From positions 62,001 through 126,000 of the forward strand of contig NZ_JABFAM010000005.1 of assembly GCF_013623775.1 (NCBI RefSeq): a stretch of 64,000 nt of DNA, written 5' to 3'. The position numbers and the translations under genes were made by a program. Of this stretch, positions 1-64,000 are shown piece by piece. The notes under the pieces are model-generated. The model ran no database searches. It saw nothing but the letters and a program-made list of their open reading frames with translations, and was not told the origin of the DNA. This DNA is from Rufibacter sp. XAAS-G3-1. GTDB taxonomy: Bacteria; Bacteroidota; Bacteroidia; Cytophagales; Hymenobacteraceae. Numbering within the stretch: the stretch's first letter is position 1; every line of letters starts with the position of its first letter.

Positions 1-1
1 G

Positions 2-955
2 GCGGTGGTGGCGTTAGCCACGGTAGATTACTTGAACTACATTTCCTTGGGTGCCGCATCGGGGGCTTTCTTCAGTGCGTTAGGCGAAAATCTAGTCTGG
101 GTGCTGGTGCCGCTGGCGTTGTTAGCGGGAGTATACCTAATGAACTACAACTTCCTGATAGCGCACACCTACCCAGAGGAAATGCGCATCCGGAAACAGT
201 CTAAAGTAGGTGATTCTGCCGAGATTGGTTTTCTGCAGCGGTTTGGTGAGTTGGGAACCTTGATCAGCCTGGAACTGAAACTGATTCTGCGCCACAAACG
301 GCCGAAGTCCACTACCATGATGTCGGTGTTTTTTCTGGCGTATGGGTTCATCTTCTACACCAACAAGATCTACACCGACGGTTTCGCGATGCTCCTTTTC
401 CCGGGCATTTTCATGACCGGGTTCATGATGCTGAGCTACGGGCAGTTTGTGCCAGGCTGGCAAAGTGCCCATTTTGATGCCCTGCTTACCAAACGCCTGA
501 GTCCGTATACCTTTTATCTGGCTAAATTCTGGCTGTTTGTGCCAGCCTGTACTTTCGCCTATCTCATCACGCTCTTGTATGGTTTCATGCCTGGCATCGG
601 CGGAAAAATCATCCTCATCAACACGGCTTGTTTTCTTTATAACATTGGCATTAACACGTTTGTGGTGCTGTATCTGAGCACCTACAACAAAAAACGCATT
701 GACCTAAGCAAGAGCGCTTCCTTTAACTGGCAGGGCGTGGGTGCCTCGCAGTTCATCATGATGCTGCCGGCCTTGGTACTCCCCATCCTTATTTATCTGC
801 CGTTCGGGCTCATGGACAAACCTTGGTGGGGCATCGCCGCCGTGGGGGTGCTGGGCTTCCTGGGTTTTCTGTTCCACAAACAACTGCTGGGCGTGGTGGT
901 GAAACGCTTTCAGCAAGAGAAATACGCCATTGCCGCCGGTTTCCGCCAGGCTTAG
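2..955 (+). CDS. DUF5687 family ABC permease, 5' truncated
   Basis: Only the C-terminal ~317 residues are inside the window: the frame is open to the left edge, so the apparent GTG at position 5 is not the true start. The protein is strongly hydrophobic, with several predicted membrane spans near residues 30-50, 120-145, 175-200, 205-225, 250-270 and 275-295, separated by short basic loops such as the KRLSPYTFY stretch. This pattern and the ATPase directly downstream fit the Bacteroidota DUF5687 family, thought to be the membrane half of an ABC exporter. The substrate is unknown. The gene is followed at once by a 37-bp palindrome and then the ATPase start, so the two are probably co-transcribed. 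Family assignment is by recall and context. Confidence 0.75.
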   Translation, partial: AVVALATVDYLNYISLGAASGAFFSALGENLVWVLVPLALLAGVYLMNYNFLIAHTYPEEMRIRKQSKVGDSAEIGFLQRFGELGTLISLELKLILRHKRPKSTTMMSVFFLAYGFIFYTNKIYTDGFAMLLFPGIFMTGFMMLSYGQFVPGWQSAHFDALLTKRLSPYTFYLAKFWLFVPACTFAYLITLLYGFMPGIGGKIILINTACFLYNIGINTFVVLYLSTYNKKRIDLSKSASFNWQGVGASQFIMMLPALVLPILIYLPFGLMDKPWWGIAAVGVLGFLGFLFHKQLLGVVVKRFQQEKYAIAAGFRQA

Positions 956-991
956 TTTTTACCTTGTTTTCTGAAAAATAGCCTCAAAACG
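955..991. repeat. ~38-bp palindrome (family A)
   Basis: AGTTTTTACCTTGTTTT side facing AAAATAGCCTCAAAAC. It overlaps the DUF5687 stop codon by 1 nt and ends 2 nt before the ATPase ATG. Confidence 0.65.
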
Positions 992-993
992 AT

Positions 994-1686
994 ATGATAG
1001 AAGTTCGCGACCTCCAAAAGAATTACAACAGCGTAACCGTGGTGAACATACCGGCGCTTACCGTGCAGAAAGGGGAAACCATTGGCTTGGTAGGCAACAA
1101 CGGCGCCGGCAAGACCACGTTCTTCCGGATGATCCTGGACTTGATCCGGCCTTCCAAGGGTGAAGTGTTCAGCAAAGGCGAAAACGTGCGGGCTACCGAA
1201 GACTGGAAACGGTACACCGGCTCGCACCTGGACGAGGGCTTCCTCATCGATTTCCTGACCCCGGAAGAGTACTTCGCCTTCATCGGGAAACTGAATGGCC
1301 TGACGCCCGGCGATGTGCAGGCTTTCTTAGACAAGTTCCGGGATTTCTTCAACGGCGAGATTCTGGAGCAGCGCAAGTACATCAGAGACTTCTCCAAAGG
1401 GAACCAGAAGAAAGTGGGCGTGGCCGCCGCCGTCATGTCTGACCCCGAACTGTTGATTCTGGATGAGCCCTTCGCCAACCTAGACCCTAGTTCCCAGATT
1501 CGGCTCAAAAACCTGTTGAAAGACCTGAAACGCCAGGGCATGACCCTGCTCATCTCCAGCCATGACCTCAGCCACGTCATTGAAGTCTGTGACCGCATTG
1601 TATTGCTGGAAAAAGGCCAGGTGGTAGAAGACATGAAAACAAATGAAACTACGTTGCAGCAACTGGAAAGCTACTTTAATGTCTAG
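994..1686 (+). CDS. ABC transporter ATP-binding protein
   Basis: A 230-residue ABC ATPase. Walker A GNNGAGKTT lies at residues 34-42, a degenerate signature FSKGN at 133-137, Walker B LLILDEP at 153-159 and the H-loop histidine at 190. The signature reads SKGN rather than SGGQ, as is common in export-type ATPases that partner large permeases. It follows the DUF5687 permease with a 38-nt gap made almost entirely of a palindromic repeat, so only 2 nt separate the repeat from the ATG. There is no recognisable Shine-Dalgarno sequence. It probably energises the upstream permease at the inner membrane; the cargo cannot be told from sequence. Confidence 0.9.
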   Translation: MIEVRDLQKNYNSVTVVNIPALTVQKGETIGLVGNNGAGKTTFFRMILDLIRPSKGEVFSKGENVRATEDWKRYTGSHLDEGFLIDFLTPEEYFAFIGKLNGLTPGDVQAFLDKFRDFFNGEILEQRKYIRDFSKGNQKKVGVAAAVMSDPELLILDEPFANLDPSSQIRLKNLLKDLKRQGMTLLISSHDLSHVIEVCDRIVLLEKGQVVEDMKTNETTLQQLESYFNV

Positions 1687-1747
1687 AGTTGTTTATGGTT
1701 GGTGTGAGAAGCCGGTGCAGGAATGTACTGACTTTTTTGTGCGCTTC

Positions 1748-1783
1748 CGTCTTTGGCCGTTTTCATAAAACAGGCCGAAAACG
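1748..1783. repeat. Family A palindrome
   Basis: TTTGGCCGTTTT facing AAAACAGGCCGAAAAC, downstream of the ABC ATPase. Confidence 0.75.
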
Positions 1784-2047
1784 GGAAATTAAAATGCACA
1801 GGGTTGGCTTACTATTTTAGGGTTTTGCTTTTAGCTGAACCAATACCGGTTTTTGCAAGCAGGAAAAGGAGTGAAGTTGTTTTTTTCTTTCTTGCAATTT
1901 GTATTAATGCATAAAAGCTACTTGCTGAACATGAGAAGTGTTATGGGTGAAACCGCCCTGAGCGGCTGGAATCTGGGGGTGGGGTCTTGGTGCTTTCACA
2001 GGAGCAGCAACTGGCAGCAGGTCTCTTTCTATTGCTCCGGATAGATC

Positions 2048-2136
2048 GTCTATTCGGCAGTCCAGTTCCGGTTATTGGGCGTTTTCGACTGATAAGCCGA
2101 ATAGACTTCCGTATATACCATAGTTAGCTCAAATAA
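2048..2136. repeat. Hairpin plus left cassette flank
   Basis: GTCTATTCGGC (2048-2058) is exactly complementary to 2096-2106, extended by AGTC/GACT, followed by CGTATATACC and TTAGCTCAA, which recur inverted after the gene at 2762-2785. A possible recombination site or cassette end. Confidence 0.55.
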
Positions 2137-2141
2137 TAGAA

Positions 2142-2744
2142 ATGAAAGAAAAATTATTTATTACGGTTGCCTCATTCCTTTTCTGTATCAGCACATTTGC
2201 ACAAAAGCCGGAAATGGTCTATTACAACAAAAGCTGGGGTCTATTGGGTAGTACAGAAACGCTCCTGATTCCGGATAACTCAGGCTATCTCTTACAGCGA
2301 ATATACTTAGGAAAGTTGGCAGGCTCGACAATCGATACTTTGCAAATAAAAGAAGGGAAACTGAAAGGAAAGAAGTTTGAAGTTTCCCTAACTGACAAAA
2401 GAATGGCTCTACACTTCACTGGGAAGGACAGTTGGAAAAAGAATCTAAAATTTAAGGAATTCGATTCCTGCAGTACATTTGTGAACCAAAGGCAAAACTC
2501 ATATTATTCTTGGAACTTACATTACGACTTAGAACAATCTGCCAAAAAGAAGCTAGGCAATTCAAATGCTAAATGGGAAAACAGGCCAAAGCACGATTTA
2601 GAAGTCTTTTCTGTAAATTCTGTCAAAAGCGACAAAAGTATTTTTAGTAGGATGTGTCATGAAGAATTCAAACAGATTGCGGATTCAGTCTACAAATCAA
2701 ACTATGCCTTGCTCAATGATATCGCATTAGGAGAAAGGAATTAG
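2142..2744 (+). CDS. Secreted protein of unknown function in an AT-rich patch
   Basis: A 200-residue ORF with a clear signal peptide (Lys-rich start, hydrophobic core, ends near residue 20 at TFAQ) followed by a hydrophilic body rich in Lys, Ser and Asn. I do not recognise the family. Its base use is clearly more AT-rich than the flanking genes and its codons differ from them, suggesting recent acquisition. The gene sits inside a pair of imperfect inverted repeats (about 2112-2136 and 2762-2785) sharing the core TTAGCTCAA, and is preceded by a hairpin-forming segment at 2048-2106. This makes a single-gene cassette plausible. The ATG is chosen because the signal peptide starts there. Real coding is likely, function unknown. 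Confidence 0.7.
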   Translation: MKEKLFITVASFLFCISTFAQKPEMVYYNKSWGLLGSTETLLIPDNSGYLLQRIYLGKLAGSTIDTLQIKEGKLKGKKFEVSLTDKRMALHFTGKDSWKKNLKFKEFDSCSTFVNQRQNSYYSWNLHYDLEQSAKKKLGNSNAKWENRPKHDLEVFSVNSVKSDKSIFSRMCHEEFKQIADSVYKSNYALLNDIALGERN

Positions 2745-2761
2745 TAAAAAATAAAAAATTA

Positions 2762-2835
2762 CTTGAGCTAACACTGTATAAACGTCACCTCGGCCGACGG
2801 CCTCCGCCGCCGCTTACACGAGGCCGTTGCGCGAA
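2762..2835. repeat. Right cassette flank and GC-rich hairpin
   Basis: TTGAGCTAAC, then GTATAAACG, mirrors the left flank. A GGCCTC...GAGGCC and CGGCC...GGCCG paired segment lies at about 2791-2828. Confidence 0.5.
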
Positions 2836-2849
2836 AACAGAAAACAACA

Positions 2850-3542
2850 ATGATAACAGCAAGAGACCTATTATATCAAGCTTTAGACTATGACGGGTTT
2901 TGGAATACTTCCAAAAGTAGGATAGCTTCCAGACCATCACAATTACGTAAACTTCAATTAGAAAAACTTTTGGTTGGTTTTGGCATATCAAAAGTTAATG
3001 CTAAAAGTCACCATGCCCAGGTAAATAACGAACACACCATACAAATGGTAGACGTTGTTTCTGGGCATCATTCTAAATCAATGAATAGAACTGAGTACAT
3101 AAAAACTTTGAACAACTTCAAATATTTTAGTACTGGAGAATTTATTGCTGACGCTTCTAAAGAAAAGTATCAAGGTGTTATAGACGGAATTATTTCTACC
3201 GCCAAAAGTATTTTTCCAGAACAATTGGAAAAGATAAATGAACAACCAGTAAATCTTACGGCTTTGTTTCGTGATTTATATCATTTTAGGCTTAGCATAT
3301 ACCACATGGCTAAATACGACTTCAGTAAGAAAAGAATGAAACTGTTTTCAATTGAAGACGATTATGCTTTGTATTTGCGAACAAGGTTTATTGAATCAAT
3401 GGATGCTAATTTATCCGAAGTTGATGAAATTGTTTGTCTGCTAATTGACCCTGAAAAAAGAAGCCTTGAAGAAAATGAAATTGATTACCCAAACCATAAC
3501 TTTGAAATTATAGATAAGGAGTGGGAAAATAAAAGTCGTTGA
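2850..3542 (+). CDS. Hypothetical protein, AT-rich, probably acquired
   Basis: A 230-residue ORF with good coding character but no family I can name. It begins MITARDLLYQALDYDGF, has no signal peptide or membrane span, and is rich in Lys, Asn, Ile and Tyr, with an acidic C-terminal tail. Predicted mostly helical. It follows the upstream secreted gene after a GC-rich hairpin segment (2785-2835), and its low GC again differs from the housekeeping genes on either side. A cytoplasmic protein of an accessory module is likely, and a defence or stress role would be a guess. Downstream (3543-3840) I see only a hairpin at 3636-3659 and no gene. Confidence 0.65.
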   Translation: MITARDLLYQALDYDGFWNTSKSRIASRPSQLRKLQLEKLLVGFGISKVNAKSHHAQVNNEHTIQMVDVVSGHHSKSMNRTEYIKTLNNFKYFSTGEFIADASKEKYQGVIDGIISTAKSIFPEQLEKINEQPVNLTALFRDLYHFRLSIYHMAKYDFSKKRMKLFSIEDDYALYLRTRFIESMDANLSEVDEIVCLLIDPEKRSLEENEIDYPNHNFEIIDKEWENKSR

Positions 3543-3635
3543 CGAAATCTCCGCACAACAGCAGCTTTATAAAAGCAGGGCGGAAGGATATGAATTGAAC
3601 AAATTATCTTTAGTCAACAACAGCAAGGACATGGA

Positions 3636-3659
3636 GAGGCAGGACAAATTTCCCTGCCT
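3636..3659. other. Short hairpin in the accessory patch
   Basis: GAGGCAGG pairs with CCTGCCTC around an 8-9-nt loop. GCGTTAGGT lies about 15 nt downstream. May be a terminator or a cassette end. Confidence 0.35.
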
Positions 3660-3844
3660 CCATAAGGCTGTAAAGCGTTAGGTTTTATTTAACATAAAGT
3701 TGCCTATCGGCTCAACCTTCTGGTTCTCTCTTACTATATCCTATAGGTTTTACAGATACTATTTTGCAGACTATGTAGGAAGGATGATGCGGAAGCGTTA
3801 AGGAGAACAAATCTGAAAGCAAGTCACATCTAGGATAACGAGGC

Positions 3845-3881
3845 ATTTTTGGCCTGTTTTTACCAAAGCAGGCCAAAAACA
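3845..3881. repeat. Family A palindrome
   Basis: TTTTTGGCCTGTTTTT facing GCAGGCCAAAAAC. It ends 2 nt before the thioesterase stop. Confidence 0.8.
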
Positions 3882-3883
3882 GC

Positions 3884-4459
3884 TTACAATTTAAACCCCA
3901 GTTGGCACCGTTGCCCGGCCAGTGTAGAAATATTTTGGCGCAATTCCAGATTAGTCTTAATTTCCTTGAACTCGCGCTCAGACCGGGCTTTGATTTCTTT
4001 GCGCTGGATGGCCTCCATGAAGCGGCGGGCATCATCGGGGGTTTCCAGGAGCAGGCCGGGTACCTTGGCGGGTTTGTCGTCTTCGCCCTTGGCGACCATG
4101 GTAAAGTAAGACGTGTTGGTATGCTTCACGAAACCGGATTTCACGTTCTCGGCAATGACTTTAATGCCTACCATCAGCGAAGTTCGGCCCACATAGTTGA
4201 TGGAGGCCATCAAACTCACCAATTCGCCCACTTCCACGGGCTGCAGAAAGTTTACGCCGTCTACTGTTACCGTTACGCAGTAATTACCGGCGTGTTTGGC
4301 CGCACAGGCATACGCCACCTTGTCCATAAGCGACAGCAGAATGCCCCCGTGAATCTTCCCCCCGAAATTGGCATAACTGGGAATCATCAACTCGGTGAGG
4401 GTGGTGCGGGAGTGGGAAACTGGTCGGTAAAAGTCTGGTTCTTGTAAAAGCTGCTGCAT
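3884..4459 (-). CDS. Acyl-CoA thioesterase (hotdog fold)
   Basis: Hydrolyses acyl-CoA thioesters to free acid and CoA in the cytoplasm. The hotdog core is clear: an N-terminal strand followed by FGGKIHGGILLSLMDKVAYACA, the central helix with its conserved His-Gly-Gly, then GVNFLQPVEVGELV and YVGRTSLMVGIKV, which match the BACH/YciA-like acyl-CoA hydrolase family. The open frame begins at 4495, but the start at 4459 (MQQLLQEPDF) gives the usual N-terminus. The C-terminal ~50 residues are charged and extend past the hotdog domain. A palindromic repeat lies 3 nt past its stop. Chain-length preference cannot be deduced. Confidence 0.88.
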   Translation of the reverse strand: MQQLLQEPDFYRPVSHSRTTLTELMIPSYANFGGKIHGGILLSLMDKVAYACAAKHAGNYCVTVTVDGVNFLQPVEVGELVSLMASINYVGRTSLMVGIKVIAENVKSGFVKHTNTSYFTMVAKGEDDKPAKVPGLLLETPDDARRFMEAIQRKEIKARSEREFKEIKTNLELRQNISTLAGQRCQLGFKL

Positions 4460-4571
4460 GGCCGTTTGTGGGCTGTTTCCCCAAAAGTAAGGCAAAACGG
4501 GAGAATGGTAGTTCGGCTTCGTTCTTCTATTTCAAGGGAAACAGGATCAATGTTACCGCAATTACGGGCAA

Positions 4572-4898
4572 TTAGAGGAAGACCACGTCGTCAATCACCT
4601 GTTCGCCCATCTCAGAATTGATCAAGACCATCACTTTCCCTCTGGCCATGTTCAATTCATGCTTCAGCGGGGCCGAAGTAAGGCGCACGTATAGTTTGCG
4701 GTTGCGCACAAACACTTCCTGGGTTTTCAGGGAGATGGCTTTGCCCATGATTTTCTCCCAGGAACTTACCAACCGCACCTCGCTCAGTTTCCCGTTCAGT
4801 TTATAGGCTTTCAGCATGGCATCAATGCTATCTTTCAGGGAGATAGTATCGGCTTTGCGCATGAACGGACTTCTGGGGTTAAGCGGACGCAGGGACAT
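4572..4898 (-). CDS. DUF721 (DciA-like) protein
   Basis: A 108-residue DUF721 domain protein. The central motif VSSWEKIMGKAISLKT and the C-terminal LYVRLTSAPLKHELNMARGKV are typical of the family. DciA of Proteobacteria is the related protein that helps load the replicative helicase; whether the short Bacteroidota form does the same is inference. It lies downstream of recF on the same strand (311 nt gap), a neighbourhood seen widely in Bacteroidota, which supports a replication or repair role. An alternative start at the second Met (residue 13) is possible. Confidence 0.85.
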   Translation of the reverse strand: MSLRPLNPRSPFMRKADTISLKDSIDAMLKAYKLNGKLSEVRLVSSWEKIMGKAISLKTQEVFVRNRKLYVRLTSAPLKHELNMARGKVMVLINSEMGEQVIDDVVFL

Positions 4899-5020
4899 AA
4901 GGGCTCTTTTTTAGTGGTGCTACGGCGCTAAGGTACTGTATTTGCAGGCGCTTTGGTGAGGCTTTGAATAGATGAATTTACCCACTTGGTTATCCCCAAA
5001 TCCAGGTCAGTTATGCACGT

Positions 5021-5060
5021 CGGTTTTAGGTCTGATTATCAGGAAACAAGCCTAAAACAC
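5021..5060. repeat. Family A palindrome
   Basis: GGTTTTAGGTCTG facing AAGCCTAAAAC, between recF and the DUF721 gene. Confidence 0.65.
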
Positions 5061-5209
5061 CTTTCCTTCATACGAGAGTTGTCTTCTTTTTACGGTGATG
5101 CAGGAGATTTATTTAGCAAAGAGATGCTAGTGCTTGTTGGCAAAAGCATCAACTTAGGTGAACAGCTCAAATCGCAAAATGATGCTAAAAACTAACAACT
5201 AAACACTAA

Positions 5210-6322
5210 CTACTCCTCCTCAATGGTCTCAGCGGTACCTTCTGAGATTCTGAACCGGCGGATGTTGGTAGAGAGCGGCCGTAGGATTTTGTCGGTACGT
5301 TCCAGGTGGGTATCGGTCAGGAAAATCTGGCCGAAGGTGTTGTTGGCTACCAGTTGCATGAGCTGTTCAATGCGTTTCTGGTCAAGCCGGTCAAAAATAT
5401 CGTCTAAAAGCAACAGCGGTTTCTGGCCGTTTTTCTGGGAAAGTACCTCAAACTGAGCCAGCTTAAGCGCGATGACGTAACTCTTCTGCTGCCCCTGTGA
5501 CCCAAAGTTCTTCACGCTCTTGCTGTCCATCAGAAACACGAAATCATCTTTGTGCGGGCCCACGGTGGTGCGTTGCAGCAGCAGGTCTTTGCGCTGGCTC
5601 TGGTCTAGTAAGTACGCGTAGTTCTGCCGGGTCAATTGGCTCTGGTACGCCAAGGTCACTACTTCATGGGAATCTGACAAGTGGCGGTAATGGCGCTGGA
5701 ACACGGGCTCAAACGTTTCCAGAAAGGCGGCCCGCCGAATGCTCAACTCCGTACCCAACGGCATCAGCTGTTCATCCAGCACTTGCAGGTACTCCTTGTC
5801 TACGTAGCTCTTTTCATAGAACTGCTTCAAAAGTGAGTTGCGCTGTTTGAGTACGTACGTGTATTGGATAAGCAAATCAAGGTAGGAGTGGTCCAGTTGC
5901 GCCATGAGGCTGTCAAAGAACTTGCGGCGTTCTTCGCTGCCTTCCCTGATTAAATCGGTGTCATACGGTGAGATCAAGACCACCGGGAACTTGCCCACAT
6001 GCTCACTCACGCGGTCATAAGGGGCTTTGTTTAAGGTGATAATCTTTTTCTGACCCGTCTTTAAGTAACACTGAACCGCACTTACTTTTTCATCGGTTTT
6101 AAACCGGCCTCGTACAATAAAGTAGTCTTCGCCCTCTTTGATATTTTGCAGGTCTGAGGAGGTAAAGGCGCTTTTGGTGAGCGAAAGGTAATGGATGGCA
6201 TCCAGCAGGTTGGTTTTGCCGCTGCCGTTGTTTCCAATGAAACAGTTGATGTGCGAAGAAAAAGGCAAAGTGGCTTCCTCGTAGTTCTTGAAGTGCAGGA
6301 CGTGTAGATTTTCGAGGAGCAT
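5210..6322 (-). CDS. recF: DNA replication/repair protein RecF
   Basis: SMC-like ATPase that acts with RecO and RecR to load RecA at gaps. The 370-residue length is normal. Walker A GNNGSGKT is at residues 30-37; the signature region FGSQGQQKS and the Walker B KPLLLLDDIFDRLD lie in the last third, as expected. The start is internally consistent: MLLENLHVLHFKNYEEA is the standard RecF N-terminus. It is divergent from pdhA with a 138-nt intergenic region, and followed by the DUF721 gene. A stretch near 5412-5452 resembles the local palindromic repeat but encodes the conserved region just before Walker B, so it is probably ordinary coding sequence. Confidence 0.95.
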   Translation of the reverse strand: MLLENLHVLHFKNYEEATLPFSSHINCFIGNNGSGKTNLLDAIHYLSLTKSAFTSSDLQNIKEGEDYFIVRGRFKTDEKVSAVQCYLKTGQKKIITLNKAPYDRVSEHVGKFPVVLISPYDTDLIREGSEERRKFFDSLMAQLDHSYLDLLIQYTYVLKQRNSLLKQFYEKSYVDKEYLQVLDEQLMPLGTELSIRRAAFLETFEPVFQRHYRHLSDSHEVVTLAYQSQLTRQNYAYLLDQSQRKDLLLQRTTVGPHKDDFVFLMDSKSVKNFGSQGQQKSYVIALKLAQFEVLSQKNGQKPLLLLDDIFDRLDQKRIEQLMQLVANNTFGQIFLTDTHLERTDKILRPLSTNIRRFRISEGTAETIEEE

Positions 6323-6460
6323 GAACTTGTTTACAGATTTTTACTTAATTTCGCATGTTATAATACCTTACAGAAGGGAGCCCGGGCTAAATCTACTCTG
6401 AAAAAGCCGGTTGGCAAGCTCTGATTTTTTGACTTAACCCTTACGAACCAACATACAAGT

Positions 6461-7507
6461 ATGGCAGAGACGAAAGCAGCGAAGACGAATGATGCGAAAA
6501 CGGCAAAGGTAACCGCTGCCCCAGCATTTTCAAAAGAGACCTACATGCGCTGGTATGAGATGATGCAACTCATGCGCAAATTTGAGGAGAAAGCCGGCCA
6601 GTTATACGGCCAGCAGAAAATCAAAGGTTTCTGTCACCTTTACATTGGGCAGGAAGCCTGTGCGGCCGGTGCCATCACCGCCCTCACCAAAGACGATAAA
6701 TGGATCACCGCGTACCGCGACCACGCCCACCCGCTCGGGTTAGGCACCTCGCCCAACGCTGTCATGGCCGAACTGTACGCCAAAGCCACCGGCTGCTCTA
6801 AAGGCAAAGGCGGTTCCATGCACATTTTTGACAAAGAGGTAAATTTCGTAGGTGGCCACGGGATTGTAGGTGCGCAAGTGCCGCTTGGTGCCGGTCTGGC
6901 TTTTGCCGAGAAATACAACAAGACGGGCAACGTGTCCATCACGTACATGGGTGACGGTGCCGTACGCCAGGGTGCGTTGCACGAGGCCTTCAACATGGCC
7001 ATGCTCTGGAAACTGCCCGCCATCTTTGTGGTAGAGAACAACGGGTATGCCATGGGTACCTCGGTACAGCGTACGTCTAACGTGACCGAACTGTACAAGC
7101 TTGGTTTGTCTTATGACATGCCCTCTGAGGCCGTGAACGCCATGCGTTGCGAAGACGTGCATGACGCCGTAGCCCGCGCTGCTGAGCGCGCCCGCGCCGG
7201 GGAAGGCCCAACGTTCTTAGAATTCCGGACTTACCGCTACAAAGGCCACTCCATGTCTGACCCGGCTAAGTACCGCACCAAAGAAGAACTGGAGAACTAC
7301 CGCAACCAAGACCCCATTGAGAGCGTGCGTTTCACCATTCTGGAAAACAACTTCGCCACGGAGCAGGAACTAGAGGAAATTGACAACAAAATCAAGGCGC
7401 AGGTACAGGAGTCAGTTGACTTCGCGGAGAACTCTCCCTACCCAGAGGCAAGCGAATTATACACCGATATTTACGTAGAAAAAGACTATCCTTACGTGAT
7501 GGACTAA
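6461..7507 (+). CDS. pdhA: Pyruvate dehydrogenase E1 component, alpha subunit
   Basis: Thiamine-diphosphate-dependent alpha subunit of the E1 enzyme that decarboxylates pyruvate and passes acetyl to E2. The TPP motif runs from GDGAVRQG (residues 164-171) to ENN (192-194). The phosphorylation-loop region YRYKGHSMSDPAKYR is present near residue 260. An N-terminal ~22-residue Ala/Lys/Thr-rich extension precedes the family core. The beta subunit is not in this window; in many Bacteroidota it lies elsewhere. The gene is followed by an imperfect terminator hairpin at 7515-7570. A branched-chain 2-oxoacid substrate is less likely, given the strong PdhA resemblance. Confidence 0.93.
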   Translation: MAETKAAKTNDAKTAKVTAAPAFSKETYMRWYEMMQLMRKFEEKAGQLYGQQKIKGFCHLYIGQEACAAGAITALTKDDKWITAYRDHAHPLGLGTSPNAVMAELYAKATGCSKGKGGSMHIFDKEVNFVGGHGIVGAQVPLGAGLAFAEKYNKTGNVSITYMGDGAVRQGALHEAFNMAMLWKLPAIFVVENNGYAMGTSVQRTSNVTELYKLGLSYDMPSEAVNAMRCEDVHDAVARAAERARAGEGPTFLEFRTYRYKGHSMSDPAKYRTKEELENYRNQDPIESVRFTILENNFATEQELEEIDNKIKAQVQESVDFAENSPYPEASELYTDIYVEKDYPYVMD

Positions 7508-7514
7508 AAAACCG

Positions 7515-7570
7515 CGCCCGTGGGAACCCCGCATAACAATTTGGGGTTCAACGGGCAAGGCTTTTTCTCA
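7515..7570 (+). terminator. Rho-independent terminator after pdhA
   Basis: A GCCCGT...ACCCC arm pairs with GGGGTT...ACGGGC around a ~12-nt loop, followed by CTTTTTC. It lies 8 nt past the pdhA stop. Confidence 0.7.
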
Positions 7571-7604
7571 AGAACAGCATCTAAATCCTATTTTATAATT
7601 ACTG

Positions 7605-8327
7605 ATGTCAAATAACACAATCAAGCGCGAAGACGAACTGAAGCGGGAAGGCGAGTACGAGCTATTGGAAAACCCAGATGCGCTAGCCGACCGACTGTTA
7701 AAGTCTGAGAACTTTGTGGAGCGTAACAAAAACCTGTTCATCGGGGTGTTTGTGGCGATTGCCCTTGCCGTGGTAGGCGGGTTCCTGTATTACCAGAACC
7801 AGCAGACAAAGAACCAAGAAGCCTTAGCCGCCATGTTCCAGGCCGAGTACTATTTAGAGGCTGATTCTCTGAACAAAGCCCTGAACGGCGATGGCCAATA
7901 CGAAGGCTTTAAAACCGTGGCCGATGAGTACGGCAGCACCAAAGCCGGTAAACTGGCTAACTTCTATGCCGGAATCGTTTCTTTGAAACAAGGCAAATAC
8001 CAGGAGGCGTTGAACTACCTGGAAGAATTCAAGTCTGATGACCTTTTGCTGCAAGCCCGCGCCTACAGCCTGCAAGGCGATGCCAACCTGGAGTTAGGCA
8101 AAAGAGAGGAAGCCGCTTCCCTGTACAAGAAAGCCGCTGAGCACAAAGCCAACGACTTTTTCTCACCGCAGTACCTCCTGAAAGCGGCCGTAGCCTATGA
8201 AGCCGGTAACCAGTTCACCCAAGCCATTGAGGTGTATGACCGCATCATCGCAGATTATCCGCTAAGCCCAGAGGTAAACGATGCCAAGAAATACAAGGCC
8301 CGTGCCGAGGGATTAGCCAAGAAATAA
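7605..8327 (+). CDS. Membrane-anchored tetratricopeptide repeat protein
   Basis: A 240-residue protein: charged cytoplasmic N-terminus (1-43), one membrane span (about 44-63, LFIGVFVAIALAVVGGFLYY), then TPR-type helices from ~75 to the end (GKYQEALNYLEEF, GKREEAASLYKKA, NQFTQAIEVYDRI). The layout resembles YfgM-like periplasmic TPR proteins, which assist proteins after secretion; this is a resemblance, not proof. It stands alone between two strong terminators. Confidence 0.85.
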   Translation: MSNNTIKREDELKREGEYELLENPDALADRLLKSENFVERNKNLFIGVFVAIALAVVGGFLYYQNQQTKNQEALAAMFQAEYYLEADSLNKALNGDGQYEGFKTVADEYGSTKAGKLANFYAGIVSLKQGKYQEALNYLEEFKSDDLLLQARAYSLQGDANLELGKREEAASLYKKAAEHKANDFFSPQYLLKAAVAYEAGNQFTQAIEVYDRIIADYPLSPEVNDAKKYKARAEGLAKK

Positions 8328-8349
8328 GGCTCTTTGGAGTTCCATCAAA

Positions 8350-8395
8350 ACAGAGCGGCGGCCGGAATTATTTTCGGCCGCCGCTCTGTTTTTTT
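8350..8395 (+). terminator. Strong rho-independent terminator
   Basis: Perfect 15-bp stem, ACAGAGCGGCGGCCG (8350-8364) with its complement (8375-8389), a 10-nt loop, then a run of seven T. It ends the TPR gene. Confidence 0.92.
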
Positions 8396-8414
8396 ATGCA
8401 AATTTGCGTACAAC

Positions 8415-8452
8415 CGTTTCCGGGCTGGTTTTGGCAAAAAGAGCCGAAAACG
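8415..8452. repeat. Family A palindrome
   Basis: CGTTTCCGGGCTGGTTTT facing AGAGCCGAAAACG, upstream of ribH. Confidence 0.65.
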
Positions 8453-8493
8453 CAGAGCCCAGGGAAACCCAATCTCTTAAAACTCCTTCAAAA

Positions 8494-8976
8494 ATGGCAA
8501 GCGCCCTTAAAAACCTCAGTGCCTACAACTCAGATAACCTGCCAGACATCTCTGGTAAGAAATTTGGCTTGGTGGTGGCAGAATGGAACAAAGAAATCAC
8601 CGATACCCTGTGCAAAGGAGCCTATGACACCTTACTCCAGCACGGGGCCAAGCCCGAGAACATTTACCGGAATACCGTGCCGGGCAGCTTTGAGCTCACC
8701 CTGGGCGCCCAGTTCCTGGCCCAGAGCAACGAGATAGACACAGTCATCGCCTTAGGCGTCGTCATCAAAGGCGAGACCAAGCATGATGATTATATCTGCC
8801 ATGCCGTAGCCCAAGGTCTCACCCAAGTGGCGCTCAAGTTCAACAAGCCCGTTATCTTTGGTCTGGTGACCACCAATGATGAGCAGCAAGCCTGGGATAG
8901 AGCCGGCGGCAAGCACGGCAACAAGGGCGTAGAAGCCGCGGCCACCGCCATCCAGATGTTGAACTGGGTAAGCTAA
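8494..8976 (+). CDS. ribH: 6,7-dimethyl-8-ribityllumazine synthase
   Basis: Catalyses the penultimate step of riboflavin synthesis, joining the butanone phosphate and ribityl-amino-uracil precursors. At 160 residues it has the usual length. Diagnostic motifs are PGSFE (63-67), ALGVVIKGETKH (86-97, with catalytic His97), and GLVTTNDEQQAWDRAGG (123-139). The frame stays open from 8404, but the added N-terminus overlaps a palindromic repeat (8415-8452) and is not conserved-looking, so the ATG at 8494 is preferred. No FMN riboswitch is visible upstream. The other rib genes are not in the window. Confidence 0.95.
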   Translation: MASALKNLSAYNSDNLPDISGKKFGLVVAEWNKEITDTLCKGAYDTLLQHGAKPENIYRNTVPGSFELTLGAQFLAQSNEIDTVIALGVVIKGETKHDDYICHAVAQGLTQVALKFNKPVIFGLVTTNDEQQAWDRAGGKHGNKGVEAAATAIQMLNWVS

Positions 8977-8996
8977 GCAAATCAGTTATTCTTTAG

Positions 8997-9040
8997 AACA
9001 GGAAGGCCAGCTAGACAGTAGCTGGCCTTCCTGTTTTCTT
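8997..9040 (+). terminator. Rho-independent terminator after ribH
   Basis: A 17-bp stem centred on GGAAGGCCAGCTA, with its complement separated by a 5-nt loop, followed by a T-rich stretch. Confidence 0.9.
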
Positions 9041-9235
9041 ACAGGGGCAAATGAAGAACAATTGTAAACATGCTCTTACAAAAACAGGAAGATGTAGAAT
9101 TCAGAGCGCCTGTTTAGGATAGAACTAACTTGGTTTAGGAGCAGAAAAGAGGAGAATGTAGAGACTTAAAGCTAATGTGCCATAAATTTTAGCTATCAAT
9201 TTGATACTCTGTTTAGTTTTCCGGAATAATAGCTG
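9041..9235. other. Gene-free leader region
   Basis: No ORF is supported between the ribH terminator and the dksA-like promoter. At 9064-9076 the sequence GTAAACATGCTCT is identical to a terminal repeat of the MITE-like element at 59610-59773, so this may be the remnant of a decayed copy. Confidence 0.4.
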
Positions 9236-9243
9236 TATTTTTG
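9212..9243 (+). promoter_or_regulatory. Bacteroidota-type promoter for the DksA-like gene
   Basis: TATTTTTG (9236-9243) fits the TAnnTTTG -7 element. TTTA at 9212-9215 sits 20 nt upstream as a near-match to the -33 TTTG. The leader would be about 140 nt. Confidence 0.45.
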
Positions 9244-9392
9244 CGCAAAAATTAAGCAGCCGGAACTTTTAAAAATCAGAGGATTATATAAATTCGGTGT
9301 ATTTCTAAACTGAGTAAATCTGCTGGAATAATGGACTGTCTGCTCTTGCATACTAACAAACTATAGCTTAACCGTTACGAACCCCTAAAGCC

Positions 9393-9776
9393 ATGAGTGA
9401 AGAAAAACAGCGGTATTCCCAAGAGGAATTGAACGAATTTCAGGAAATCATCATTGAGAAACTAACAAACGCTCGCAGAGAGGTGACTTTTATTAAGGAA
9501 ACCTTGAGCCGCCGGAACGATGCAGGAACTGATAATACCGCCTCTACTTCTAAAGTATTGGAAGATGGGGCAGATACGCAGGAAAAAGAAAGCTTGAACC
9601 AGTTGGCGTCCCGGCAGTTGAAGTTTATCCAGCAGTTAGAGAATGCCCTCATCCGTATCAAAAACGGAAGCTACGGCGTTTGTATCAAATCTGGTAAACT
9701 GATCCCGAAGGAGCGTTTAAAGGCCGTGCCGCACACGCAGCACACCATTGAGGCCAAGATGAACCGCAACGACTAA
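9393..9776 (+). CDS. TraR/DksA family protein with a degenerate zinc finger
   Basis: A 127-residue DksA-like protein: an N-terminal coiled-coil of two long helices (about 10-45 and 65-90) and a C-terminal globular part, GSYGVCIKSGKLIPKERLKAVPH. DksA binds the RNA polymerase secondary channel and tunes transcription, often with ppGpp. Only one Cys (97) remains where the family's C4 zinc site would be. Bacteroidota homologues often keep the fold with fewer cysteines, so zinc binding is unlikely. The long leader and solitary promoter suggest its own regulation. ScpB starts 15 nt downstream and may be co-transcribed. Confidence 0.87.
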   Translation: MSEEKQRYSQEELNEFQEIIIEKLTNARREVTFIKETLSRRNDAGTDNTASTSKVLEDGADTQEKESLNQLASRQLKFIQQLENALIRIKNGSYGVCIKSGKLIPKERLKAVPHTQHTIEAKMNRND

Positions 9777-9791
9777 CCAACCGCACCTAAT

Positions 9792-10355
9792 TTGAATCTA
9801 TTACTGAACCATCTTCAGGCGCTCATATTTTGCGCCACCTCGCCCGTGTCTATTGAAGATTTGCAGAAATGCCTTTCTGAAGCACTGGTGACCGAGGTGA
9901 GCGTGAGTGATGTATTGGAGGGAATTGAGCAACTCAATGCTCAATTCTCTACCGATGCCTTTGCCTTTCAGATTTACGCCATTGGCGGCGGGTATCAGTA
10001 TTTAACCAAACCGGCTTATCAAGATTCGGTTAGTATCTTGCTCAAGCATAAGTCTAAGAAGAAGCTTTCGGCTTCAGCCTTGGAGACCTTGGCCATCATT
10101 GCCTACAAACAACCTATTACCCGCTCCCAGATAGAGCAGATCAGAGGCGTGAGCTGTGACTACGCCATTCAGCGTCTGCTGGAGAAAGGCCTTTTGGAAA
10201 TCAAAGGCAAAGCCAACACCATCGGCCGTCCGGTTCTTTTTGGCACCAGCCAGAAGTTCATGGAGCATTTCGGCATTAACCACCTCAAAGACCTTCCGCA
10301 ACTCAGAGATTTGGCCCCGGAAGAGAACACCATCGGTGAAACCGCCGACCTGTAA
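9792..10355 (+). CDS. scpB: Segregation and condensation protein B
   Basis: Kleisin-associated winged-helix protein that works with ScpA and SMC in chromosome compaction. The two winged-helix domains are visible, with the conserved stretch SASALETLAIIAYKQPITRS, then IRGVSCDYAIQRLLEKGLL and GRPVLFGTS. The 187-residue length is usual. The apparent start is TTG at 9792 (NLLLNHLQALIFCATSPVS), since no ATG in frame gives a complete N-terminus. It sits 15 nt after the DksA-like gene; scpA is not in this window. Confidence 0.93.
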   Translation: MNLLLNHLQALIFCATSPVSIEDLQKCLSEALVTEVSVSDVLEGIEQLNAQFSTDAFAFQIYAIGGGYQYLTKPAYQDSVSILLKHKSKKKLSASALETLAIIAYKQPITRSQIEQIRGVSCDYAIQRLLEKGLLEIKGKANTIGRPVLFGTSQKFMEHFGINHLKDLPQLRDLAPEENTIGETADL

Positions 10356-10408
10356 TTTAGAATCACATCCTTTTATACAGTAGCGATACTGCAGTTTTTC
10401 ACAACAAC

Positions 10409-12238
10409 ATGGCAAGAAACGAAGACACGCCCCAAGAAGGCAACGACCGCGCACGGGATAATTCTCGCGGCGGCGAAAGAAAAGTATTTGGCAGAGGCAC
10501 CCGCTTTGACCGCCCGGCTCCCGGCGACCGCGAAGGTGGCTTCCGCAACCGAGACAGAAATTCAGACAATTCAGATAGACCAGCCGGTGACCGCGCCCGT
10601 TCAGAAAGACCGCGCCGCGAAGATGACCGTGACGGAGATGTAAACACCAACCGCGAAAACAGAGAACGCGCGCCCAGAAGAGAAAACGACCGCCGTCCCG
10701 GCGATTTCCGTCCGGCAAGCGGCTTTGAAAGACCAGACAGAGGCAACGACCGTCGGGACGACAGACCGCGCGGGGATAATGACCGTTCAGACCGTAGACC
10801 AGCCAGAGAAGGCGGGTTCAACCGTTCTGAAGGCAAAGACACCCGCAGCGGTGGTTCTTTCCAAGACCGCCGGGAAGGCAACAGAGGCCCGGCCCGGGGC
10901 GGGGAGGAACGTGGCGGCGAACGTCGTTCTTTCAATAACCGTGATGACCGGGGCGGGGAGCGCCGTGGTGCAGACCGTCCGTCTTTTGGCGCTGGCAGAG
11001 ATGACAGCCGCCCAGCCCGTGGCGGTGACCGCCGGGAAGGAGGTTTCTCTTCTGACCGCAACGAACGCGGTAGTTTCAACCGCGGCGGCGATGACCGCAG
11101 AGAAAGAAGCGGAGACAGAGAAGGCAGCGGCTTCAACCGGGGCGGTGACCGCCGTGATGATAGAAGCGCTGACCGTCCTACAGATAGACGCAATGACGCT
11201 CCCCGCGAAAACCGGCCGTTTTCCGGAAATCGGGACGAAAACCGTTCTGAGCGTCCGGCCCGCCGAGAAGGTGACCGACCATTTGACCGCAACGCTCCCC
11301 GTGAAAACCGGGGCCGCGATGACCGTTCTTCGTCTTTCCAGAAACGGGATGACCGTCCGGAGCGCAGTAACAGCCGTCCAGACCGCCATGACCGTGCTGG
11401 CAGAGACCAAAACAGAGGTTCAAAAGAGGGCCGTTTTGGCCAAAACAATGAAGAAACGCAAGAAGCGCCTTTCTACAACCTGAAACGCTACGAAGAGCGC
11501 CGGAAGAAAAGAGATGACTCCTACGGAAACGAAGACCTGCGCCTGAACCGCTACATCGCTAACGCCGGTATCTGTTCTCGCCGTGAGGCCGACGAACTCA
11601 TCGCCGCAGGCGAAATCAAGGTAAACGGAGAGGTGGTAACGGAGATGGGCTATAAAGTAGCGCCCACTGATACCGTGCAATACGGCCGCAAAACCCTGAG
11701 CCGCGAGAAAACGGTGTACGTGCTCCTGAACAAACCAAAAGATTTCCTGACCACTACTGATGATCCTGAGGGCCGTAAAACCGTGATGGATCTGATAAAG
11801 AATGCCTCCAAAGAGCGTATGTTCCCGGTAGGCCGTCTGGACAGAAACACCACCGGTTTGCTGCTTTTCACCAATGACGGGGAACTGGCCCAGAAGCTGA
11901 CGCACCCTTCCAACAAGATCTCCAAGATCTACCAGGTGGAGCTGGACAAGCCCATTACCCAGGAAGATGTGAAGAAGATCCAGGAAGGCATTGAGCTGGA
12001 AGACGGCAAAGCCGAAGTAGATGACGTGGCTTTGTTAGGAGGCAGCAACAAATTCTTAGGCTTAGAAATCCATATTGGCCGGAACCGCATCGTGCGCCGC
12101 ATCTTTGAACACCTGGGCTATGACGTAGTAACGCTAGACCGCGTGCAATATGCAGGCTTGACCAAGAAAGACCTGCCAAGAGGCAACTGGCGCTTCCTGT
12201 CAGAAAAAGAAGTAGTTCGGCTGAAATACTTTATGTAA
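10409..12238 (+). CDS. rluB: 23S rRNA pseudouridine synthase with long Arg/Asp/Gly-rich N-terminus
   Basis: The C-terminal ~240 residues (about 370-609) are a RsuA/RluB-type enzyme that isomerises a uridine of 23S rRNA: S4 RNA-binding domain LRLNRYIANAGICSRREADE, then the catalytic motif GRLDRNTTGLLLFTNDG with the catalytic Asp. The first ~350 residues are low complexity, dominated by Arg, Asp, Gly, Asn and Ser (GGDRRE, DDRPERS-like units) and almost free of hydrophobics. They form a disordered, RGG-like tail much longer than the family core. The open frame continues through both parts, so this is one protein. The tail probably binds RNA, which is inference. The repetitive DNA creates long antisense open frames that I regard as shadows. 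Confidence 0.93.
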   Translation: MARNEDTPQEGNDRARDNSRGGERKVFGRGTRFDRPAPGDREGGFRNRDRNSDNSDRPAGDRARSERPRREDDRDGDVNTNRENRERAPRRENDRRPGDFRPASGFERPDRGNDRRDDRPRGDNDRSDRRPAREGGFNRSEGKDTRSGGSFQDRREGNRGPARGGEERGGERRSFNNRDDRGGERRGADRPSFGAGRDDSRPARGGDRREGGFSSDRNERGSFNRGGDDRRERSGDREGSGFNRGGDRRDDRSADRPTDRRNDAPRENRPFSGNRDENRSERPARREGDRPFDRNAPRENRGRDDRSSSFQKRDDRPERSNSRPDRHDRAGRDQNRGSKEGRFGQNNEETQEAPFYNLKRYEERRKKRDDSYGNEDLRLNRYIANAGICSRREADELIAAGEIKVNGEVVTEMGYKVAPTDTVQYGRKTLSREKTVYVLLNKPKDFLTTTDDPEGRKTVMDLIKNASKERMFPVGRLDRNTTGLLLFTNDGELAQKLTHPSNKISKIYQVELDKPITQEDVKKIQEGIELEDGKAEVDDVALLGGSNKFLGLEIHIGRNRIVRRIFEHLGYDVVTLDRVQYAGLTKKDLPRGNWRFLSEKEVVRLKYFM

Positions 12239-12256
12239 TCTGTCATCGTTCCTAGA

Positions 12257-12973
12257 ATGCTGAATCTGGCAATAGACCGGGGGAACACCCGCATCAAGGC
12301 CGGTCTTTTCCAAGACGGGCTTTTGGTGCAACAATATACCTGCCCAGACTTTCCCGCCTTAGGGAAAGAACTGGCGGGAATTTCCCTGCAAAACGCCATT
12401 ATGTCTTCGGTGAGTCAGGAATCCGCAGCGTTGGTGCAGCATATTCCGGTGACGGGGCACCGGGTTTTGTTCCATGCCCAGACCCCGGTGCCGGTGCACA
12501 ACCACTATGGAACACCTCACACGTTGGGCGTAGATAGGTTAGCGGCCGCAGTAGGGGCACAGTACCTGTTCAAAGGGCAGCACTGCCTGATTATGGACGC
12601 GGGCACCTGCATTACCTATGACCTGCTAGACGCTGATGGTACCTTCCAAGGGGGAAGCATTTCGCCGGGCATTACCATGCGGTACCAGGCGGTGCATACC
12701 TTCACCGGCAAGCTGCCGCAATTGGAAGGTTATGAGCTACCACCCAGGCCAGGCAAAACCACCGCTGAGGCTATAAAAGGAGGAATTCTTTACGGCGCGG
12801 TGGCCGAGGCAGAAAGCATGATCCAACATTATGAGCGTCAATACAAACCACTAACGGTTATTCTGTGCGGCGGCGACGCCCCGTTTTTTGAAAGTACAGT
12901 AAAAGCACGCATCTTTGTCATTCCCGAATTGGTTTTAATCGGGTTAAACCGAATACTTGAGTATAATGTATAA
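12257..12973 (+). CDS. coaX: Type III pantothenate kinase
   Basis: Phosphorylates pantothenate in the first step of CoA synthesis and, unlike CoaA, needs a monovalent cation and resists feedback by CoA. The ASKHA-fold signatures are present: AIDRGNTRIKAG (5-16), TLGVDR (89-94) and DAGTCIT (114-120). The 238-residue length is typical. It starts 18 nt after rluB and overlaps the next gene by 8 nt, indicating translational coupling. The window also carries panC and panD, the enzymes that make pantothenate. Confidence 0.95.
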   Translation: MLNLAIDRGNTRIKAGLFQDGLLVQQYTCPDFPALGKELAGISLQNAIMSSVSQESAALVQHIPVTGHRVLFHAQTPVPVHNHYGTPHTLGVDRLAAAVGAQYLFKGQHCLIMDAGTCITYDLLDADGTFQGGSISPGITMRYQAVHTFTGKLPQLEGYELPPRPGKTTAEAIKGGILYGAVAEAESMIQHYERQYKPLTVILCGGDAPFFESTVKARIFVIPELVLIGLNRILEYNV

Positions 12974-14306
12974 GCCTTTCCGCGCTCTGTTATTGATCTC
13001 TGGCCTAGCAATTGGGTCACAACACCTACAGGCGCAACAGCTCTCCAACTCCCCTTATTCCCGCTTTGGCGTGGGCGATATGGTGCACGGCTCCACTTCC
13101 ATCCGGAGTGCCGGCATGGGGCAGGTAGGGGTAGCCACCGGTAGTGCTGGTCTCATCAATGACCAGAACCCGGCCTTGCTGTACTACAACAGCTCCGTCA
13201 CGTTTGAAGCCGCTGTGGCTTCTGAACTGAAACGGTTATCTGATAAAAACACCTCGCAGGTAGACGGTACCGCCAATCTGGGGTACTTGGGCCTTTCTTT
13301 GCCCATCTCCCGTAGGTGGACTACTTCTATTGGGTTACGGCCCTATAGCCGGGTAAACTTCTCTACCATCTCCAGTGCCCCGGTGGCCGGAGCCGAAGCC
13401 ACGGTTACTTCTTACAATGAGTACACCGGCAGCGGCGGTCTAAACGAAGTGTACTTTGCGCACGGCATCAGAATCGCCAACGGCTTAACTGCGGGCGTGT
13501 CTGGGTCTTACCTGTTCGGGACTATTGACCGGCAGGAATCCACCATTCTGGTAGACAGCCAGGATTCTACCAGTGCGCTGCAAAAGACCTTGATTCACAC
13601 CACCTCCAGGTATTCTGGCCTTGCGTTCAAAGGAGGGCTGCATTACCGGAGAAAAATAAGTGACAAAGCCAGCTTGGCCATAGGAGGAACCTACACCGGC
13701 AAAGCCAACATAGAAACCGACCGGCAGACCGCGCAGGAACGCCGGTATCTGGATGAGTCGGTTATCTCCAGCCTGGTGACGGACAGCCTGGAAGGCTATA
13801 CCACGGTGCCGCAGATGTTACAGCTAGGCTTGGCGTATGACAACAACAAGAACTGGTCTGTAGGGGCAGATTATACCCGCGTGACAGGATCAAACTACAG
13901 AGGCTTCAGCTTAAACAAGGAGGCAGGCCGCCAGGAATTAGGCGACGGCTACAGAATTGGCGTAGGAACGGAAATCACGCCAGATGCCGGTTCTGTGAGT
14001 TCTTACCTGCAAAGAGTAACCTACCGTTTTGGCGGCTACTATGGTAATTCACAGATCAACGCCATCTCAAGAGGAAACACTGTTGCCAGCCCGCATGACC
14101 TGCAGGACATGGCCCTTACCTTCGGCTTCTCCCTTCCGTTGGGAAGAGGCGTACGGCCGCCAGATTATACCCAGGCTTTGCTGAACACCAGTTTTACGGT
14201 AGGCCAGTTAGAAGCCAAGAACACCGGACTGAAAGAACAGTACTTGCGGGTAAACATAGGCGTGACCTTCAACAACAGATGGTTTGTGAAACGGAAGTTT
14301 GATTAG
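12966..14306 (+). CDS. Outer-membrane beta-barrel protein (PorV/OmpP1-like)
   Basis: A 446-residue secreted protein with a signal peptide ending near LQAQQ, then repeated amphipathic strands with Gly/Tyr/Ser alternation. NSPYSRFGVGDM and AGLINDQNPALLYYNSS resemble the start of FadL/PorV-type barrels. I chose ATG 12966, which overlaps the coaX stop by 8 nt, over the TTG at 12957. The position directly upstream of lptC and the foldase genes suggests an outer-membrane assembly cluster. Whether it is a channel or a secretion partner is unknown. Its stop codon merges into a MITE-like repeat. Confidence 0.85.
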   Translation: MYKPFRALLLISGLAIGSQHLQAQQLSNSPYSRFGVGDMVHGSTSIRSAGMGQVGVATGSAGLINDQNPALLYYNSSVTFEAAVASELKRLSDKNTSQVDGTANLGYLGLSLPISRRWTTSIGLRPYSRVNFSTISSAPVAGAEATVTSYNEYTGSGGLNEVYFAHGIRIANGLTAGVSGSYLFGTIDRQESTILVDSQDSTSALQKTLIHTTSRYSGLAFKGGLHYRRKISDKASLAIGGTYTGKANIETDRQTAQERRYLDESVISSLVTDSLEGYTTVPQMLQLGLAYDNNKNWSVGADYTRVTGSNYRGFSLNKEAGRQELGDGYRIGVGTEITPDAGSVSSYLQRVTYRFGGYYGNSQINAISRGNTVASPHDLQDMALTFGFSLPLGRGVRPPDYTQALLNTSFTVGQLEAKNTGLKEQYLRVNIGVTFNNRWFVKRKFD

Positions 14307-14413
14307 AGCATGTTTAAATTTTGGTTTCGTAAGCAAAAACGGCAAGCGTGAGGTTCTGCGAAAACGGTTCTTGCAATGGCCGTTTGCCGCACGAAAGACC
14401 AAGTTTAAACATC
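14305..14413 (+). repeat. MITE-like element, module B, copy 1
   Basis: About 109 bp. The left end AGAGCATGTTTAAATTTTGG pairs imperfectly with the right end CCAAGTTTAAACAT. Internal AAACGGC and GCCGTTTG arms give a second stem. The left end overlaps the stop codon of the barrel gene. Module H follows within 2 nt. Confidence 0.7.
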
Positions 14414-14414
14414 C

Positions 14415-14536
14415 GAACCTGTTTAGAATGTTTCATTAACTGGCATTTAAAGAAATTCCTTTGGTGCAAGCGTCCACTTATGACATCGTTTTTAGCCTGC
14501 TTTTATGAAAACAGGCATAAAACTCTAAACAGCTTC
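14415..14536 (+). repeat. MITE-like element, module H, copy 1
   Basis: About 122 bp between GAACCTGTTTAGAATGTTT and AAACTCTAAACAGCTTC. It contains one copy of the ~38-bp palindrome (14487-14523). The same B-then-H order recurs at 40493-40798. Confidence 0.65.
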
Positions 14537-14645
14537 ATCCCTTAGCACTCAAGTTCACGTTACACTCCAGACAAAAGAAAGACAGATACCAGGCCCCTCA
14601 ATCTACTGCTGATTTTTGGGTCTGGTATCTGAACCGTTTAAAGGA

Positions 14646-15212
14646 ATGAGTACTTTGATTCAAATTCTGTTGAAAACATACGGGGGCACCAGAGCTTCTC
14701 TCTTAGCAGCGTTGCTCCTGAGCGCGTTCAGCTGGAGTTGCCAGCAGGGAGAAGAGACCATCAAACCCATTGAGTACAACGGCCCTTCCTCAGAAACCTA
14801 CAACCAGGTAACCATTTACAGCGACTCAGCTAAAATGAAGCTGAAGTTGAGCGCCCCGGTAGAACAACAGCTACAGAACGGAGACATCATCTATCCCAAA
14901 GGCATGTACATCACCTTTTACGAGGAAGAAACGCCTACTACCATCATTACCGCCAAATACGGTCGGTATGACAAAGCCAAAGACCAATACTTTGCCCGCA
15001 ATGATGTGGTGGTAAAGAACATTGTAAAAAAAGAACAGCTAAACACCGAGGAACTATTCTGGGAGCGTCAAAAGCAAAGCATCTTCACAGACAAGTTTGT
15101 ACGTATCACCAGTGTAGATGAAGTAGTGACCGGGGTAGGCCTTACCGCCAAACAAGACTTCTCTGACTATACCTTAAAACAATTCTCCGGCTCTTTTGTG
15201 TTGAAACAATGA
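14646..15212 (+). CDS. lptC: LPS export periplasmic lipoprotein LptC
   Basis: Part of the LptBFGC machine that extracts lipopolysaccharide from the inner membrane. The N-terminus carries a lipobox-like FSWSC near residue 33. The rest shows the LptC/OstA beta-jellyroll pattern: KLKLSAPVEQQLQNGDIIYPKGMYITFY, TIITAKYGRYDKAKDQYFARNDVVVKN, LNTEELFWERQKQSIFTDKFVRIT. The start at 14646 is preferred to 14616 because it gives a normal signal sequence. The lptB ATPase is separate, at 28348-29079. A 52-residue membrane protein overlaps its stop by 4 nt. Confidence 0.9.
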   Translation: MSTLIQILLKTYGGTRASLLAALLLSAFSWSCQQGEETIKPIEYNGPSSETYNQVTIYSDSAKMKLKLSAPVEQQLQNGDIIYPKGMYITFYEEETPTTIITAKYGRYDKAKDQYFARNDVVVKNIVKKEQLNTEELFWERQKQSIFTDKFVRITSVDEVVTGVGLTAKQDFSDYTLKQFSGSFVLKQ

Positions 15213-15367
15213 ACTTAAAGCAAACCATATACATGGCGCTGGCCGTCGCTTTCCTGGTGATTGGCGTGCATCAATCCATGGTGAATGGGGTGGTGGAAAG
15301 TTATTGGATCATTATGTTATCTATTATCTTTCTCATGCTTTTCCGTATGAACAAGGCAAAACCCTGA
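15209..15367 (+). CDS. Small two-span membrane protein
   Basis: A 52-residue ORF whose ATG overlaps the lptC stop (ATGA), the classic sign of translational coupling. It has two hydrophobic segments, about 7-22 and 31-46, joined by a short loop, and a basic C-terminus (RMNKAKP). It ends 13 nt before the GldE-like gene, so the whole lptC to ppiD stretch looks like one transcription unit. I do not recognise the family. Co-translation suggests it works with LptC or the CBS-domain protein, but this is inference. Confidence 0.72.
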   Translation: MNLKQTIYMALAVAFLVIGVHQSMVNGVVESYWIIMLSIIFLMLFRMNKAKP

Positions 15368-15380
15368 TTTTCCCTGCTTC

Positions 15381-16646
15381 ATGGACTCTGACAATTCGTA
15401 CATAGCTGCCGCGGCAGGACTTCTGCTGTTAGTGCTCTTCAGCGTGGCAGAGATAGCCATGCGGCAGATAGGGCGGGCTTACATCCGGTTACAGGTCACG
15501 GAGAACCCCAACTCCCTGCTGGGCTTTCTCCTGTGCCGCGAAAAAAGGACAATGCTCACCATCCAGTTAGGGCTGGGGCTGGGCTTGTTACTGCTGGGGC
15601 TTGGTTTGTTTGGGGGTTTTTCGGCTGTTTTTCAAAAATACCTCCCAAACCAGGTGGCCCTTGGGTTGGCAGGCCTCGCTACGGTAGTGGCCACATGGCT
15701 GCTGTTTCTGCTGTTGGGAATACTGGCAAGCCTGATTTCTCCGGCCCGTCTGCTCAAGGGCGTGGCCCCGTTCATCGCCTTTTCCTTTGTGCTGTTCTAC
15801 CCCGTCACGTTGCTCATAAACGCCGTTTTAAGCCTGTTTTCTGAAAAAGACGGCGAAAATGACGCCGAAGTGTTGGCCAACGCGCTGGCGTATCAGCCTT
15901 TCGCCGTAAGGCTGCATACCCCCGATGAGATAGTGCTGGCGCCTTCCAGTGAGGTAGACAGCAAGATTTTCAACAAAGCCCTGGAGTTCAAGAATGTGAA
16001 GGTGCGGGAGTGCATGGTGCCGCGCACCGAGATTGACGCCATAGAACTGGAAGACGGGGTAGAGGCGCTTCGGCAGGCGTTTATTGAGACCGGCCATTCC
16101 AAAATCCTCATCTACCAAGACTCCCTGGATCATATCTTAGGGTACTGCCATCAGTTCTCGCTCTTCAGCAACCCCGCCACCGTTGAGGAAATCCTGACGC
16201 CCATGGAGGCCGTGCCCGAAAACCTGCTGGCCCGCGAGCTCTTTGTGAAATTCATTACCGAGCACCGCAGCATTGTGCTGGTGCTGGACGAGTTTGGCGG
16301 TACCTCAGGCATTGTGACCCTGGAAGACGTGATGGAAGAGATTCTGGGCGATATCAACGATGAGTACGATGAGGAAGATTTGCTGGAGCAAGCCCTGCCC
16401 GAACCAAACTCCTACCTCTTCAGTGCCCGCCAGGAAATTGATTACCTCAACGACAAATACAATCTCCACCTCCCCGAAGGCGACTATGAAACTTTAGGCG
16501 GCTTTATCTTGTCTGTACTGGAGGAAATACCCTCAGCGGGCGACGTAGTAGTGGTTCCGCCGTTTGAGATACGCATCCTTTCCATGGACGAGCACCGCAT
16601 CAATACGGTACATCTTACCGTAAGGTTAGCCTCCCCAGAAGAATAA
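15381..16646 (+). CDS. CNNM/CorC-type CBS-domain membrane protein (GldE-like)
   Basis: A 421-residue HlyC/CorC family protein. N-terminal hydrophobic DUF21-type region with four spans (about 5-25, 60-80, 90-115, 125-145), then two CBS domains (roughly 195-310, with VRECMVPRTEIDAIE and LDEFGGTSGIVTLEDVMEEILGDI), then a CorC/HlyC transporter-associated domain at ~335-415. Related proteins include divalent-cation transport factors and gliding-motility GldE. The window shows no gld genes, so motility is not implied. The linker at codons around 15821-15860 matches the local palindromic repeat. Confidence 0.88.
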   Translation: MDSDNSYIAAAAGLLLLVLFSVAEIAMRQIGRAYIRLQVTENPNSLLGFLLCREKRTMLTIQLGLGLGLLLLGLGLFGGFSAVFQKYLPNQVALGLAGLATVVATWLLFLLLGILASLISPARLLKGVAPFIAFSFVLFYPVTLLINAVLSLFSEKDGENDAEVLANALAYQPFAVRLHTPDEIVLAPSSEVDSKIFNKALEFKNVKVRECMVPRTEIDAIELEDGVEALRQAFIETGHSKILIYQDSLDHILGYCHQFSLFSNPATVEEILTPMEAVPENLLARELFVKFITEHRSIVLVLDEFGGTSGIVTLEDVMEEILGDINDEYDEEDLLEQALPEPNSYLFSARQEIDYLNDKYNLHLPEGDYETLGGFILSVLEEIPSAGDVVVVPPFEIRILSMDEHRINTVHLTVRLASPEE

Positions 16647-16729
16647 CCTGCGTTATAGACACTTATATTTTGATTTTATCACATATTGCGATTATTTTGC
16701 ATAACGCTTAAAATACGTTTACTACTTAC

Positions 16730-18835
16730 ATGGCATTAATTAACAAGATTAGGGAGAAGTCAGGGTTTGCTATTGGCGCAATTGCTATTGGCTTGCTCAT
16801 TTTCATTGTGTTGGGAGACCTGCTAGGGCCTAATTCACGGTTGTTCGGGAACGATATGGTGGTAGGGGAGGTTGCCGGGCATGAAGTGTCTGTGCAGGAG
16901 TTTGAGGCCATGTTTGAGGAGGCCAGAAATAACTACGCCAGCCAATACGGGCGCCAGCCTTCAGAGGCAGAGACGGCTTCTCTGCGTGAGCAGACCTGGA
17001 ACCAGTTAGTGTTCAAGTATGCCTTTGAAGAAGAGTTTGAGAAAGTAGGCCTGGGCATTTCTGAAGACGAGCAGGTAGACATGGTACAAGGACGTAACGT
17101 GCACCCCGCCCTGAAACAAATGTTCACTGACCCCCAGACCGGGCAATTCAACGTAGAGCAGGTAAAACAGACGTTGCGCAACCTGGGCAGCATGCCTCCA
17201 GAGCAACAAGCCGCCTGGCGTAAATACGAGCAGGATCTGGCCACAGACCGCCTGCGTAACAAATACTACAACCTGTTCACGTTCTCTAACTACGTGACCA
17301 CCGAAGAAGCCAAGCGCTTCAACGCCGAGCAAAACACCAAGGCGAGCATCACCTCATTGTTTGTTCCTTACTTCAGCATCGCAGATTCAACGGTGAAAGT
17401 AACCGATGACCAACTGAGCGAGTACCTGAACAAAAACAAGAAGAAATTTGAAGTAGAAGAAGGCCGTTCCATCACCTACGTAACCGTGCCGGTATCTGCT
17501 TCCGGCGAAGACAGTGCAGACTACAGCAAAGAAACCGCTGAATTGGCTGCCCGTTTTGCCGCCACTGAGAACGACTCTCTGTTTGTGAAAGCAGAGTCAG
17601 ATACTCCGTTCAACCCAGCCTACGTGCCCGCCAATGAGTTGCCGGAAGAACTGAAAACCCAAACCCTGGAGCAAGGCAAACTGTATGGCCCTTTCGCCCA
17701 GAACGGAAACTTCAGCCTGTATAAGATCATGGACGTGAAAGAAGGCGGCCCCGCTTCTGTACGCGCCAGCCACATCTTAATCAAGCCAGACAACACCACC
17801 CCAGAAGCCAAAGCCGCCGCGAAAGCCAAAGCCCAGGGTATCTTAAACCAGATCAAAGGTGGGGCGAACTTTGCTCAGTTAGCGGCCCAGCACGGTACTG
17901 ACGGAACTGCCTCTATGGGCGGTGACCTGGGTTGGTTCACTGAGGGCCGGATGGTGCCAGCCTTTGAGAAAGCCGTATTTAGCGCTCCAGGGGTTGGGCT
18001 GTTGCCAAACCTGGTAGAAACCGACTACGGCTACCACATTGTGAAAATCACGGAGCCTAAAACTACCAAGACCTATCAGGTAGCACAGGTCACCCGCGCG
18101 TTAACCCCAAGCGACAATTCCCGTGAGTTCGCCTTCGGCCGGGCCGGTGCCATTGCCGCCAACAGCTCAGACCTGGAGTCTTTCAACAAAGCAGTAGCCA
18201 GTGAGAAAGGGGTGATGAAAGCCGAAGCCAAAAACATCACCGCGGCTGACCGGGCCGTGAACAACCTACAGAATGCCCGGGAACTGGTGCGTTGGGCTTT
18301 CTCTGAAGACACCAAAGAAGGTTCTGTCTCTCCGGTAATCACCATGGATGACCAATACGTAGTAGCGGTGTTAACCGGCAAACGCGAAAAAGGAACGGCC
18401 AAAGTAGAAGATGTACGGGAAGAACTAACTGCTCTGGTTCGCAATGAACTGAAAGCGGAGAAAATCAAAGACAAATTGGCTTCCCTTTCTGGCCCGTTAG
18501 ATCAGATAGCGGGTAAATACGGCCCAGATGCCATTGTTCGTCCTGCCAATGACGTGACCTTGGGTGCCGCTAACATCCCGGGTTTAGGATTTGAGCCAGT
18601 AGTGGTAGGGAAAGCATTCGGCCTGAAACCAGGGCAGCGTACCGCGCCAATTGACGGAGAAGGCGGCGTGGTGATTGTGGAACTAGCCAGCATCAGCCCT
18701 GCCACTCCGGTTGCCGATGTAGCTTCTATCAAACAACAATTGCAAGGAACCCGCGCCGGACGTGTACAAGGTGCCCTGTATGAGGCCGTACGCAAGAACG
18801 CCAAGATTGAAGATAACCGCGTTCGGTTCTTCTAA
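16730..18835 (+). CDS. Peptidyl-prolyl isomerase, PpiD/SurA-like foldase
   Basis: A 701-residue periplasmic foldase: one N-terminal membrane anchor (about 14-34, GFAIGAIAIGLLIFIVLGDL), a long SurA_N-like chaperone region (~40-330), a parvulin domain around residues 343-440 (VRASHILIKPD, GGDLGWFTEGRMVPAFEKAVF, ETDYGYHIVKI), and a C-terminal chaperone region. It helps fold outer-membrane and secreted proteins as they leave the translocon. Its place after lptC and the barrel gene supports an envelope-assembly cluster. Ends at a strong terminator. Confidence 0.92.
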   Translation: MALINKIREKSGFAIGAIAIGLLIFIVLGDLLGPNSRLFGNDMVVGEVAGHEVSVQEFEAMFEEARNNYASQYGRQPSEAETASLREQTWNQLVFKYAFEEEFEKVGLGISEDEQVDMVQGRNVHPALKQMFTDPQTGQFNVEQVKQTLRNLGSMPPEQQAAWRKYEQDLATDRLRNKYYNLFTFSNYVTTEEAKRFNAEQNTKASITSLFVPYFSIADSTVKVTDDQLSEYLNKNKKKFEVEEGRSITYVTVPVSASGEDSADYSKETAELAARFAATENDSLFVKAESDTPFNPAYVPANELPEELKTQTLEQGKLYGPFAQNGNFSLYKIMDVKEGGPASVRASHILIKPDNTTPEAKAAAKAKAQGILNQIKGGANFAQLAAQHGTDGTASMGGDLGWFTEGRMVPAFEKAVFSAPGVGLLPNLVETDYGYHIVKITEPKTTKTYQVAQVTRALTPSDNSREFAFGRAGAIAANSSDLESFNKAVASEKGVMKAEAKNITAADRAVNNLQNARELVRWAFSEDTKEGSVSPVITMDDQYVVAVLTGKREKGTAKVEDVREELTALVRNELKAEKIKDKLASLSGPLDQIAGKYGPDAIVRPANDVTLGAANIPGLGFEPVVVGKAFGLKPGQRTAPIDGEGGVVIVELASISPATPVADVASIKQQLQGTRAGRVQGALYEAVRKNAKIEDNRVRFF

Positions 18836-18859
18836 GACCAACCGTTTATAAGAAACATT

Positions 18860-18898
18860 GCAAGAGCCGCGCCACCCAGCGCGGCTCTTGCGTTTTAA
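18860..18898 (+). terminator. Rho-independent terminator after the foldase
   Basis: Perfect 13-bp stem GCAAGAGCCGCGC with its complement, 6-nt loop, then TTTT. Confidence 0.9.
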
Positions 18899-18905
18899 AG
18901 CTGTC

Positions 18906-18945
18906 CTGTTTGGCGTCTGTTTTTAGAAAAACGGGCTTAAAACAG
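18906..18945. repeat. Family A palindrome
   Basis: CTGTTTGGCGTCTGTTTTT facing AACGGGCTTAAAACAG, after the foldase terminator. Confidence 0.65.
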
Positions 18946-19001
18946 TATATTGAATACCCGTAGAATACGTTAAGGGAGAATAGCTTAGCTGGAGAATAAC
19001 C

Positions 19002-20822
19002 ATGAAGAGATTATTGTTGATGTGGGCACTGGTGGTAGGATGCCTCACAATGGTTGTGCCGCCTAGTAGGGCCCAGGGAGTTCCAGAGCAGATGGCCTTG
19101 GCCAAAGAATACCTGCGCCAAAACGAATTCGGCAAAGCCGAGGCCCTGTTCAGCAAACTAATAGAGCATGACATCCAATTTGGCTTGGTGTACCCAGATT
19201 ACCTTAAAACCCTGCTGGCCCTACGCAACTTCAAAGAGGCCGACAAACTGGTGAAGCGGGCGCAAAAGAAATATCCGGGCGTGCCCGCGTACGCCATAGA
19301 TGAAGGGCGCGTCCTGCAAGCCGCGGGCAACGCCGCCGCCGCCGAGAAGGCCTGGGCGCAGGTAGTGCAAACCACCACCCCAGAGAATGTGTATGGCGTG
19401 GCTACCGCGTTCCAGCAGGCAGATCTGTTTCCCTACGCAGAGCAGGCCTACCTGAAGGCCCGGCAACTGAGCGGAAGCGAGAAGACATTCGCGGCACAGT
19501 TGCTACAGCTGTATGCTTACCAACGCAAAACAGATCTGTTGGTAGACGAAGTATTGCGGCAGGTGAAAAGCAACAGCGTGCCGCTGATGTATGCCCAGAA
19601 CATGCTGCAAAACACCCTGCGTGACGAGGAATCCCTTGCCATGCTGGAGCAGCGGCTCATGACCGACGTGCAGGCCGAACCAGATGCCACGCCCGTACAG
19701 GAACTGCTCATCTGGACGCTGCTGCAACGCAAGGACTTCGGCCCCGCCCTGCTGCAAACCCGCGCGCTAGACCGCCGCACCCAGGGCGGAGGTGCCCGCG
19801 TACTTTCCATGGCCGACATCAGCCTTCGGAACAAAGATTACGAAACCGCCATTGAGGGCTATACCTACGTGATGCAGCAATACCGTTCCGGAGATTTGTA
19901 CCCCATCGCGCGGCAGCGCATCATTCAGGCCCGCGAAGAACAGGTGAAGAATACGTTTCCGCTGGACAAAGAGAAGATAAAGCTGCTGGCGCAGGAATAC
20001 GAAGCCCTTCTGCAGGAACTGGGCCGCAGCGACCGTACCGCCGAAGTCATCAAAGAACTGGGCGAACTGCAGGCCTTCTATTTAGAGGCGCAGCCGGAGG
20101 CCGTGAAGAACCTGCAGGAAGTCATTGCCATGCCCCGGGCAAAACCCAACGTAGTGGCCGAAGCCAAACTGATCTTAGCCGATGTGTACCTGCTACGCGG
20201 AGAACCGTGGGAAAGCACGCTGCTCTACAGCCAGGTAGAAAAAGCGCACAAAGAACAGCCGCTGGGCTATGAGGCCAAACTCCGCAACGCCCGGCTCAGC
20301 TACTACAAAGGCGATTTCGAGTTGGCCCAAAGCCACCTGGATATCCTAAAACTAGCCACCAGCCGCGAAATCGCGAATGATGCCCTGGACTTGAGTTTGC
20401 TCATCATTGACAACACGGGTATGGATACCTCTATGGCGGCACTCAAGGAATACGCCGCCATTGATTTCCTGGTGTTCCAGCACAAGTACCCCGAGGCGAT
20501 GGCCGCCTTGGACAAACTGCTCACCAAATACCCCGGCCACAGCCTCACCGACGAGATCTATTTCCAGAAGGCAGAACTGCTGCAATTGGTAGGGCAGTTT
20601 CCGGAGGCCGCCCAAAACCTGCAACTGATCATTGACAACCCCAAATACGATATCCTCTCAGATGACGCGCTTTTCCTCTTAGCCAAACTAAACGAAGAGA
20701 ACCTGAAACAACCCGAGAAAGCCCAGGAACTCTATAACCAACTCTTGGTGAAGCACCCAGGCAGCGTGTTTGTAGCCGAGGCCCGGAAACGGCTTCGGAA
20801 GTTGAGGGGAGATAAGGTCTAA
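19002..20822 (+). CDS. Secreted TPR-repeat protein
   Basis: A 606-residue exported protein with a signal peptide ending near PSRAQG (residue ~25), followed by successive TPR-like helix pairs across the whole length: EYLRQNEFGKAEALFSKLIE, EKAWAQVVQTTTPENVYGVA, GYTYVMQQYRSGDLYPIARQR, FPEAAQNLQLIIDN, KAQELYNQLLVKHPGSVFVAEA. No catalytic motif is visible. Such periplasmic TPR proteins act as scaffolds, here possibly for envelope assembly given the upstream genes. It ends at a GC-flanked palindromic repeat that could act as terminator. Confidence 0.85.
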   Translation: MKRLLLMWALVVGCLTMVVPPSRAQGVPEQMALAKEYLRQNEFGKAEALFSKLIEHDIQFGLVYPDYLKTLLALRNFKEADKLVKRAQKKYPGVPAYAIDEGRVLQAAGNAAAAEKAWAQVVQTTTPENVYGVATAFQQADLFPYAEQAYLKARQLSGSEKTFAAQLLQLYAYQRKTDLLVDEVLRQVKSNSVPLMYAQNMLQNTLRDEESLAMLEQRLMTDVQAEPDATPVQELLIWTLLQRKDFGPALLQTRALDRRTQGGGARVLSMADISLRNKDYETAIEGYTYVMQQYRSGDLYPIARQRIIQAREEQVKNTFPLDKEKIKLLAQEYEALLQELGRSDRTAEVIKELGELQAFYLEAQPEAVKNLQEVIAMPRAKPNVVAEAKLILADVYLLRGEPWESTLLYSQVEKAHKEQPLGYEAKLRNARLSYYKGDFELAQSHLDILKLATSREIANDALDLSLLIIDNTGMDTSMAALKEYAAIDFLVFQHKYPEAMAALDKLLTKYPGHSLTDEIYFQKAELLQLVGQFPEAAQNLQLIIDNPKYDILSDDALFLLAKLNEENLKQPEKAQELYNQLLVKHPGSVFVAEARKRLRKLRGDKV

Positions 20823-20830
20823 CAGCAAAG

Positions 20831-20883
20831 TCCCGGGTTGTTTTAAAGCTGATTTTCAAAAACCAGCCTGAAAACAACCCGGG
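20831..20883 (+). repeat. ~38-bp palindrome with GC clamp, possible terminator
   Basis: The usual TTGTTTT...AAAACAA palindrome here is extended outward by CCCGGG/CCCGGG, giving a long stem 8 nt after the TPR stop. Confidence 0.75.
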
Positions 20884-20965
20884 GCTTTTACCCAAAGCAG
20901 GGAGGCGGAATGCGTAACCTTCCACCACAATAAGTACGGAGACAGCATTCCGTTATCCTATTTTT

Positions 20966-21048
20966 CCTCCTGGAAGGATCTTGTGGGCAAACCAGAATAG
21001 CCTTGATGGAGCGCAATTGCCGTTCGCCACCAAGATCCTTCCAGGAGG
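20966..21048. repeat. Family C hairpin element, copy 1
   Basis: An 18-bp perfect inverted repeat CCTCCTGGAAGGATCTTG (20966-20983) and its complement (21031-21048) around a 47-nt loop. Related copies lie at 29121-29221 and 58151-58242. Confidence 0.85.
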
Positions 21049-21180
21049 ACAACAAGAAAAGTATGTCAAACTAATTGTGTCCGCGTACTTGGCAGGATTT
21101 GCCTTTTCCCCAACAACACGGTGGAGCGTACCCACTTATTTTCGGGTCATTTTTAGAAAATAGGCTGTAAGCGGTATTGG

Positions 21181-21216
21181 CGCAGACGCTCGCAGGTCTA
21201 AAGACGCTGCAAGGTC
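21181..21216 (+). repeat. Family E repeat, copy 1
   Basis: A unit beginning CAGACGCTCGCAGGTCT, followed by AAAGACGCTGCAAGGTC. Reverse copies are at 52698-52735, 52510-52549 and, partially, 53311-53340. Confidence 0.7.
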
Positions 21217-21363
21217 ATTTGAGTGGGCGGTATAGCGTGGGGAGACAGAACCCACCCCTACCCCCCCTCTGAGGAGGGGAACACGCCTTACGCCTTTGAA
21301 GGAGAAGGGAATGCGTGCAAGAGACAAGGCAGTGCCTTCTACAGGTTCTATCAGAACCTCCCC

Positions 21364-21501
21364 TGCTACTTTCCCAGTTCCAGTCTTCCCCGGGCGCGCC
21401 TCGCTTTTGGCCCTAGACAGACAAAACTAAGAGCAAAGGACTTCCCGGGCCCAGAGGGCAGTGCGAGAGGGGAAGACGGCCCCCCGCGGCCGTGAGCGCA
21501 C
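21364..21501 (+). repeat. Family F repeat, ~138 bp, copy 1
   Basis: Bounded by GTCTTCCCC and GGGGAAGAC inverted ends near 21383 and 21470, with outer conserved flanks GCTACTTYCCCAGTTCCA and CGGCCGTGAGCGC. A second copy on the other strand is at 52186-52324. No gene is supported here, although open frames cross it. Confidence 0.7.
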
Positions 21502-21635
21502 GGAGGGCAGCAATGCAACAACCAAGCGTAAGAGCCTCGCATCAGCCAGCCACCACGCCAGCGAAAGCAAGCTGCGTGCACAAAGAAAGCCACTACGCTT
21601 TTCAGGCCTGTTTTTCAGAAATCACCCCTAAAACG

Positions 21636-21851
21636 CTAGTCCCGGAAGAAGATAAACAGAATGGCCAGGAACAGGAAGAAAGACAGGTACATGAGGCTGT
21701 CTACCAAGCCATAGTCTTTGTACTTATGGTAAAACTCTTTTAATCTTTTCACGGGAGTAACGCTATATGGAAGGTTCTGTCGTTTAAAAACACCAAGGTA
21801 CCGAAACGAGTGCCCGGTTCTCTCACAGATTTCGTATTTTTGTGACCTCAT
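21636..21851 (-). CDS. Small membrane protein, divergent from recJ
   Basis: A 71-residue ORF beginning MRSQKYEICERTGHSFRYLG, with a basic middle (KRLKEFYHKYKDYGLVD) and a single C-terminal membrane span, about residues 51-69 (SLMYLSFFLFLAILFIFF). A longer in-frame extension to 22127 overlaps recJ and is not credible. I do not recognise the family, but a basic soluble head with a tail anchor is a coherent design. Only 28 nt separate its start from that of recJ, so the recJ promoter must lie within it. A palindromic repeat overlaps its 3' end. Confidence 0.65.
   Translation of the reverse strand: MRSQKYEICERTGHSFRYLGVFKRQNLPYSVTPVKRLKEFYHKYKDYGLVDSLMYLSFFLFLAILFIFFRD
21835..21842 (+). promoter_or_regulatory. 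-7 element for recJ
   Basis: TATTTTTG fits TAnnTTTG and lies 38 nt upstream of the recJ ATG, inside the divergent small gene. No good -33 TTTG is seen at the right spacing. Confidence 0.35.
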
Positions 21852-21879
21852 TTCACAGACCAAGCCGCAGCAACAACCG

Positions 21880-23586
21880 ATGCAGAAACGATGGGTAGTA
21901 AAGGACGCGCCGGACGCCGCAAAAGTACAGAAGATAGTTGATAGCCTGAACATAGGCGCCACGTTGGCGGCCATTCTCTGCCAGCGCGACATTTGCACCT
22001 TTGACGAGGCAAAAGCCTTTTTCCGTCCCTCGCTGGAAGACCTGCACGACCCATTCCTGCTCAAGGACATGGACAGAGCCGTGAACCGGTTGGTAGAAGC
22101 CTTGCGCCAACAGGAACGCATTCTCATCTACGGCGACTATGACGTGGACGGCACCACCTCGGTCGCGTTGGTGTACGGATTTCTGCAGTCGTACTTCCAG
22201 GATAGGATTGAGTACTACATCCCAGACCGCTACGCCGAAGGCTACGGCATCTCGTTCCAGGGCATTGATTGGGCTCAGGAAAATGGGTACAGTCTGATTA
22301 TCTCTCTTGACTGCGGCGTGAAATCCATTGACAAGATCGCGTATGCCAACACCAAAGGCATTGATTTCATTATCTGCGACCACCACTTACCCGACGATGA
22401 ACTGCCCCAGGCCGTGGCCGTGCTGGACGCCAAACGTGCCGATTGCCCGTACCCGTACAAAGAGCTGGCCGGTTGTGGCGTGGGCTTTAAGTTCATGCAA
22501 GCCTTTTGTCAGCACCAAGGCATTAACGAGGAACCGCTTTTTGAGCTGCTGGATCTGGTAGTCGTGAGCATTGCCGCCGACATTGTGCCCATCACGGGCG
22601 AGAACCGCATTCTGGCCTACCACGGCTTGCAGCGCCTGAACAACGGCGTGCTGCGCCCCGGCCTGCAAGCCCTCAAAGAACTGGCCGAGCTGCGCAGTGA
22701 ACTGGATATCACGCAAATCGTCTTCGGGTTTGCACCGCGCATCAACGCCGCCGGGCGTATGGGCGATGCCAAACGCTCGGTGGCCATGCTGTTGGCCAAA
22801 ACGAAGGAAGAGGCCGATGAGATGGTGAAGAAGATCAATGTCTCCAATTCAGAGCGGCGCGGCCATGACACCAGCATTACCAAAGAAGCGCTGCAGATGA
22901 TTGAGGAGGATGATTTCCTGCGCAGCGCGCGCTCTACGGTTTTGTTCAAAGAGAACTGGCACAAAGGCGTAGTGGGTATTGTGGCCTCGCGCTGCATTGA
23001 GAAATACTACCGCCCTACCATCATCCTCACCGAGTCTAACGGCAAAGCCACCGGCTCTGCCCGTTCAGTACATGGCTTTGACGTGCACCAGGCTATTGTG
23101 GCTTGCGCAGACCTGCTGGATCAATTTGGTGGGCACATGTATGCGGCCGGGCTTACCTTACCGGTAGAGAACGTGCCTGCGTTTAGGGCGCGTTTTGAGC
23201 AAATTGTGGTAAATACCATTCTGGAGGAACAGTTGGTACCCATGGTAGAAATTGACATGCCGCTGGAACTGAGCCAGATCAGGCCCAACTTCTTCAACAT
23301 CCTGAAACAGATGGAACCCTTTGGCCCGGGCAACATGGCCCCCGTGTTCATGAGCACCTGCGTGTATGACACCGGCTCGGCCCGGGTGGTAGGAGACGCC
23401 CACCTGAAACTTCGCCTCACCCAAGACGGCGAAACCTTCTTTGACGCCATCGCCTTCGGCATGGCCGAGTACTACCCGCGCATCCAGAAAGGCATTCCGT
23501 TTGATGTGTGCTATTGCGTGGAGGAGAACGTGTTCCGGGGGACTACCACGTTGCAACTGCGCATCAAAGACATCCGCTTCGCGTAG
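21880..23586 (+). CDS. recJ: Single-stranded-DNA-specific exonuclease RecJ
   Basis: 5'-3' ssDNA exonuclease that works with RecQ and RecF-pathway proteins; recF is also in this window. The 568-residue protein has the DHH phosphoesterase motifs YGDYDVDG (84-91) and CDHH (166-169), a DHHA1 domain with GSARSVHGFDVHQAI and the GGHMYAAG motif, and a C-terminal OB-like domain. The start MQKRWVVKDA matches the family. Complete length and all metal-ligand motifs suggest an active enzyme. Confidence 0.95.
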   Translation: MQKRWVVKDAPDAAKVQKIVDSLNIGATLAAILCQRDICTFDEAKAFFRPSLEDLHDPFLLKDMDRAVNRLVEALRQQERILIYGDYDVDGTTSVALVYGFLQSYFQDRIEYYIPDRYAEGYGISFQGIDWAQENGYSLIISLDCGVKSIDKIAYANTKGIDFIICDHHLPDDELPQAVAVLDAKRADCPYPYKELAGCGVGFKFMQAFCQHQGINEEPLFELLDLVVVSIAADIVPITGENRILAYHGLQRLNNGVLRPGLQALKELAELRSELDITQIVFGFAPRINAAGRMGDAKRSVAMLLAKTKEEADEMVKKINVSNSERRGHDTSITKEALQMIEEDDFLRSARSTVLFKENWHKGVVGIVASRCIEKYYRPTIILTESNGKATGSARSVHGFDVHQAIVACADLLDQFGGHMYAAGLTLPVENVPAFRARFEQIVVNTILEEQLVPMVEIDMPLELSQIRPNFFNILKQMEPFGPGNMAPVFMSTCVYDTGSARVVGDAHLKLRLTQDGETFFDAIAFGMAEYYPRIQKGIPFDVCYCVEENVFRGTTTLQLRIKDIRFA

Positions 23587-23599
23587 GAAACCCAAGCGC

Positions 23600-23638
23600 G
23601 GTTTATAGCCCGTTTTTCCAAAACAAGGCCTAAAACAG
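23600..23638. repeat. Family A palindrome
   Basis: GGTTTATAGCCCGTTTTT facing AAAACAAGGCCTAAAAC, 14 nt after the recJ stop. A second copy follows at 23757-23793. Confidence 0.7.
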
Positions 23639-23756
23639 AGATGAAGAAGGGGCCGTGCCTGGTGGTTGCCCTTTCCCTTCTGCCTGCTATGATTCCAGAA
23701 ATGTACGGACAGGTCTCGACCTGTCCAAGGTTCACCGGCAACCGTGCTTTTCCTTC

Positions 23757-23793
23757 GTTTTAAGCCTGTTTTCCGGGAATTAGCCCTAAAACC
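23757..23793. repeat. Family A palindrome
   Basis: GTTTTAAGCCTGTTTT facing ATTAGCCCTAAAAC, upstream of the S9 peptidase. Between this and the previous copy is a GGACAGGT/ACCTGTCC hairpin near 23704. Confidence 0.7.
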
Positions 23794-23893
23794 GATGCGG
23801 CCAGGATTTAGCGGAGAACAAGTTCGCATCTGTGCTTCAAATAATATAAATTAGGCTTTCCTACCATCCTTCTACCTACAACCTTCACTTAGT

Positions 23894-26827
23894 ATGAAAC
23901 CTAAAATTCTTTTGGCGGGGCTCTTGCTGAGTGCTGGCGCATTTACCGCGCAAGCACAGACGCCAGCCAAGAAAGTGTTGACCCATGATGTCTATGACGC
24001 GTGGAAAAGCATTGAGGCAGATTCCCTTTCCCATGACGGGAAATACCTGCTTTATGCCGTAAACCCGCAGGAAGGCGACGGCATGCTGCATCTGAGAGAT
24101 TTAGCCCAGAACTCCGGCAAGACGTTCCCCCGCGGGTACCGCAGTGCTTTTACCTCTGATAGCCGGTTTGCCATCTTTCAGGTAAAACCTACCTATGCCG
24201 CTACCCGCCAGGCCAAACTGAAGAAGAAAAAGCCCGAGGAGATGCCCAAAGACTCGTTGGCCATTCTGGATTTAAGCAAAGGGAGCGCGCAATATGTAGC
24301 CCGGGTGAAGGCTTACAAACTGCCTAAGCAAAACGGCGAGTGGCTGGCCTATCATTTAGAGGCTCCATTAGCTGCTAAAGCGGCTAAAGACACCAGCAAA
24401 GCTACTACGCCAACCCCCGCCGCCACGTCAGGCAGAAGCGCGGGTAGGGGCGCTGGGGCAGGTGCGTCAAGGCAGGAAGACCCAACGGAGTTGGTGCTGC
24501 GTCATTTGCCTACAGGCCAAGAATATCGGTTTGACCGCGTCACTGATTTCCTGTTCTCAGAGAAAGGTAACATGCTGTTCTTTGTGAAAGCCGGTAAAGA
24601 TGCTAAAAGCAATGGAGGGGTGTTTTCTTTCAACACCGCCGCCCGTAAAACCATGCCGGTAGACAGCGGCCGCGTTACCTACAAGAACTTGATTTCTGAC
24701 AAAGCCGGTGAGCAATTGGCCTTTGTTTCCAGCAAAGACAGCACGGGCAAAGACATCCGGTATTTTCAGCTGTTGCACTGGACAGCCAAAGACAACCGGG
24801 CCCGCGTGGTTGCCGATACTACTTTCAAAGGAATGCCTGCCAAATGGATGGTCAGCGAACACGCGCAGCTAGGCTTCTCAGAGAAGGGTGACCGCCTGTT
24901 CTTCGGCACTTTCCCAAGGCCCACCCAATACGAGAAAGACACCACCAAACTAGACGAGGACAAAGTTAGCTTAGACGTTTGGACGTACCGTGACCCGCTC
25001 ATTCAGCCTATGCAGCTAAAGCAACTGGAGCGCGAACAGAAACGCTCGTTTTTGGCCGTGTATGATGTAAAAGGCAAGAAAATAGTACAGTTGGCTACAC
25101 TGGAAATCCCAGATGTGTCTTTGAACCCCGGGCGTACCGCCGATGTGGCCGTAGGAAGCAGCAATGTGAACTACCTCATGAGCGTAGGCTATGACTCTCC
25201 TTCCCGGCAAGATGCCTGGCTTATTGATTTAAAAGACGGAAGCCGGAAATTAGCCGTGAAAGACACCCGCGGCACGCCAAGACTTTCGCCCGCCGGAAAA
25301 TACCTGTACTGGTATGAGCCATCTGACAGTTCCTGGAAAGCCATGAGCGTGAAGTCTGGTACGCCGGTTAACTTGACCAAGAAGCTGAAGGTGGCCTTCT
25401 ACGATGAGCAGAATGACATGCCCGCCCTTCCGGATGAGTATGGCCTAACCGGCTGGACGAAAGATGATCAGTACCTGCTGGTGAATGACCGCTACGACTT
25501 ATGGCGACTAGACCCTACCGGAAAAGCAACCGGCATAAACATCACCGACGGGTATGGACGCCAAAACAATCTACAGTTCCGTTACCTGAGCCTCAATCCA
25601 AGCCAGCGCGTGGTACCGTCAGAAGACAAACTGCTGCTGCGTACCTTGAACCTCAAGACCAAAGATGCTGGTTTCTACACAGATTACGTGACCAAAGCCG
25701 GAGCTCCGCAGAAAGTCATGATGGAGCCATATAGTTTTGTCAGCGTTCGGAAAGCCAAGAACAGTGACCGCCTCGTTTTCCGGAAAGCCAGCTTCAGAGA
25801 GTACTCAGACCTGTGGGTAACCAATACCAATTTCAATACGCCGCAGAAAATCAGCAATGCGAACCCGCAACAAAGCGAGTATTTGTGGGGCAACGTAGAA
25901 TTGGTAGACTGGAAGTCAGATGATGGCGTTCCGCTGGAAGGCTTGCTGTTCAAACCAGAAAACTTCGACCCGAAGAAAAAATACCCCATGGTGGTGTACT
26001 TCTATGAGCGCAACGCCGAGACGCTGCACAACTACCGCTCTCCGGCGCCTAGCGCTTCTACCATCAACATTCCGTTATTCGTGAGCCAAGGCTATCTGGT
26101 GTTTGTGCCAGACATTATCTACAAAGACGGCTATCCGGGCGAGAGTGCGTATCACAGCATTATACCGGGGGTGCAAAGCTTAGTGGCGAAGGGGTTTGTA
26201 GACGAAAAGAACATGGCGCTTCAGGGGCAGAGCTGGGGCGGTTACCAAGTGGCGTATCTGGTAACGCGTACCAATATGTTCAAAGCGGCCATGGCCGGAG
26301 CGCCTGTGAGCAATATGACCAGCGCCTACGGCGGAATCAGGTGGGAGACGGGCATGAGCCGCCAGTTCCAATATGAGCGCACCCAAAGCCGCATTGGCGG
26401 AACGTTGTGGGAAAAACCCATGCACTACATAGAGAATTCGCCGTTGTTCTATGCGCCAAAAATAGAGACACCGCTCATGATGATGGCCAACGACAATGAC
26501 GGGGCCGTTCCGTGGTACCAAAGCATAGAAATGTTCATGGCTATGCGCCGATTGAACAAACCGGTTTGGTTACTGGTCTACAATGGCGAGGCCCACAACT
26601 TGATGCAACGCAAGAACCGCAAAGACCTCTCGGTGCGCATGTCCCAGTTTTTTGACCATTATCTGAAAGGAGCCCCAGAACCAACCTGGATGAAGAAAGG
26701 CGTTCCTACCCTGGTGAAGGGCAAAGAGTACGGTTTGGAACTAATTGAGGAGCCAGCCATTGCTACGCCAACTCCTGGCCAGCAGCCAACTACCTCTACT
26801 ACTGCCCAACCTGCTACTATCAGGTAG
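23894..26827 (+). CDS. Secreted S9 prolyl-oligopeptidase family protein
   Basis: A 977-residue exported serine peptidase. Signal peptide MKPKILLAGLLLSAGAFTAQA, then a beta-propeller-like region to ~residue 670, then the alpha/beta hydrolase domain. The catalytic Ser is in GQSWGGY at residue 780. The Asp lies in NDNDGAVPW and the His in GEAHNL, in the expected order. A low-complexity Ala/Gly/Ser/Thr insert at ~165-195 and a Thr/Pro/Gln-rich tail (after ~950) are unusual additions. It probably degrades peptides or oligopeptides in the periplasm or at the cell surface. A bidirectional terminator follows. Confidence 0.92.
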   Translation: MKPKILLAGLLLSAGAFTAQAQTPAKKVLTHDVYDAWKSIEADSLSHDGKYLLYAVNPQEGDGMLHLRDLAQNSGKTFPRGYRSAFTSDSRFAIFQVKPTYAATRQAKLKKKKPEEMPKDSLAILDLSKGSAQYVARVKAYKLPKQNGEWLAYHLEAPLAAKAAKDTSKATTPTPAATSGRSAGRGAGAGASRQEDPTELVLRHLPTGQEYRFDRVTDFLFSEKGNMLFFVKAGKDAKSNGGVFSFNTAARKTMPVDSGRVTYKNLISDKAGEQLAFVSSKDSTGKDIRYFQLLHWTAKDNRARVVADTTFKGMPAKWMVSEHAQLGFSEKGDRLFFGTFPRPTQYEKDTTKLDEDKVSLDVWTYRDPLIQPMQLKQLEREQKRSFLAVYDVKGKKIVQLATLEIPDVSLNPGRTADVAVGSSNVNYLMSVGYDSPSRQDAWLIDLKDGSRKLAVKDTRGTPRLSPAGKYLYWYEPSDSSWKAMSVKSGTPVNLTKKLKVAFYDEQNDMPALPDEYGLTGWTKDDQYLLVNDRYDLWRLDPTGKATGINITDGYGRQNNLQFRYLSLNPSQRVVPSEDKLLLRTLNLKTKDAGFYTDYVTKAGAPQKVMMEPYSFVSVRKAKNSDRLVFRKASFREYSDLWVTNTNFNTPQKISNANPQQSEYLWGNVELVDWKSDDGVPLEGLLFKPENFDPKKKYPMVVYFYERNAETLHNYRSPAPSASTINIPLFVSQGYLVFVPDIIYKDGYPGESAYHSIIPGVQSLVAKGFVDEKNMALQGQSWGGYQVAYLVTRTNMFKAAMAGAPVSNMTSAYGGIRWETGMSRQFQYERTQSRIGGTLWEKPMHYIENSPLFYAPKIETPLMMMANDNDGAVPWYQSIEMFMAMRRLNKPVWLLVYNGEAHNLMQRKNRKDLSVRMSQFFDHYLKGAPEPTWMKKGVPTLVKGKEYGLELIEEPAIATPTPGQQPTTSTTAQPATIR

Positions 26828-26859
26828 TCGTTTTTAGGCTCATTTTCATAAAGTAACTC

Positions 26860-26899
26860 AAAAATGCCCAGTCTCCCTTGAAGAGTGCTGGGCATTTTT
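26860..26899. terminator. Bidirectional terminator
   Basis: AAAAATGCCCAG (26860-26871) pairs with CTGGGCATTTTT (26888-26899) around a 16-nt loop. A/T runs on both sides allow function in either direction. Confidence 0.8.
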
Positions 26900-26991
26900 A
26901 GGTAGGCCTCAATCCTGTTTTCACGGCAGTTTACCAGAAGACAACTTTTCCCTGAAGAGTTCTGTACAGAAGTGGAGAAAAGGAAACGGAT

Positions 26992-27363
26992 ATGACAACA
27001 TCACCTTCAGAAGATAAAAACATGGGCGGCATTGTAGCGGGCAGTTTAACCCAAAATGCTTCCATTAAGAACATCTTTGGGGAGCCCATAGAAACACAGG
27101 GAAAAACCATCATTCCGGTGGCACAGATTGCCTTGGGGCTGGGCGGCGGGTACGGGCAGGGACAAAGGAAAGCGGCAGAACCGGAAAACGCCGAAGGGGA
27201 AGGGTCTGGTGCCGGAGCAGGACTGTACACCATCCCCAAGGGGGTGTTCGAGATCACCGACAAGAAAACCAGGTTTATTCCGGTGGTTTCTCCCCAGACA
27301 TTTCTCCTAGGAACAGCCTTGGGTTTGGTGATGGGCTGGCTCCTGGCAAAGCGAAGAAAGTAG
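26992..27363 (+). CDS. GerW (YtfJ) family protein
   Basis: A 123-residue protein of the GerW family: the conserved GEPIETQGKTIIPVAQIALGLGGGYG core, then a Gly-rich acidic loop, then GVFEITDKKTRFIPV, and a C-terminal membrane span (FLLGTALGLVMGWLLA, ~103-118). In Bacillus the family is named for spore germination. Non-sporulating Bacteroidota also carry it, with unknown role, so the sporulation name should not be taken literally. It ends 48 nt from the converging lysozyme gene, with a palindrome between them. Confidence 0.85.
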   Translation: MTTSPSEDKNMGGIVAGSLTQNASIKNIFGEPIETQGKTIIPVAQIALGLGGGYGQGQRKAAEPENAEGEGSGAGAGLYTIPKGVFEITDKKTRFIPVVSPQTFLLGTALGLVMGWLLAKRRK

Positions 27364-27374
27364 TCTCCTCTGTC

Positions 27375-27411
27375 TGTTTTAACCCTAATTCCTGAAAAAG
27401 AGCCTGGAAAC
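27375..27411. repeat. Family A palindrome between convergent genes
   Basis: TGTTTTAACCC facing AGCCTGGAAAC. It nearly fills the gap between the GerW-like and GH25 stops. Confidence 0.6.
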
Positions 27412-28166
27412 TATTTAAACTGCGCGATCACCTCCCTAGAGGGCAAAGCGGCGGGTACGCAATGGGCGCTCAGATCTTCCAAGTCGCCGTAGAACCAGTT
27501 CACGTCTACTGGGGCGTCAATTCCGCTTACAGTGCCTTTTTCAGAATACTGCCAGAAAGCCATCTTATCGCTGGGGTGGGTAGAAGGCTCTACGTTCTGG
27601 TAGCGGGCAATCCAGAAATGGTGGTTGGGAAAGTGGCCCCGCAACTTGCGGTCATAGAACCGCTGGTAGGTATAAATGATGGGCTTCACCCCGTAATGTT
27701 CTTCAACGGCAGAGAGCCATTGGCGGATATCGCGGCGCATGTGAGCATCAGGTATGTCCTCGGCATAAGTCTCCACATCCAACACGGGAGCAAGATCACC
27801 GGGCTGTAAAGAAACGGTATTGAGGAAGTGGGCAATTTGCTTTTCTACAGGCACCCACGGTAAGTAATAGTGATACGCACCGCGTTTGATGCCTTGCTGA
27901 CGGCTTTGTTCCCAGTTTCTGTCAAAGAAAGGGTCTTTCAGGAAATCGCCTTCGGTGGCTTTAATGAAAGCGAAATTGATGTTTGAGTCTTTCACATGTT
28001 TCCAGTCTACCTCTTGCTGGTAGCGGGACACGTCTATGCCATGCAAATAGGAAGACGGGCCGGAACCCGCGCTAAGCAAAGTCAGGCAGAGAGTAAACAA
28101 GGCTGCCGCCACTCCCAAGGGGCGGGCAGCTTTCCTAAGCAGGAGAGACATAGAGAATGCAGACAT
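27411..28166 (-). CDS. Glycoside hydrolase family 25 lysozyme
   Basis: A 251-residue exported muramidase that cuts N-acetylmuramic acid bonds of peptidoglycan. An N-terminal hydrophobic segment (about 8-33) serves as a signal or anchor. The GH25 TIM-barrel motifs are HGIDVSRYQ (with Asp45), INFAFIKATEG, GAYHYYLP and the catalytic pair in VLDVETY (Asp130, Glu132). The last ~30 residues beyond the barrel are unremarkable. It may begin at the second Met (28151). The role could be wall turnover or attack on other bacteria. Confidence 0.92.
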   Translation of the reverse strand: MSAFSMSLLLRKAARPLGVAAALFTLCLTLLSAGSGPSSYLHGIDVSRYQQEVDWKHVKDSNINFAFIKATEGDFLKDPFFDRNWEQSRQQGIKRGAYHYYLPWVPVEKQIAHFLNTVSLQPGDLAPVLDVETYAEDIPDAHMRRDIRQWLSAVEEHYGVKPIIYTYQRFYDRKLRGHFPNHHFWIARYQNVEPSTHPSDKMAFWQYSEKGTVSGIDAPVDVNWFYGDLEDLSAHCVPAALPSREVIAQFK

Positions 28167-28347
28167 GGGCTAAAGAGTAGTAAAAGGTATGGCTTAATGA
28201 CAGCTTTTGCAACTATTCTCCCGTGTGGCCAAGCATATTATTTGATTAATTATACTCAGGACTAAAACCTTATGTTGCAAGGGTGCGTAGCGGTGGCACT
28301 TTCATGGTTCCATACCACATCTGAGGTTTATTCGTTACTTTTAGGCA

Positions 28348-29079
28348 ATGATTTTACGTTCCGAAAACCTGTTCAAAAAATACAAGTCTCGCACGGTGGT
28401 AAACGATGTGAGCGTAGAGGTAAACCAAGGCGAGATTGTGGGGCTGCTGGGGCCAAACGGTGCCGGTAAGACTACCTCTTTCTACATGATTGTGGGGCTG
28501 GTAAAGCCAAACTCCGGACGTATCTTCCTGGATCAGGAAGACATCACCCAATTACCCATGTACCGGCGGGCCAAAAAAGGGGTAGGTTATCTGGCGCAGG
28601 AAGCATCGGTGTTCCGCGACCTGACGGTGGAGGAGAACATCTTGTCGGTGCTGGAGATGACGGATATGAGCAAGCAGGCGCAACGCGAGAAAGTGGAGGA
28701 ACTGCTGGAGGAATTCTCGCTTACGCACGTGCGCAAAAACAAAGGCGTGGTGCTGTCTGGGGGAGAGCGACGCCGCACCGAGATTGCCCGCGCCCTGGCT
28801 GTAGACCCGTCGTTCGTATTATTGGATGAGCCTTTTGCGGGGGTAGACCCCATTGCGGTAGAAGAGATCCAGACCATTGTAGCCAAGCTCAAGACCAAGA
28901 ACATAGGTATTCTCATCACCGACCACAACGTAAACGAAACGCTCTCCATCGTAGACCGCGCGTATCTGCTGTTTGAAGGCAAAATCCTGAAAGCCGGCAC
29001 CGCCGAAGAACTCGCCGCCGATGAGCAGGTGCGCCGCGTGTACCTGGGCAAGCACTTTGAACTCAAGCGGAAGGTATGA
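28348..29079 (+). CDS. lptB: LPS export ABC transporter ATP-binding protein
   Basis: ATPase of the LptBFGC complex. Walker [10 protein letters not shown] is at residues 35-43, the signature [15 protein letters not shown] near 138, and Walker [14 protein letters not shown] just after. The SGGERRRTE signature and 243-residue length are typical of LptB. LptC is in this window at 14646, but the LptFG permeases are not. The gene stands alone, separated from GH25 by a divergent region and followed by a hairpin repeat. Confidence 0.95.
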
Positions 29080-29120
29080 TTGATTGTTGGTTCTTGGTTC
29101 TTGGTCTAAGAAGTTAGACT

Positions 29121-29221
29121 CCTCTTTGTCATCCTGGAAGGATCTTGTGGGCGAACGGCAGCGGCGCTTGAACAAAGTCTTTCTAGTTTTCCAACAAGAT
29201 CCTTCCAGGATGACAAAGAGG
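29121..29221. repeat. Family C hairpin element, copy 2 (perfect 28-bp arms)
   Basis: The arm at 29121-29148 is exactly complementary to 29194-29221, including the core GGAAGGATCTTG, around a 45-nt loop. It is the best-preserved of the three copies and lies just after lptB. Confidence 0.92.
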
Positions 29222-29365
29222 GGAGAGGTGGTTTCTTGGGCTAAAGCACCGGAGAGAAACCTATTAACCGAAGAGCAGTACAAGCACATATTCCAACGCT
29301 TGCAGCGGTTGCCCCTCTTGACCAATAGCCTCATCAAATTGACCAACAACAACCTGAAAACATAG
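29210..29365 (+). CDS. Possible small protein overlapping the hairpin
   Basis: A 51-residue frame whose ATG lies inside the right arm of the hairpin repeat. The last ~40 residues (RNLLTEEQYKHIFQRLQRLP, then LLTNSLIKLTNN) read like a real amphipathic helical protein, unlike the repeat-encoded N-terminus. It may be a remnant of a longer gene cut by repeat insertion, or chance. It ends 38 nt before the GH3 start. Confidence 0.3.
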   Translation: MTKRGEVVSWAKAPERNLLTEEQYKHIFQRLQRLPLLTNSLIKLTNNNLKT

Positions 29366-29403
29366 CAAGATAAACAACAATCAACAACTAACAATTAAAA
29401 GGA

Positions 29404-30924
29404 GTGGAGATAATCAATTCGCTGGTGACGTGGGTAATGAAGAAGAGGATTCACCAGATAGACCTCTTCAGGAAGTACCCGCACGATGTGCAGAACGAGT
29501 TGTTTACGAACCTCATTACCACTGCCAGAAGCACTGAGTGGGGCCAGAAATACGGTTACTCAGATAAACTAAGCGTGCGCGAGTTTCAGGAGCGGGTGCC
29601 CATCTGCGCGTATGAAGACCTGTACCCGTACATTGAGCGCGTGATGCGCGGGGAAGACAATGTCCTGTGGCCCAGCAAAGTAGAGTGGTTCGCCAAATCA
29701 TCGGGTACTACCAATGCCCGCAGCAAGTTCATTCCCGTTAGCCCCGAAGCCCTGGAAGACTGTCACTACAAAGGAGGCAAAGACATGCTTTCTATTTACG
29801 TGAACAACTATCCAGACACCAAGGTATTCGCGGGCAAAGCCCTTTCCATTGGCGGCAGCCATCACCCCAACGGTTTTAATTCCAATACCCGAACCGGTGA
29901 TATCTCGGCGGTGATCATGCAGAACCTGCCCATTTGGGCCGAGGCCATGCGTACCCCGCCGCTCAAAGTGGCGCTCATGGATCATTGGGAAGAGAAGATA
30001 GAGAAGATGGTGGAGATCACCGTCAAAGAAAACGTGACCAGCCTCTCTGGCGTGCCCACCTGGACGTACGTGCTTTTAAACCGCATTTTAGAAAAAACAG
30101 GCGCAAAAGACATTACCCAGGTGTGGCCAAACCTGGAACTGTTCACCCACGGAGCCGTTGCTTTCGGCCCCTACCGCGAACTGTTCCGGCAGTTGATTCC
30201 CTCTGAAAAGATGAAGTACCTGGAGGTCTACAATGCCTCGGAAGGCTTCTTCGGGATACAGGATGAGCCCAGCCTCAAAGACGAGATGCTCTTAATGCTG
30301 GATTACGGCGTGTTCTACGAGTTTATTCCCATGGAAGAAGCAGACCAAGAGAACCCGAAAGTGCTGGCCTTAGACCAAGTAGAAGTAGGCAAGAACTACG
30401 CCCTGCTTATCTCTACCAACGCCGGTCTCTGGCGCTACAAGATTGGCGATACCGTTAAATTCACCTCCTTAGATCCGTACCGCATCAAGATCTCGGGCCG
30501 TACCAAACACTTTATCAATGCCTTCGGTGAAGAAGTGGTGGTGGAGAACGCAGAGACGGCTATCACCAAGGCCTGCGAAGCCACGGGTGCCACCATCACC
30601 AACTTCACGGCCGCGCCCGTGTATTTTGAAGGCAAGAGCAAAGGCGGCCACCAATGGATCATAGAATTCTCCCGGCAACCTTCCAGCTTAGAGCAGTTCA
30701 CAGAAGTCTTAGACCAAACGTTACGCACTGTCAACTCAGACTATGATGCCAAACGCCAGAAAGACCTGGCACTGCAAGCACCGTTGATTACGGTAGCTCC
30801 CGCCGGTGCCTTCCTGAACTGGCTTCAGCACAAGGGCAAGCTGGGCGGGCAACACAAAGTCCCTCGCCTGGCCAACAACCGGGACTACCTGGAAGAGATT
30901 CTGGAGGTGAATAACCTACGGTAG
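29404..30924 (+). CDS. GH3 auxin-responsive promoter family enzyme
   Basis: A 506-residue acyl-adenylate-forming enzyme of the GH3 superfamily, best known in plants for conjugating amino acids to jasmonate or auxin. The ATP-binding P-loop-like KSSGTTNARSKFIPVS is at ~98-113, YNASEGFFG at ~276-284, and ALLISTNAGLWRYKIGDTVKF further on. Bacterial members are common in Bacteroidota, and their substrates are unknown. The start is GTG 29404 (EIINSLVTWVMKKR), chosen because the family N-terminus begins there. A 178-bp inverted-repeat element follows. Confidence 0.9.
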   Translation: MEIINSLVTWVMKKRIHQIDLFRKYPHDVQNELFTNLITTARSTEWGQKYGYSDKLSVREFQERVPICAYEDLYPYIERVMRGEDNVLWPSKVEWFAKSSGTTNARSKFIPVSPEALEDCHYKGGKDMLSIYVNNYPDTKVFAGKALSIGGSHHPNGFNSNTRTGDISAVIMQNLPIWAEAMRTPPLKVALMDHWEEKIEKMVEITVKENVTSLSGVPTWTYVLLNRILEKTGAKDITQVWPNLELFTHGAVAFGPYRELFRQLIPSEKMKYLEVYNASEGFFGIQDEPSLKDEMLLMLDYGVFYEFIPMEEADQENPKVLALDQVEVGKNYALLISTNAGLWRYKIGDTVKFTSLDPYRIKISGRTKHFINAFGEEVVVENAETAITKACEATGATITNFTAAPVYFEGKSKGGHQWIIEFSRQPSSLEQFTEVLDQTLRTVNSDYDAKRQKDLALQAPLITVAPAGAFLNWLQHKGKLGGQHKVPRLANNRDYLEEILEVNNLR

Positions 30925-30928
30925 ATGT

Positions 30929-31106
30929 CATTTCCCTGTAGGAGCAATCCTGGTGGTTGCCCTTCACGGTTCCCGTTGCATCGGGCGTCTCCCTTCGGCT
31001 GCTTCCTCAATCTACCGGTGCATTTATGACTGGTTTTTACCCACGAACACAATATTATCGGCTACCGTGTAGGGCAACCACCAGGGATTGCCCTACAGGG
31101 AAATGC
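30929..31106. repeat. 178-bp element with 35-bp terminal inverted repeats
   Basis: The end at 30929-30963 (starting CATTTCCCTGTAGG) matches the complement of 31072-31106 with only two small differences. The ~108-bp centre has no ORF. A related half-unit with CTGGTGGTTGCCCT is at 23657-23672. Confidence 0.8.
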
Positions 31107-31157
31107 GTAGGGAGGCGAAGGGAAAACGTGAGGCAAGGCACTGCCTTATCTCACTCC

Positions 31158-31195
31158 TGTTTTAGGCCTGTTTTCTTCAAAAGAGCCCTAAAACC
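31158..31195. repeat. Family A palindrome
   Basis: GTTTTAGGCCTGTTTT facing AAAAGAGCCCTAAAAC, near the AIM24-like terminator. Confidence 0.8.
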
Positions 31196-31196
31196 C

Positions 31197-31221
31197 AAAG
31201 CACCGCTTTGGGCGGTGCTTT
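31197..31221 (-). terminator. Terminator of the AIM24-like gene
   Basis: AAAGCACCGC pairs with GCGGTGCTTT around a 5-nt loop, with a T-rich stretch past it on the minus strand. Confidence 0.7.
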
Positions 31222-31244
31222 GGGAAAAGATATATCTAGAACGA

Positions 31245-32006
31245 TTACTCCAGGAAGCTGCTCAGCAAGCCACCTTCTTTATTGGCATTCCCGCCGTGCG
31301 GCATCAGCGCTTGGATCAGTTTCTTCACGGGCATAGACTGGATCCAGACGCGGCCGGTGCCTCTGAGGGTGGCCAGGAACAGGCCTTCGCCGCCAAAGAC
31401 CATGGAGCGTAAGCCGCCCGCCCGCTGGATGTCGAAATCAATCCCGTTCTCATAGGCCACTACGCAGCCGGTGTCTACCCGCAGGGTTTCGTTGTGCAGG
31501 TGTCGTTCAATCACGGTGCCGCCCGCGTGGATGAAGGCCAAGCCATCGCCGGTCAGGCGTTGCATGATGAAACCTTCGCCCCCGAAGAAGCCCGCGCCCA
31601 GACGCTGGTTGAAGTGCATCGCAATTCTGGTGCCCAGCGCCGCGGCCAGAAAGCCGTCTTTCTGCACAATCAGGCCCTGCGGAAACTCGGTCAGGTTGAT
31701 GGGCATAATGGTGCCGGGGTACGGAGCCGAGAAACCTACCTTCGCTTTGCCGTACCCGCGGTGGGTGAAGTGCGTCATAAACAAAGACTCGCCCGTGATG
31801 GCGCGGCTGCCCATCTGCACCAACTTCCCGAAAAAGCCGGAACTTGGGTTGGAGCCATCGCCCATTTTGGTTTCAAACTGGATGCCGTCTTCCATGAAGA
31901 CCATGGCACCGGCCTCGGCTATCACGGTTTCCTGCGGGTCTAGCTCCACTTCCAGCACCTGAATGTCTGAGCCGTAAATGCGGTAATCTACTTCGTGGGA
32001 TGTCAT
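31245..32006 (-). CDS. TIGR00266/AIM24 family protein
   Basis: A 253-residue protein of the AIM24 beta-sandwich family: DIQVLEVELDPQETVIAEAGAMVFMEDGIQFETK at the start, then a run of Gly-rich strands (FTHRGYGKAKVGFSAPYPG, FFGGEGFIMQRLTGDG, MVFGGEGLFLATLRGTGRVW). Mitochondrial Aim24 supports cristae assembly; the bacterial role is unknown. An acidic/Lys-rich small gene sits 12 nt upstream on the same strand, so the two are probably co-expressed. Confidence 0.9.
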   Translation of the reverse strand: MTSHEVDYRIYGSDIQVLEVELDPQETVIAEAGAMVFMEDGIQFETKMGDGSNPSSGFFGKLVQMGSRAITGESLFMTHFTHRGYGKAKVGFSAPYPGTIMPINLTEFPQGLIVQKDGFLAAALGTRIAMHFNQRLGAGFFGGEGFIMQRLTGDGLAFIHAGGTVIERHLHNETLRVDTGCVVAYENGIDFDIQRAGGLRSMVFGGEGLFLATLRGTGRVWIQSMPVKKLIQALMPHGGNANKEGGLLSSFLE

Positions 32007-32018
32007 AAGGGTTTAGGT

Positions 32019-32384
32019 TTATTTTTTCTTCGGTTTGGAGTCAGATGGTTTCTCTCCTTTGCCAGAGATGTCCTCGTCTGCATCATCGTCTAAAGATGCC
32101 CCTTTTTTGAAGAAATCCTCCTCATTCTCTTCCTCGTCCACGGTTTCCTCAATTAGATAATCCTCGTCTTCTTCCTGCGCCCGCTTCTTGCCCTGGTCAC
32201 CCACCAGTTTCTTGTCAGAGACGTTTCTGTCCAGGAAAGAATTCAACTGGTCAATGTTGAAGTTAGAGGTAATATCTCCCAGGGGATTGATCTTGATCTC
32301 GAAGCCTTCCAGCTCAGGATGCACCTTCGCTTTTTTCTCCGGCTTGTTTTCTGGTTTGTCCTTATCTGATTTCTTCTTTGCCAT
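32019..32384 (-). CDS. Small charged hypothetical protein
   Basis: A 121-residue, strongly charged protein: Lys-rich N-terminus (MAKKKSDKDKPENKPEKKAK), a short structured-looking middle (ELEGFEIKINPLGDITSNFNIDQLNSFLDRNV), then a long acidic region (EEDEDYLIEETVDEEENEE) and a Lys/Ser tail. Probably disordered at both ends. It starts the unit with the AIM24-like gene. The middle segment resembles sequence found in other Bacteroidota small proteins, but I cannot name a family. Confidence 0.8.
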   Translation of the reverse strand: MAKKKSDKDKPENKPEKKAKVHPELEGFEIKINPLGDITSNFNIDQLNSFLDRNVSDKKLVGDQGKKRAQEEDEDYLIEETVDEEENEEDFFKKGASLDDDADEDISGKGEKPSDSKPKKK

Positions 32385-32472
32385 AGTAGTACAGTTTGCG
32401 TCCAGGCTGCAAAGCCGCCTGTTCTGGTGTTTTTACTACAAACGGGAAATCTGGAAGAAGGATAAACGAATT

Positions 32473-32525
32473 AAAAAGAATCCGCCGTCATAAGCAAGCA
32501 GTAGGGGCTTGTTTATGACGGCGGA
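32473..32525 (-). terminator. Terminator after gltX
   Basis: TCCGCCGTCATAA and its complement around a 19-nt loop that holds a further stem; on the minus strand a T-rich run follows. Confidence 0.8.
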
Positions 32526-32538
32526 TGGAATCTTAAAA

Positions 32539-32578
32539 GCGTTTTAAGGCTGTTTTACGGAAAACAGGCGCAAAACGC
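32539..32578. repeat. Family A palindrome
   Basis: GCGTTTTAAGGCTGTTTT facing AAAACAGGCGCAAAACGC, past the gltX stop. Confidence 0.85.
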
Positions 32579-32615
32579 AGACAAAGCGCTTCTCTATTTT
32601 AGAGGAAGGTGAAAC

Positions 32616-34154
32616 TTAGGCGGCGTACTGGGCTAGTTTGGTCAACGCAGCGTCAATACGGCTTTCGGTTTCTTCTCTCCCGATGATCTCAATAATGGCC
32701 ATCAAGTCTGGGCCTGCTTCTACGCCGGTGAGGGCAATTCTCAAGGCTTGCATTACCTGGCCAATCTTCAGACCGTTACGCTCTAAGATTTGCAGCAACA
32801 AAGCTTTCACCGCATCGGCGTTGAAGGCAGGCAAAGAGGCAAGTTCGTTTCTGAATTGCTCAAAAGCCCCGGCGGCCGCGGCCGACCATTTTTTGGCGGC
32901 TACCTGCTCATTGTACTGGGTGGGCGCCACGAAGAAGTAGGAAGCTTCTTTCCAGAAATCCTGCGGAAAGGTCACGCGCTCTTTCATGAGGCCCACAATC
33001 TTCTCGGCCCGCTCTGGCGAGCAGTCAATGCCTTGCTCCGGCAAAGCCGCCAGCAGGTACTGGGCTAACTCCGCGTCTGGTTTGGCGCGCAGGTACTGCT
33101 CATTGTACCAACGGGCTTTCTGAATGTCAAAACGGGTGCCTGATTTCCCGATGCGCTCAATGCTGAAAGCCTCAATCAATTCCTCCATAGAGAAGATTTC
33201 CTGCTGCGTGCCGGGGTTCCAGCCCAAAAAGGCCAGAAAGTTCACGAAACCGTCTGGTAGGTAACCTGCCTCGCGATAGCCGCTAGATTTCTCGCCGGTT
33301 ACCGGGTCTACCCAGTTCAGCGGGAATACCGGGAAGCCCAGTTTATCGCCGTCGCGCTTGCTCAGCTTGCCGTTTCCGTCGGGTTTCAGCAGCAAGGGTA
33401 AGTGGGCGAATTCTGGCATGGTATCTTCCCACCCAAAATAGCGGTACAGCAATACGTGCAGCGGCGCACTGGGCAACCACTCCTCGCCTCTGATCACGTG
33501 GGTGATTTCCATCAAATGGTCATCCACAATGTTGGCCAGGTGGTAAGTAGGCATCCCATCAGACTTCATCAGTACTTTGTCGTCAATGGCCGAAGAATGC
33601 ACCATCACCCAACCTCTGATCATGTCTTTCAGACGAACTTCTTCTTTGCGTGGTACTTTCAGACGGATCACATAAGGGTCTCCGCTTTCCAGGCGGCGCT
33701 TCACCTCATCCTCAGGTAGGGTGAGGGAGTTCTTCATGGTGGCGCGGGTGATGGCGTTGTACTGCGGGGTAGCCACTTTGGCGGCTTTGAGGCGCTCGCG
33801 CATTTCCTCCAGTTCCTCGGCGGTGTCAAAGGCGTAGTAGGCGTGGCCGGCGTTTACCAGTTGCAGGGCGTAGTCCATGTACATGGGCTTGCGCTCAGAC
33901 TGGCGGTAAGGCGCGTGCGGCCCGCCGTGCACCGGGCTCTCGTCTAGCGTAATGCCGCACCAGGCCAGGGAATCAAAGATGTATTGCTCGGCGCCGGGCA
34001 CAAAGCGGGTTTGGTCAGTATCTTCAATGCGCAGCAACATTTTGCCGCCCATTTTCTTCGCGAACAGGTAATTATACAGCGCCGTGCGCACCCCGCCAAT
34101 GTGCAGCGGCCCGGTGGGGCTAGGGGCAAAGCGTACTCGTACTTCTCTTTCCAT
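32616..34154 (-). CDS. gltX: Glutamate--tRNA ligase
   Basis: Class I aminoacyl-tRNA synthetase that charges tRNA-Glu. From the Met at 34154 the protein reads MEREVRVRFAPSPTGPLHIG, placing the HIGH-type motif at 18-21. The KMSKS-type motif is KLSKRDGD. The longer frame to 34172 adds six non-conserved residues. The C-terminal anticodon-binding helical domain is complete, giving 512 residues. Promoter TACTTTTG is at 34181-34188 on the minus strand. Canonical GluRS; a GlnRS role is not suggested. Confidence 0.95.
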   Translation of the reverse strand: MEREVRVRFAPSPTGPLHIGGVRTALYNYLFAKKMGGKMLLRIEDTDQTRFVPGAEQYIFDSLAWCGITLDESPVHGGPHAPYRQSERKPMYMDYALQLVNAGHAYYAFDTAEELEEMRERLKAAKVATPQYNAITRATMKNSLTLPEDEVKRRLESGDPYVIRLKVPRKEEVRLKDMIRGWVMVHSSAIDDKVLMKSDGMPTYHLANIVDDHLMEITHVIRGEEWLPSAPLHVLLYRYFGWEDTMPEFAHLPLLLKPDGNGKLSKRDGDKLGFPVFPLNWVDPVTGEKSSGYREAGYLPDGFVNFLAFLGWNPGTQQEIFSMEELIEAFSIERIGKSGTRFDIQKARWYNEQYLRAKPDAELAQYLLAALPEQGIDCSPERAEKIVGLMKERVTFPQDFWKEASYFFVAPTQYNEQVAAKKWSAAAAGAFEQFRNELASLPAFNADAVKALLLQILERNGLKIGQVMQALRIALTGVEAGPDLMAIIEIIGREETESRIDAALTKLAQYAA

Positions 34155-34180
34155 GTTGTATAGGTATGTCAATCGAGGTG

Positions 34181-34211
34181 CAAAAGTACGGTATTTCGCG
34201 CCTTTGGTAAA
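34181..34211 (-). promoter_or_regulatory. Promoter of gltX
   Basis: On the minus strand, TTTA (34208-34211) is followed by 19 nt and TACTTTTG (34181-34188), one base off the Bacteroidota TTTG-N19-TAnnTTTG consensus. It lies 27 nt before the ATG. Confidence 0.65.
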
Positions 34212-34361
34212 GCTTTTACGCGTAAATCCTTAGAAGTGTGCCAACTAATGCGCGAAGGCGGCAAGCGGAAACCTCTGCAATTCCAGCGGTGAAAAGAACT
34301 GTCACGCAAGAAGTTTGTAACCTGCCGCTATTAGTACGTATGAAGAAGGAAAACCAACCAC

Positions 34362-35333
34362 ATGCTCAAACGGAAGCTAACAGAAGCTTGGGGGATCATT
34401 GTAGAAGTCTGGCTTGATTTCCTGGACAATAACTCTTTTCAGAAAGGGGCCGCGCTGGCGTATTACACCATTTTCGCGCTACCGCCCATCCTCATTATCA
34501 TGATCAACACCGCCGGGGCGGTTTTTGGGCGCGATGCCGTGCGCGGACGCGTGTATGAACAACTACGGGAATTGGTGGGAAGCCAGGGCGCGCTGGATAT
34601 TCAAGACATGGTGGAGAACATCAGCCAGTCCTCTGACTTTACCTTTGCCACCGTAGTGGGGGTGTTTACCTTTCTGGTGGGGGCCACGGGCGTGTTTGTT
34701 TCTTTGCAGGAATCTCTGAACCAGATTTGGGGCGTAAAGCCGAAACCCCGCAATGAATACCTGAAACTGCTGCTGGATAGGCTGTTGTCGTTTGCCATGA
34801 TCATGGCCATTGTTTTTCTGCTGCTGGTGAGTTTGATGGTACATGCCGCCTTAGTGGCCATTACTACTTTTCTGGCCGACCAGATAGATCCTTCGCTGTT
34901 GCAATTAACGCAGATAGCCAACTTTGTGCTTTCCACGGGCGTGGTGATGTTCCTGTTCGCCTTGATTTACAAATTCCTGCCCGATGCCAAAATAAAATGG
35001 AAAGATGTATGGAAAGGCGCGTTGGTGACCTCCCTGCTTTTCTCACTAGGCAAGTCTTTGATAGGTATATACTTAGGCAACAGTGATTTCGCCGGTATCT
35101 ACGGCGCCGCGGGCTCGGTGATAGTGGTGCTCACGTGGGTGTTCTACACCTCCCAGATTATTTTCCTGGGCGCCCAGTTTACGCTGGTGTATGCCCGGCG
35201 CTACGGGGCCAACATTTACCCTTCCACCTATGCGGTACGGGTCATCAACAAAGAAGAGGAAATAGGGCATGCCCCCCTGAACGATGAACCCGGCCCCAAC
35301 GAGGCCAAAGCCAAAGGAGAGGATTGCGATTAA
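34362..35333 (+). CDS. YihY/BrkB family membrane protein
   Basis: A 323-residue protein of the YihY family (once misnamed RNase BN). About six membrane spans, with the family's GAALAYYTIFALPPILII motif near residue 28 and SVIVVLTWVFYTSQIIFLGAQFT late in the protein. A ~40-residue charged tail ends in glutamate and lysine. Its function is not settled; roles in lipid or small-molecule efflux have been proposed. Converges with the RidA gene, with a long simple-repeat hairpin between. Confidence 0.9.
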   Translation: MLKRKLTEAWGIIVEVWLDFLDNNSFQKGAALAYYTIFALPPILIIMINTAGAVFGRDAVRGRVYEQLRELVGSQGALDIQDMVENISQSSDFTFATVVGVFTFLVGATGVFVSLQESLNQIWGVKPKPRNEYLKLLLDRLLSFAMIMAIVFLLLVSLMVHAALVAITTFLADQIDPSLLQLTQIANFVLSTGVVMFLFALIYKFLPDAKIKWKDVWKGALVTSLLFSLGKSLIGIYLGNSDFAGIYGAAGSVIVVLTWVFYTSQIIFLGAQFTLVYARRYGANIYPSTYAVRVINKEEEIGHAPLNDEPGPNEAKAKGEDCD

Positions 35334-35335
35334 AT

Positions 35336-35560
35336 AAATTTGGAGATTTGGAGATGTGAAGATTTGAAAATTTGGAGATGGGTAGATGGAAAAATGTTTA
35401 GAAGCATTCCCCCATCTCCAAATCTCCCCATCTCCCCATCTCCTCATCTCCACATCTCCAAATCCCCCCATCTCCAAATCCCCCCATCTCCAAATCTCCT
35501 CATTTTCAAATCTCCCCATCTCCCCATCTCCCCATCTCCTCATCTCCCCATCTTCAAATC
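35336..35560. repeat. Degenerate GGAGAT/ATCTCC simple repeat forming a long hairpin
   Basis: 35336-35391 is built from degenerate 7-8-nt GGAGATTT/GGAGATG units. 35411-35560 is built from their complement, ATCTCCCC or ATCTCCAA. The two sides face each other around a ~20-nt centre, so a long purine/pyrimidine hairpin can form. It fills the space between convergent stops (35333 and 35565). Open frames across it are artefacts. Confidence 0.9.
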
Positions 35561-35564
35561 AGCG

Positions 35565-35948
35565 TTACCACTTCACCGCAATACAGGAGATTTCTACGTT
35601 CACGTCTTTGGGCAGGCGGCTTACTTCCACGGTTTCGCGGGCGGGCGGGTTGCTGGTGAAATAGCTGCCGTAGGTTTCATTGATCGCCCCGAAGTTGCCC
35701 AGGTCTTTCACGAAGATGCTGCATTTGACCACGTGGCTGAAATCCATACCGGCTTCTTGCAAAATGTACTGCAGGTTCTTCATCACCTGGTGCGTTTCGG
35801 TCTGGATATCGCCCTGCACCAATTGGCCAGTGGCTTGATCCAGCGGGATTTGTCCGGAGACATACAAGGTGTTGCCCGCCATTACTGCCTGGCTGTACGG
35901 CCCAATGGGAGCGGGCGCAGATTTGCTTTCTATAAGGTTGGTTGCCAT
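35565..35948 (-). CDS. ridA: RidA family deaminase
   Basis: Hydrolyses reactive enamine/imine intermediates released by PLP enzymes such as threonine dehydratase. The 127-residue protein has the family features APAPIGPYSQAVMAGNTLYVSGQIPLDQ, VMKNLQYILQEAGMDFSHVVKCSIFVKDL and NPPARETVEVSRLPKDVNVEISCIA, with the substrate-binding Arg in PARETVEV. Start at 35948 (MATNLIESKSAPAP) is preferred over the Met two codons earlier. It is divergent from the 35997 gene, 48 nt apart. Confidence 0.93.
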   Translation of the reverse strand: MATNLIESKSAPAPIGPYSQAVMAGNTLYVSGQIPLDQATGQLVQGDIQTETHQVMKNLQYILQEAGMDFSHVVKCSIFVKDLGNFGAINETYGSYFTSNPPARETVEVSRLPKDVNVEISCIAVKW

Positions 35949-35996
35949 AAACAAAAAGGTTAATTAGTATCTTTATGCCGCTAAAGGTACAGAAAT

Positions 35997-36398
35997 ATGA
36001 ACACATTGGTTTTGGCGAGCGCCGAGCAGGAGGCAGAGGTGAGCCTGAAATTCTACAACAGAGCCTACCTCCATTTACAAGACCCCCAAGAACTGAAAGC
36101 CTGGCTTCCGCAAGCGGATTTGGTCATTGATTTACTGCTGCACGAACACCCAGAACGCCTGGCCCAATACAACCAACAAGGCAAAGGCGAGAAACTCACC
36201 GTCTTCTTCAACGCCAACAACCTAGAACTGGCCGATTTCGCGTCAGCCTATGAGCCCCTGAATTTCCATTTATGCGGCCTGCAAGGAGAGCCTTTGATTA
36301 ACCGCGAAGCATTGGAAGTGAGCCTGCTGCGCGAAGAGTCGCAACGTGCCGTAGACAAAGCCTGCGTGTTTCTGGCCACGCTCTATAAGTTGGTGTAA
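35997..36398 (+). CDS. Hypothetical protein, possible Rossmann-like fragment
   Basis: A 133-residue protein starting MNTLVLASAEQEAEVSLKF. The alternating strand/helix pattern (LVIDLLLHEHPERLAQY, EKLTVFFNANNLELADFA, FHLCGLQGEPLINREALEVSL) is compatible with a small alpha/beta domain. I do not recognise the family with confidence. The last ~25 residues form a helix (RAVDKACVFLATLYKLV). It is divergent from ridA and followed by palindromic repeats only. Confidence 0.75.
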   Translation: MNTLVLASAEQEAEVSLKFYNRAYLHLQDPQELKAWLPQADLVIDLLLHEHPERLAQYNQQGKGEKLTVFFNANNLELADFASAYEPLNFHLCGLQGEPLINREALEVSLLREESQRAVDKACVFLATLYKLV

Positions 36399-36423
36399 CC
36401 GGAAAAGGTACAGCCGATCAGTC

Positions 36424-36680
36424 ACTGATTTCAGCCTGTTTTACCAAAACGAAGCCCAAAACAGGAGCCCTAGCTTGCATCCCGCGCGTGTGGAAACGGG
36501 CAACTTCTGACCACGGAAAGAAAGTCTTGAAAAGCGGCGAGACGCCGTAGATAACTCGCGTTCGCGTTTTGCGAGCGAGAAGGATGCGCTGCCATTTTAA
36601 GCTTAGTTTTGCCAAAACAGGCGTAAAACGGAAGTATGTAGTGTTTCTAAGTTCTTTTTCAGAAAACAGCCTTGAAACGG
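36424..36680. repeat. Cluster of three family A palindromes
   Basis: Copies at 36424-36464, 36593-36631 and 36642-36680 fill the gap between the 35997 gene and the DUF1501 stop. An AGCGGCGAGACGCCG hairpin is near 36532. No gene here. Confidence 0.7.
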
Positions 36681-36688
36681 CCACTTAC

Positions 36689-37960
36689 TTACCTGTGGCG
36701 CATCACGCCTATTTTTGGCCCAGTCCAGTCAGGAAACAGAACTTTGTCATTCTGGAGGTTGAGGTGTTTACCGGCTACTTCGCTGAAAACGCTCCTGAAA
36801 TCGGTGGTGACGGGGAGGTCGCGGCCGTCTTCCAGGTTTTCTACGGCTAGGGGTGGAACGTTGCCGTGGACCAGGCCGCCGTTTACGTCATTGCCTAAAA
36901 TGAACAGGCAGGAGCCGCGGCCATGGTCGGTGCCGTTGCTGCCGTTCTGGTGCACGGTGCGGCCGAACTCGGTCATGGTCATCACGTCCAAGTCATCTTG
37001 GTAGGCATCTAAATCAGTCCAGAAAGCAGTGATGCTTTGGCTCAAATCGTTCACGTTGCGGGCGAACGTGCCTTGGGCGGTGCCCTGGTTATAGTGCGTG
37101 TCCCATCCGCCAGATTCGGCGAAGGCTACTTCCAAGCCTACCTCCATTTTCACCAGTTGCGCAATCTGCTTCAAAGAATTCCCGAGGGGACTGTTGGGAT
37201 ACACGGCCTTGTTGGCCGGGATATAGTTTTTGGTGTCTGCCTTCTGGAGGATTTTAAGTGCCTCAAAACTTTCTTTCCCGGTTTTGTTCAGCAGCGAAGA
37301 AGACGTTTGGTCATACAGGTCTTCAAAGTTTCTGGACGCTACATTGGCGGCGTTTGGGTTCCCGCGCATCTGAATGGCAAAATCCTGAAGGTTGTTGATG
37401 GCAACCGCTGCGTTATCGCCGTAAAATGAACGAGGCAAAGAAGAAGTAAGGCTTACCGCCTGGAACGGCGTGGCGGCCTCATGGCCCAGCAAGCCAACCG
37501 CCCGGTTCAGCCAGCCGCTGGCCGTTCCTTTGTGGAAAGGCGTGCCGGCCTCCATGTAATCCTGGGCATCAAAATGGGAGCGGGTAGGATTGGGCGAGCC
37601 CACGCCGTGCACAATGGCCAGCCGCTTTTCCCTAAACAAAGGCTCAAAGGCGCGCATCGCCGGGTGCAGCCCGAAACGTCCGTCTAAGTCCAGGAGGGGG
37701 TTGGCAGAGGTCTTGGCGGCGGTCATAAACAAGCTGGGGCGGGCCCTCTGTAAATGGACATCGGTGAACGGCGTCACGGCCATTAAGCCATCCATGGCGC
37801 CGCGCTGGAAGATGCAGACCAGGATTTTGTTTTTCTTGTACGGCAATAAAAGTTTGCTGCTGCTGGCGGCCTGCGCCAGAAAATTAGGAATGCCTCCCAA
37901 ACTGGCCGCAAAAAGCGCCAGTGCCCCTGATTTTATAAAACCTCTTCTGGTAGTCATCAC
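36689..37960 (-). CDS. DUF1501 domain protein, exported
   Basis: A 423-residue protein with an N-terminal signal (RRGFIKSGALALFAASLGG) that includes a Tat-like RRGF start, then the DUF1501 sulfatase-like fold: KNKILVCIFQRGAMDGLMAVTPF, GWDTHYNQG, MTMTEFGRTVHQNGSNGTDHGRGS. DUF1501 proteins are almost always next to a DUF1800 partner, as here (25 nt apart). The pair is widespread in Bacteroidota and Planctomycetota, with role unknown; the DUF1501 protein resembles alkaline-phosphatase-superfamily hydrolases. Confidence 0.9.
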   Translation of the reverse strand: MMTTRRGFIKSGALALFAASLGGIPNFLAQAASSSKLLLPYKKNKILVCIFQRGAMDGLMAVTPFTDVHLQRARPSLFMTAAKTSANPLLDLDGRFGLHPAMRAFEPLFREKRLAIVHGVGSPNPTRSHFDAQDYMEAGTPFHKGTASGWLNRAVGLLGHEAATPFQAVSLTSSLPRSFYGDNAAVAINNLQDFAIQMRGNPNAANVASRNFEDLYDQTSSSLLNKTGKESFEALKILQKADTKNYIPANKAVYPNSPLGNSLKQIAQLVKMEVGLEVAFAESGGWDTHYNQGTAQGTFARNVNDLSQSITAFWTDLDAYQDDLDVMTMTEFGRTVHQNGSNGTDHGRGSCLFILGNDVNGGLVHGNVPPLAVENLEDGRDLPVTTDFRSVFSEVAGKHLNLQNDKVLFPDWTGPKIGVMRHR

Positions 37961-37985
37961 ACTCTTTTTTGATTCTGTTGATACA

Positions 37986-40010
37986 TTACCTGCGCTGGAA
38001 TTCGGGGGAGCCGATGATGATGCCTACCACTTGGGCTAACATGGGCGTGTTACCGGTATTGGTCTGTCTAACTGTGGTCATAGCAGGATCACTTTTCCCC
38101 AGGTTCTTTCTGCGGGCACCTTTCTTCGGTTTCTTTTGGGGAACCATCATCTCCTCGTCTTCCAACTCTAGCATTTCAGCTTGCGCGGCAGATGGATTCC
38201 TGTTGGCAGCGGCATCTACTTTTTGCCCGAAGCTGGGGTCTTTGAGCGAAGGCGTTAATCGTTTTATGGTCTCATCCAGGTCGCGCTCCGGCAGCAGGTA
38301 TTTGCTGTAGGTGAGCAACGCTGCTTCGGCGCTTTTGGGTTCACGGTTTTGGTTGAGGGCCATCAAATCTATGGAAATGCCCGGAATTTTCTGCGAGGCC
38401 AGGGCCAATCCGAAGTTCATTCGATTCAATAGGGAGCCGGTATTAATCCAGTAAGCGCCTTTGTCCGGGAAGCCGGTGGGGGCCTGGTAGAAGTACATCC
38501 GCTCGCCCATTTTCGTGATCCAGGTGTAGAGTTGATAAGGAGCTTTTACCTCGGCATTCAGGCTACGCACCGAACTAATGGCCAATTCAAACGGCGACTT
38601 TGTTTTCTCCCGCAAGGCTCCTTTGCTCCAGAACTCGGGTGCCGTTACCATGGTCAACAGTACCTGTTGTATGTCGCCGTTCTTCTCCGTGAAAGTCTTG
38701 GCCATTTTGTCAATCAGGCTCTTGGGAGGCGCGTCATTCACAAACCGAACGGCTAGTTTGGTAGAGATAAAGGTAGCCGTGGCCGGATGATGGGCTAATA
38801 ACTGAATCAATTGTACCCCTTCCTCGTACCCGCCATTGGCCGGAAAGGTGGTGCCCAGTACTACTTTCTGGCCTTTGTCATGCCGGTTGGCGGCAAACAA
38901 AAAGTCGCCTTCCTGCACAAAACCCTGCTTGGTCAACGCCGCCGTACGTTTGGGGTTGTTGATGGTGGCGCTAGCGTTATTCAAACTGTAACGGTCTACC
39001 GCAGGGTTAATAGTCCAGCCGGTTAATACGCGGGCGGCTTGGGTGACATCTTGCTGCGTATAGCCTCCGTCAACGCCCAGGGTGTGCAGTTCCATGATTT
39101 CCCGCGCGTAGTTCTCGTTCAACCCTTGCGCTTTCTTCGCCTTTTTAACTTTCTCTGCTACCTGCATCTGCTGCATGGAAGTGTCCTGGGCCTGCCTTTG
39201 CTCCAGCAGTTGCAGTTGGCGCTGTTGCCTTTGTTTCTGGGCCGGAGTAAGTGCTATGGTGGAGGTGGTGCTTTTAAAATTGTCTAAGTACGTGAGCATG
39301 GCCGGCGACTTAGCCGTGGCCAGCAAAAGCGTCTCAAACGTACGCAAAGCATTAGGCCGAATGACATCCCGTTCATACGAGGTCAGGTACAGCGCGCTGT
39401 TTTTATTGGTAAGTGATACGTTGAAATGGTTAAACCAGAAACTGCTGAGGACTTCCTGTAATTGGTTCTCTGAGTAAGCGGCTCTCAGAATTTTTTGATT
39501 GATTAACTCCTGGTACAGTACCCGCTGCGGTTTAAACCCTTTTTGCTGCATATACGCTTCCAACTTGCCTTTGTATTCCCGCTTGCTTTCTTTGTCTGCC
39601 GCCTCTATTTTGATGTCATCTTTAGCAATTATTCCCTCCTTGATAGCCATGCGCAGCACCTGCCCTCCTTGCGGGAAAGTTTGGGAAATTTGCTCGTTCG
39701 TCATCTTCAGGGTTTCAAACCGGGCTAATCTCTTATCCAAACCATGGTTTGGAAGTTCGGCCTGAAGCTGCTGCATGAACCACTTCTCCAGTCCCATTTC
39801 CACCACTGCCTCTACCTGTCCCGGCCTGGCCCCGTACGTAAAACGGCTGAGTAAGTGCGCGGCCGCCTGGCGTTCCGTTAACCCCGCTTTCTTGTAAGGA
39901 AACTTCGGGGTTTTGGTTGCCAACGTGTTTGTACCTCCGAAGGAAGATAGAGATAAACCTCCCACCACGAAGAACAGAACGATAAAAGAAAGTTTAAAAA
40001 CGCTTTTCAT
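37986..40010 (-). CDS. DUF1800 domain protein, exported
   Basis: A 674-residue exported protein with signal peptide (MKSVFKLSFIVLFFVVGGLSL) and the DUF1800 signatures: AAHLLSRFTYGARPGQVEAV at ~residue 50, SFWFNHFNVSL, GLNENYAREIMELHTLGVDGGYTQQDVTQAARVLTGWTI, HDKGQKVVLGTTFPA and FPDKGAYWINTGSLLNRMNFG. It leads the DUF1800-DUF1501 pair, with the stop 25 nt before the next start. An insertion rich in Gln/Arg at ~235-265 (QKQRQQRQLQLLEQRQAQDT) and a charged C-terminus are unusual. Its role is unknown. Confidence 0.9.
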   Translation of the reverse strand: MKSVFKLSFIVLFFVVGGLSLSSFGGTNTLATKTPKFPYKKAGLTERQAAAHLLSRFTYGARPGQVEAVVEMGLEKWFMQQLQAELPNHGLDKRLARFETLKMTNEQISQTFPQGGQVLRMAIKEGIIAKDDIKIEAADKESKREYKGKLEAYMQQKGFKPQRVLYQELINQKILRAAYSENQLQEVLSSFWFNHFNVSLTNKNSALYLTSYERDVIRPNALRTFETLLLATAKSPAMLTYLDNFKSTTSTIALTPAQKQRQQRQLQLLEQRQAQDTSMQQMQVAEKVKKAKKAQGLNENYAREIMELHTLGVDGGYTQQDVTQAARVLTGWTINPAVDRYSLNNASATINNPKRTAALTKQGFVQEGDFLFAANRHDKGQKVVLGTTFPANGGYEEGVQLIQLLAHHPATATFISTKLAVRFVNDAPPKSLIDKMAKTFTEKNGDIQQVLLTMVTAPEFWSKGALREKTKSPFELAISSVRSLNAEVKAPYQLYTWITKMGERMYFYQAPTGFPDKGAYWINTGSLLNRMNFGLALASQKIPGISIDLMALNQNREPKSAEAALLTYSKYLLPERDLDETIKRLTPSLKDPSFGQKVDAAANRNPSAAQAEMLELEDEEMMVPQKKPKKGARRKNLGKSDPAMTTVRQTNTGNTPMLAQVVGIIIGSPEFQRR

Positions 40011-40492
40011 ATGCCGTAAAGGTGAAATGCCGGGAAAGGGGGAAATTACTTTCGGTTCAGAATGGCTACTCTCTTGAAAGTTGAGCCACTTTGTTTACAA
40101 TAGATTAAAAAAGTGGTAAAAGGTTTAAAACCTGAGAATAAATTTTTGTCTGTATGTCTCTGCCTCTGTTAAAGTTAGGATTCTATTCTCTTGCAAGCGG
40201 GAGGGCAGATGAAGGAAGAGTCATTAAAGCGCTGCATAAACAATCCACAGGCATTCTAAAGTTAGCGACGGACGAAGGGGGCAAGGTTGAATGCGGGATT
40301 TCATCTTTAAAGGATAGCGTTTTGGGGCTGTTTTTCATAAAACAAGCCATAAACAGGAAGGGGGGAAAGTCCACTCTAACCAATCTCGGTTTTACCTCTT
40401 TTTACGTAAAACCTCTCATTCTGAAGCGTAATCCTTTAGGGAGGAGGCTGGGTAATTTAGGTTTTAAGGGCGTTTTTGTAAAAACAGGGCTA
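40011..40492. other. Gene-free stretch upstream of the composite repeat
   Basis: Probably includes the promoter of the DUF1800 gene on the minus strand. Contains two palindrome copies (40318-40357, 40460-40494). The open frame at 40154-40591 runs through three repeat elements and is not credible. Confidence 0.5.
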
Positions 40493-40597
40493 AGAGCATG
40501 TTTAAATTTCATCTTTGCGCTACAAACGGCCATAAAAAGAACCTGCGGAAGCGTTTTTCTGGTCATTTTCGCCAGCAAACCTGAAATTTAAACAAGG
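40493..40597 (+). repeat. MITE-like element, module B, copy 2
   Basis: Starts AAGAGCATGTTTAAATTT and ends GAAATTTAAACAAGG. The inner text (CATCTTTGCGCT...CATAAAAAGAACCTGC) matches the copy at 59249-59402. Followed immediately by module H. Confidence 0.8.
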
Positions 40598-40798
40598 AAG
40601 CTGTTTAGAGTTTCTGGTCTGTTCTTATAAAACTAGCCTGAAAACGACGGTACAAGCATCTGCATGCGGCAGTGTACCGCTAAACCTCTTGTTTCTGGCC
40701 TGTTTTTATACAAATAGCCTCAAAACAAAAGTATAAACGGATGCTTGCCCCAGGGGAATTGTTTTAAATGCCGGTTAATGAAAACTCTAAACAGCTTC
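40597..40798 (+). repeat. MITE-like element, module H, copy 2
   Basis: Perfect 17-bp ends, GAAGCTGTTTAGAGTTT (40597-40613) and its complement (40782-40798). It contains two ~38-bp palindromes (40610-40646, 40690-40727). 202 bp, no ORF. Confidence 0.85.
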
Positions 40799-41263
40799 AA
40801 GCTCTAAAACAGCAAGGTGGGGGAAAGGACGTACCTACTCCCAATATCAAATAATTTGAGCGTGTTAGGCCCGCATCTGCTATGAAGTAGAATTCTGAGT
40901 GGGGAGGTTAGCTGATGTCTTACTAGGGCACGGATTTACTTGCGTGACTATTTTTCAGGTATTTACAACTGACCTTCCGCAGAAAGCGACCTCACCCCAG
41001 TCCCTCTCCAACGGAGAGCGAAGCCCCGCTGATGCGTTTTGGGGCTCTTTTGCGCAAAACGGGCCTAAAACGGGGACACCTGTGCGGTCTCCAAAACCTC
41101 ACAGGTTTAGAGTCAACTGGCGCGAGACTCTAGTCTCGTGACATAGGAGGAAGCGAATCTCCAGACTCGCCGGGAACCACTGGCTTGATGGCGTAACATC
41201 AGTTATAAGTCACCAAAATAAATCCGCGCATAGATGCTAAAGTGAAAAAAAATATAGCAAACA
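40799..41263. other. Repeat-rich gene-free stretch
   Basis: No coding or RNA gene seen. Holds a palindrome at 41034-41072 and a family D repeat at 41116-41180. Confidence 0.5.
41116..41180 (+). repeat. Family D repeat, copy 1 (double hairpin)
   Basis: Two short palindromes, CGAGACTCTAGTCTCG and GCGAATCTCCAGACTCGC, in tandem. The reverse-oriented second copy is at 53192-53258. Confidence 0.75.
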
Positions 41264-41293
41264 AAAAGGGGAAGCCATTTGGCTTCCCCTTTT
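41264..41293. terminator. Bidirectional terminator after glmS
   Basis: AAAAGGGGAAGCC pairs perfectly with GGCTTCCCCTTTT around a 4-nt loop, 20 nt past the glmS stop on the minus strand. Confidence 0.9.
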
Positions 41294-41312
41294 CACCTAT
41301 AGAATGGTATTC

Positions 41313-43151
41313 TTATTCAACTGTCACAGACTTGGCTAAGTTACGCGGTTGGTCTACGTTACAGCCCCGCATGACAGCAATATGATAGCTTAACAACTGT
41401 AAAGGAATTACAGAAAGAAGAGGCATTAGAGCTTCATGGGTACTAGGCACCTCAACCACAAACTCGGCCATCTGCGGAATCACGGTATCGCCTTCGGTCA
41501 CGATTGCAATTACCCGGCCTTTGCGGGCTCTTACCTCTTGTACGTTCGAAACAATCTTCTCGTAAGAACTGTCTTTGGTGGCAATGACCACCACGGGCAT
41601 GTTCTCATCAATCAGCGCAATAGGGCCGTGCTTCATTTCTGCCGCTGGGTAGCCTTCTGCGTGGATGTAGGAGATCTCTTTCAGCTTCAGGGCACCTTCT
41701 AACGCTACCGGGAAGTTAAAACCGCGTCCCAGGTAAATGAAGTTGGTGGCGTCTTTGAAGATCTCAGAGATGGCTTGGATCTCTTTGTCTAGCTGAAGGG
41801 CTTGCTCTACCTTGGCCGGAATTTTCTCCATCTCCATCATCATGTGGCGTAGGGCAGAAAGCTCCATGGTGCCCCGCATCTCGGCCAACATCATGGCAAT
41901 CAGGGAGAGAACCGTTACCTGAGCCGTGAAAGCCTTGGTGCTGGCAACCCCAATCTCTGGGCCGGCGTGGGTATAAGCGCCAGCGTCGGTGGCACGGGCA
42001 ATAGAGGAACCTACCACGTTACACACCCCAAAAATCATAGCACCTTTTGACTTGGCTAATTCCAGGGCGGCAAGCGTATCGGCGGTTTCACCGGATTGCG
42101 AGATAGCGATGACAATGTCTCCCTCGCGAATCACCGGGTTCCGGTAACGGAACTCAGAGGCATATTCCACCTCTACCGGGATACGGGCGAACTCTTCAAT
42201 CATGTATTCAGCCACCAGACCAGCGTGCCAGGATGTTCCGCAGGCCACAATGATAATGCGGTCGGCGTTTTTGAAGCGGGTGGCATATTCCCTGATGCTG
42301 GACATGGTCAGTTGCGTGTTCTCCGCTACCAGGCGGCCGCGCATGCTGTCCAGAATAGAACGAGGCTGCTCAAAAATCTCCTTCAGCATGAAATGCGGAT
42401 AGCCGCCTTTTTCAATGGCTTCCAGTTCCAGTTCCAGTTTCTGGATGTAAGGCGTCTGCACCACGTCTTCTTTAGAGCGGATGTCCAATACGCCATCTCT
42501 GATCACGGCAATCTCGAAATCATTGAGGTACACTACTTCATTGGTGTACTCAATAATGGGAGTTGCGTCTGAGGCCAGGAAGTATTCTCCTTTGCCTACC
42601 CCAATCACCAAGGGGCTCCCTTTGCGGGCAGCTACCAATTGGGTAGGGGAGTCATGCGACAGAACCACAATGGCATAGGCACCCACTACTTCATGCAGGG
42701 CCAAGCGCACCGCTTCCGCCAGGGAAACGTTGCTGTTCTTCTGCACATCCTCAATCAGGTTGATGAATACCTCAGAGTCTGTGTCACTGTGGAATTCGTA
42801 GCCTTTGTTGCTCAAGTGCTGCTTGAGGGAAGCGTAGTTTTCAATGATCCCATTATGGATGATGGCGATCTTCTTGGAGTTGGAGTAATGGGGGTGGGCA
42901 TTGGCATCATTCGGCTCGCCGTGGGTAGCCCAGCGCGTGTGGCCTATGCCAATGGTGCTGCTGGTGTCCTGGGTGCCAATATGGGCTTCCAGATCGGCTA
43001 CTTTGCCTTTCTTTTTAAAAACTTTAAGATCGCCGTCATTTAGCAAAGCCACACCGGCGCTGTCATAGCCCCGGTACTCTAAACGCTTCAATCCTTTCAA
43101 AATAATGGGGCAGGCTTCTCTCTGTCCAACGTACGCTACTATTCCACACAT
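41313..43151 (-). CDS. glmS: Glutamine--fructose-6-phosphate aminotransferase
   Basis: Makes glucosamine-6-phosphate, the entry point to peptidoglycan and LPS amino sugars. The N-terminal glutaminase domain starts MCGIVAYVGQ, with Cys2 as nucleophile, and contains HTRWATHGEPN. Two SIS isomerase domains follow, with AISQSGETADTLAALELAKSKG and FIYLGRGFNFPVALEGALKLKE, and the terminus ends in the standard RNLAKSVTVE. The 612-residue length is right. No glmS ribozyme is seen in the 41-nt upstream gap, as expected outside Gram-positives. It follows the DUF4270 gene on the same strand. Confidence 0.97.
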   Translation of the reverse strand: MCGIVAYVGQREACPIILKGLKRLEYRGYDSAGVALLNDGDLKVFKKKGKVADLEAHIGTQDTSSTIGIGHTRWATHGEPNDANAHPHYSNSKKIAIIHNGIIENYASLKQHLSNKGYEFHSDTDSEVFINLIEDVQKNSNVSLAEAVRLALHEVVGAYAIVVLSHDSPTQLVAARKGSPLVIGVGKGEYFLASDATPIIEYTNEVVYLNDFEIAVIRDGVLDIRSKEDVVQTPYIQKLELELEAIEKGGYPHFMLKEIFEQPRSILDSMRGRLVAENTQLTMSSIREYATRFKNADRIIIVACGTSWHAGLVAEYMIEEFARIPVEVEYASEFRYRNPVIREGDIVIAISQSGETADTLAALELAKSKGAMIFGVCNVVGSSIARATDAGAYTHAGPEIGVASTKAFTAQVTVLSLIAMMLAEMRGTMELSALRHMMMEMEKIPAKVEQALQLDKEIQAISEIFKDATNFIYLGRGFNFPVALEGALKLKEISYIHAEGYPAAEMKHGPIALIDENMPVVVIATKDSSYEKIVSNVQEVRARKGRVIAIVTEGDTVIPQMAEFVVEVPSTHEALMPLLSVIPLQLLSYHIAVMRGCNVDQPRNLAKSVTVE

Positions 43152-43192
43152 GGTACTGTTTCTACTGTTTAGCTAGGGGTATATCTAATTTT

Positions 43193-44602
43193 TTATTGAG
43201 CAGTTGAATAGAAGAGTCTAAGCCTGATCCGGCGTTCAGCGCTAGGGCTTTGGTTTGCCTCAAGAATAGCCCGGTTCATGGTCTGCGCGAAATTGGTCGG
43301 CAGGGAACGCTCGCTACTCACGTTTGAAGGCAAAAGAATCAGCCCGTTGTTGGGTCTTCTGTTGTACAGCAGGCTCTGCATGTAGCTGGTGATGTTGACT
43401 ACATAGACATAGCCGCCTTTTTTTCCTCTATACTGGAGGGTAGCCGGTGCGTTGCTGCCCTCTGCCAGCAGCACAATTGGAACTTCTTGTTGATTCAGGG
43501 CTATTCTGTTAGAAGCAGTGGCCTCCACCACGGAAATTACCGGCGGGAGCAACGCAGAGTCGCTTTTGGAGAGAACCGATGATTCCAGCACCGGAATAAT
43601 CAGTTCGGCTTTGTTAACCGCCAGGTTTTTGTCTGAACCCGGAATATTCTGGCGCAGGTTCGCAATATAAGGCAGTTCTATCTTAGTGACTAAACCCGCA
43701 CCCGCCTGCAAGTAGGTACGGTTGCCCGCATTGCTGGAAGACAAGCTGTTGGCGTTGTTGGTCAAGGAAGCCAGCACGGTTCCGGCTCTGTTTGCCTCAA
43801 TCTGGTTGTAATACCGGTCTGTGAAGAGCAAAGTGGTGGTCTTGGCTATGTTTTTCTTGGACTTGTAATACAGCATCAGGTTGGTATTGTTAGAAATAGG
43901 CAAGAAACCAAGAATGCTCCCCTGCGGGTCAGACCCGTTGGCAGGCACCAGGGCCAAGCCATTGATGGTGCTGATAAACGCATCTCTGCTGGTGGTTTGC
44001 GCCAGTGTCCCAAGCACCTCGTTCGCGAAAGTGCCGGTGAGCTTTATCTTCACCAAGACCGGAAGCGTCTGACTGGTGTCTGTGGTGCTTCTGTACGTGG
44101 TGTTTGGCCGTGGGGTAAAGGTAATGGAGCCTACCGCCGTATTGTTGTACGTCAAGGCTTCATTGATGAAATAGGTCTCATCATCTCTAAAGGCCTGGGT
44201 AAGCCGATGCACATGCATGCCTATCGCTTTGGTGGTGTCACCAAAAGCGTAGTTATAATCCAGGTTGATGACCAAGGAGTCGGCTCCTCTGGAAACATCA
44301 ATAGAATCTGGATGCGCCGGGAAGGAAACAGGGGCAAATTCGGCGTAGGTTCTGGCGGTCACGGTTCCAAAAACCGGATCAGAGATTTTGCCCACCTGTA
44401 CGCGCTGGGCGCCCAAGCCAATAATGGAGTCTTTCAGTAAAACAGTTGAAGCTCTTACAGTAGAGGTGTCTGTATAAGAAGTCCCAATCTGGGTGCCAGG
44501 TTCCTGCAGTTCCAGGCCAATGGCAGTAGGGTCTTCGCAAGAAGCAAAAAAGAAAGAGGAAATAAAGAGTACAGCAGCTGCTTTACTAATTCGCAAGTTC
44601 AT
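43193..44602 (-). CDS. DUF4270 lipoprotein
   Basis: A 469-residue lipoprotein with signal and lipobox SSFFFASC at ~15-22, then the DUF4270 beta-rich domain: EDPTAIGLELQEPGTQIGTSYTDTSTVRASTVLLKDSI near the start. DUF4270 is typical of Bacteroidota and often adjoins a glycogen-synthase-like gene. Its first 17 nt overlap the end of that gene, showing tight coupling. A surface-exposed role is assumed; function is unknown. Confidence 0.9.
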   Translation of the reverse strand: MNLRISKAAAVLFISSFFFASCEDPTAIGLELQEPGTQIGTSYTDTSTVRASTVLLKDSIIGLGAQRVQVGKISDPVFGTVTARTYAEFAPVSFPAHPDSIDVSRGADSLVINLDYNYAFGDTTKAIGMHVHRLTQAFRDDETYFINEALTYNNTAVGSITFTPRPNTTYRSTTDTSQTLPVLVKIKLTGTFANEVLGTLAQTTSRDAFISTINGLALVPANGSDPQGSILGFLPISNNTNLMLYYKSKKNIAKTTTLLFTDRYYNQIEANRAGTVLASLTNNANSLSSSNAGNRTYLQAGAGLVTKIELPYIANLRQNIPGSDKNLAVNKAELIIPVLESSVLSKSDSALLPPVISVVEATASNRIALNQQEVPIVLLAEGSNAPATLQYRGKKGGYVYVVNITSYMQSLLYNRRPNNGLILLPSNVSSERSLPTNFAQTMNRAILEANQSPSAERRIRLRLFYSTAQ

Positions 44603-45398
44603 TATACAAGTTATAGTAAGAATCCAGGGTATTTTCGTCTGAGCTAATGGTGTTGATCTGCTTGGTATTGTTGTACTCCTGGAACATGGCGTTTAAGTTG
44701 TCACTGAAATCTTCGTTAGACTTAATGACCATGTCGGCGTACTGCATTCCCATTTTAATGAAAGCCCCAAAATCACCAGATCCCAGGTTCACCAGCATGT
44801 CATCTTCAATGTCCAGCATTTTGGCTTTTTCCAGCAAATCGCCCTCAAATTTATGGGTGAACTCACTGTTGTAGACCGAGAAAATAGACTTAGAGGTCTT
44901 GAAGATAGGATCGTTTTTGTAGGTGCTTTTGAGGTACAACGGAATCAAGCTGGTCATCCAGTCATTGCAATGCACAATGTCCGGGGCCCAGCCCAGTTTC
45001 TTCACGGTTTCCAGAACTCCCTTGCAGAAAAAGATGGCGCGCTCATCATTGTCTGGGTGAAACTTATTGTCTTTGTCCACCAGAACGGACTTCCGGTGGA
45101 AATAGTCTTCGTTGTCAATAAAATAAACCTGGAGCTTGGCATTTGGGATAGAGGCTACCTTGATAATCAGGGGTTTCTCCTCTTCGCCCACGGCAATGTT
45201 GATGCCGGAAAGGCGAACCACCTCGTGCAAACGGTTCTTACGTTCGTTGATCAAACCAAACCGAGGCACAAAAATCCTTACTTCCATCCCACGCTCTTGC
45301 ATCGCTTGTGGCAACATCCTCAGGAATTCCGCTACTTTTGTGGTTTGCAGAAAGGGATCAATCTCAGTGGCCGCGTATAAGATTCTCAATTTGGACAT
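44586..45398 (-). CDS. Glycogen/starch synthase-like, N-terminal catalytic domain only
   Basis: A 270-residue protein that matches the first Rossmann domain of GT5 glycogen synthases: MSKLRILYAATEIDPFLQTTKVAEFLRMLPQAM, then VRIFVPRFG, and WAPDIVHCNDWMTSLIPLYLK. The C-terminal GT-B domain that binds ADP-glucose is missing, so activity as a synthase is doubtful. Standalone N-domains next to panC recur in Bacteroidota. Start at 45398 is chosen because the earlier Met (45428) adds non-conserved residues. Overlaps the DUF4270 start by 17 nt. A regulatory role is possible. Confidence 0.85.
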   Translation of the reverse strand: MSKLRILYAATEIDPFLQTTKVAEFLRMLPQAMQERGMEVRIFVPRFGLINERKNRLHEVVRLSGINIAVGEEEKPLIIKVASIPNAKLQVYFIDNEDYFHRKSVLVDKDNKFHPDNDERAIFFCKGVLETVKKLGWAPDIVHCNDWMTSLIPLYLKSTYKNDPIFKTSKSIFSVYNSEFTHKFEGDLLEKAKMLDIEDDMLVNLGSGDFGAFIKMGMQYADMVIKSNEDFSDNLNAMFQEYNNTKQINTISSDENTLDSYYNLYNELAN

Positions 45399-45493
45399 AG
45401 GGTTGGAGTGATTAAATAAAACAAGCAATAGTAATTGCGAGATGCAAAATTAAGCAATTATCGGCTGATTCTCAATTTATTTGAATTAAATGA

Positions 45494-45501
45494 TACCTTT
45501 G
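45494..45501 (+). promoter_or_regulatory. -7 element upstream of panC
   Basis: TACCTTTG fits TAnnTTTG, 38 nt before the panC ATG. No TTTG is at the ideal -33 spacing. Confidence 0.35.
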
Positions 45502-45539
45502 GCGTTTTTGGCTACACAATCTTAAACCGGGCAGCCCCC

Positions 45540-46379
45540 ATGTTGCATCTTTCTTCTTTATCTGATATTCGGCGGCACACAGAACAGCTTCGCCGGCAGG
45601 GCCAACGCATTGGCTTTGTGCCTACCATGGGTGCGCTGCACGAAGGCCATCTGTCTTTGATAAGAGCGGCCAAAAGCCAGAACGATATCATTGTCTGCAG
45701 TGTGTTTGTGAACCCCACGCAGTTCAATAACCAGGAGGATTACCGCCTGTACCCCCGGCTGCCCGAGAAAGACGCCCAGATGCTGGCCCAGGAAGGGTGC
45801 GATGTCTTATTCTCTCCTTTAGCCGAGGAGATGTACCAGCACAAGTCCAAGCTTTCCTTTGATTTTGGCGAGCTGGAGCAAGTGATGGAAGGCGCGCACC
45901 GTCCGGGCCATTTCAACGGGGTAGCCATGGTGGTGAGCAAGTTGTTCCATCTGGTAAAACCGCACCAGGCGTTTTTCGGGCAGAAAGATTTGCAGCAGTT
46001 CGCCATTATCCAACAATTGGTGCTGGATCTGAGTTTTGACCTGGAATTGGTGTGTTTTCCTATCATCAGGGAAGAAGACGGCTTGGCCATGTCTTCCCGC
46101 AACCGGCGCCTCACAACAGAGCAGCGGGAAGCGGCCCCGCAGCTCCACCAAGCCCTGCAATTGCTGCGCACCCAACTACAGACCCTGTCTGTCTCTGAAG
46201 CCAAACGGGAAGCCGAGGCGTTTCTGGGCCGTTTTCCCCAAATCAAGCTAGAATACCTGGAGGTGGTGCACGCGCAGACGCTACAACCACTGCATGAGAT
46301 TGCGGCGGATGTTCCTGTGGCGATTTGCCTAGCCGCTTTTCTGGGCGAGGTACGCCTGATTGATAATCTTTTGCTGTAA
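45540..46379 (+). CDS. panC: Pantothenate synthetase
   Basis: Joins pantoate and beta-alanine with ATP. The class I-like HIGH site reads HEGH at 34-37 (PTMGALHEGHLSL). The conserved EGAHRPGHFNGVAMVVSKLF, FFGQKDLQQFAIIQQL and SSRNRRL stretches are in order. The frame extends to 45435, but the ATG at 45540 gives the known N-terminus and 279 residues. It is followed by panD, so the beta-alanine and pantothenate steps are neighbours; coaX elsewhere in the window uses the product. Confidence 0.95.
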   Translation: MLHLSSLSDIRRHTEQLRRQGQRIGFVPTMGALHEGHLSLIRAAKSQNDIIVCSVFVNPTQFNNQEDYRLYPRLPEKDAQMLAQEGCDVLFSPLAEEMYQHKSKLSFDFGELEQVMEGAHRPGHFNGVAMVVSKLFHLVKPHQAFFGQKDLQQFAIIQQLVLDLSFDLELVCFPIIREEDGLAMSSRNRRLTTEQREAAPQLHQALQLLRTQLQTLSVSEAKREAEAFLGRFPQIKLEYLEVVHAQTLQPLHEIAADVPVAICLAAFLGEVRLIDNLLL

Positions 46380-46434
46380 AGTGACGGTTGCTTCAAAAGG
46401 AACGTACCTGCCTGCTTGTATCATAAATAATCTC

Positions 46435-46442
46435 TAACTTTG
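46435..46442 (+). promoter_or_regulatory. -7 element upstream of panD
   Basis: TAACTTTG fits TAnnTTTG and lies 21 nt before the panD ATG. No ideal -33. Confidence 0.35.
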
Positions 46443-46463
46443 TGCGTTTTTTAGATTGTTTTG

Positions 46464-46811
46464 ATGCAGATTGAAGTTCTTAAATCCAAGATACACCGGG
46501 CCAAGGTAACGCAGGCCGAGTTGCATTATGTGGGAAGCATTACCATAGACGAGGATCTGATGGATGCGGCCAACATGGTTCCCCATGAGAAGGTAACCAT
46601 TGTGAATGTGAATAATGGCGAGCGGTTTGAAACCTACATTATAAAAGGGGAGCGGGGCAGTGGCATGATCTGCCTGAATGGCCCGGCAGCCCGCAGGGTG
46701 CAGGTAGGTGATATCATTATCATTATTTCCTACGCCCTCATCAATTTCGCAGATGCCCGCAGCCACGAACCAACTGTCATTTTCCCAGACCAGCACAACC
46801 GGCTTGTATAA
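46464..46811 (+). CDS. panD: Aspartate 1-decarboxylase
   Basis: Pyruvoyl enzyme that converts aspartate to beta-alanine. The self-cleavage site is Gly24-Ser25 ([18 protein letters not shown]). Ser25 becomes the pyruvoyl group. The 115-residue length and [20 protein letters not shown] motif match PanD. ATG 46464 is preferred to the TTG one codon before. Followed 12 nt later by the flippase-like gene. Confidence 0.96.
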
Positions 46812-46823
46812 GCTTCGCCCGGC

Positions 46824-47837
46824 ATGAAGAAAACCCTAAACGTACTCAAGTACCTGCTCCTGTTAGCGGTTTCGGTTTTCTTGATGGCCTATGCCTTGCG
46901 CAGTATCAACTTTACCGCCGTCAAGGCCGAGCTTGCCCAGGCCAACTATACCTGGATAGTGATCACCTTGCTTCTTTCAGTAGCGGGTTACGTGAGCCGG
47001 GCCATGCGCTGGCGCATGCAGTACATTCCACTGGGGTTTAAGCCAGACACGCAGCAGACGTATCATGCCTTGATGGTAGGCTACCTGGCCAACATCGTGT
47101 TGCCCCGGGCCGGGGAGGTGATCAGGTGCACGTTGTTGAAGCGCTCGGCAGATGTGCCGGTGAATGTTTCTCTGGGAACGGTTATTACCGAACGGGTCAT
47201 TGATCTGGTGATGCTCCTCCTGTGCATGGGTTTTACGCTATTGCTGGAGTTTGAGCGCGTGAAAGATCTGTTCCTGGGGATTTTCTCTGAGAAATTCACT
47301 GTCCTGCAGCAGAACCTGCAGACGTTGTATCTGTTAGGTGCGGTGGCGCTAGTGGGTACTACCATCATGGTTTGGTACATCTACAAGAATATCTCCAGGC
47401 TGAAGCAAAACGCTTTCTTCAAGAAAGTAAGCGGTTTTGTGCGGGGCATCTGGCAGGGTATTTTCAGCATAGGCAAGATGGAGCAGAAAGGTGCGTTCAT
47501 TTTGCATACCCTCTTCATTTGGGTCACCTATTATTTGGGCAGCTACCTGGCTTTTTTCGCGCTGCCGGGCACAGAGGGGCTTTCCTGGCAAGCCGGAATG
47601 GCCATTCTGGTGGTAGGCGGGTTGGGCATGTCGGCCCCGGTGCAGGGGGGCATTGGGGTGTACCATATCCTGGTGAGAACGGCGCTTCTGCTGTATGCCG
47701 TGCCCCTAGACAAAGGAATGGCCTATGCTTTGGTCACGCATACCACCGGCGCTCTGTTGGTGGTGGCCATGGGCGGCATCAGTCTGGTGGCCAGTCTGGC
47801 CCAGGCGAAGAAACAACCGGCCCGCCAAATCGCCTAG
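46824..47837 (+). CDS. YbhN/LPG-synthase-TM flippase-like protein
   Basis: A 337-residue integral membrane protein of the UPF0104/flippase-like family. About eight spans are visible, with the family motifs RAMRWRMQY near residue 60, MVGYLANIVLPRAGEVIRC near 88-106, and GMSAPVQGGIGVYHI around 270. Relatives transport or flip lipids, including phosphatidylglycerol forms. The tight spacing with panD suggests co-transcription, but a functional tie to pantothenate is not obvious. A palindrome follows 2 nt after the stop. Confidence 0.85.
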   Translation: MKKTLNVLKYLLLLAVSVFLMAYALRSINFTAVKAELAQANYTWIVITLLLSVAGYVSRAMRWRMQYIPLGFKPDTQQTYHALMVGYLANIVLPRAGEVIRCTLLKRSADVPVNVSLGTVITERVIDLVMLLLCMGFTLLLEFERVKDLFLGIFSEKFTVLQQNLQTLYLLGAVALVGTTIMVWYIYKNISRLKQNAFFKKVSGFVRGIWQGIFSIGKMEQKGAFILHTLFIWVTYYLGSYLAFFALPGTEGLSWQAGMAILVVGGLGMSAPVQGGIGVYHILVRTALLLYAVPLDKGMAYALVTHTTGALLVVAMGGISLVASLAQAKKQPARQIA

Positions 47838-47839
47838 GC

Positions 47840-47878
47840 TGTTTCCAGCCTGTTTTTCTTATATCAGCCCAGAAACAG
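47840..47878. repeat. Family A palindrome
   Basis: GTTTCCAGCCTGTTTTT facing ATCAGCCCAGAAAC, just after the flippase-like stop. Confidence 0.7.
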
Positions 47879-47947
47879 AAACCTGGCTTCTTCGTTGTGT
47901 CTAACGGGGCTTGTCTTCCATTACTCGTAATATAACCAAATCCTGCT

Positions 47948-48433
47948 ATGCTTCCTTCGCAAGAGAAAATCGTCTCCCTTCCCCAGCTTTTGTCTGCCGT
48001 GGAGGAGTGGCGAGCCCAGGGCCAGAAGATTGTGTTCACCAACGGCTGCTTTGACATTGTGCACATGGGGCACGTAGATTATCTGGAGCGGGCGCGGCTT
48101 TTAGGAGACAAATTGGTAGTTGGGCTCAACACTGACCAATCTGTCAGTAAATTAAAGGGGTCTTCCAGGCCATTGCAGGACGAAATGTCACGTATAAGGG
48201 TAATGGCATCCTTTTGGTTTACAGATGCAGTAGTATTGTTTGAGCAGGAAACGCCGCTGGAATTGATTAAGGCAGTACAGCCAGACATATTAGTGAAGGG
48301 CGATGATTATGCCCTGGAGAATATAGTAGGGCATGAGATTGTACTGGCCAGGGGCGGAGCCGTAAAAACAATTCCGCTGGTGAAGGGGTATTCTACTTCA
48401 CAGGTAGTAAGTAAGATATTGGAAAGCCAATAA
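47948..48433 (+). CDS. rfaE2: D-glycero-beta-D-manno-heptose 1-phosphate adenylyltransferase
   Basis: Adenylyltransferase making ADP-heptose for LPS. The nucleotidyl-transfer HxGH motif is HMGH at 39-42 (FTNGCFDIVHMGHVDYLERAR), with later VGLNTDQSV and ISTSQVVSKI-type features. At 161 residues it is the lone adenylyltransferase domain, without the RfaE kinase. The kinase HldE-type part must be encoded elsewhere. It connects to the lptB/lptC LPS transport genes in the same window. Confidence 0.93.
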   Translation: MLPSQEKIVSLPQLLSAVEEWRAQGQKIVFTNGCFDIVHMGHVDYLERARLLGDKLVVGLNTDQSVSKLKGSSRPLQDEMSRIRVMASFWFTDAVVLFEQETPLELIKAVQPDILVKGDDYALENIVGHEIVLARGGAVKTIPLVKGYSTSQVVSKILESQ

Positions 48434-48459
48434 GTGTTAACCTTAAAAGAGAGAAAGAA

Positions 48460-49140
48460 ATGGGCGGTATTTGGATTATAATGATTGCAATGATGCTGGC
48501 CTCGGCACTGGTCAGCTGGACGTTGAAGAGTAAGTTTGAGAAATACTCCAAACTGGGGCTAAGATCTGGGTTAAGCGGCCGTGAGGTGGCGGAGATGATG
48601 CTTGCCGACAATGGGATTACGGATGTACGCGTTATTTCCACGCCGGGCCGGTTGACCGACCACTACAATCCGGCAGATAAAACGGTGAACCTAAGTGAGA
48701 GTGTGTACGAAAGCCGGAGCGCGGCGGCGGCGGCAGTGGCAGCCCACGAGTGCGGGCACGCCGTGCAGCACGCCAAAGCCTACACCTTCCTGAAGTTCCG
48801 CTCTGCCATGGTGCCCGCGTTGAGCATCGCCAGCCGGTACATGCAGTGGATTCTGTTATTAGGGGTGATCTTGATTCAATCTACTCCTATTCCGTTGGCG
48901 ATTGGGGTGGCCATGTTCGCCTTAACCACGCTCTTCAGCTTTATCACGCTGCCGGTGGAGTTTGATGCCAGCAAACGCGCCTTGGCCTGGATGGATACCC
49001 GCGGCGTAGTGACAACCCAGGAGCACGGCATGGCCAAAGACGCCTTGAAATGGGCCGCCATGACGTACGTAGTGGCCGCTATTGGCTCACTGGCTACGTT
49101 GCTGTACTATGCTTCCCTATTGATGGGGCGTAGAGACTAA
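48460..49140 (+). CDS. Zinc metallopeptidase (YugP family)
   Basis: A 226-residue membrane peptidase of the Zn_peptidase_2 family: N-terminal span (WIIMIAMMLASALVSW), catalytic HECGH at 96-100 within AAVAAHECGHAVQHAKAY, and three further spans (about 115-130, 135-160, 195-215). The DUF-type partner region RLTDHYNPADKTVNLSESVYES precedes the site. The family is linked to membrane protein turnover in other bacteria, with substrates unknown. It follows rfaE2 by 26 nt. Confidence 0.92.
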   Translation: MGGIWIIMIAMMLASALVSWTLKSKFEKYSKLGLRSGLSGREVAEMMLADNGITDVRVISTPGRLTDHYNPADKTVNLSESVYESRSAAAAAVAAHECGHAVQHAKAYTFLKFRSAMVPALSIASRYMQWILLLGVILIQSTPIPLAIGVAMFALTTLFSFITLPVEFDASKRALAWMDTRGVVTTQEHGMAKDALKWAAMTYVVAAIGSLATLLYYASLLMGRRD

Positions 49141-49166
49141 AAACTTTTAAGTCAGTTATAGGTAAG

Positions 49167-49195
49167 AGAGGAGGGCAGATGCCTTCCTCTTTTTT
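49167..49195 (+). terminator. Terminator after the zinc peptidase
   Basis: AGAGGA with GGCA pairs with TGCC and TCCTCT, one mismatch, followed by TTTTTT. Confidence 0.75.
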
Positions 49196-49198
49196 ATT

Positions 49199-49330
49199 GA
49201 AGCTGTTTAGCGTTTTAGGCCTGTTTTCATAAAAGCAGCCCAGAAACGCCGGTGCAAGCACATGCTTAAGCCAGGGTACGGGTAAATTTCCTGTTTTAAG
49301 CCTGTTTCCCTAAAAGTAGCCCGAAAACGG
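49199..49330. repeat. Solo module-H end plus two palindromes
   Basis: GAAGCTGTTTAG (49199-49210) matches the left end of module H, but no right end is found. Palindromes are at 49210-49249 and 49291-49330. The intervening GGTGCAAGC also occurs in the H copies at 14463 and (as GGTACAAGC) 40649. No gene in 49141-49554. Confidence 0.6.
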
Positions 49331-49554
49331 TGGCGTAAGCGGACGCATTCCTTTATAAGCCAGTTGGTGGAAACACCAATCAGGTTCATTTAGATGAGTT
49401 CTGTTTCTAAGCGGGCAAGAAAGAAGCATGTATAAAAGCTAACATTTGTTAGTTTTGTTAGGAGGTTAAAATAAGTAGGCTGCTTGCATACTATATTTTG
49501 ATTAATTTTGTTTACTATTCAACACACCACAAGTACTCATACTTAACGCATTAT

Positions 49555-50694
49555 ATGGACTTTAACTTAACGGAAGAACATTTAGCCGTGCAGGAAGCTG
49601 CCCGGGACTTTGCCCAGACAGAACTGTTGCCAGGAGTTATTGAGCGGGACGAGCACCAGAAATTCCCTGCGGAGCAAATCAAAATGATGGGCCAACTGGG
49701 TTTCCTGGGCATGATGGTAGACCCTAAGTACGGCGGCGGCGGCATGGATACTGTTTCTTACGTGCTGGCCATGGAAGAAATCTCCAAAGTAGACGCTTCG
49801 GCCTCAGTGGTTATGTCCGTGAATAACTCCCTTGTTTGTTGGGGGCTGGAAAAATACGGAAACGAAGAGCAAAAGCAAAAGTACTTGCCGCGCCTGGCAA
49901 CCGGCGAAATCATTGGCGCCTTCTGTCTGTCTGAGCCGGAAGCAGGTTCAGACGCCACCATGCAGCGCACCACTGCCGTAGACATGGGCGACCATTACCT
50001 GCTCAACGGCACCAAGAACTGGATCACCAACGGCAGCACGGCAAGCGTGTACCTGGTCATTGCGCAGACCCACCCAGAATTGCGCCACAAAGGCATCAAT
50101 GCCTTGATTGTGGAGAAAGGAATGCCGGGCTTTGAGATTGGGCCTAAGGAAAACAAACTGGGCATTAGAGGGTCAGACACCCACTCCTTGATGTTCACCG
50201 ACGTGAAGGTGCCCAAGGAAAACCGCATTGGCGAAGACGGGTTCGGGTTTAAGTTTGCCATGTCTACCTTGAACGGCGGCCGTATCGGGATTGCCTCGCA
50301 GGCCTTGGGCATTGCCTCAGGAGCGTATGAGCTGGCCTTGAAGTATTCAAAAGAGCGCAAAGCGTTTGGCGTGCCTATCTCGCAGCACCAGTCCATCCAA
50401 TTCAAACTGGCCGACATGGCCACCAACATTGACGCGGCCCGTCTGCTCTGCCTGCAAGCCGCCGCCGACAAAGATGCCCACCGCGACTACTCCAAATCTG
50501 GGGCCATGGCCAAAGTATTTGCCTCCAAAGTAGCCATGGACACCACCGTAGAAGCCGTTCAGATCCATGGTGGGTACGGGTTTGTGAAAGAATACCATGT
50601 AGAGCGCCTCATGCGCGATGCCAAAATCACGCAAATTTATGAGGGAACCTCAGAGATTCAGAAAATAGTAATCTCTAGGGAAATACTGAAATAA
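49555..50694 (+). CDS. Acyl-CoA dehydrogenase
   Basis: A 379-residue FAD enzyme that introduces the alpha-beta double bond in acyl-CoA. Family motifs are GAFCLSEPEAGSDATMQRTTA, ITNGSTASVYLVIAQT, GSDTHSLMFTDVKVP, ARLLCLQAAADKD and the C-terminal QIHGGYGFVKEYHVERLMRDAKITQIYEGTSEIQ, with the catalytic Glu in YEGTSE. It resembles short-chain (butyryl-CoA) dehydrogenases. ATG 49555 is preferred to 49498, since MDFNLTEEHLAVQE is the normal N-terminus. The AraC regulator lies downstream and could control it. Confidence 0.94.
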   Translation: MDFNLTEEHLAVQEAARDFAQTELLPGVIERDEHQKFPAEQIKMMGQLGFLGMMVDPKYGGGGMDTVSYVLAMEEISKVDASASVVMSVNNSLVCWGLEKYGNEEQKQKYLPRLATGEIIGAFCLSEPEAGSDATMQRTTAVDMGDHYLLNGTKNWITNGSTASVYLVIAQTHPELRHKGINALIVEKGMPGFEIGPKENKLGIRGSDTHSLMFTDVKVPKENRIGEDGFGFKFAMSTLNGGRIGIASQALGIASGAYELALKYSKERKAFGVPISQHQSIQFKLADMATNIDAARLLCLQAAADKDAHRDYSKSGAMAKVFASKVAMDTTVEAVQIHGGYGFVKEYHVERLMRDAKITQIYEGTSEIQKIVISREILK

Positions 50695-50862
50695 GAAATT
50701 GGTTTAACAACGTTAGAAGGGGAATTTTTAGTATATAGTATTTGTCTGTTTATAAATATAGAACTTTTCTGTTTGATAACTTAAAAGATTAGTACTAATT
50801 TTAAGGCGACAGACAACTTAAAAAATCAACATAAATTAAAACCTTTTAATAAGTGCCCCTAC

Positions 50863-51783
50863 ATGGAAGATTACAATAAGATAATTGAATCCCTGAAAGT
50901 GCGCTACATCAAGTCTAAAAACCTGATGTTACAGCAGCCGCTCACGGTGCGTAACTACTATGACGTTGGAAACAACCTGATCTTAGTGCACAACGGCATT
51001 GTCGCTTTCGGAGATGATAAACAAGTAGCGGAAGAAGGGCAATTGCTCTTTATTCCGGGCGGACGGAGTACCAAGCTTTATTATGGCGATACCGAGAGTA
51101 GGGTTATCTCCAATGATGACTACATCACCACCAAAGATAAGTTCTTCAAAAGCAACAATGATCTTGACCTCATCGGCGAAGCCGATGACAGCCACAGCTT
51201 TGTAAGCTTTGAGGCCAAGGTATTTGACTCTGTGAACTTCTTCACTTCCCTGGAAGTGCCTGCGTTTGTGATTACCAGCAACAAGTTGGCCACCCTGGTG
51301 ATTAAGATTGTAGAGGAGAGCATGCAGGAATTGCCAGGCAAGGAGCGCATCATCAGCCTCTACACCGAGCAGATGGTGGTGGAGTTGATCCGCTATATCT
51401 TAAAGAACAAGATGTTTGTGGAGCAGTTGGCCACCAACAGCACCTACTTCAAAGACCCACGCCTCATTGACCTGTTCAACTACATCAAAGAGAACCTGGG
51501 CGGCGATTTGTCCAACAAAGTACTCAGCAACGTGGCCAACGTGTCTGAAGACTATGTAGGCCAGTACTTCAAGATGCTGACCGGGATCAACCCGCAGGAT
51601 TACATTGAATACCAGCGCATGGAGCGGGCCGTGTTCTTGCTGCGCACTACCAAGAAAAGCATCAGGGAGATTGGAAAAGATGTGGGCTACAAAGACACCG
51701 CTTACTTCTGCCGTCGCTTTAAGATGATGTTCGGGATTCCGGCCGGTAAAATGCGCCGCCGTGAGTCTTCTATGAACGTGTAG
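50863..51783 (+). CDS. AraC family transcriptional regulator
   Basis: A 306-residue regulator: N-terminal cupin-like ligand region (~20-150, with VHNGIVAFGDDKQVAEEGQLLFIPGG) and a C-terminal double helix-turn-helix (~205-300: NKVLSNVANVSEDYVGQYFKML, then KKSIREIGKDVGYKDTAYFCRRFKMMFGIPAGKMRR). Complete, with no receiver domain. Targets are unknown. Downstream is a terminator hairpin at 51808-51832. The preceding 168 nt hold AT-rich sequence suited to a promoter. Confidence 0.9.
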   Translation: MEDYNKIIESLKVRYIKSKNLMLQQPLTVRNYYDVGNNLILVHNGIVAFGDDKQVAEEGQLLFIPGGRSTKLYYGDTESRVISNDDYITTKDKFFKSNNDLDLIGEADDSHSFVSFEAKVFDSVNFFTSLEVPAFVITSNKLATLVIKIVEESMQELPGKERIISLYTEQMVVELIRYILKNKMFVEQLATNSTYFKDPRLIDLFNYIKENLGGDLSNKVLSNVANVSEDYVGQYFKMLTGINPQDYIEYQRMERAVFLLRTTKKSIREIGKDVGYKDTAYFCRRFKMMFGIPAGKMRRRESSMNV

Positions 51784-51807
51784 TGATCTCATATGTGTGC
51801 ATGAAGG

Positions 51808-51832
51808 AAAAGCCCGCCAAAAGCGGGCTTTT
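51808..51832. terminator. Terminator after araC-like gene
   Basis: AAAAGCCCGC pairs perfectly with GCGGGCTTTT around a 5-nt loop. Confidence 0.9.
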
Positions 51833-52185
51833 CTGTTTAAAGGGTGTTTTTGGGAAAAGAGCTCCAAAGCAAAGCCTTATACGATTCGTCTTATGGTAGG
51901 TAGCTACCAGTTATTGTTGGGTTTGTGGGGAGTGTGGGTAAAAAGTTAATGGAGGGCAATCTTGGTTTTGCGCCCCTTTTTAGATTGCCATTGGTCAAAT
52001 TGATGCCCCTAATGTTTCCTTTCTGCGCATTAGTTTCTTTGAGGAGATTAGCAACACCTTTTGCTGTTCCTTTGGCTTGTCCACTTTTGCGTGGGTATGA
52101 GCAGGTGCACAGAATATGCTGTTCCCTCGGCATGTCCGTTTGTTTCGTGGGTGCAAGTGCTGTATTGTTTTATAGTTTCCGCTAA

Positions 52186-52324
52186 GCGCTCACGGCCGTG
52201 GGGCCCCGTCTTCCCCTCTCGCACTGCCCTTTCGGCCTGAGGAGTCTGTTCCACTTAGTAGAAGTCTGTCCAGGGCCAAAAGCGAGGCGCGCTCGGGGAA
52301 GACTGGAACTGGGGAAGTAGCAAG
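52186..52324 (-). repeat. Family F repeat, copy 2
   Basis: Reverse-oriented copy of 21364-21501. GGCCGTGAGCGC, GTGCGAGAGGGGAAGAC and GCGCGCCTCGCTTTTGGCCC are all retained. Confidence 0.7.
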
Positions 52325-52509
52325 TGCAGTTGTTGAGCGGCTATTAATGGTATTTGTCTTATTCCCCTGTAAAGCCGTATTCCCCTCCTCGGAAGGGTAG
52401 GGGTGGGATTTGGCACTCCACCGCAATACCGCCAACCTGCTCCAGCAGATTGCGGTGGTGCTCGCGTTTGTATGTTTTGCTTCCCACCGCAATACCGCCA
52501 ACTCACAAC

Positions 52510-52549
52510 ACCTTGCAGTGTCTTCAGACCTGCAAGTGTCTCTGCCAAT
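52510..52549 (-). repeat. Family E repeat, copy 2
   Basis: Reverse-strand unit related to CAGACGCTCGCAGGTCT, with several substitutions. Confidence 0.55.
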
Positions 52550-52697
52550 TCCGTTTCAAGCCTGTTTTCCCTAAATCTCCTTTAGAACACGTTACCCTTC
52601 TACAGCAGATACTCCCCCTTTGAAGGGGGCGAAGGGGGATGTTTACACCTGCTGATCCACGTATTGCTGATACTAACACAATAACTCCCACTTAAAA

Positions 52698-52735
52698 GAC
52701 CTCGTAGCGTCTTTAGACCTGCGAGCGTCTGCGCC
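52698..52735 (-). repeat. Family E repeat, copy 3
   Basis: Reverse-strand copy close to that at 21181-21216, sharing CAGACGCTCGCAGGTCT. Confidence 0.7.
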
Positions 52736-52901
52736 AGCTCCGTTTCTAACCGCGCGCCAACACAAGCTGAAGGGCAGAACAGAAGCTCTCCTCCTACATT
52801 AGGAAGCTCATCTTGTAGGGAAACTTTTGCTAATGTCGCTGTTCGGGCCTAACCTGCCTGCTGCGGAGTTCCCCTCCGTAAGAGCGGGGATGGTGTTTTG
52901 C

Positions 52902-52941
52902 GCGTTTTGGGCCTGTTTTGCGGAAAACGAACCTGAAACGC
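52902..52941. repeat. Family A palindrome
   Basis: GCGTTTTGGGCCTGTTTT facing AAAACGAACCTGAAACGC. Confidence 0.75.
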
Positions 52942-53191
52942 ACCAACCCATTTCCTCGGCCTGTCCCCCGAGGACGGGAGAAAAGCGGGTTAAGCTGTCC
53001 TTCCCCTACTTTGGCTTGTGGGGGATAAGCCAAGGGTACAAGCGGCTGTTTTTTCCCCTGCAAGATGAGATTAGGGGGTTGCGGGTGGTGGTAACCATGA
53101 AGCAAAAGAGCTTCCAGGCTGTTGAAAGGAGAAGGTGCTAGGGGGCTTACCTTCAGCTACTTCCTATAACTGAAATTCCGCGCTCCTGCTA

Positions 53192-53258
53192 GTGGTTCTC
53201 GGCGAGTCTGGAGACTCGCTTCATCCCGTGGCGTGAGACTAAAGTCTCGCGCCAGTTT
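53192..53258 (-). repeat. Family D repeat, copy 2
   Basis: Reverse of 41116-41180, with both short palindromes kept and the flanking AACTGGCGCGAGACT also shared. Confidence 0.75.
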
Positions 53259-53341
53259 ACTTTCTAGCTGTCAGCTTCCGCGGTGCCGCCTGTTCCAAAG
53301 GCTTGGTAGTGTGCGCAGTTCCTGCGAGCGTCTCGACCAAT

Positions 53342-53382
53342 GCCGTTTTAGGTCTGTTTTCCGCAAAACAGACCTAAAACGC
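53342..53382. repeat. Family A palindrome, perfect copy
   Basis: GTTTTAGGTCTGTTTT and its exact complement AAAACAGACCTAAAAC around CCGC. Best copy of the family. Confidence 0.92.
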
Positions 53383-53412
53383 AGCAGCGGGGTTCCCCTC
53401 GCCGGCGGAAGG

Positions 53413-53853
53413 TTAAATACTAAGATAGTCTCTGGTTTCTTTCCGCTGGAGGCGGCTCCTGCGGAGCCATGCCCGGGCGGTGGCCAGGTCTGCGAACACT
53501 TCCGCCTCAAAAGACTGAACATTGGCGTAGAAGGCATCGGCGGTGGCCTCCGCAAAGGTTTCTGGTTTAACCACCAACGCATAGTACTGCAAACCGGCCT
53601 TGGCAGCCTGCGGCGACCATTCCTCCAATGTCCAGTCCAGGGAGTGGCTCCAGGAGCCCACCATGTCACGGGTGTCTATGAGCATGGCGTTGTAATCGGC
53701 CTTTTCCAGGGCTTCGGTGTAGGCCTCCATGCCAGATCGCACCATCTCTGGAGTGGAATAGCCTTGCCAGCTGGCCTGAATCCATTGGTTCTCATGGTCT
53801 AAGGAAATGGTGAGGTACACGTTGCCAAAAGCATTCACAAGTTCTGATCTCAT
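53413..53853 (-). CDS. STAS/SpoIIAA-like domain protein
   Basis: A 146-residue cytoplasmic protein. GNVYLTISLDHENQWIQASWQGYSTPEMVRSGMEAYTEALEK, LIDTRDMVGSWSHSLDWTLEEWSPQAAKAGLQYYALVVKPETF and VFADLATARAWL match a Bacteroidota STAS-like family of unknown partner. Start at 53853 (MRSELVNAFG) is preferred because the frame beyond it has no conserved character. A role in sensing or signalling is inferred only from fold. Confidence 0.78.
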   Translation of the reverse strand: MRSELVNAFGNVYLTISLDHENQWIQASWQGYSTPEMVRSGMEAYTEALEKADYNAMLIDTRDMVGSWSHSLDWTLEEWSPQAAKAGLQYYALVVKPETFAEATADAFYANVQSFEAEVFADLATARAWLRRSRLQRKETRDYLSI

Positions 53854-54059
53854 AACACTACGTTTAAATGACACATTGAAAATAGAAGGCAAACCGCAAG
53901 GGCTGCCGTCCATGCGGCAGCGAGGGTTGCCTTTGCCCTAAAACCACCTGTTTCTGGTTTTGGAGGTTTTCTCAAGAACCAAGCCAAAAACAGAAACGGG
54001 GGCAACAGGGCGGATACGGATGGGGGTAGAGCCGGGGAAACAGATGGCCGCGCAGGCTT

Positions 54060-54464
54060 TCAGAGAGACCAATCGCCGGCGGCCTCTGGTTGGTACATGA
54101 CCTCCTCTACCTGGTAGGTGAGCAGACCGCTGGGGGTGGGGCATGCCACTTCCTGGCCTACCTGCCGCCCTAAGATGGCGCTGCCCACCGGCGACAGGAC
54201 AGAGATTTTGCGGGTGGCCAGGTCTGCGTTCTTGGGGTAGGCAATGGTGAGTTCCAGCACGGTGTTGCTTTTCTTTTCGCGCAGGCGTACCAGTGAGTTC
54301 ATGGTCACTACATCTACCGGCACCTCTTCGGGCGGAATAATTCTGGCCGTACGCAGTTCTTTGCACAGGTTTTCTATGTTGGCAGGTGCGCCGGCGGTAC
54401 GTTGGGCCTGCACGAGCAGGTGCAGGCGCTCATAGTCTTTCTCGGTTAAAAGGATTGAATTCAT
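54060..54464 (-). CDS. GreA/GreB-family (Rnk-like) protein
   Basis: A 134-residue Rnk-like regulator: short N-terminal helical part, then the GreA/GreB C-terminal fold VVTMNSLVRLREKKSNTVLELTIAYPKNAD, ISVLSPVGSAILGRQVGQEVACPTPSG and VEEVMYQPEAAGDWSL. Rnk binds RNA polymerase but lacks the long coiled-coil of GreA, as here. It was named for nucleoside-diphosphate-kinase regulation, but the true role is likely transcriptional. Solitary gene. Confidence 0.87.
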   Translation of the reverse strand: MNSILLTEKDYERLHLLVQAQRTAGAPANIENLCKELRTARIIPPEEVPVDVVTMNSLVRLREKKSNTVLELTIAYPKNADLATRKISVLSPVGSAILGRQVGQEVACPTPSGLLTYQVEEVMYQPEAAGDWSL

Positions 54465-54592
54465 AGGAATAGAATTTAAGTTTTCTGGTTAGATGAGCCC
54501 CATGGCTTCTGATGCCGCACGCGTGCAGATAACCTCCGCAAGGCGAGGGTTATGCTGGAATCTGGTTAAAAGCGGGCGGTATAGAATGGAAC

Positions 54593-54659
54593 TGCCCTCA
54601 GGCGCAAAAAACCTGAAACTGCTACGTGAGTAGTTTCAGGTTTTTTGCGCCTGAGGGCA
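54593..54659. terminator. Perfect 28-bp palindrome, bidirectional terminator-like
   Basis: The arm at 54593-54620 is exactly complementary to 54632-54659 around an 11-nt loop. The core CCTGAAACT/AGTTTCAGG flanked by A6 and T6 is a classic bidirectional terminator, extended outward by TGCCCTCAGGCGC. No gene ends within ~125 nt, so its target is unclear. Confidence 0.85.
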
Positions 54660-54795
54660 ACGCTGGCGTGGGCCGGAGTTCCCGGCTTAGCTGTTAAAAG
54701 CTTTGGGGGCGGTAAAAAAGCAAAGGCAATAGCCGTTCAGGTCATCATGCTGGGAGGCATGATGCGACGCTGCTACCAAACCAATAAAAGGCTTG

Positions 54796-54879
54796 ATGAT
54801 AGTAGTTCGTATTTTACTGAAAGACGGCACGGTGTTCTTTATGGTAATTACCAAAGATAACCCTAAGATTCCTCAATAG
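54796..54879 (+). CDS. Possible 27-residue microprotein
   Basis: ATG frame encoding MIVVRILLKDGTVFFMVITK and a short DNPKIPQ tail. It has a beta-hairpin-like alternation and natural amino-acid use, but no family and no strong ribosome site. It lies in a gene-free region and could be the end of a decayed gene. Confidence 0.25.
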   Translation: MIVVRILLKDGTVFFMVITKDNPKIPQ

Positions 54880-54902
54880 CAAGCGAAAGGGCGCGCCGGC
54901 CG

Positions 54903-55682
54903 TTACTCCTGCGGCAACACCATATTGAACCGCTGCTTCACCTCGCTTACCTCTGAGATAAACTGGGGGCTTTTCTCAATGTGGTTGCCTACTACCAGAA
55001 TATCGGCCCCGGCTTTCCAGGCGGCTTCGGCTTTCTCAGGGGTGTTTACGCCGCCGCCCACCAGAATGGGCACAGAAACAGCTTGGCGCACCGCTTGGAT
55101 CATGGCGGCACTCACGGGGTACATGGCCCCGCTGCCGCCGTCTAAATACATGTACTGCAAGCCCAGCATCTGGCCGGCCAAGGCGGTGCAGGCGGCAATA
55201 GAGGGTTTGTCATGCGGAAGAGGCGTGGTGCCGCTCATGTAAGAGGCCGTGGTCTGACGACCCGAGTCCACCAGCATGTAGCCGGTAGGGTAAAGCGACA
55301 GGCCGCTGCTTTTCAACAAAGGAGCCGCCGCCACGTGCTGACCAATGAGCAGGTCTGGGTTGCGGCCCGAGATAAGGGAGAGCAGCAGCATGCCGTCGGC
55401 CTGGGCGTCTATGTACAGGCCGCTGCTGGGAAACAGAATGACCGGGATGGAGCTGTGCTGCTTGATGTAGCCTACAAAAGAGGCCTGGTCTGGGTTGGAG
55501 ATCAGGCTGCCCCCCATGAAAAAGAAATCCACCTCATGCCGGTGGCTCAGGGCTAGAATCTCCTGGCAACGGGCTACGGTGAGGTGGTCAGGATCCAGGA
55601 GCACCGCCAATCGTTTGGGGCGGTTGGCGATGTCCTGGGTGCTAGAAGCCGGAAAGAGGCTGTGATTGAGGCGGTTGGGCAT
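54903..55682 (-). CDS. Geranylgeranylglyceryl/heptaprenylglyceryl phosphate synthase
   Basis: A 259-residue TIM-barrel prenyltransferase that links a polyprenyl diphosphate to glycerol-1-phosphate, the first committed step of archaeal ether lipids. Group II bacterial homologues occur in Bacteroidota. Motifs are AVLLDPDH (about 28-35), DFFFMGGSLISNP, PVILFPSSGLYIDAQADGMLLLSLISGRNP, YMYLDGGSGAMYPVS and ILVGGGVNTPEKAEAAWKAGADILVVGNHIEKSP. Its start overlaps the end of the next upstream gene by 41 nt. Confidence 0.93.
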   Translation of the reverse strand: MPNRLNHSLFPASSTQDIANRPKRLAVLLDPDHLTVARCQEILALSHRHEVDFFFMGGSLISNPDQASFVGYIKQHSSIPVILFPSSGLYIDAQADGMLLLSLISGRNPDLLIGQHVAAAPLLKSSGLSLYPTGYMLVDSGRQTTASYMSGTTPLPHDKPSIAACTALAGQMLGLQYMYLDGGSGAMYPVSAAMIQAVRQAVSVPILVGGGVNTPEKAEAAWKAGADILVVGNHIEKSPQFISEVSEVKQRFNMVLPQE

Positions 55683-56307
55683 TCGTGAGATCGTCAGGCG
55701 GTAACTGGTAGCGGTCAGTGGTGTTCTCCACTAAAAGCGGTTGCGTTGGGTTAGGGTGCGGGGCGGTGGCAGAACTCTGCAGATGCTGTTCCACCAGTTT
55801 GGTGAGGTACACCATGGCCAAAGCCGCCAACTGCTGCTCCAATATCTTAAATAAATCTGATTGGAAAAACGCTTTGAGCCCAGAAGTTTCTGGTTTGCGT
55901 TTTTTGTTTTTGACCCGGCTGTACGCGGCGGCCACCGTGCCGGTGGCGGGGTGGTACACCGATGGGTAGGTGCGTTCAATGGCACTGTAGAGCGGCTCAT
56001 CATCCTCTACGTCTGGAATAGTAGAAATCCAGTCGCGGTCTTCGGCGCCTTTGAAACGGGCCGGGTTCTCCAGGCGGCTGCCTTTCTTTTTCTTTTTGGG
56101 CTTGTCTTCTTTGCCTCGGCCAAAGGCCCTGCTGAGAAGATAGATACCCGCCAACACGCCGCCGGCAATGGCCACGCTTTTCCCTATTTGCTGACCCTGG
56201 TCTTTCAGGTCAGTGACATCGCTGAGTAAGGCATTTTTATATTCTTCTTTTTGGCGTTCCAGAAACTCCCTTGGGTCATCAAAAAGCGGATTGGTTAGTT
56301 CGCTCAT
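55642..56307 (-). CDS. Hypothetical membrane-associated protein
   Basis: A 221-residue protein with a central hydrophobic segment (about 42-62, IGKSVAIAGGVLAGIYLLSRAF), a Lys-rich stretch (PKKKKKGSR, ~72-80), a coiled/acidic middle, and a late amphipathic helix (FKILEQQLAALAMVYLTKLVEQHL). The Pro/Gln-rich end reads into the GGGP synthase start. No family recognised. It follows the holin-like gene by 14 nt, and together the three look like one membrane-related unit. Confidence 0.8.
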   Translation of the reverse strand: MSELTNPLFDDPREFLERQKEEYKNALLSDVTDLKDQGQQIGKSVAIAGGVLAGIYLLSRAFGRGKEDKPKKKKKGSRLENPARFKGAEDRDWISTIPDVEDDEPLYSAIERTYPSVYHPATGTVAAAYSRVKNKKRKPETSGLKAFFQSDLFKILEQQLAALAMVYLTKLVEQHLQSSATAPHPNPTQPLLVENTTDRYQLPPDDLTNAQPPQSQPLSGF

Positions 56308-56321
56308 GGCAGCAAATATAG

Positions 56322-56693
56322 TTAGATGGTTTGATCAGATTCATCGGTCTTGTAAATGGTATTCCGGAACGCCTTGTCGGCCATGCCCTGAAACACCTTC
56401 TTGTCTAGCCCCACCAGTAAAATGACGAGCAAGATAAGGTAAAAAAGAGTGACTATCCCGAAGCCCCAGAAACGGCTGTCCAGAAGGTCGTTCAGCCACA
56501 TGGCCAGAAAGATGTTGAGGAACAGCAGCATCAACAAGCCCACCACCCCCAGCAACACCCCGTGGATGGTGCTTACAAAGATACTTTTCAGCTTAGTTTG
56601 GAGATCAAGTTTGACCAGGTCAATGCGGGTATCTATGTACCCCATCAGGTTTGCTATGATGCTGTCACTTTTGCTTTTGTCTTCGGTAGCCAT
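56322..56693 (-). CDS. Phage-holin-like small membrane protein (Phage_holin_3_6)
   Basis: A 123-residue two-span protein with a Lys/Asp-rich N-terminal helix (~1-40), spans at about 45-65 and 75-98, and a charged tail. Matches the PF07332-type holin-like family found in many non-phage contexts, where it is probably a stress or envelope protein. There is no endolysin or phage gene beside it, so a lytic role is unlikely. First gene of the three-gene minus unit. Confidence 0.85.
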   Translation of the reverse strand: MATEDKSKSDSIIANLMGYIDTRIDLVKLDLQTKLKSIFVSTIHGVLLGVVGLLMLLFLNIFLAMWLNDLLDSRFWGFGIVTLFYLILLVILLVGLDKKVFQGMADKAFRNTIYKTDESDQTI

Positions 56694-56896
56694 GTGTTTT
56701 CAAGTTGAGGGTGCCTGGTAGATATACGGAACATCCAAGGAAAATATTCCAGAATTTACTTTCTCAGATTTTCATACGGAATAAGACTTCTTACGGATAA
56801 AAAAAAGGATAAGATACCTGTTGCCGTTTTAAGGCCGGTTTAAAGAAAAGAAGGCAAAAACAAGGCAAGACGTACCCACGCGGCAAGGCTATCTCG

Positions 56897-56904
56897 TACT
56901 TTTG
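56897..56904 (+). promoter_or_regulatory. -7 element for the J-domain gene
   Basis: TACTTTTG fits TAnnTTTG and lies 25 nt before the TTG start. Confidence 0.4.
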
Positions 56905-56929
56905 CAGACAGCTTAGCCCCCCCGCATCT

Positions 56930-58018
56930 TTGAGCAAGAACTACTACCATACTTTAGGAGTCTCCTCCAACGCCTCCGCCGCCGAGATCAAAGCGGCCTA
57001 CAAGCGCCTGGCCCTGAAATTCCACCCCGATAAGAATCCGGGCAACGCCCACGCAGAAGACCGCTTCAAGCAGGTGAACGATGCCTACCAGGTGCTTTCC
57101 AACCCGCGCCGCCGCGCCGCCTTTGACCTGCAGCAGCAGTTTGAACGGCACCGGCGGCAAACCCAGACCTACGCCTCTCCCCTGGACACCTACACCCGGA
57201 ACCCGGCCGGTTTTAAGGAGCGCCATTACCGCCAACGCCCCAAGCAGCACACCCACTTCTCTTCCCGCGATCTTCAGATTATACTAGGTACCGTGGTCTT
57301 GACGGTGCTCCTGATCATAGGCGTGAATATTGGCTGGAACCAGATAGCCTCTGGCCGCGCCATGGAGCAGGCGCGGGAAGCCGAAAAGCGGCGCCTTTGG
57401 AAACAAGCCGATGCAGCCTATTCTGCCGCTATTGACTACAAACCAACCCTGCAAGAGGCCCGGCTGCGGCGCGCGGCCCTGCGGCTTACGTACCTGAACA
57501 ACCCCACCGGAGCCATTGAAGATTATTCTGCCGTGTTGGAGGAAAACGAAAAGCCACGCGCCGCCTGGTACGCCGCCCGCGGAAAAGGCTACCTGCAAAC
57601 AAAGGAATACCAGAAAGCCCTTCGGGATCTGAACAAAGCCCTTGCCTTAGACACCACCCACACAGAGGCTTACCTGAACAGAGGCATTGTGCACCTGCAA
57701 CTGGAAGATGACTGGCCCGCCGCCGAAGCAGATTTAAGCCGTTTTCTGCAAAACGCCCCAGATTCAGCGGGCCTTGCCACAGAAGCAATGCTGTACCGTT
57801 CTTTCGCGTATTTCAGAATGCAGGAGATAGCCAGCGCCTGGGAAGACACAGAGCGGGCACTGCGGCAAGACTCGGCCAACGCCAAGGCCTTTTACCTGCA
57901 GGCCAAGATCAGGCAATCGCAGGGACAGGCGAAAAAAGCGTGCGCGCTACTGGCGAAAGCCGCCAAACTGGGGTTTGTCCTGGCCGCCGAAGAGATGCAA
58001 TACCAGTGCCAGCCGTAG
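56930..58018 (+). CDS. J-domain protein with membrane span and TPR repeats
   Basis: A 362-residue protein in three parts: an N-terminal J domain with HPD at 32-34 ([27 protein letters not shown]), a membrane span (~115-135, [22 protein letters not shown]), and a C-terminal TPR region (~145-360: [81 protein letters not shown]). It may recruit DnaK to a membrane site. The start is TTG 56930 ([10 protein letters not shown]), as no ATG precedes the J domain. Confidence 0.88.
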
Positions 58019-58739
58019 TGCCCGGCCATCTCTCCGTGCCACGTTTTCTTTCGTTTTACGGCAGCCTTGGAAAGGGAATGGTTTCACTCGCCCGCGTCCC
58101 GCGAGGGTGAGCTAAGTAAGTGAACAGAAATAAGTCTACCTTTTCTTCTCCTTGTCCTCCTGAAAGGATCTCGGGGGCGAGCGGTAGTACCGTCCAACCA
58201 AAGCTTTGCTAGTTAGCCCACAAGATCTCTCCAAGATAACAAAATGAGCATTCTGATTTGTCCTGCTACTTACCTTGGGCCTCTGGCCGAGGTGGGGTAT
58301 TTTTTAATAAATTGTGTAGCGGCGAGACGCCGCATGTAGTTCACACTCGCGGGACGCGGGCGAGAGTTGCTGTTTTTAGGCTATTTTAAGAAAAACAGGC
58401 TTAAAATAGTACCCAGGAAAGAAGAAGATTAGATAATAAAACGACGGGCAAACCAAGTGAAAAAGACCATCGTTGTAGAGGTGAATCTGCTATCTCAGTT
58501 GCCGGGAAGGCTGCCTGTTTCTTATGGATAAAATCTCAGAACGAAGTGAAACAAGGACGGGGATTGCGTTCCTAAGCGACAGAAGATAACAGCATTACCA
58601 GGAATAGTACCGGGTGCAGGGCGAAGAAACAGGGAGAAATTTGCGCACTTCCGGCACCGGATCAAAATAAAAAAACCGTACCTTAAGCACTAAAGCAGTC
58701 TTTTAGAGCGTAAGAGAGTACAAAAAGGCCCATGCAGAG
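58019..58739. other. Repeat-rich intergenic region
   Basis: Contains CACTCGCCCGCGTCCCGCGA (58088-58107) whose complement recurs near 58350, a degenerate family C hairpin (58151-58242), an AGCGGCGAGACGCCGC hairpin near 58318, also found at 36532, and a palindrome at about 58372-58410. No gene is supported. Confidence 0.5.
58151..58242. repeat. Family C hairpin element, copy 3 (degenerate)
   Basis: CTTGTCCTCCTGAAAGGATC at one side and CAAGATCTCTCCAAGATAAC at the other, with several mismatches. Confidence 0.55.
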
Positions 58740-59015
58740 ATGGAAATAAAAGTGAAGGAGTTCAGCCAATTGCCCCTGACAGATCAGATCAATTATGTGC
58801 AAACCACGGGTAGGTACCTACATGCCCGCCTGAAAGGGTGGTGCCACATCAGCTTATATTTCATGGGCACATTCTACGCCGAGGTCTGGCTTCTGGAGCA
58901 TTGCGGCAGTATTGGCATGATCAGGACGTTCACCTCACAGGAGCAACTGGAGCCTTACCTAAAGACCACCTCCATGGACAAGCTGGTGCAGGAACTGCTG
59001 CGCGAAAACAGCTAA
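58740..59015 (+). CDS. Small hypothetical protein
   Basis: A 91-residue protein with mixed alpha/beta pattern: KVKEFSQLPLTDQINYVQTTG, YLHARLKGWCHISLYFMGTFYAEVWLLEH, then a helical end. Real amino-acid balance and a Met at a natural start support coding. I do not recognise the family. It is isolated between repeat-rich regions. Confidence 0.65.
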   Translation: MEIKVKEFSQLPLTDQINYVQTTGRYLHARLKGWCHISLYFMGTFYAEVWLLEHCGSIGMIRTFTSQEQLEPYLKTTSMDKLVQELLRENS

Positions 59016-59248
59016 CCCAGGTTTCTATCAGTACCGTTTTTAATCCCAGCCACGTACCTTACGGGGTTCTCCCTACCACATAGTCTTCCTACTCTATACA
59101 CGCGCACCGCCTGTAAATGGGTTTCCAGCAAAGGCTGTAATTCTTTGAATGGTCGTGCCTCGGCTTGCCGTACCAGACTTCTGATCTGGATGGAGGCGTA
59201 CCTGGTTCCGGAAGCATGACCCAACCGGTGAAGTTGTATGCGCCGTTA

Positions 59249-59402
59249 AGAGCTTGTTTAAATTTCATCTTTGCGCTGCAAATGACCATAAAAAGAACCT
59301 GCATTCGCGGTTGCGTCGCACCGTAGCGCGGCTCCAAAAACGCTTCTGCAGAACCTTTCTCTGGTTAGTTGAGCCAGCAAACCTCAAATTTAAACAAGCT
59401 CT
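59249..59402 (+). repeat. MITE-like module B, copy 3 (perfect 17-bp ends)
   Basis: AGAGCTTGTTTAAATTT at 59249-59265 is exactly complementary to 59386-59402. The inner halves also match those of 40493-40597. No ORF. Confidence 0.9.
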
Positions 59403-59406
59403 GAGG

Positions 59407-59445
59407 TGTTTTGGGGCTGTTTTCAGGAAACCAGGCTAAAAACAA
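59407..59445. repeat. Family A palindrome
   Basis: TGTTTTGGGGCTGTTTT facing AAACCAGGCTAAAAACA, directly after MITE module B copy 3. Confidence 0.75.
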
Positions 59446-59609
59446 CTGGTTTCCTGCGGCGGCAGAACGCAGAGCGTTGCCCAGTAGAGCGGAGGAGTGG
59501 CTGGTGCTGTCTGTACGCAGCTGGTGAAACAATTTGTGCCGGGGGCTTGTACACAGGCAAACTTAATGTAAGTTAGAATCTGAGATCAGCGGAAACTCTC
59601 CTCCTCGTA

Positions 59610-59773
59610 AGAGCTTGTTTGAATTTTGGCTTCGTAAGTGAAAACGGCCGGTTAAGGTTCTGCGGAAACCTGTTTTTGAGCCTCGTGGCGGTGCTGCGAA
59701 GGCGATAAAAGCGCGAACGCAGGTTCCCTCTAGGGCCGTTTGCAGCACAGAAGGCAACGTGTAAACATGCTCT
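59610..59773 (+). repeat. MITE-like module B, copy 4
   Basis: AGAGCTTGTTTGAATTTTGG at one end and GTAAACATGCTCT at the other, 164 bp. Inner AAACGGCC and GGCCGTTT are paired as in copy 1 at 14305. Confidence 0.8.
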
Positions 59774-59866
59774 AAAAGAGCACAGCCTTGTGATGTCGCA
59801 CATTGGGGAGGAGAGAAATCAGTAAAGCCGCTACCCAGATTTCCTTTAAGAATCACAGCTGATTAC

Positions 59867-61009
59867 ATGATCCGAAAGACCACCTACGCTGCGGCCAGAA
59901 CCGTAGCGCCTGCTATAGAAATCCATTTTGCCCAGCAACAGGCCGAAGCCCGCCAGCACGGCGAGTTAAATCTGGCCCCCATCCCGTCCGTAAAGATCAT
60001 AGAAGCGTTGATTGACGTGGCTTTCTGGGCGAGCCTGAGAAAAGAAGAAGGACAGTCTCCCAGAATCTCCCTCGCTTTCTTGCCGCCTGAACAAGCCGGT
60101 AAACCACTTTTATTTGCCCAGCGGCTTCCGCTTACCGCCTACAACCTCACCAAGTTGGGGCCGGGCGTAGAACGGGCAGGCATTCACCTGGGCGTGTGGT
60201 TTGAGAAAGGCGACCTGTACATCTGGGGCACCACCCGCGAAATCCTCAGCTTTTGCTTTGTGTTGGATGTTTCTGAGCCGGGTTTGCTGGTGGTAAAGCA
60301 TAGGCGGTTCCATGGGTTTGGCAAGTTCGCGAACGTAGCGGTGCTGAAAGGAGACGTGATCAAGATCATTGATGAGCACAGCGACAGCCTGCCTGATTGC
60401 CCCGAGGTGCTAACGTCTCTGCTGGGGTTCACTAACCCGTCTACCTGGAACGACTCGGTCAATATCTTGGTGCAGCTAGCCGTCTCTATGCGCGCGCACG
60501 GAAATGGCGGCACGCTGCTGGTAGTACCTACCGGCTCAGAAACCTGGCAGGAATCTATCGTAAAACCCATGCAATACGCCCTTTCGCCGGCGTTCTCTGC
60601 CCTAGCCGATTTGATGCGGCAGGAAAAGGAAGACCGCAACCGCAGTATCTGGCAAGGTGCCCTGCGCCGGGAAATTGACGGCGTAGCCGGTCTTACCGCC
60701 ATTGACGGGGCCACCGTCATCAATGACCAGCATGAAGTCCTGGCCTTCGGCACCAAGATTGTGCGGGCCTATGGAAACCAACCCGTAGAGCAGATAGTAG
60801 TCACCGAGCCCGTTCTGGGAAACGAGGCCCTTATCATTCACCCCAGCAACAACGGCGGCACCCGGCACCTCTCCGCCGCCCAGTTTGTCCACGACCAACG
60901 CGACGCCACTGCCTTGGTCGCCTCCCAAGACGGCCGCTTCACCATCTTCAGCTGGTCTCCCTGCGAGATGATGGTACACGCGCATAGGGTAGATACGTTG
61001 CTGTTGTAA
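59867..61009 (+). CDS. DACNV sensor/diadenylate-cyclase-like protein
   Basis: A 380-residue protein matching the DACNV sensor plus DAC-like (DisA_N-related) architecture. The DAC core has the DGA motif at 280-282 (TAIDGATVINDQHEVLAFGTK) and GTRH at 331-334, followed by LSAAQFVHDQRDATALVASQDGR, similar to the GTRHR motif of diadenylate cyclases but with Leu after His. The N-terminal ~230 residues form the sensor region. If active it would make c-di-AMP or a related nucleotide. It lies 84 nt upstream of an HNH nuclease, with a degenerate palindrome between. The family is known from nucleotide-signalling surveys; activity here is inference. Confidence 0.75.
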   Translation: MIRKTTYAAARTVAPAIEIHFAQQQAEARQHGELNLAPIPSVKIIEALIDVAFWASLRKEEGQSPRISLAFLPPEQAGKPLLFAQRLPLTAYNLTKLGPGVERAGIHLGVWFEKGDLYIWGTTREILSFCFVLDVSEPGLLVVKHRRFHGFGKFANVAVLKGDVIKIIDEHSDSLPDCPEVLTSLLGFTNPSTWNDSVNILVQLAVSMRAHGNGGTLLVVPTGSETWQESIVKPMQYALSPAFSALADLMRQEKEDRNRSIWQGALRREIDGVAGLTAIDGATVINDQHEVLAFGTKIVRAYGNQPVEQIVVTEPVLGNEALIIHPSNNGGTRHLSAAQFVHDQRDATALVASQDGRFTIFSWSPCEMMVHAHRVDTLLL

Positions 61010-61092
61010 GGTGTTTTAGGGGTTGTTTTTGGGAAGAATGCTGAAAGTATTTGAGTAGTTATTTGTCTACGGCTGATCTTATTTCTTGATAT

Positions 61093-61866
61093 ATGAAGCA
61101 AGGCCAAAGTCTTTGGACTAGGGAAGAACTAATTTTGGCAATCAATCTGTACTGTAAATTACCCTTCGGAAAACTTCATAGAAATAACCCAGAAGTAATT
61201 CAGTTAGCACACTTGATTGGCAGAACTAGCAATTCTGTTGCTTTCAAGCTGGTAAACTTCGCGAGCTTAGACCCAAGTCTCCAAAAGAGAGGTATCAAAG
61301 GGGCTCAGAACACAAGCAAGTTGGACAGGGAGATTTGGAATCAATTTAATCAGAACTGGGATGAACTGCCTTATGAGAGTGAAAAGGTTAGGGCGAAGTT
61401 TGATCATTCAACAGTAGAGGAGGTCTATCAGATTGATGAAGCCGAGCTTCCGAAAGAGGGGAAGGTGAGAGAACAGATTGTCAAAGTGCGGGTAAACCAA
61501 GCTTTTTTCAGGCGTACTGTTCTTGCGGCATATAATTCTACTTGCTGTATTACCGGCATACAAATTCCCTCTCTGCTAATAGCTGGACATATAAGGCCGT
61601 GGGGAATTGATGAGAAGAATCGGCTGAATCCTAGAAACGGATTAGCCATAAATGCCTTGCATGATAAAGCATTTGAAGCTGGTCTTCTAACAATTACTCC
61701 TGATTACACTGTTAAGATATCCTCTACTCTTAAGGGAAAAGAAATTGCTATTGCCAAGGAAGACTATTTTCTAAAGTATGATAAAGAGAAAATAATCCTG
61801 CCCTCTAAATTCTTGCCAGATAGGAGCTTGCTTGAATACCATAATAATGAAAGGTTCATCCCTTAA
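61093..61866 (+). CDS. HNH endonuclease with N-terminal HTH/SANT-like domain
   Basis: A 257-residue nuclease. The first ~60 residues look like a DNA-binding helix bundle (LWTREELILAINLYCKLPFG, VIQLAHLIGRTSNSVAFKLVN). The HNH domain is at ~135-200, with TCCITG at 150-155, His166, Asn182/187 and His190 (NGLAINALHDKAFE). The C-terminus resembles that of the convergent gene, so the two are paralogous in their nuclease halves. The base composition is more AT-rich than its neighbours, suggesting transfer. Its stop overlaps that of the convergent HNH gene by 11 nt. Confidence 0.87.
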   Translation: MKQGQSLWTREELILAINLYCKLPFGKLHRNNPEVIQLAHLIGRTSNSVAFKLVNFASLDPSLQKRGIKGAQNTSKLDREIWNQFNQNWDELPYESEKVRAKFDHSTVEEVYQIDEAELPKEGKVREQIVKVRVNQAFFRRTVLAAYNSTCCITGIQIPSLLIAGHIRPWGIDEKNRLNPRNGLAINALHDKAFEAGLLTITPDYTVKISSTLKGKEIAIAKEDYFLKYDKEKIILPSKFLPDRSLLEYHNNERFIP

Positions 61867-62809
61867 ACACCATCTCCCGGTGCCAAGTCAAATTCTCCAC
61901 GCTCGGGTAATGGATCGCTCCAAAAGGTAAGTTCAGCCGTTTCCCTTCCAACTTCTTCAAAGCATAGGCATTCTCCTCATCTTCGGCAATGGTGGGCGAA
62001 ACCACTACTTTCAACTGACGGTCTACTGTAATCAAACCCCGGTCAAAAGCGCGGTGCAGATTGGGGCACAAGGCGAGCCCATTGGTTACACGGTCATCGT
62101 TGCTTCGGCTGAAAGGCACAATATGGCAGGCGTCTACCATAGAGAAGCCGTGGGTAGAGATGAGGCGCATGCCGGTAATACAGCAGGTAAAGTTGTAAAC
62201 TTGCGGCACCAGTTTCTTAAATAAGCCGCCTCTCACAAACTGCTGTTCTTCATCAGGTGCAACTTGGGTAATTGTATAGGTGGCCGCACTTTCATTCAAG
62301 ATATAATTCTCCAAGTCATGGAGATAACCTCCTTTCTCTTTGCCATGCTGGTAACTTTGCGCAATGGTGGGGAAGTAACGGGCAAGCAAGGTGTTTCGCA
62401 GGATATTGCGGGTGTCTGGAGCCAGCAGGAGCGGGTAGAGATCCTCGGCGAGATACGCATACTCTACCAAGCCATTCAGCACACTAAAGCTTTTGATGGC
62501 CGAATATACTTCCTTGCCTGGCCAGGTCTTCACGAACCAGAAACCCTCCTTGCCTAAATGGTAAAAGGGCAGATAGAAATCTGGGTTGTGGCCAGTGGTC
62601 ACCAGGAGCGCGAAGTTCTCTTTAAAAATGCCTACCAGTTCTGCCGTGATGAAAATCTTGTTTTCCCGTACTTCACCTTTCTCAAACAGGTCTATCAGGC
62701 TAAGTAGCAACACCGGTTTGTGTGGGGCCGGGCCGTACTTGGTGCCGCCTTGGCGCAAACGGGTGAATTTGTGGAGGTAGAACTTCAACGGATCCGGGGG
62801 AGCAGGCAT
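61856..62809 (-). CDS. HNH endonuclease with SBD-like N-terminal domain
   Basis: A 317-residue nuclease. Residues 1-~160 carry the APHKPVLLLSLIDLFEKG and FYLPFYHLGKEGFWFV signatures seen in sulfur-binding-domain and related type IV restriction enzymes that recognise modified DNA. The HNH domain at ~200-265 has TCCITG (208-213), His229, Asn243/250 and His252 (TNGLALCPNLHRAFDRGL). It may cut phosphorothioate- or methyl-modified DNA, but specificity is not readable from sequence. It converges with the other HNH gene, with overlapping stops. GC is close to the housekeeping genes. Confidence 0.88.
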   Translation of the reverse strand: MPAPPDPLKFYLHKFTRLRQGGTKYGPAPHKPVLLLSLIDLFEKGEVRENKIFITAELVGIFKENFALLVTTGHNPDFYLPFYHLGKEGFWFVKTWPGKEVYSAIKSFSVLNGLVEYAYLAEDLYPLLLAPDTRNILRNTLLARYFPTIAQSYQHGKEKGGYLHDLENYILNESAATYTITQVAPDEEQQFVRGGLFKKLVPQVYNFTCCITGMRLISTHGFSMVDACHIVPFSRSNDDRVTNGLALCPNLHRAFDRGLITVDRQLKVVVSPTIAEDEENAYALKKLEGKRLNLPFGAIHYPSVENLTWHREMVFKG

Positions 62810-62884
62810 GGCAGCTTTTATGTTCAGCCGGAAAGTAAAGGATAATCTGTCTTTTTACAATAACTGTTCCCAGATGATAGCATT

Positions 62885-62920
62885 CGTTTTACAGCGATTT
62901 TTTCGAAAACAGGGCTAAAC
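62885..62920. repeat. Family A palindrome
   Basis: CGTTTTACAGCGATTTT facing AAAACAGGGCTAAAC. Another lies at 63013-63050. Between the HNH gene and tRNA-Phe no protein gene is seen. Confidence 0.65.
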
Positions 62921-63052
62921 TAAGAAGTAAAGCCTCATCCAAATATACACCCCAATAAGATACGTTGCTAGATTGCAAGAAGAGCGCACGTCAAGTCTAA
63001 ACAAAACCTTTCCGTTTCTGCCCTCTTTTCCCCAAAACAGCCCAAAAACAAA

Positions 63053-63083
63053 AATCCCGCTCCATTTCTGAAGCGGGATTCTC
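63053..63083 (-). terminator. Terminator of tRNA-Phe
   Basis: ATCCCGCT pairs with AGCGGGAT around ~10 nt, with a T run following on the minus strand. Confidence 0.8.
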
Positions 63084-63091
63084 TTTTCTGC

Positions 63092-63167
63092 TGGTGGTGA
63101 TGATTGGAATCGAACCAACGACACAAGGATTTTCAGTCCTTTGCTCTACCGACTGAGCTACATCACC
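63092..63167 (-). tRNA. tRNA-Phe (GAA)
   Basis: Minus-strand cloverleaf: acceptor GGTGATG pairs with CATCACC, D-arm GCTC...GAGC, anticodon loop CTGAAAA giving GAA, T-arm with TTCGATT. The discriminator is A, and the CCA end is encoded (76 nt with CCA). A perfect Bacteroidota promoter precedes it and a terminator follows. Confidence 0.97.
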
Positions 63168-63226
63168 AGCACCTTTCTGGAAACCGTTCCGGAGGCGTTT
63201 CGCTGCCGTTCTGGTTAAAAAGTATG

Positions 63227-63257
63227 CAAATGTAAGGAGCCTGCGCGGATTTGCAAA
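63227..63257 (-). promoter_or_regulatory. Consensus promoter for tRNA-Phe
   Basis: On the minus strand TTTG (63254-63257), exactly 19 nt, then TACATTTG (63227-63234). This matches TTTG-N19-TAnnTTTG at every fixed position. Confidence 0.85.
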
Positions 63258-63350
63258 ACTTAAGGCAAAAAAATCTTTTATGCCCTTTTCAGAATACTTT
63301 GTTAAATTCGTTCGTAGTACAAGCAGTTTCCATGACTAAATTTCCTTTCT

Positions 63351-64000
63351 GTGATCAGTAATATACTCTTTTTGATTGTGGCGGCGCTAGGTATCGGTCT
63401 GTTTGTGTGGCAGATCCGTAAGATAACCCGCAACATTAACATGGGGCGTGACAAGAAGATATCTGGTGACGTTTCTGAGCGAATCAAGACTCTTTTACTG
63501 GTGGCGTTTGGCCAGCAAAAAATGTTTAAGCGGCCTTTGCCTGCCGTGCTCCACCTGTTTGTGTACGTGGGTTTCCTGGTCATTAACGTGGAGGTCATTG
63601 AAATTCTGATTGACGGGATCTTCGGGACGCACCGGGTGCTGGGTGTTCTGGGGCCCGTATACAGTGTGCTCATGGCCATCAATGAAGTCTTGGGACTGCT
63701 GGTGATTGTGGCCTGCGTTATTTTCCTGGCCCGCCGGTACGTGACCAAAGTGCCGCGCCTTACCCGTGGGGCCGAGATGCGGGCCTGGCCGAAGTTAGAC
63801 GCTACCGTGATTCTGGTCACCGAGATTGTGCTCATGCTGGCCTTGTTCGCCTTCAACATCGCAGACCAGAAACTGGCGCAACTAGGCGGACACACGCTGC
63901 CGGGAGTTTTTCCGGTAAGCGGCCCCTTGGTGAACCTGTTCGGGAGCGACGTGAGTACCTTAACTGTCATTGCCGGTATTGGCTGGTGGGTGCACATTGT
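63351..64000 (+). CDS. Membrane (Fe-S)-binding oxidoreductase, N-terminal part, truncated by window end
   Basis: The frame from GTG 63351 runs to the window edge (~216 residues, no stop). It starts MISNILFLIVAALGIGLFVW and contains several membrane spans, with KRPLPAVLHLFVYVGFLVIN and LTVIAGIGWWVHI. This resembles the nitrate-reductase-gamma-like N-terminal half of (Fe-S)-binding, heterodisulfide-reductase-related proteins; the cluster-binding C-terminal half is outside. No ATG is in frame after the upstream stop (63333-63335), so GTG is the best start. A 696-nt open frame on the other strand is its shadow. Confidence 0.85.
   Translation, partial: MISNILFLIVAALGIGLFVWQIRKITRNINMGRDKKISGDVSERIKTLLLVAFGQQKMFKRPLPAVLHLFVYVGFLVINVEVIEILIDGIFGTHRVLGVLGPVYSVLMAINEVLGLLVIVACVIFLARRYVTKVPRLTRGAEMRAWPKLDATVILVTEIVLMLALFAFNIADQKLAQLGGHTLPGVFPVSGPLVNLFGSDVSTLTVIAGIGWWVHI

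What the first reader, a model, noticed from the sequence alone, without database searches (positions are those of the whole stretch)
59867..62809. Predicted nucleotide-cyclase (DACNV) gene beside two HNH nucleases: candidate defence or signalling locus
A DAC-like protein with DGA (280-282) and GTRH (331-334) motifs and a DACNV-type sensor lies 84 nt from an HNH nuclease, which meets a second HNH nuclease tail to tail. DAC enzymes with extra sensor domains were predicted in surveys of nucleotide-based conflict systems, so a cyclase that makes a second messenger beside nucleases could be a new effector pairing. Against a tight operon: a palindromic repeat lies between the cyclase and the first HNH gene, and the second nuclease is on the other strand.
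Basis: partly seen in the sequence, partly recalled or inferred. Interest (0 to 1): 0.72.

Follow-up and report, generated by a model that had tools for sequence, protein, structure and literature searches.

The report
Core cyclase gene bordering defence hotspot
A widely conserved, probably signalling, nucleotide-cyclase gene happens to form the left edge of a chromosomal slot where Rufibacter bacteria swap different anti-phage restriction systems, so the two nucleases beside it are exchangeable neighbours and not its partners.

Summary
The genes are real. Window 59867-61009 (+) encodes a 380-aa protein with the Pfam DACNV domain and a C-terminal part whose predicted fold matches diadenylate cyclases (all 50 PDB hits listed). 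Most ATP-contact positions are conserved, but RHR has become RHL and SEE has become SQD. HNH1 and HNH2 follow, convergent and overlapping by 11 nt. HNH2 carries an N-terminal sulfur-binding domain, like phosphorothioate-dependent type IV restriction enzymes.

The proposed cyclase-nuclease pairing is not supported. DACNV is present in 16/16 Rufibacter and 35/37 same-family genomes. None of 90 DACNV loci outside Rufibacter has an HNH1/2-like gene within about 10 kb. In Rufibacter the slot just 3' of the DACNV stop holds the HNH pair in 8 of 16 genomes, Ssp in 2, Mza in 2, a type IV-like helicase-nuclease plus HNH2 in 1, and no recognised system in 3. Between two close relatives, a 2.0-kb segment holding exactly HNH1+HNH2 is replaced by an 11.4-kb Ssp segment; homology breaks 3 nt after the DACNV stop. 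The slot ends at tRNA-Phe.

Best reading: a core, probably c-di-AMP-making gene beside an ordinary tRNA-proximal restriction hotspot. DAC genes associated with defence (CBASS) are already published.

The parts
59867..61009 (+). DACNV gene, 380 aa: DACNV sensor domain plus C-terminal DAC-fold domain; conserved, nearly always single-copy gene of the family
   Evidence: Pfam PF21751 E=5.6e-35; match in 16/16 same-genus and 35/37 same-family genomes, own one included; median dN/dS 0.15 in Rufibacter
59969..60235 (+). DACNV domain (residues 35-123)
60452..60988 (+). DAC-fold domain (about residues 196-374)
   Evidence: AlphaFold2 model pLDDT 80.4; the 50 PDB matches listed are DisA/CdaA/DacA/CdaM-type DAC proteins
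60506..60520 (+). GALI-like motif GGTLL (residues 214-218)
   Evidence: G214, G215 and L218 invariant in 33 sequences; motif definition from PMC7288161
60704..60712 (+). DGA motif (280-282)
   Evidence: invariant
60857..60868 (+). GTRH motif (331-334), followed by L in place of the second R of RHR
   Evidence: GTRH invariant; RHL, rarely RHM or RHF
60923..60934 (+). SQDG motif (353-356), in the place of (V/I)SEE
   Evidence: invariant
59547..59579 (+). conserved promoter-like element TTG-N19-TAAGTTAG upstream of DACNV
   Evidence: seen in the upstream regions of most Rufibacter DACNV genes; promoter-like hit 59550-59579; function inferred
61010..63026 (.). exchangeable slot: in this strain it holds HNH1 and HNH2; starts at the DACNV stop
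   Evidence: homology to HNH-less G014 stops at +4 nt after the DACNV stop and resumes at +2018
61093..61866 (+). HNH1, 257 aa, McrA-like HNH nuclease (HNH domain at residues 151-201)
   Evidence: Pfam HNH_2 5.8e-9; PADLOC HNH 6.9e-95; 6yex HNH endonuclease 4.8e-10
61856..62809 (-). HNH2, 317 aa, N-terminal sulfur-binding domain (11-146) plus HNH (209-263)
   Evidence: SBD structure 8h0l E=1.3e-17; HNH_2 3.5e-14; NF045808 98.5 bits, below cut-off 180
63092..63167 (-). tRNA-Phe(GAA), right edge of the slot in Rufibacter
   Evidence: found downstream of the slot in the other genomes where it was in reach

Best explanation
The locus joins two unrelated things. (1) A conserved, vertically inherited gene for a soluble DAC-fold enzyme. 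Shown: gene, domains, fold, conservation, own conserved upstream element. Inferred: its N-terminal DACNV part senses an unknown ligand or protein and controls a C-terminal DAC domain that, as a face-to-face dimer, joins two ATP into c-di-AMP, as a second cyclase beside the ordinary CdaA/DacA that all 16 genomes also carry. (2) A restriction hotspot in Rufibacter between the stop codon of that gene and tRNA-Phe (shown). In this strain it holds a convergent HNH1-HNH2 cassette. HNH2 is inferred to be a modification-dependent (type IV) endonuclease that reads phosphorothioate or a similar mark through its sulfur-binding domain; HNH1 is inferred to be a McrA-like nuclease. The cassette is exchanged as a unit for Ssp, Mza or other restriction systems without change of the cyclase, so the nucleases are most likely not effectors of the cyclase.
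For: DACNV in 16/16 Rufibacter and 35/37 family genomes, in at least 445 loci, the best 80 from Rufibacter, Pontibacter, Adhaeribacter, Pedobacter, Mucilaginibacter, Dyadobacter and others; absent from phages and viral contigs. No HNH1/2-like gene in any of 90 DACNV loci outside Rufibacter; few PADLOC matches among 125 DACNV-neighbour proteins outside Rufibacter. Slot contents in the 16 Rufibacter genomes: HNH1+HNH2 8; NUDIX + ResIII/PLD/DUF3427 helicase-nuclease + HNH2 1; Vsr-C5 methylase-MzaBCD 2; SspBCD 2; none of these 3. Break within -1 to +17 nt of the DACNV stop in ten comparisons of genomes with different slot contents, while HNH+/HNH+ comparisons run through. HNH1/HNH2 divergence follows DACNV divergence (r=0.77, 0.71): old resident cassette with later replacements. 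DAC fold; canonical DacA in all 16. A close HNH1 homologue sits on a Hymenobacter plasmid without DACNV within 5 kb.
Against: The first gene of all four recognised slot systems lies in the same direction as DACNV, 28-152 nt downstream, and no terminator was found in the window's gap, so read-through from the DACNV promoter is possible. Cyclase activity is not shown: Pfam DAC is below cut-off, the second Arg of RHR is lost and SEE is SQD. Phosphorothioate dependence of HNH2 is doubtful because the same genome carries SspBCD.
Confidence: 0.78

Rival explanations
1. A functional defence unit: DACNV makes a second messenger on infection and the product activates HNH1/HNH2, a DAC counterpart of CBASS.
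For: Adjacency and same direction of DACNV and HNH1 in 8 of 16 Rufibacter; a CBASS-associated DAC was shown to be needed for phage defence in another system (PMC13092281).
Against: No co-occurrence outside Rufibacter; HNH pair replaced as a unit while DACNV stays; HNH2 already has its own DNA-mark sensor domain; neither nuclease showed a known nucleotide-sensor domain in Pfam.
Confidence: 0.05
2. DACNV is a catalytically weak or dead DAC that binds ATP or c-di-AMP and works as a receptor or regulator rather than as a cyclase.
For: Second Arg of RHR absent (RHL, rarely RHM or RHF) and SEE changed to SQD throughout the core subgroup; DAC profile below cut-off; canonical DacA always present in Rufibacter.
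Against: Positions equivalent by motif to the ATP contacts listed for Listeria CdaA (D71, T102, R103, H104, S122) are invariant and E124 is replaced by Asp; strong conservation over the whole C-terminus.
Confidence: 0.25
3. Defence cassettes are captured behind DACNV because its promoter drives them, so the cyclase gene is a transcriptional platform for the slot.
For: All four recognised cassette types are co-directional with DACNV at 28-152 nt; conserved promoter-like element upstream of DACNV; no terminator in the window's gap.
Against: Four types in the same direction is not significant (1 in 8 to 1 in 16 by chance); in two of the other three genomes the first gene downstream is reversed; the Ssp cassettes have a TANNTTTG-type promoter-like sequence of their own.
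Confidence: 0.1

Closest known systems
DACNV family (Pfam PF21751; NCBI product name 'putative sensor domain DACNV-containing protein')
   Same: Same domain over its full length, well above cut-off; NCBI already uses the name on a Hymenobacter record
   Different: Nothing family-defining; this is an ordinary member of the 380-aa core subgroup. A 441-447-aa divergent subgroup with GTRHR exists
Diadenylate cyclases CdaA/DacA and DisA (Pfam DAC PF02457)
   Same: Predicted fold and order of GALI, DGA, GxRH and Ser-acidic motifs
   Different: No transmembrane or DNA-binding part found; RHR is RHL, SEE is SQD; below the Pfam cut-off
CBASS-associated DAC systems (DS-2 of DefensePredictor, PMC13092281)
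   Same: DAC-type protein near defence genes
   Different: DS-2 has a cGAS-like cyclase and a phospholipase and its DAC is required; here no such genes were found among the neighbours scanned and the defence genes are exchangeable
SBD-HNH (ScoMcrA-like) phosphorothioate-dependent restriction enzymes
   Same: HNH2: N-terminal sulfur-binding domain followed by HNH
   Different: Below the NCBIfam cut-off; shares its genome with an SspBCD modification locus
Defence hotspots at tRNA genes
   Same: Conserved flanks, variable defence content, tRNA at one edge, an integrase in one genome
   Different: Left edge is the stop codon of a conserved DAC-fold gene

Membership tests
DACNV family PF21751 | Profile match above the curated cut-off | tested here: met
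   119.9 bits against 27
Diadenylate cyclase (DAC) | DAC fold | tested here: met
   AlphaFold2 model; the 50 PDB matches listed are DAC proteins, probability 1.00, TM-score by target up to 0.61 for CdaA
Diadenylate cyclase (DAC) | Pfam DAC profile above cut-off | tested here: not met
   15.3 bits against 27
[quoted passage not shown]
   DGA and GTRH invariant, GALI-like GGTLL; second R of RHR lost, SEE replaced by SQD
Diadenylate cyclase (DAC) | Makes c-di-AMP from ATP | not testable with these tools
   needs a biochemical assay
Cyclic-nucleotide defence system (CBASS or DAC-CBASS) | Conserved genetic linkage of cyclase and effector | tested here: not met
   0 of 90 non-Rufibacter loci; absent or replaced in half of Rufibacter
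Cyclic-nucleotide defence system (CBASS or DAC-CBASS) | Effector with a nucleotide-binding sensor domain | tested here: not met
   HNH1/HNH2 show HNH_2 and, in HNH2, a sulfur-binding domain; no known nucleotide-sensor domain found
SBD-HNH type IV restriction enzyme (HNH2) | Sulfur-binding domain plus HNH domain | tested here: met
   8h0l E=1.3e-17 over residues 11-146; HNH_2 over residues 209-263
SBD-HNH type IV restriction enzyme (HNH2) | NCBIfam NF045808 score above cut-off | tested here: not met
   98.5 bits against 180
SBD-HNH type IV restriction enzyme (HNH2) | Cleaves phosphorothioated DNA | not testable with these tools
   own genome has SspBCD, which makes it doubtful for the Ssp mark
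Defence hotspot | Conserved flanks with variable defence gene content | tested here: met
   16 genomes, four recognised system types, breaks at the DACNV stop, tRNA-Phe on the other side

The most novel reading that the evidence does not exclude
The DACNV protein senses phage or stress and, through c-di-AMP or through read-through transcription from its own promoter, controls whichever restriction cassette is parked behind it, so that Rufibacter uses one conserved cyclase gene as a switch for interchangeable defence modules.
Probability: 0.05. Interest if true: 0.7.

Novelty: new member of a known kind. Interest (0 to 1): 0.25.

Why it matters
It removes a tempting but unsupported cyclase-nuclease pairing and shows by breakpoint comparison that adjacency to defence genes can come from a shared insertion slot. 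It also marks a Rufibacter slot where modification-making systems (Ssp, Mza) and a putative modification-dependent nuclease pair replace each other. The open question worth testing is what the widespread second cyclase of these bacteria (DACNV, with an altered RHR motif) makes and senses.

Tried and rejected
Palindrome or terminator between DACNV and HNH1: none. DACNV-HNH linkage in other genera: none in 90 loci. Defence enrichment next to DACNV outside Rufibacter: 46 PADLOC families at E<=1e-8 from 125 neighbour proteins, each of the 25 shown matched by one protein, several being models of the same family; no control set of distant genes was scanned. Conserved Pedobacter neighbours (DtxR-like, PadR, PspC): ordinary regulators and membrane protein, not taken as partners. 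Mutual exclusion of Ssp modification and HNH2: looked attractive in the slot, but the own genome has both, so dropped. Profile comparison of DACNV with the single DacA sequence: not significant. Structure of HNH1 from a single sequence: pLDDT 36, discarded. PgpH-type c-di-AMP phosphodiesterase in the own genome: none found. The review of DAC architectures (Galperin 2023) is not held; what I recall of it (that it defined several DAC N-terminal domains and noted CBASS links) is memory except for the CBASS link, quoted in PMC13092281.

Full report
WHAT IS THERE. The finding's coordinates hold three ORFs: a 380-aa gene at 59867-61009 (+), HNH1 at 61093-61866 (+) and HNH2 at 61856-62809 (-). HNH1 and HNH2 overlap by 11 nt at their stops. 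The gap between the first two is 83 nt. The first gene has the Pfam DACNV domain (PF21751, E=5.6e-35, residues 35-123), while Pfam DAC reaches only 15.3 bits over residues 328-357, below cut-off. NCBIfam and PADLOC gave no match for it. The 'palindromic repeat' in the gap is a 71% copy of a dispersed 38-nt intergenic repeat, and the gap does not fold better than shuffles (z +1.62).

THE CYCLASE. An AlphaFold2 model from 33 relatives (pLDDT 80.4) matches DAC proteins in the PDB: the 50 matches listed are DisA, CdaA, DacA, DacM/CdaM and a Bacillus cereus DAC protein. [quoted passage not shown] In DACNV the corresponding residues D280, T332, R333, H334 and S353 are invariant in 33 sequences and the acidic residue is D355. 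The second Arg of RHR is lost (RHL, rarely RHM or RHF). I read this as a probably active, diverged diadenylate cyclase (about 0.65), with a dead or receptor-type DAC as the main rival. The mapping onto CdaA residues is by motif, not by a computed structural superposition.

WHO HAS IT. DACNV matches occur in 16 of 16 genomes of the genus (Rufibacter, by the named records) and 35 of 37 genomes of the family, nearly always as one copy. In an even draw from the phylum 11 of 395 have it. A named scan gave at least 445 loci, the best 80 of them from Rufibacter, Pontibacter, Adhaeribacter, Pedobacter, Mucilaginibacter, Dyadobacter, Larkinella, Chitinophaga and others. Phage and viral collections gave none, plasmids one distant copy. 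All 16 Rufibacter also have a canonical DacA. Purifying selection is clear (median dN/dS 0.15 over 88 pairs with dS below 1.5). This is a core gene of its family, not a mobile defence gene.

THE NEIGHBOURS ARE EXCHANGEABLE. In Rufibacter the space after DACNV holds HNH1+HNH2 in 8 of 16 genomes (G000, G001, G002, G004, G005, G006, G009, G015). One (G003) has a NUDIX gene, a split ResIII/PLD/DUF3427 type IV-like nuclease-helicase and HNH2. Two (G010, G013) have Vsr, a C5 methylase and MzaB, MzaC, MzaD. Two (G012, G014) have SspB, SspC, SspD. Three (G007, G008, G011) have none of these (profiles were run on one member of each cassette cluster). Comparing close relatives G004 (HNH) and G014 (Ssp), homology of 85.9% runs to 3 nt past the DACNV stop and resumes 1,999 nt later in G004 and 11,389 nt later in G014; the replaced stretch of G004 holds exactly HNH1 and HNH2. 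In ten comparisons between genomes with different slot contents the left break lies between -1 and +17 nt of the stop, whereas HNH+/HNH+ pairs align through the cassette. Intergenic DNA diverges fast, so in the more distant pairs the exact position is soft; in the G004/G014 pair it is firm because the upstream intergenic regions still align. tRNA-Phe lies beyond the slot in the genomes where it was reached, and a tyrosine integrase sits in one (G005). HNH1 and HNH2 diverge in step with DACNV, so the pair is an old resident that has been replaced in some lineages.

OUTSIDE RUFIBACTER. None of 90 DACNV loci has an HNH1/2-like gene in the locus. Of 125 different neighbour proteins, PADLOC matches at E<=1e-8 come from few proteins (the table does not name them, and no distant-gene control was scanned). 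Recurrent Pedobacter neighbours are a DtxR-like regulator, PadR and PspC. A close HNH1 homologue on a Hymenobacter plasmid has no DACNV within 5 kb.

THE NUCLEASES. HNH2 has an N-terminal sulfur-binding domain (SBDHga1, 8h0l, E=1.3e-17; also McrA 5zmm, weakly) and a C-terminal HNH, the layout of phosphorothioate-dependent restriction enzymes, though below the NCBIfam cut-off. HNH1 shares only the HNH part with known structures. A neat story, that Ssp modification and HNH2 exclude each other, fails in this very genome, which carries SspB, SspC and SspD on another contig (SspB and SspD there are named from position and likeness to the slot cassette, only SspC by profile).

MECHANISM AND VERDICT. 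Most likely DACNV is a housekeeping signalling cyclase with an unknown input, and HNH1-HNH2 a restriction cassette in a tRNA-proximal hotspot whose left edge is the DACNV stop. A regulatory link through read-through transcription cannot be excluded: the four recognised cassette types are co-directional with DACNV and no terminator was detected in the window's gap. The evidence for it is weak. DAC involvement in defence has been shown elsewhere for a CBASS-associated DAC (PMC13092281), but this locus does not have that linkage.

Noticed in passing
window 59249-59402 and 59608-59775: Two MITE-like repeats of about 155-170 nt (the first with inverted ends), each with at least 40 matching places in the own genome, flank the promoter-like element of DACNV; the second lies in its leader, which is about 290 nt long here against roughly 150 nt in other Rufibacter.
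   Followed up: partly
G000:C16:28203-31316 (L162:7029-12251): The own genome carries SspB-SspC-SspD (DNA phosphorothioation) while HNH2 in the window has a sulfur-binding domain: a possible self-restriction conflict, or HNH2 reads a different mark.
   Followed up: partly
L181:8474-9955 (G010:C24): A third DAC protein (494 aa, DAC 38.7 bits) followed by a DUF4238 gene, with a Cap4-type nuclease gene about 6 kb further on: a candidate DAC in a defence context.
   Followed up: partly
L065:6928-8268, L163:8961-10292, L164:9885-11207: Divergent second DACNV subgroup (441-447 aa) that keeps GTRHR; also without recognisable defence neighbours.
   Followed up: partly
window 58087-58114 / 58337-58364: 28-nt inverted repeat, 93% complementary, 222 nt apart, between the DnaJ-TPR gene and the 91-aa gene.
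   Followed up: no
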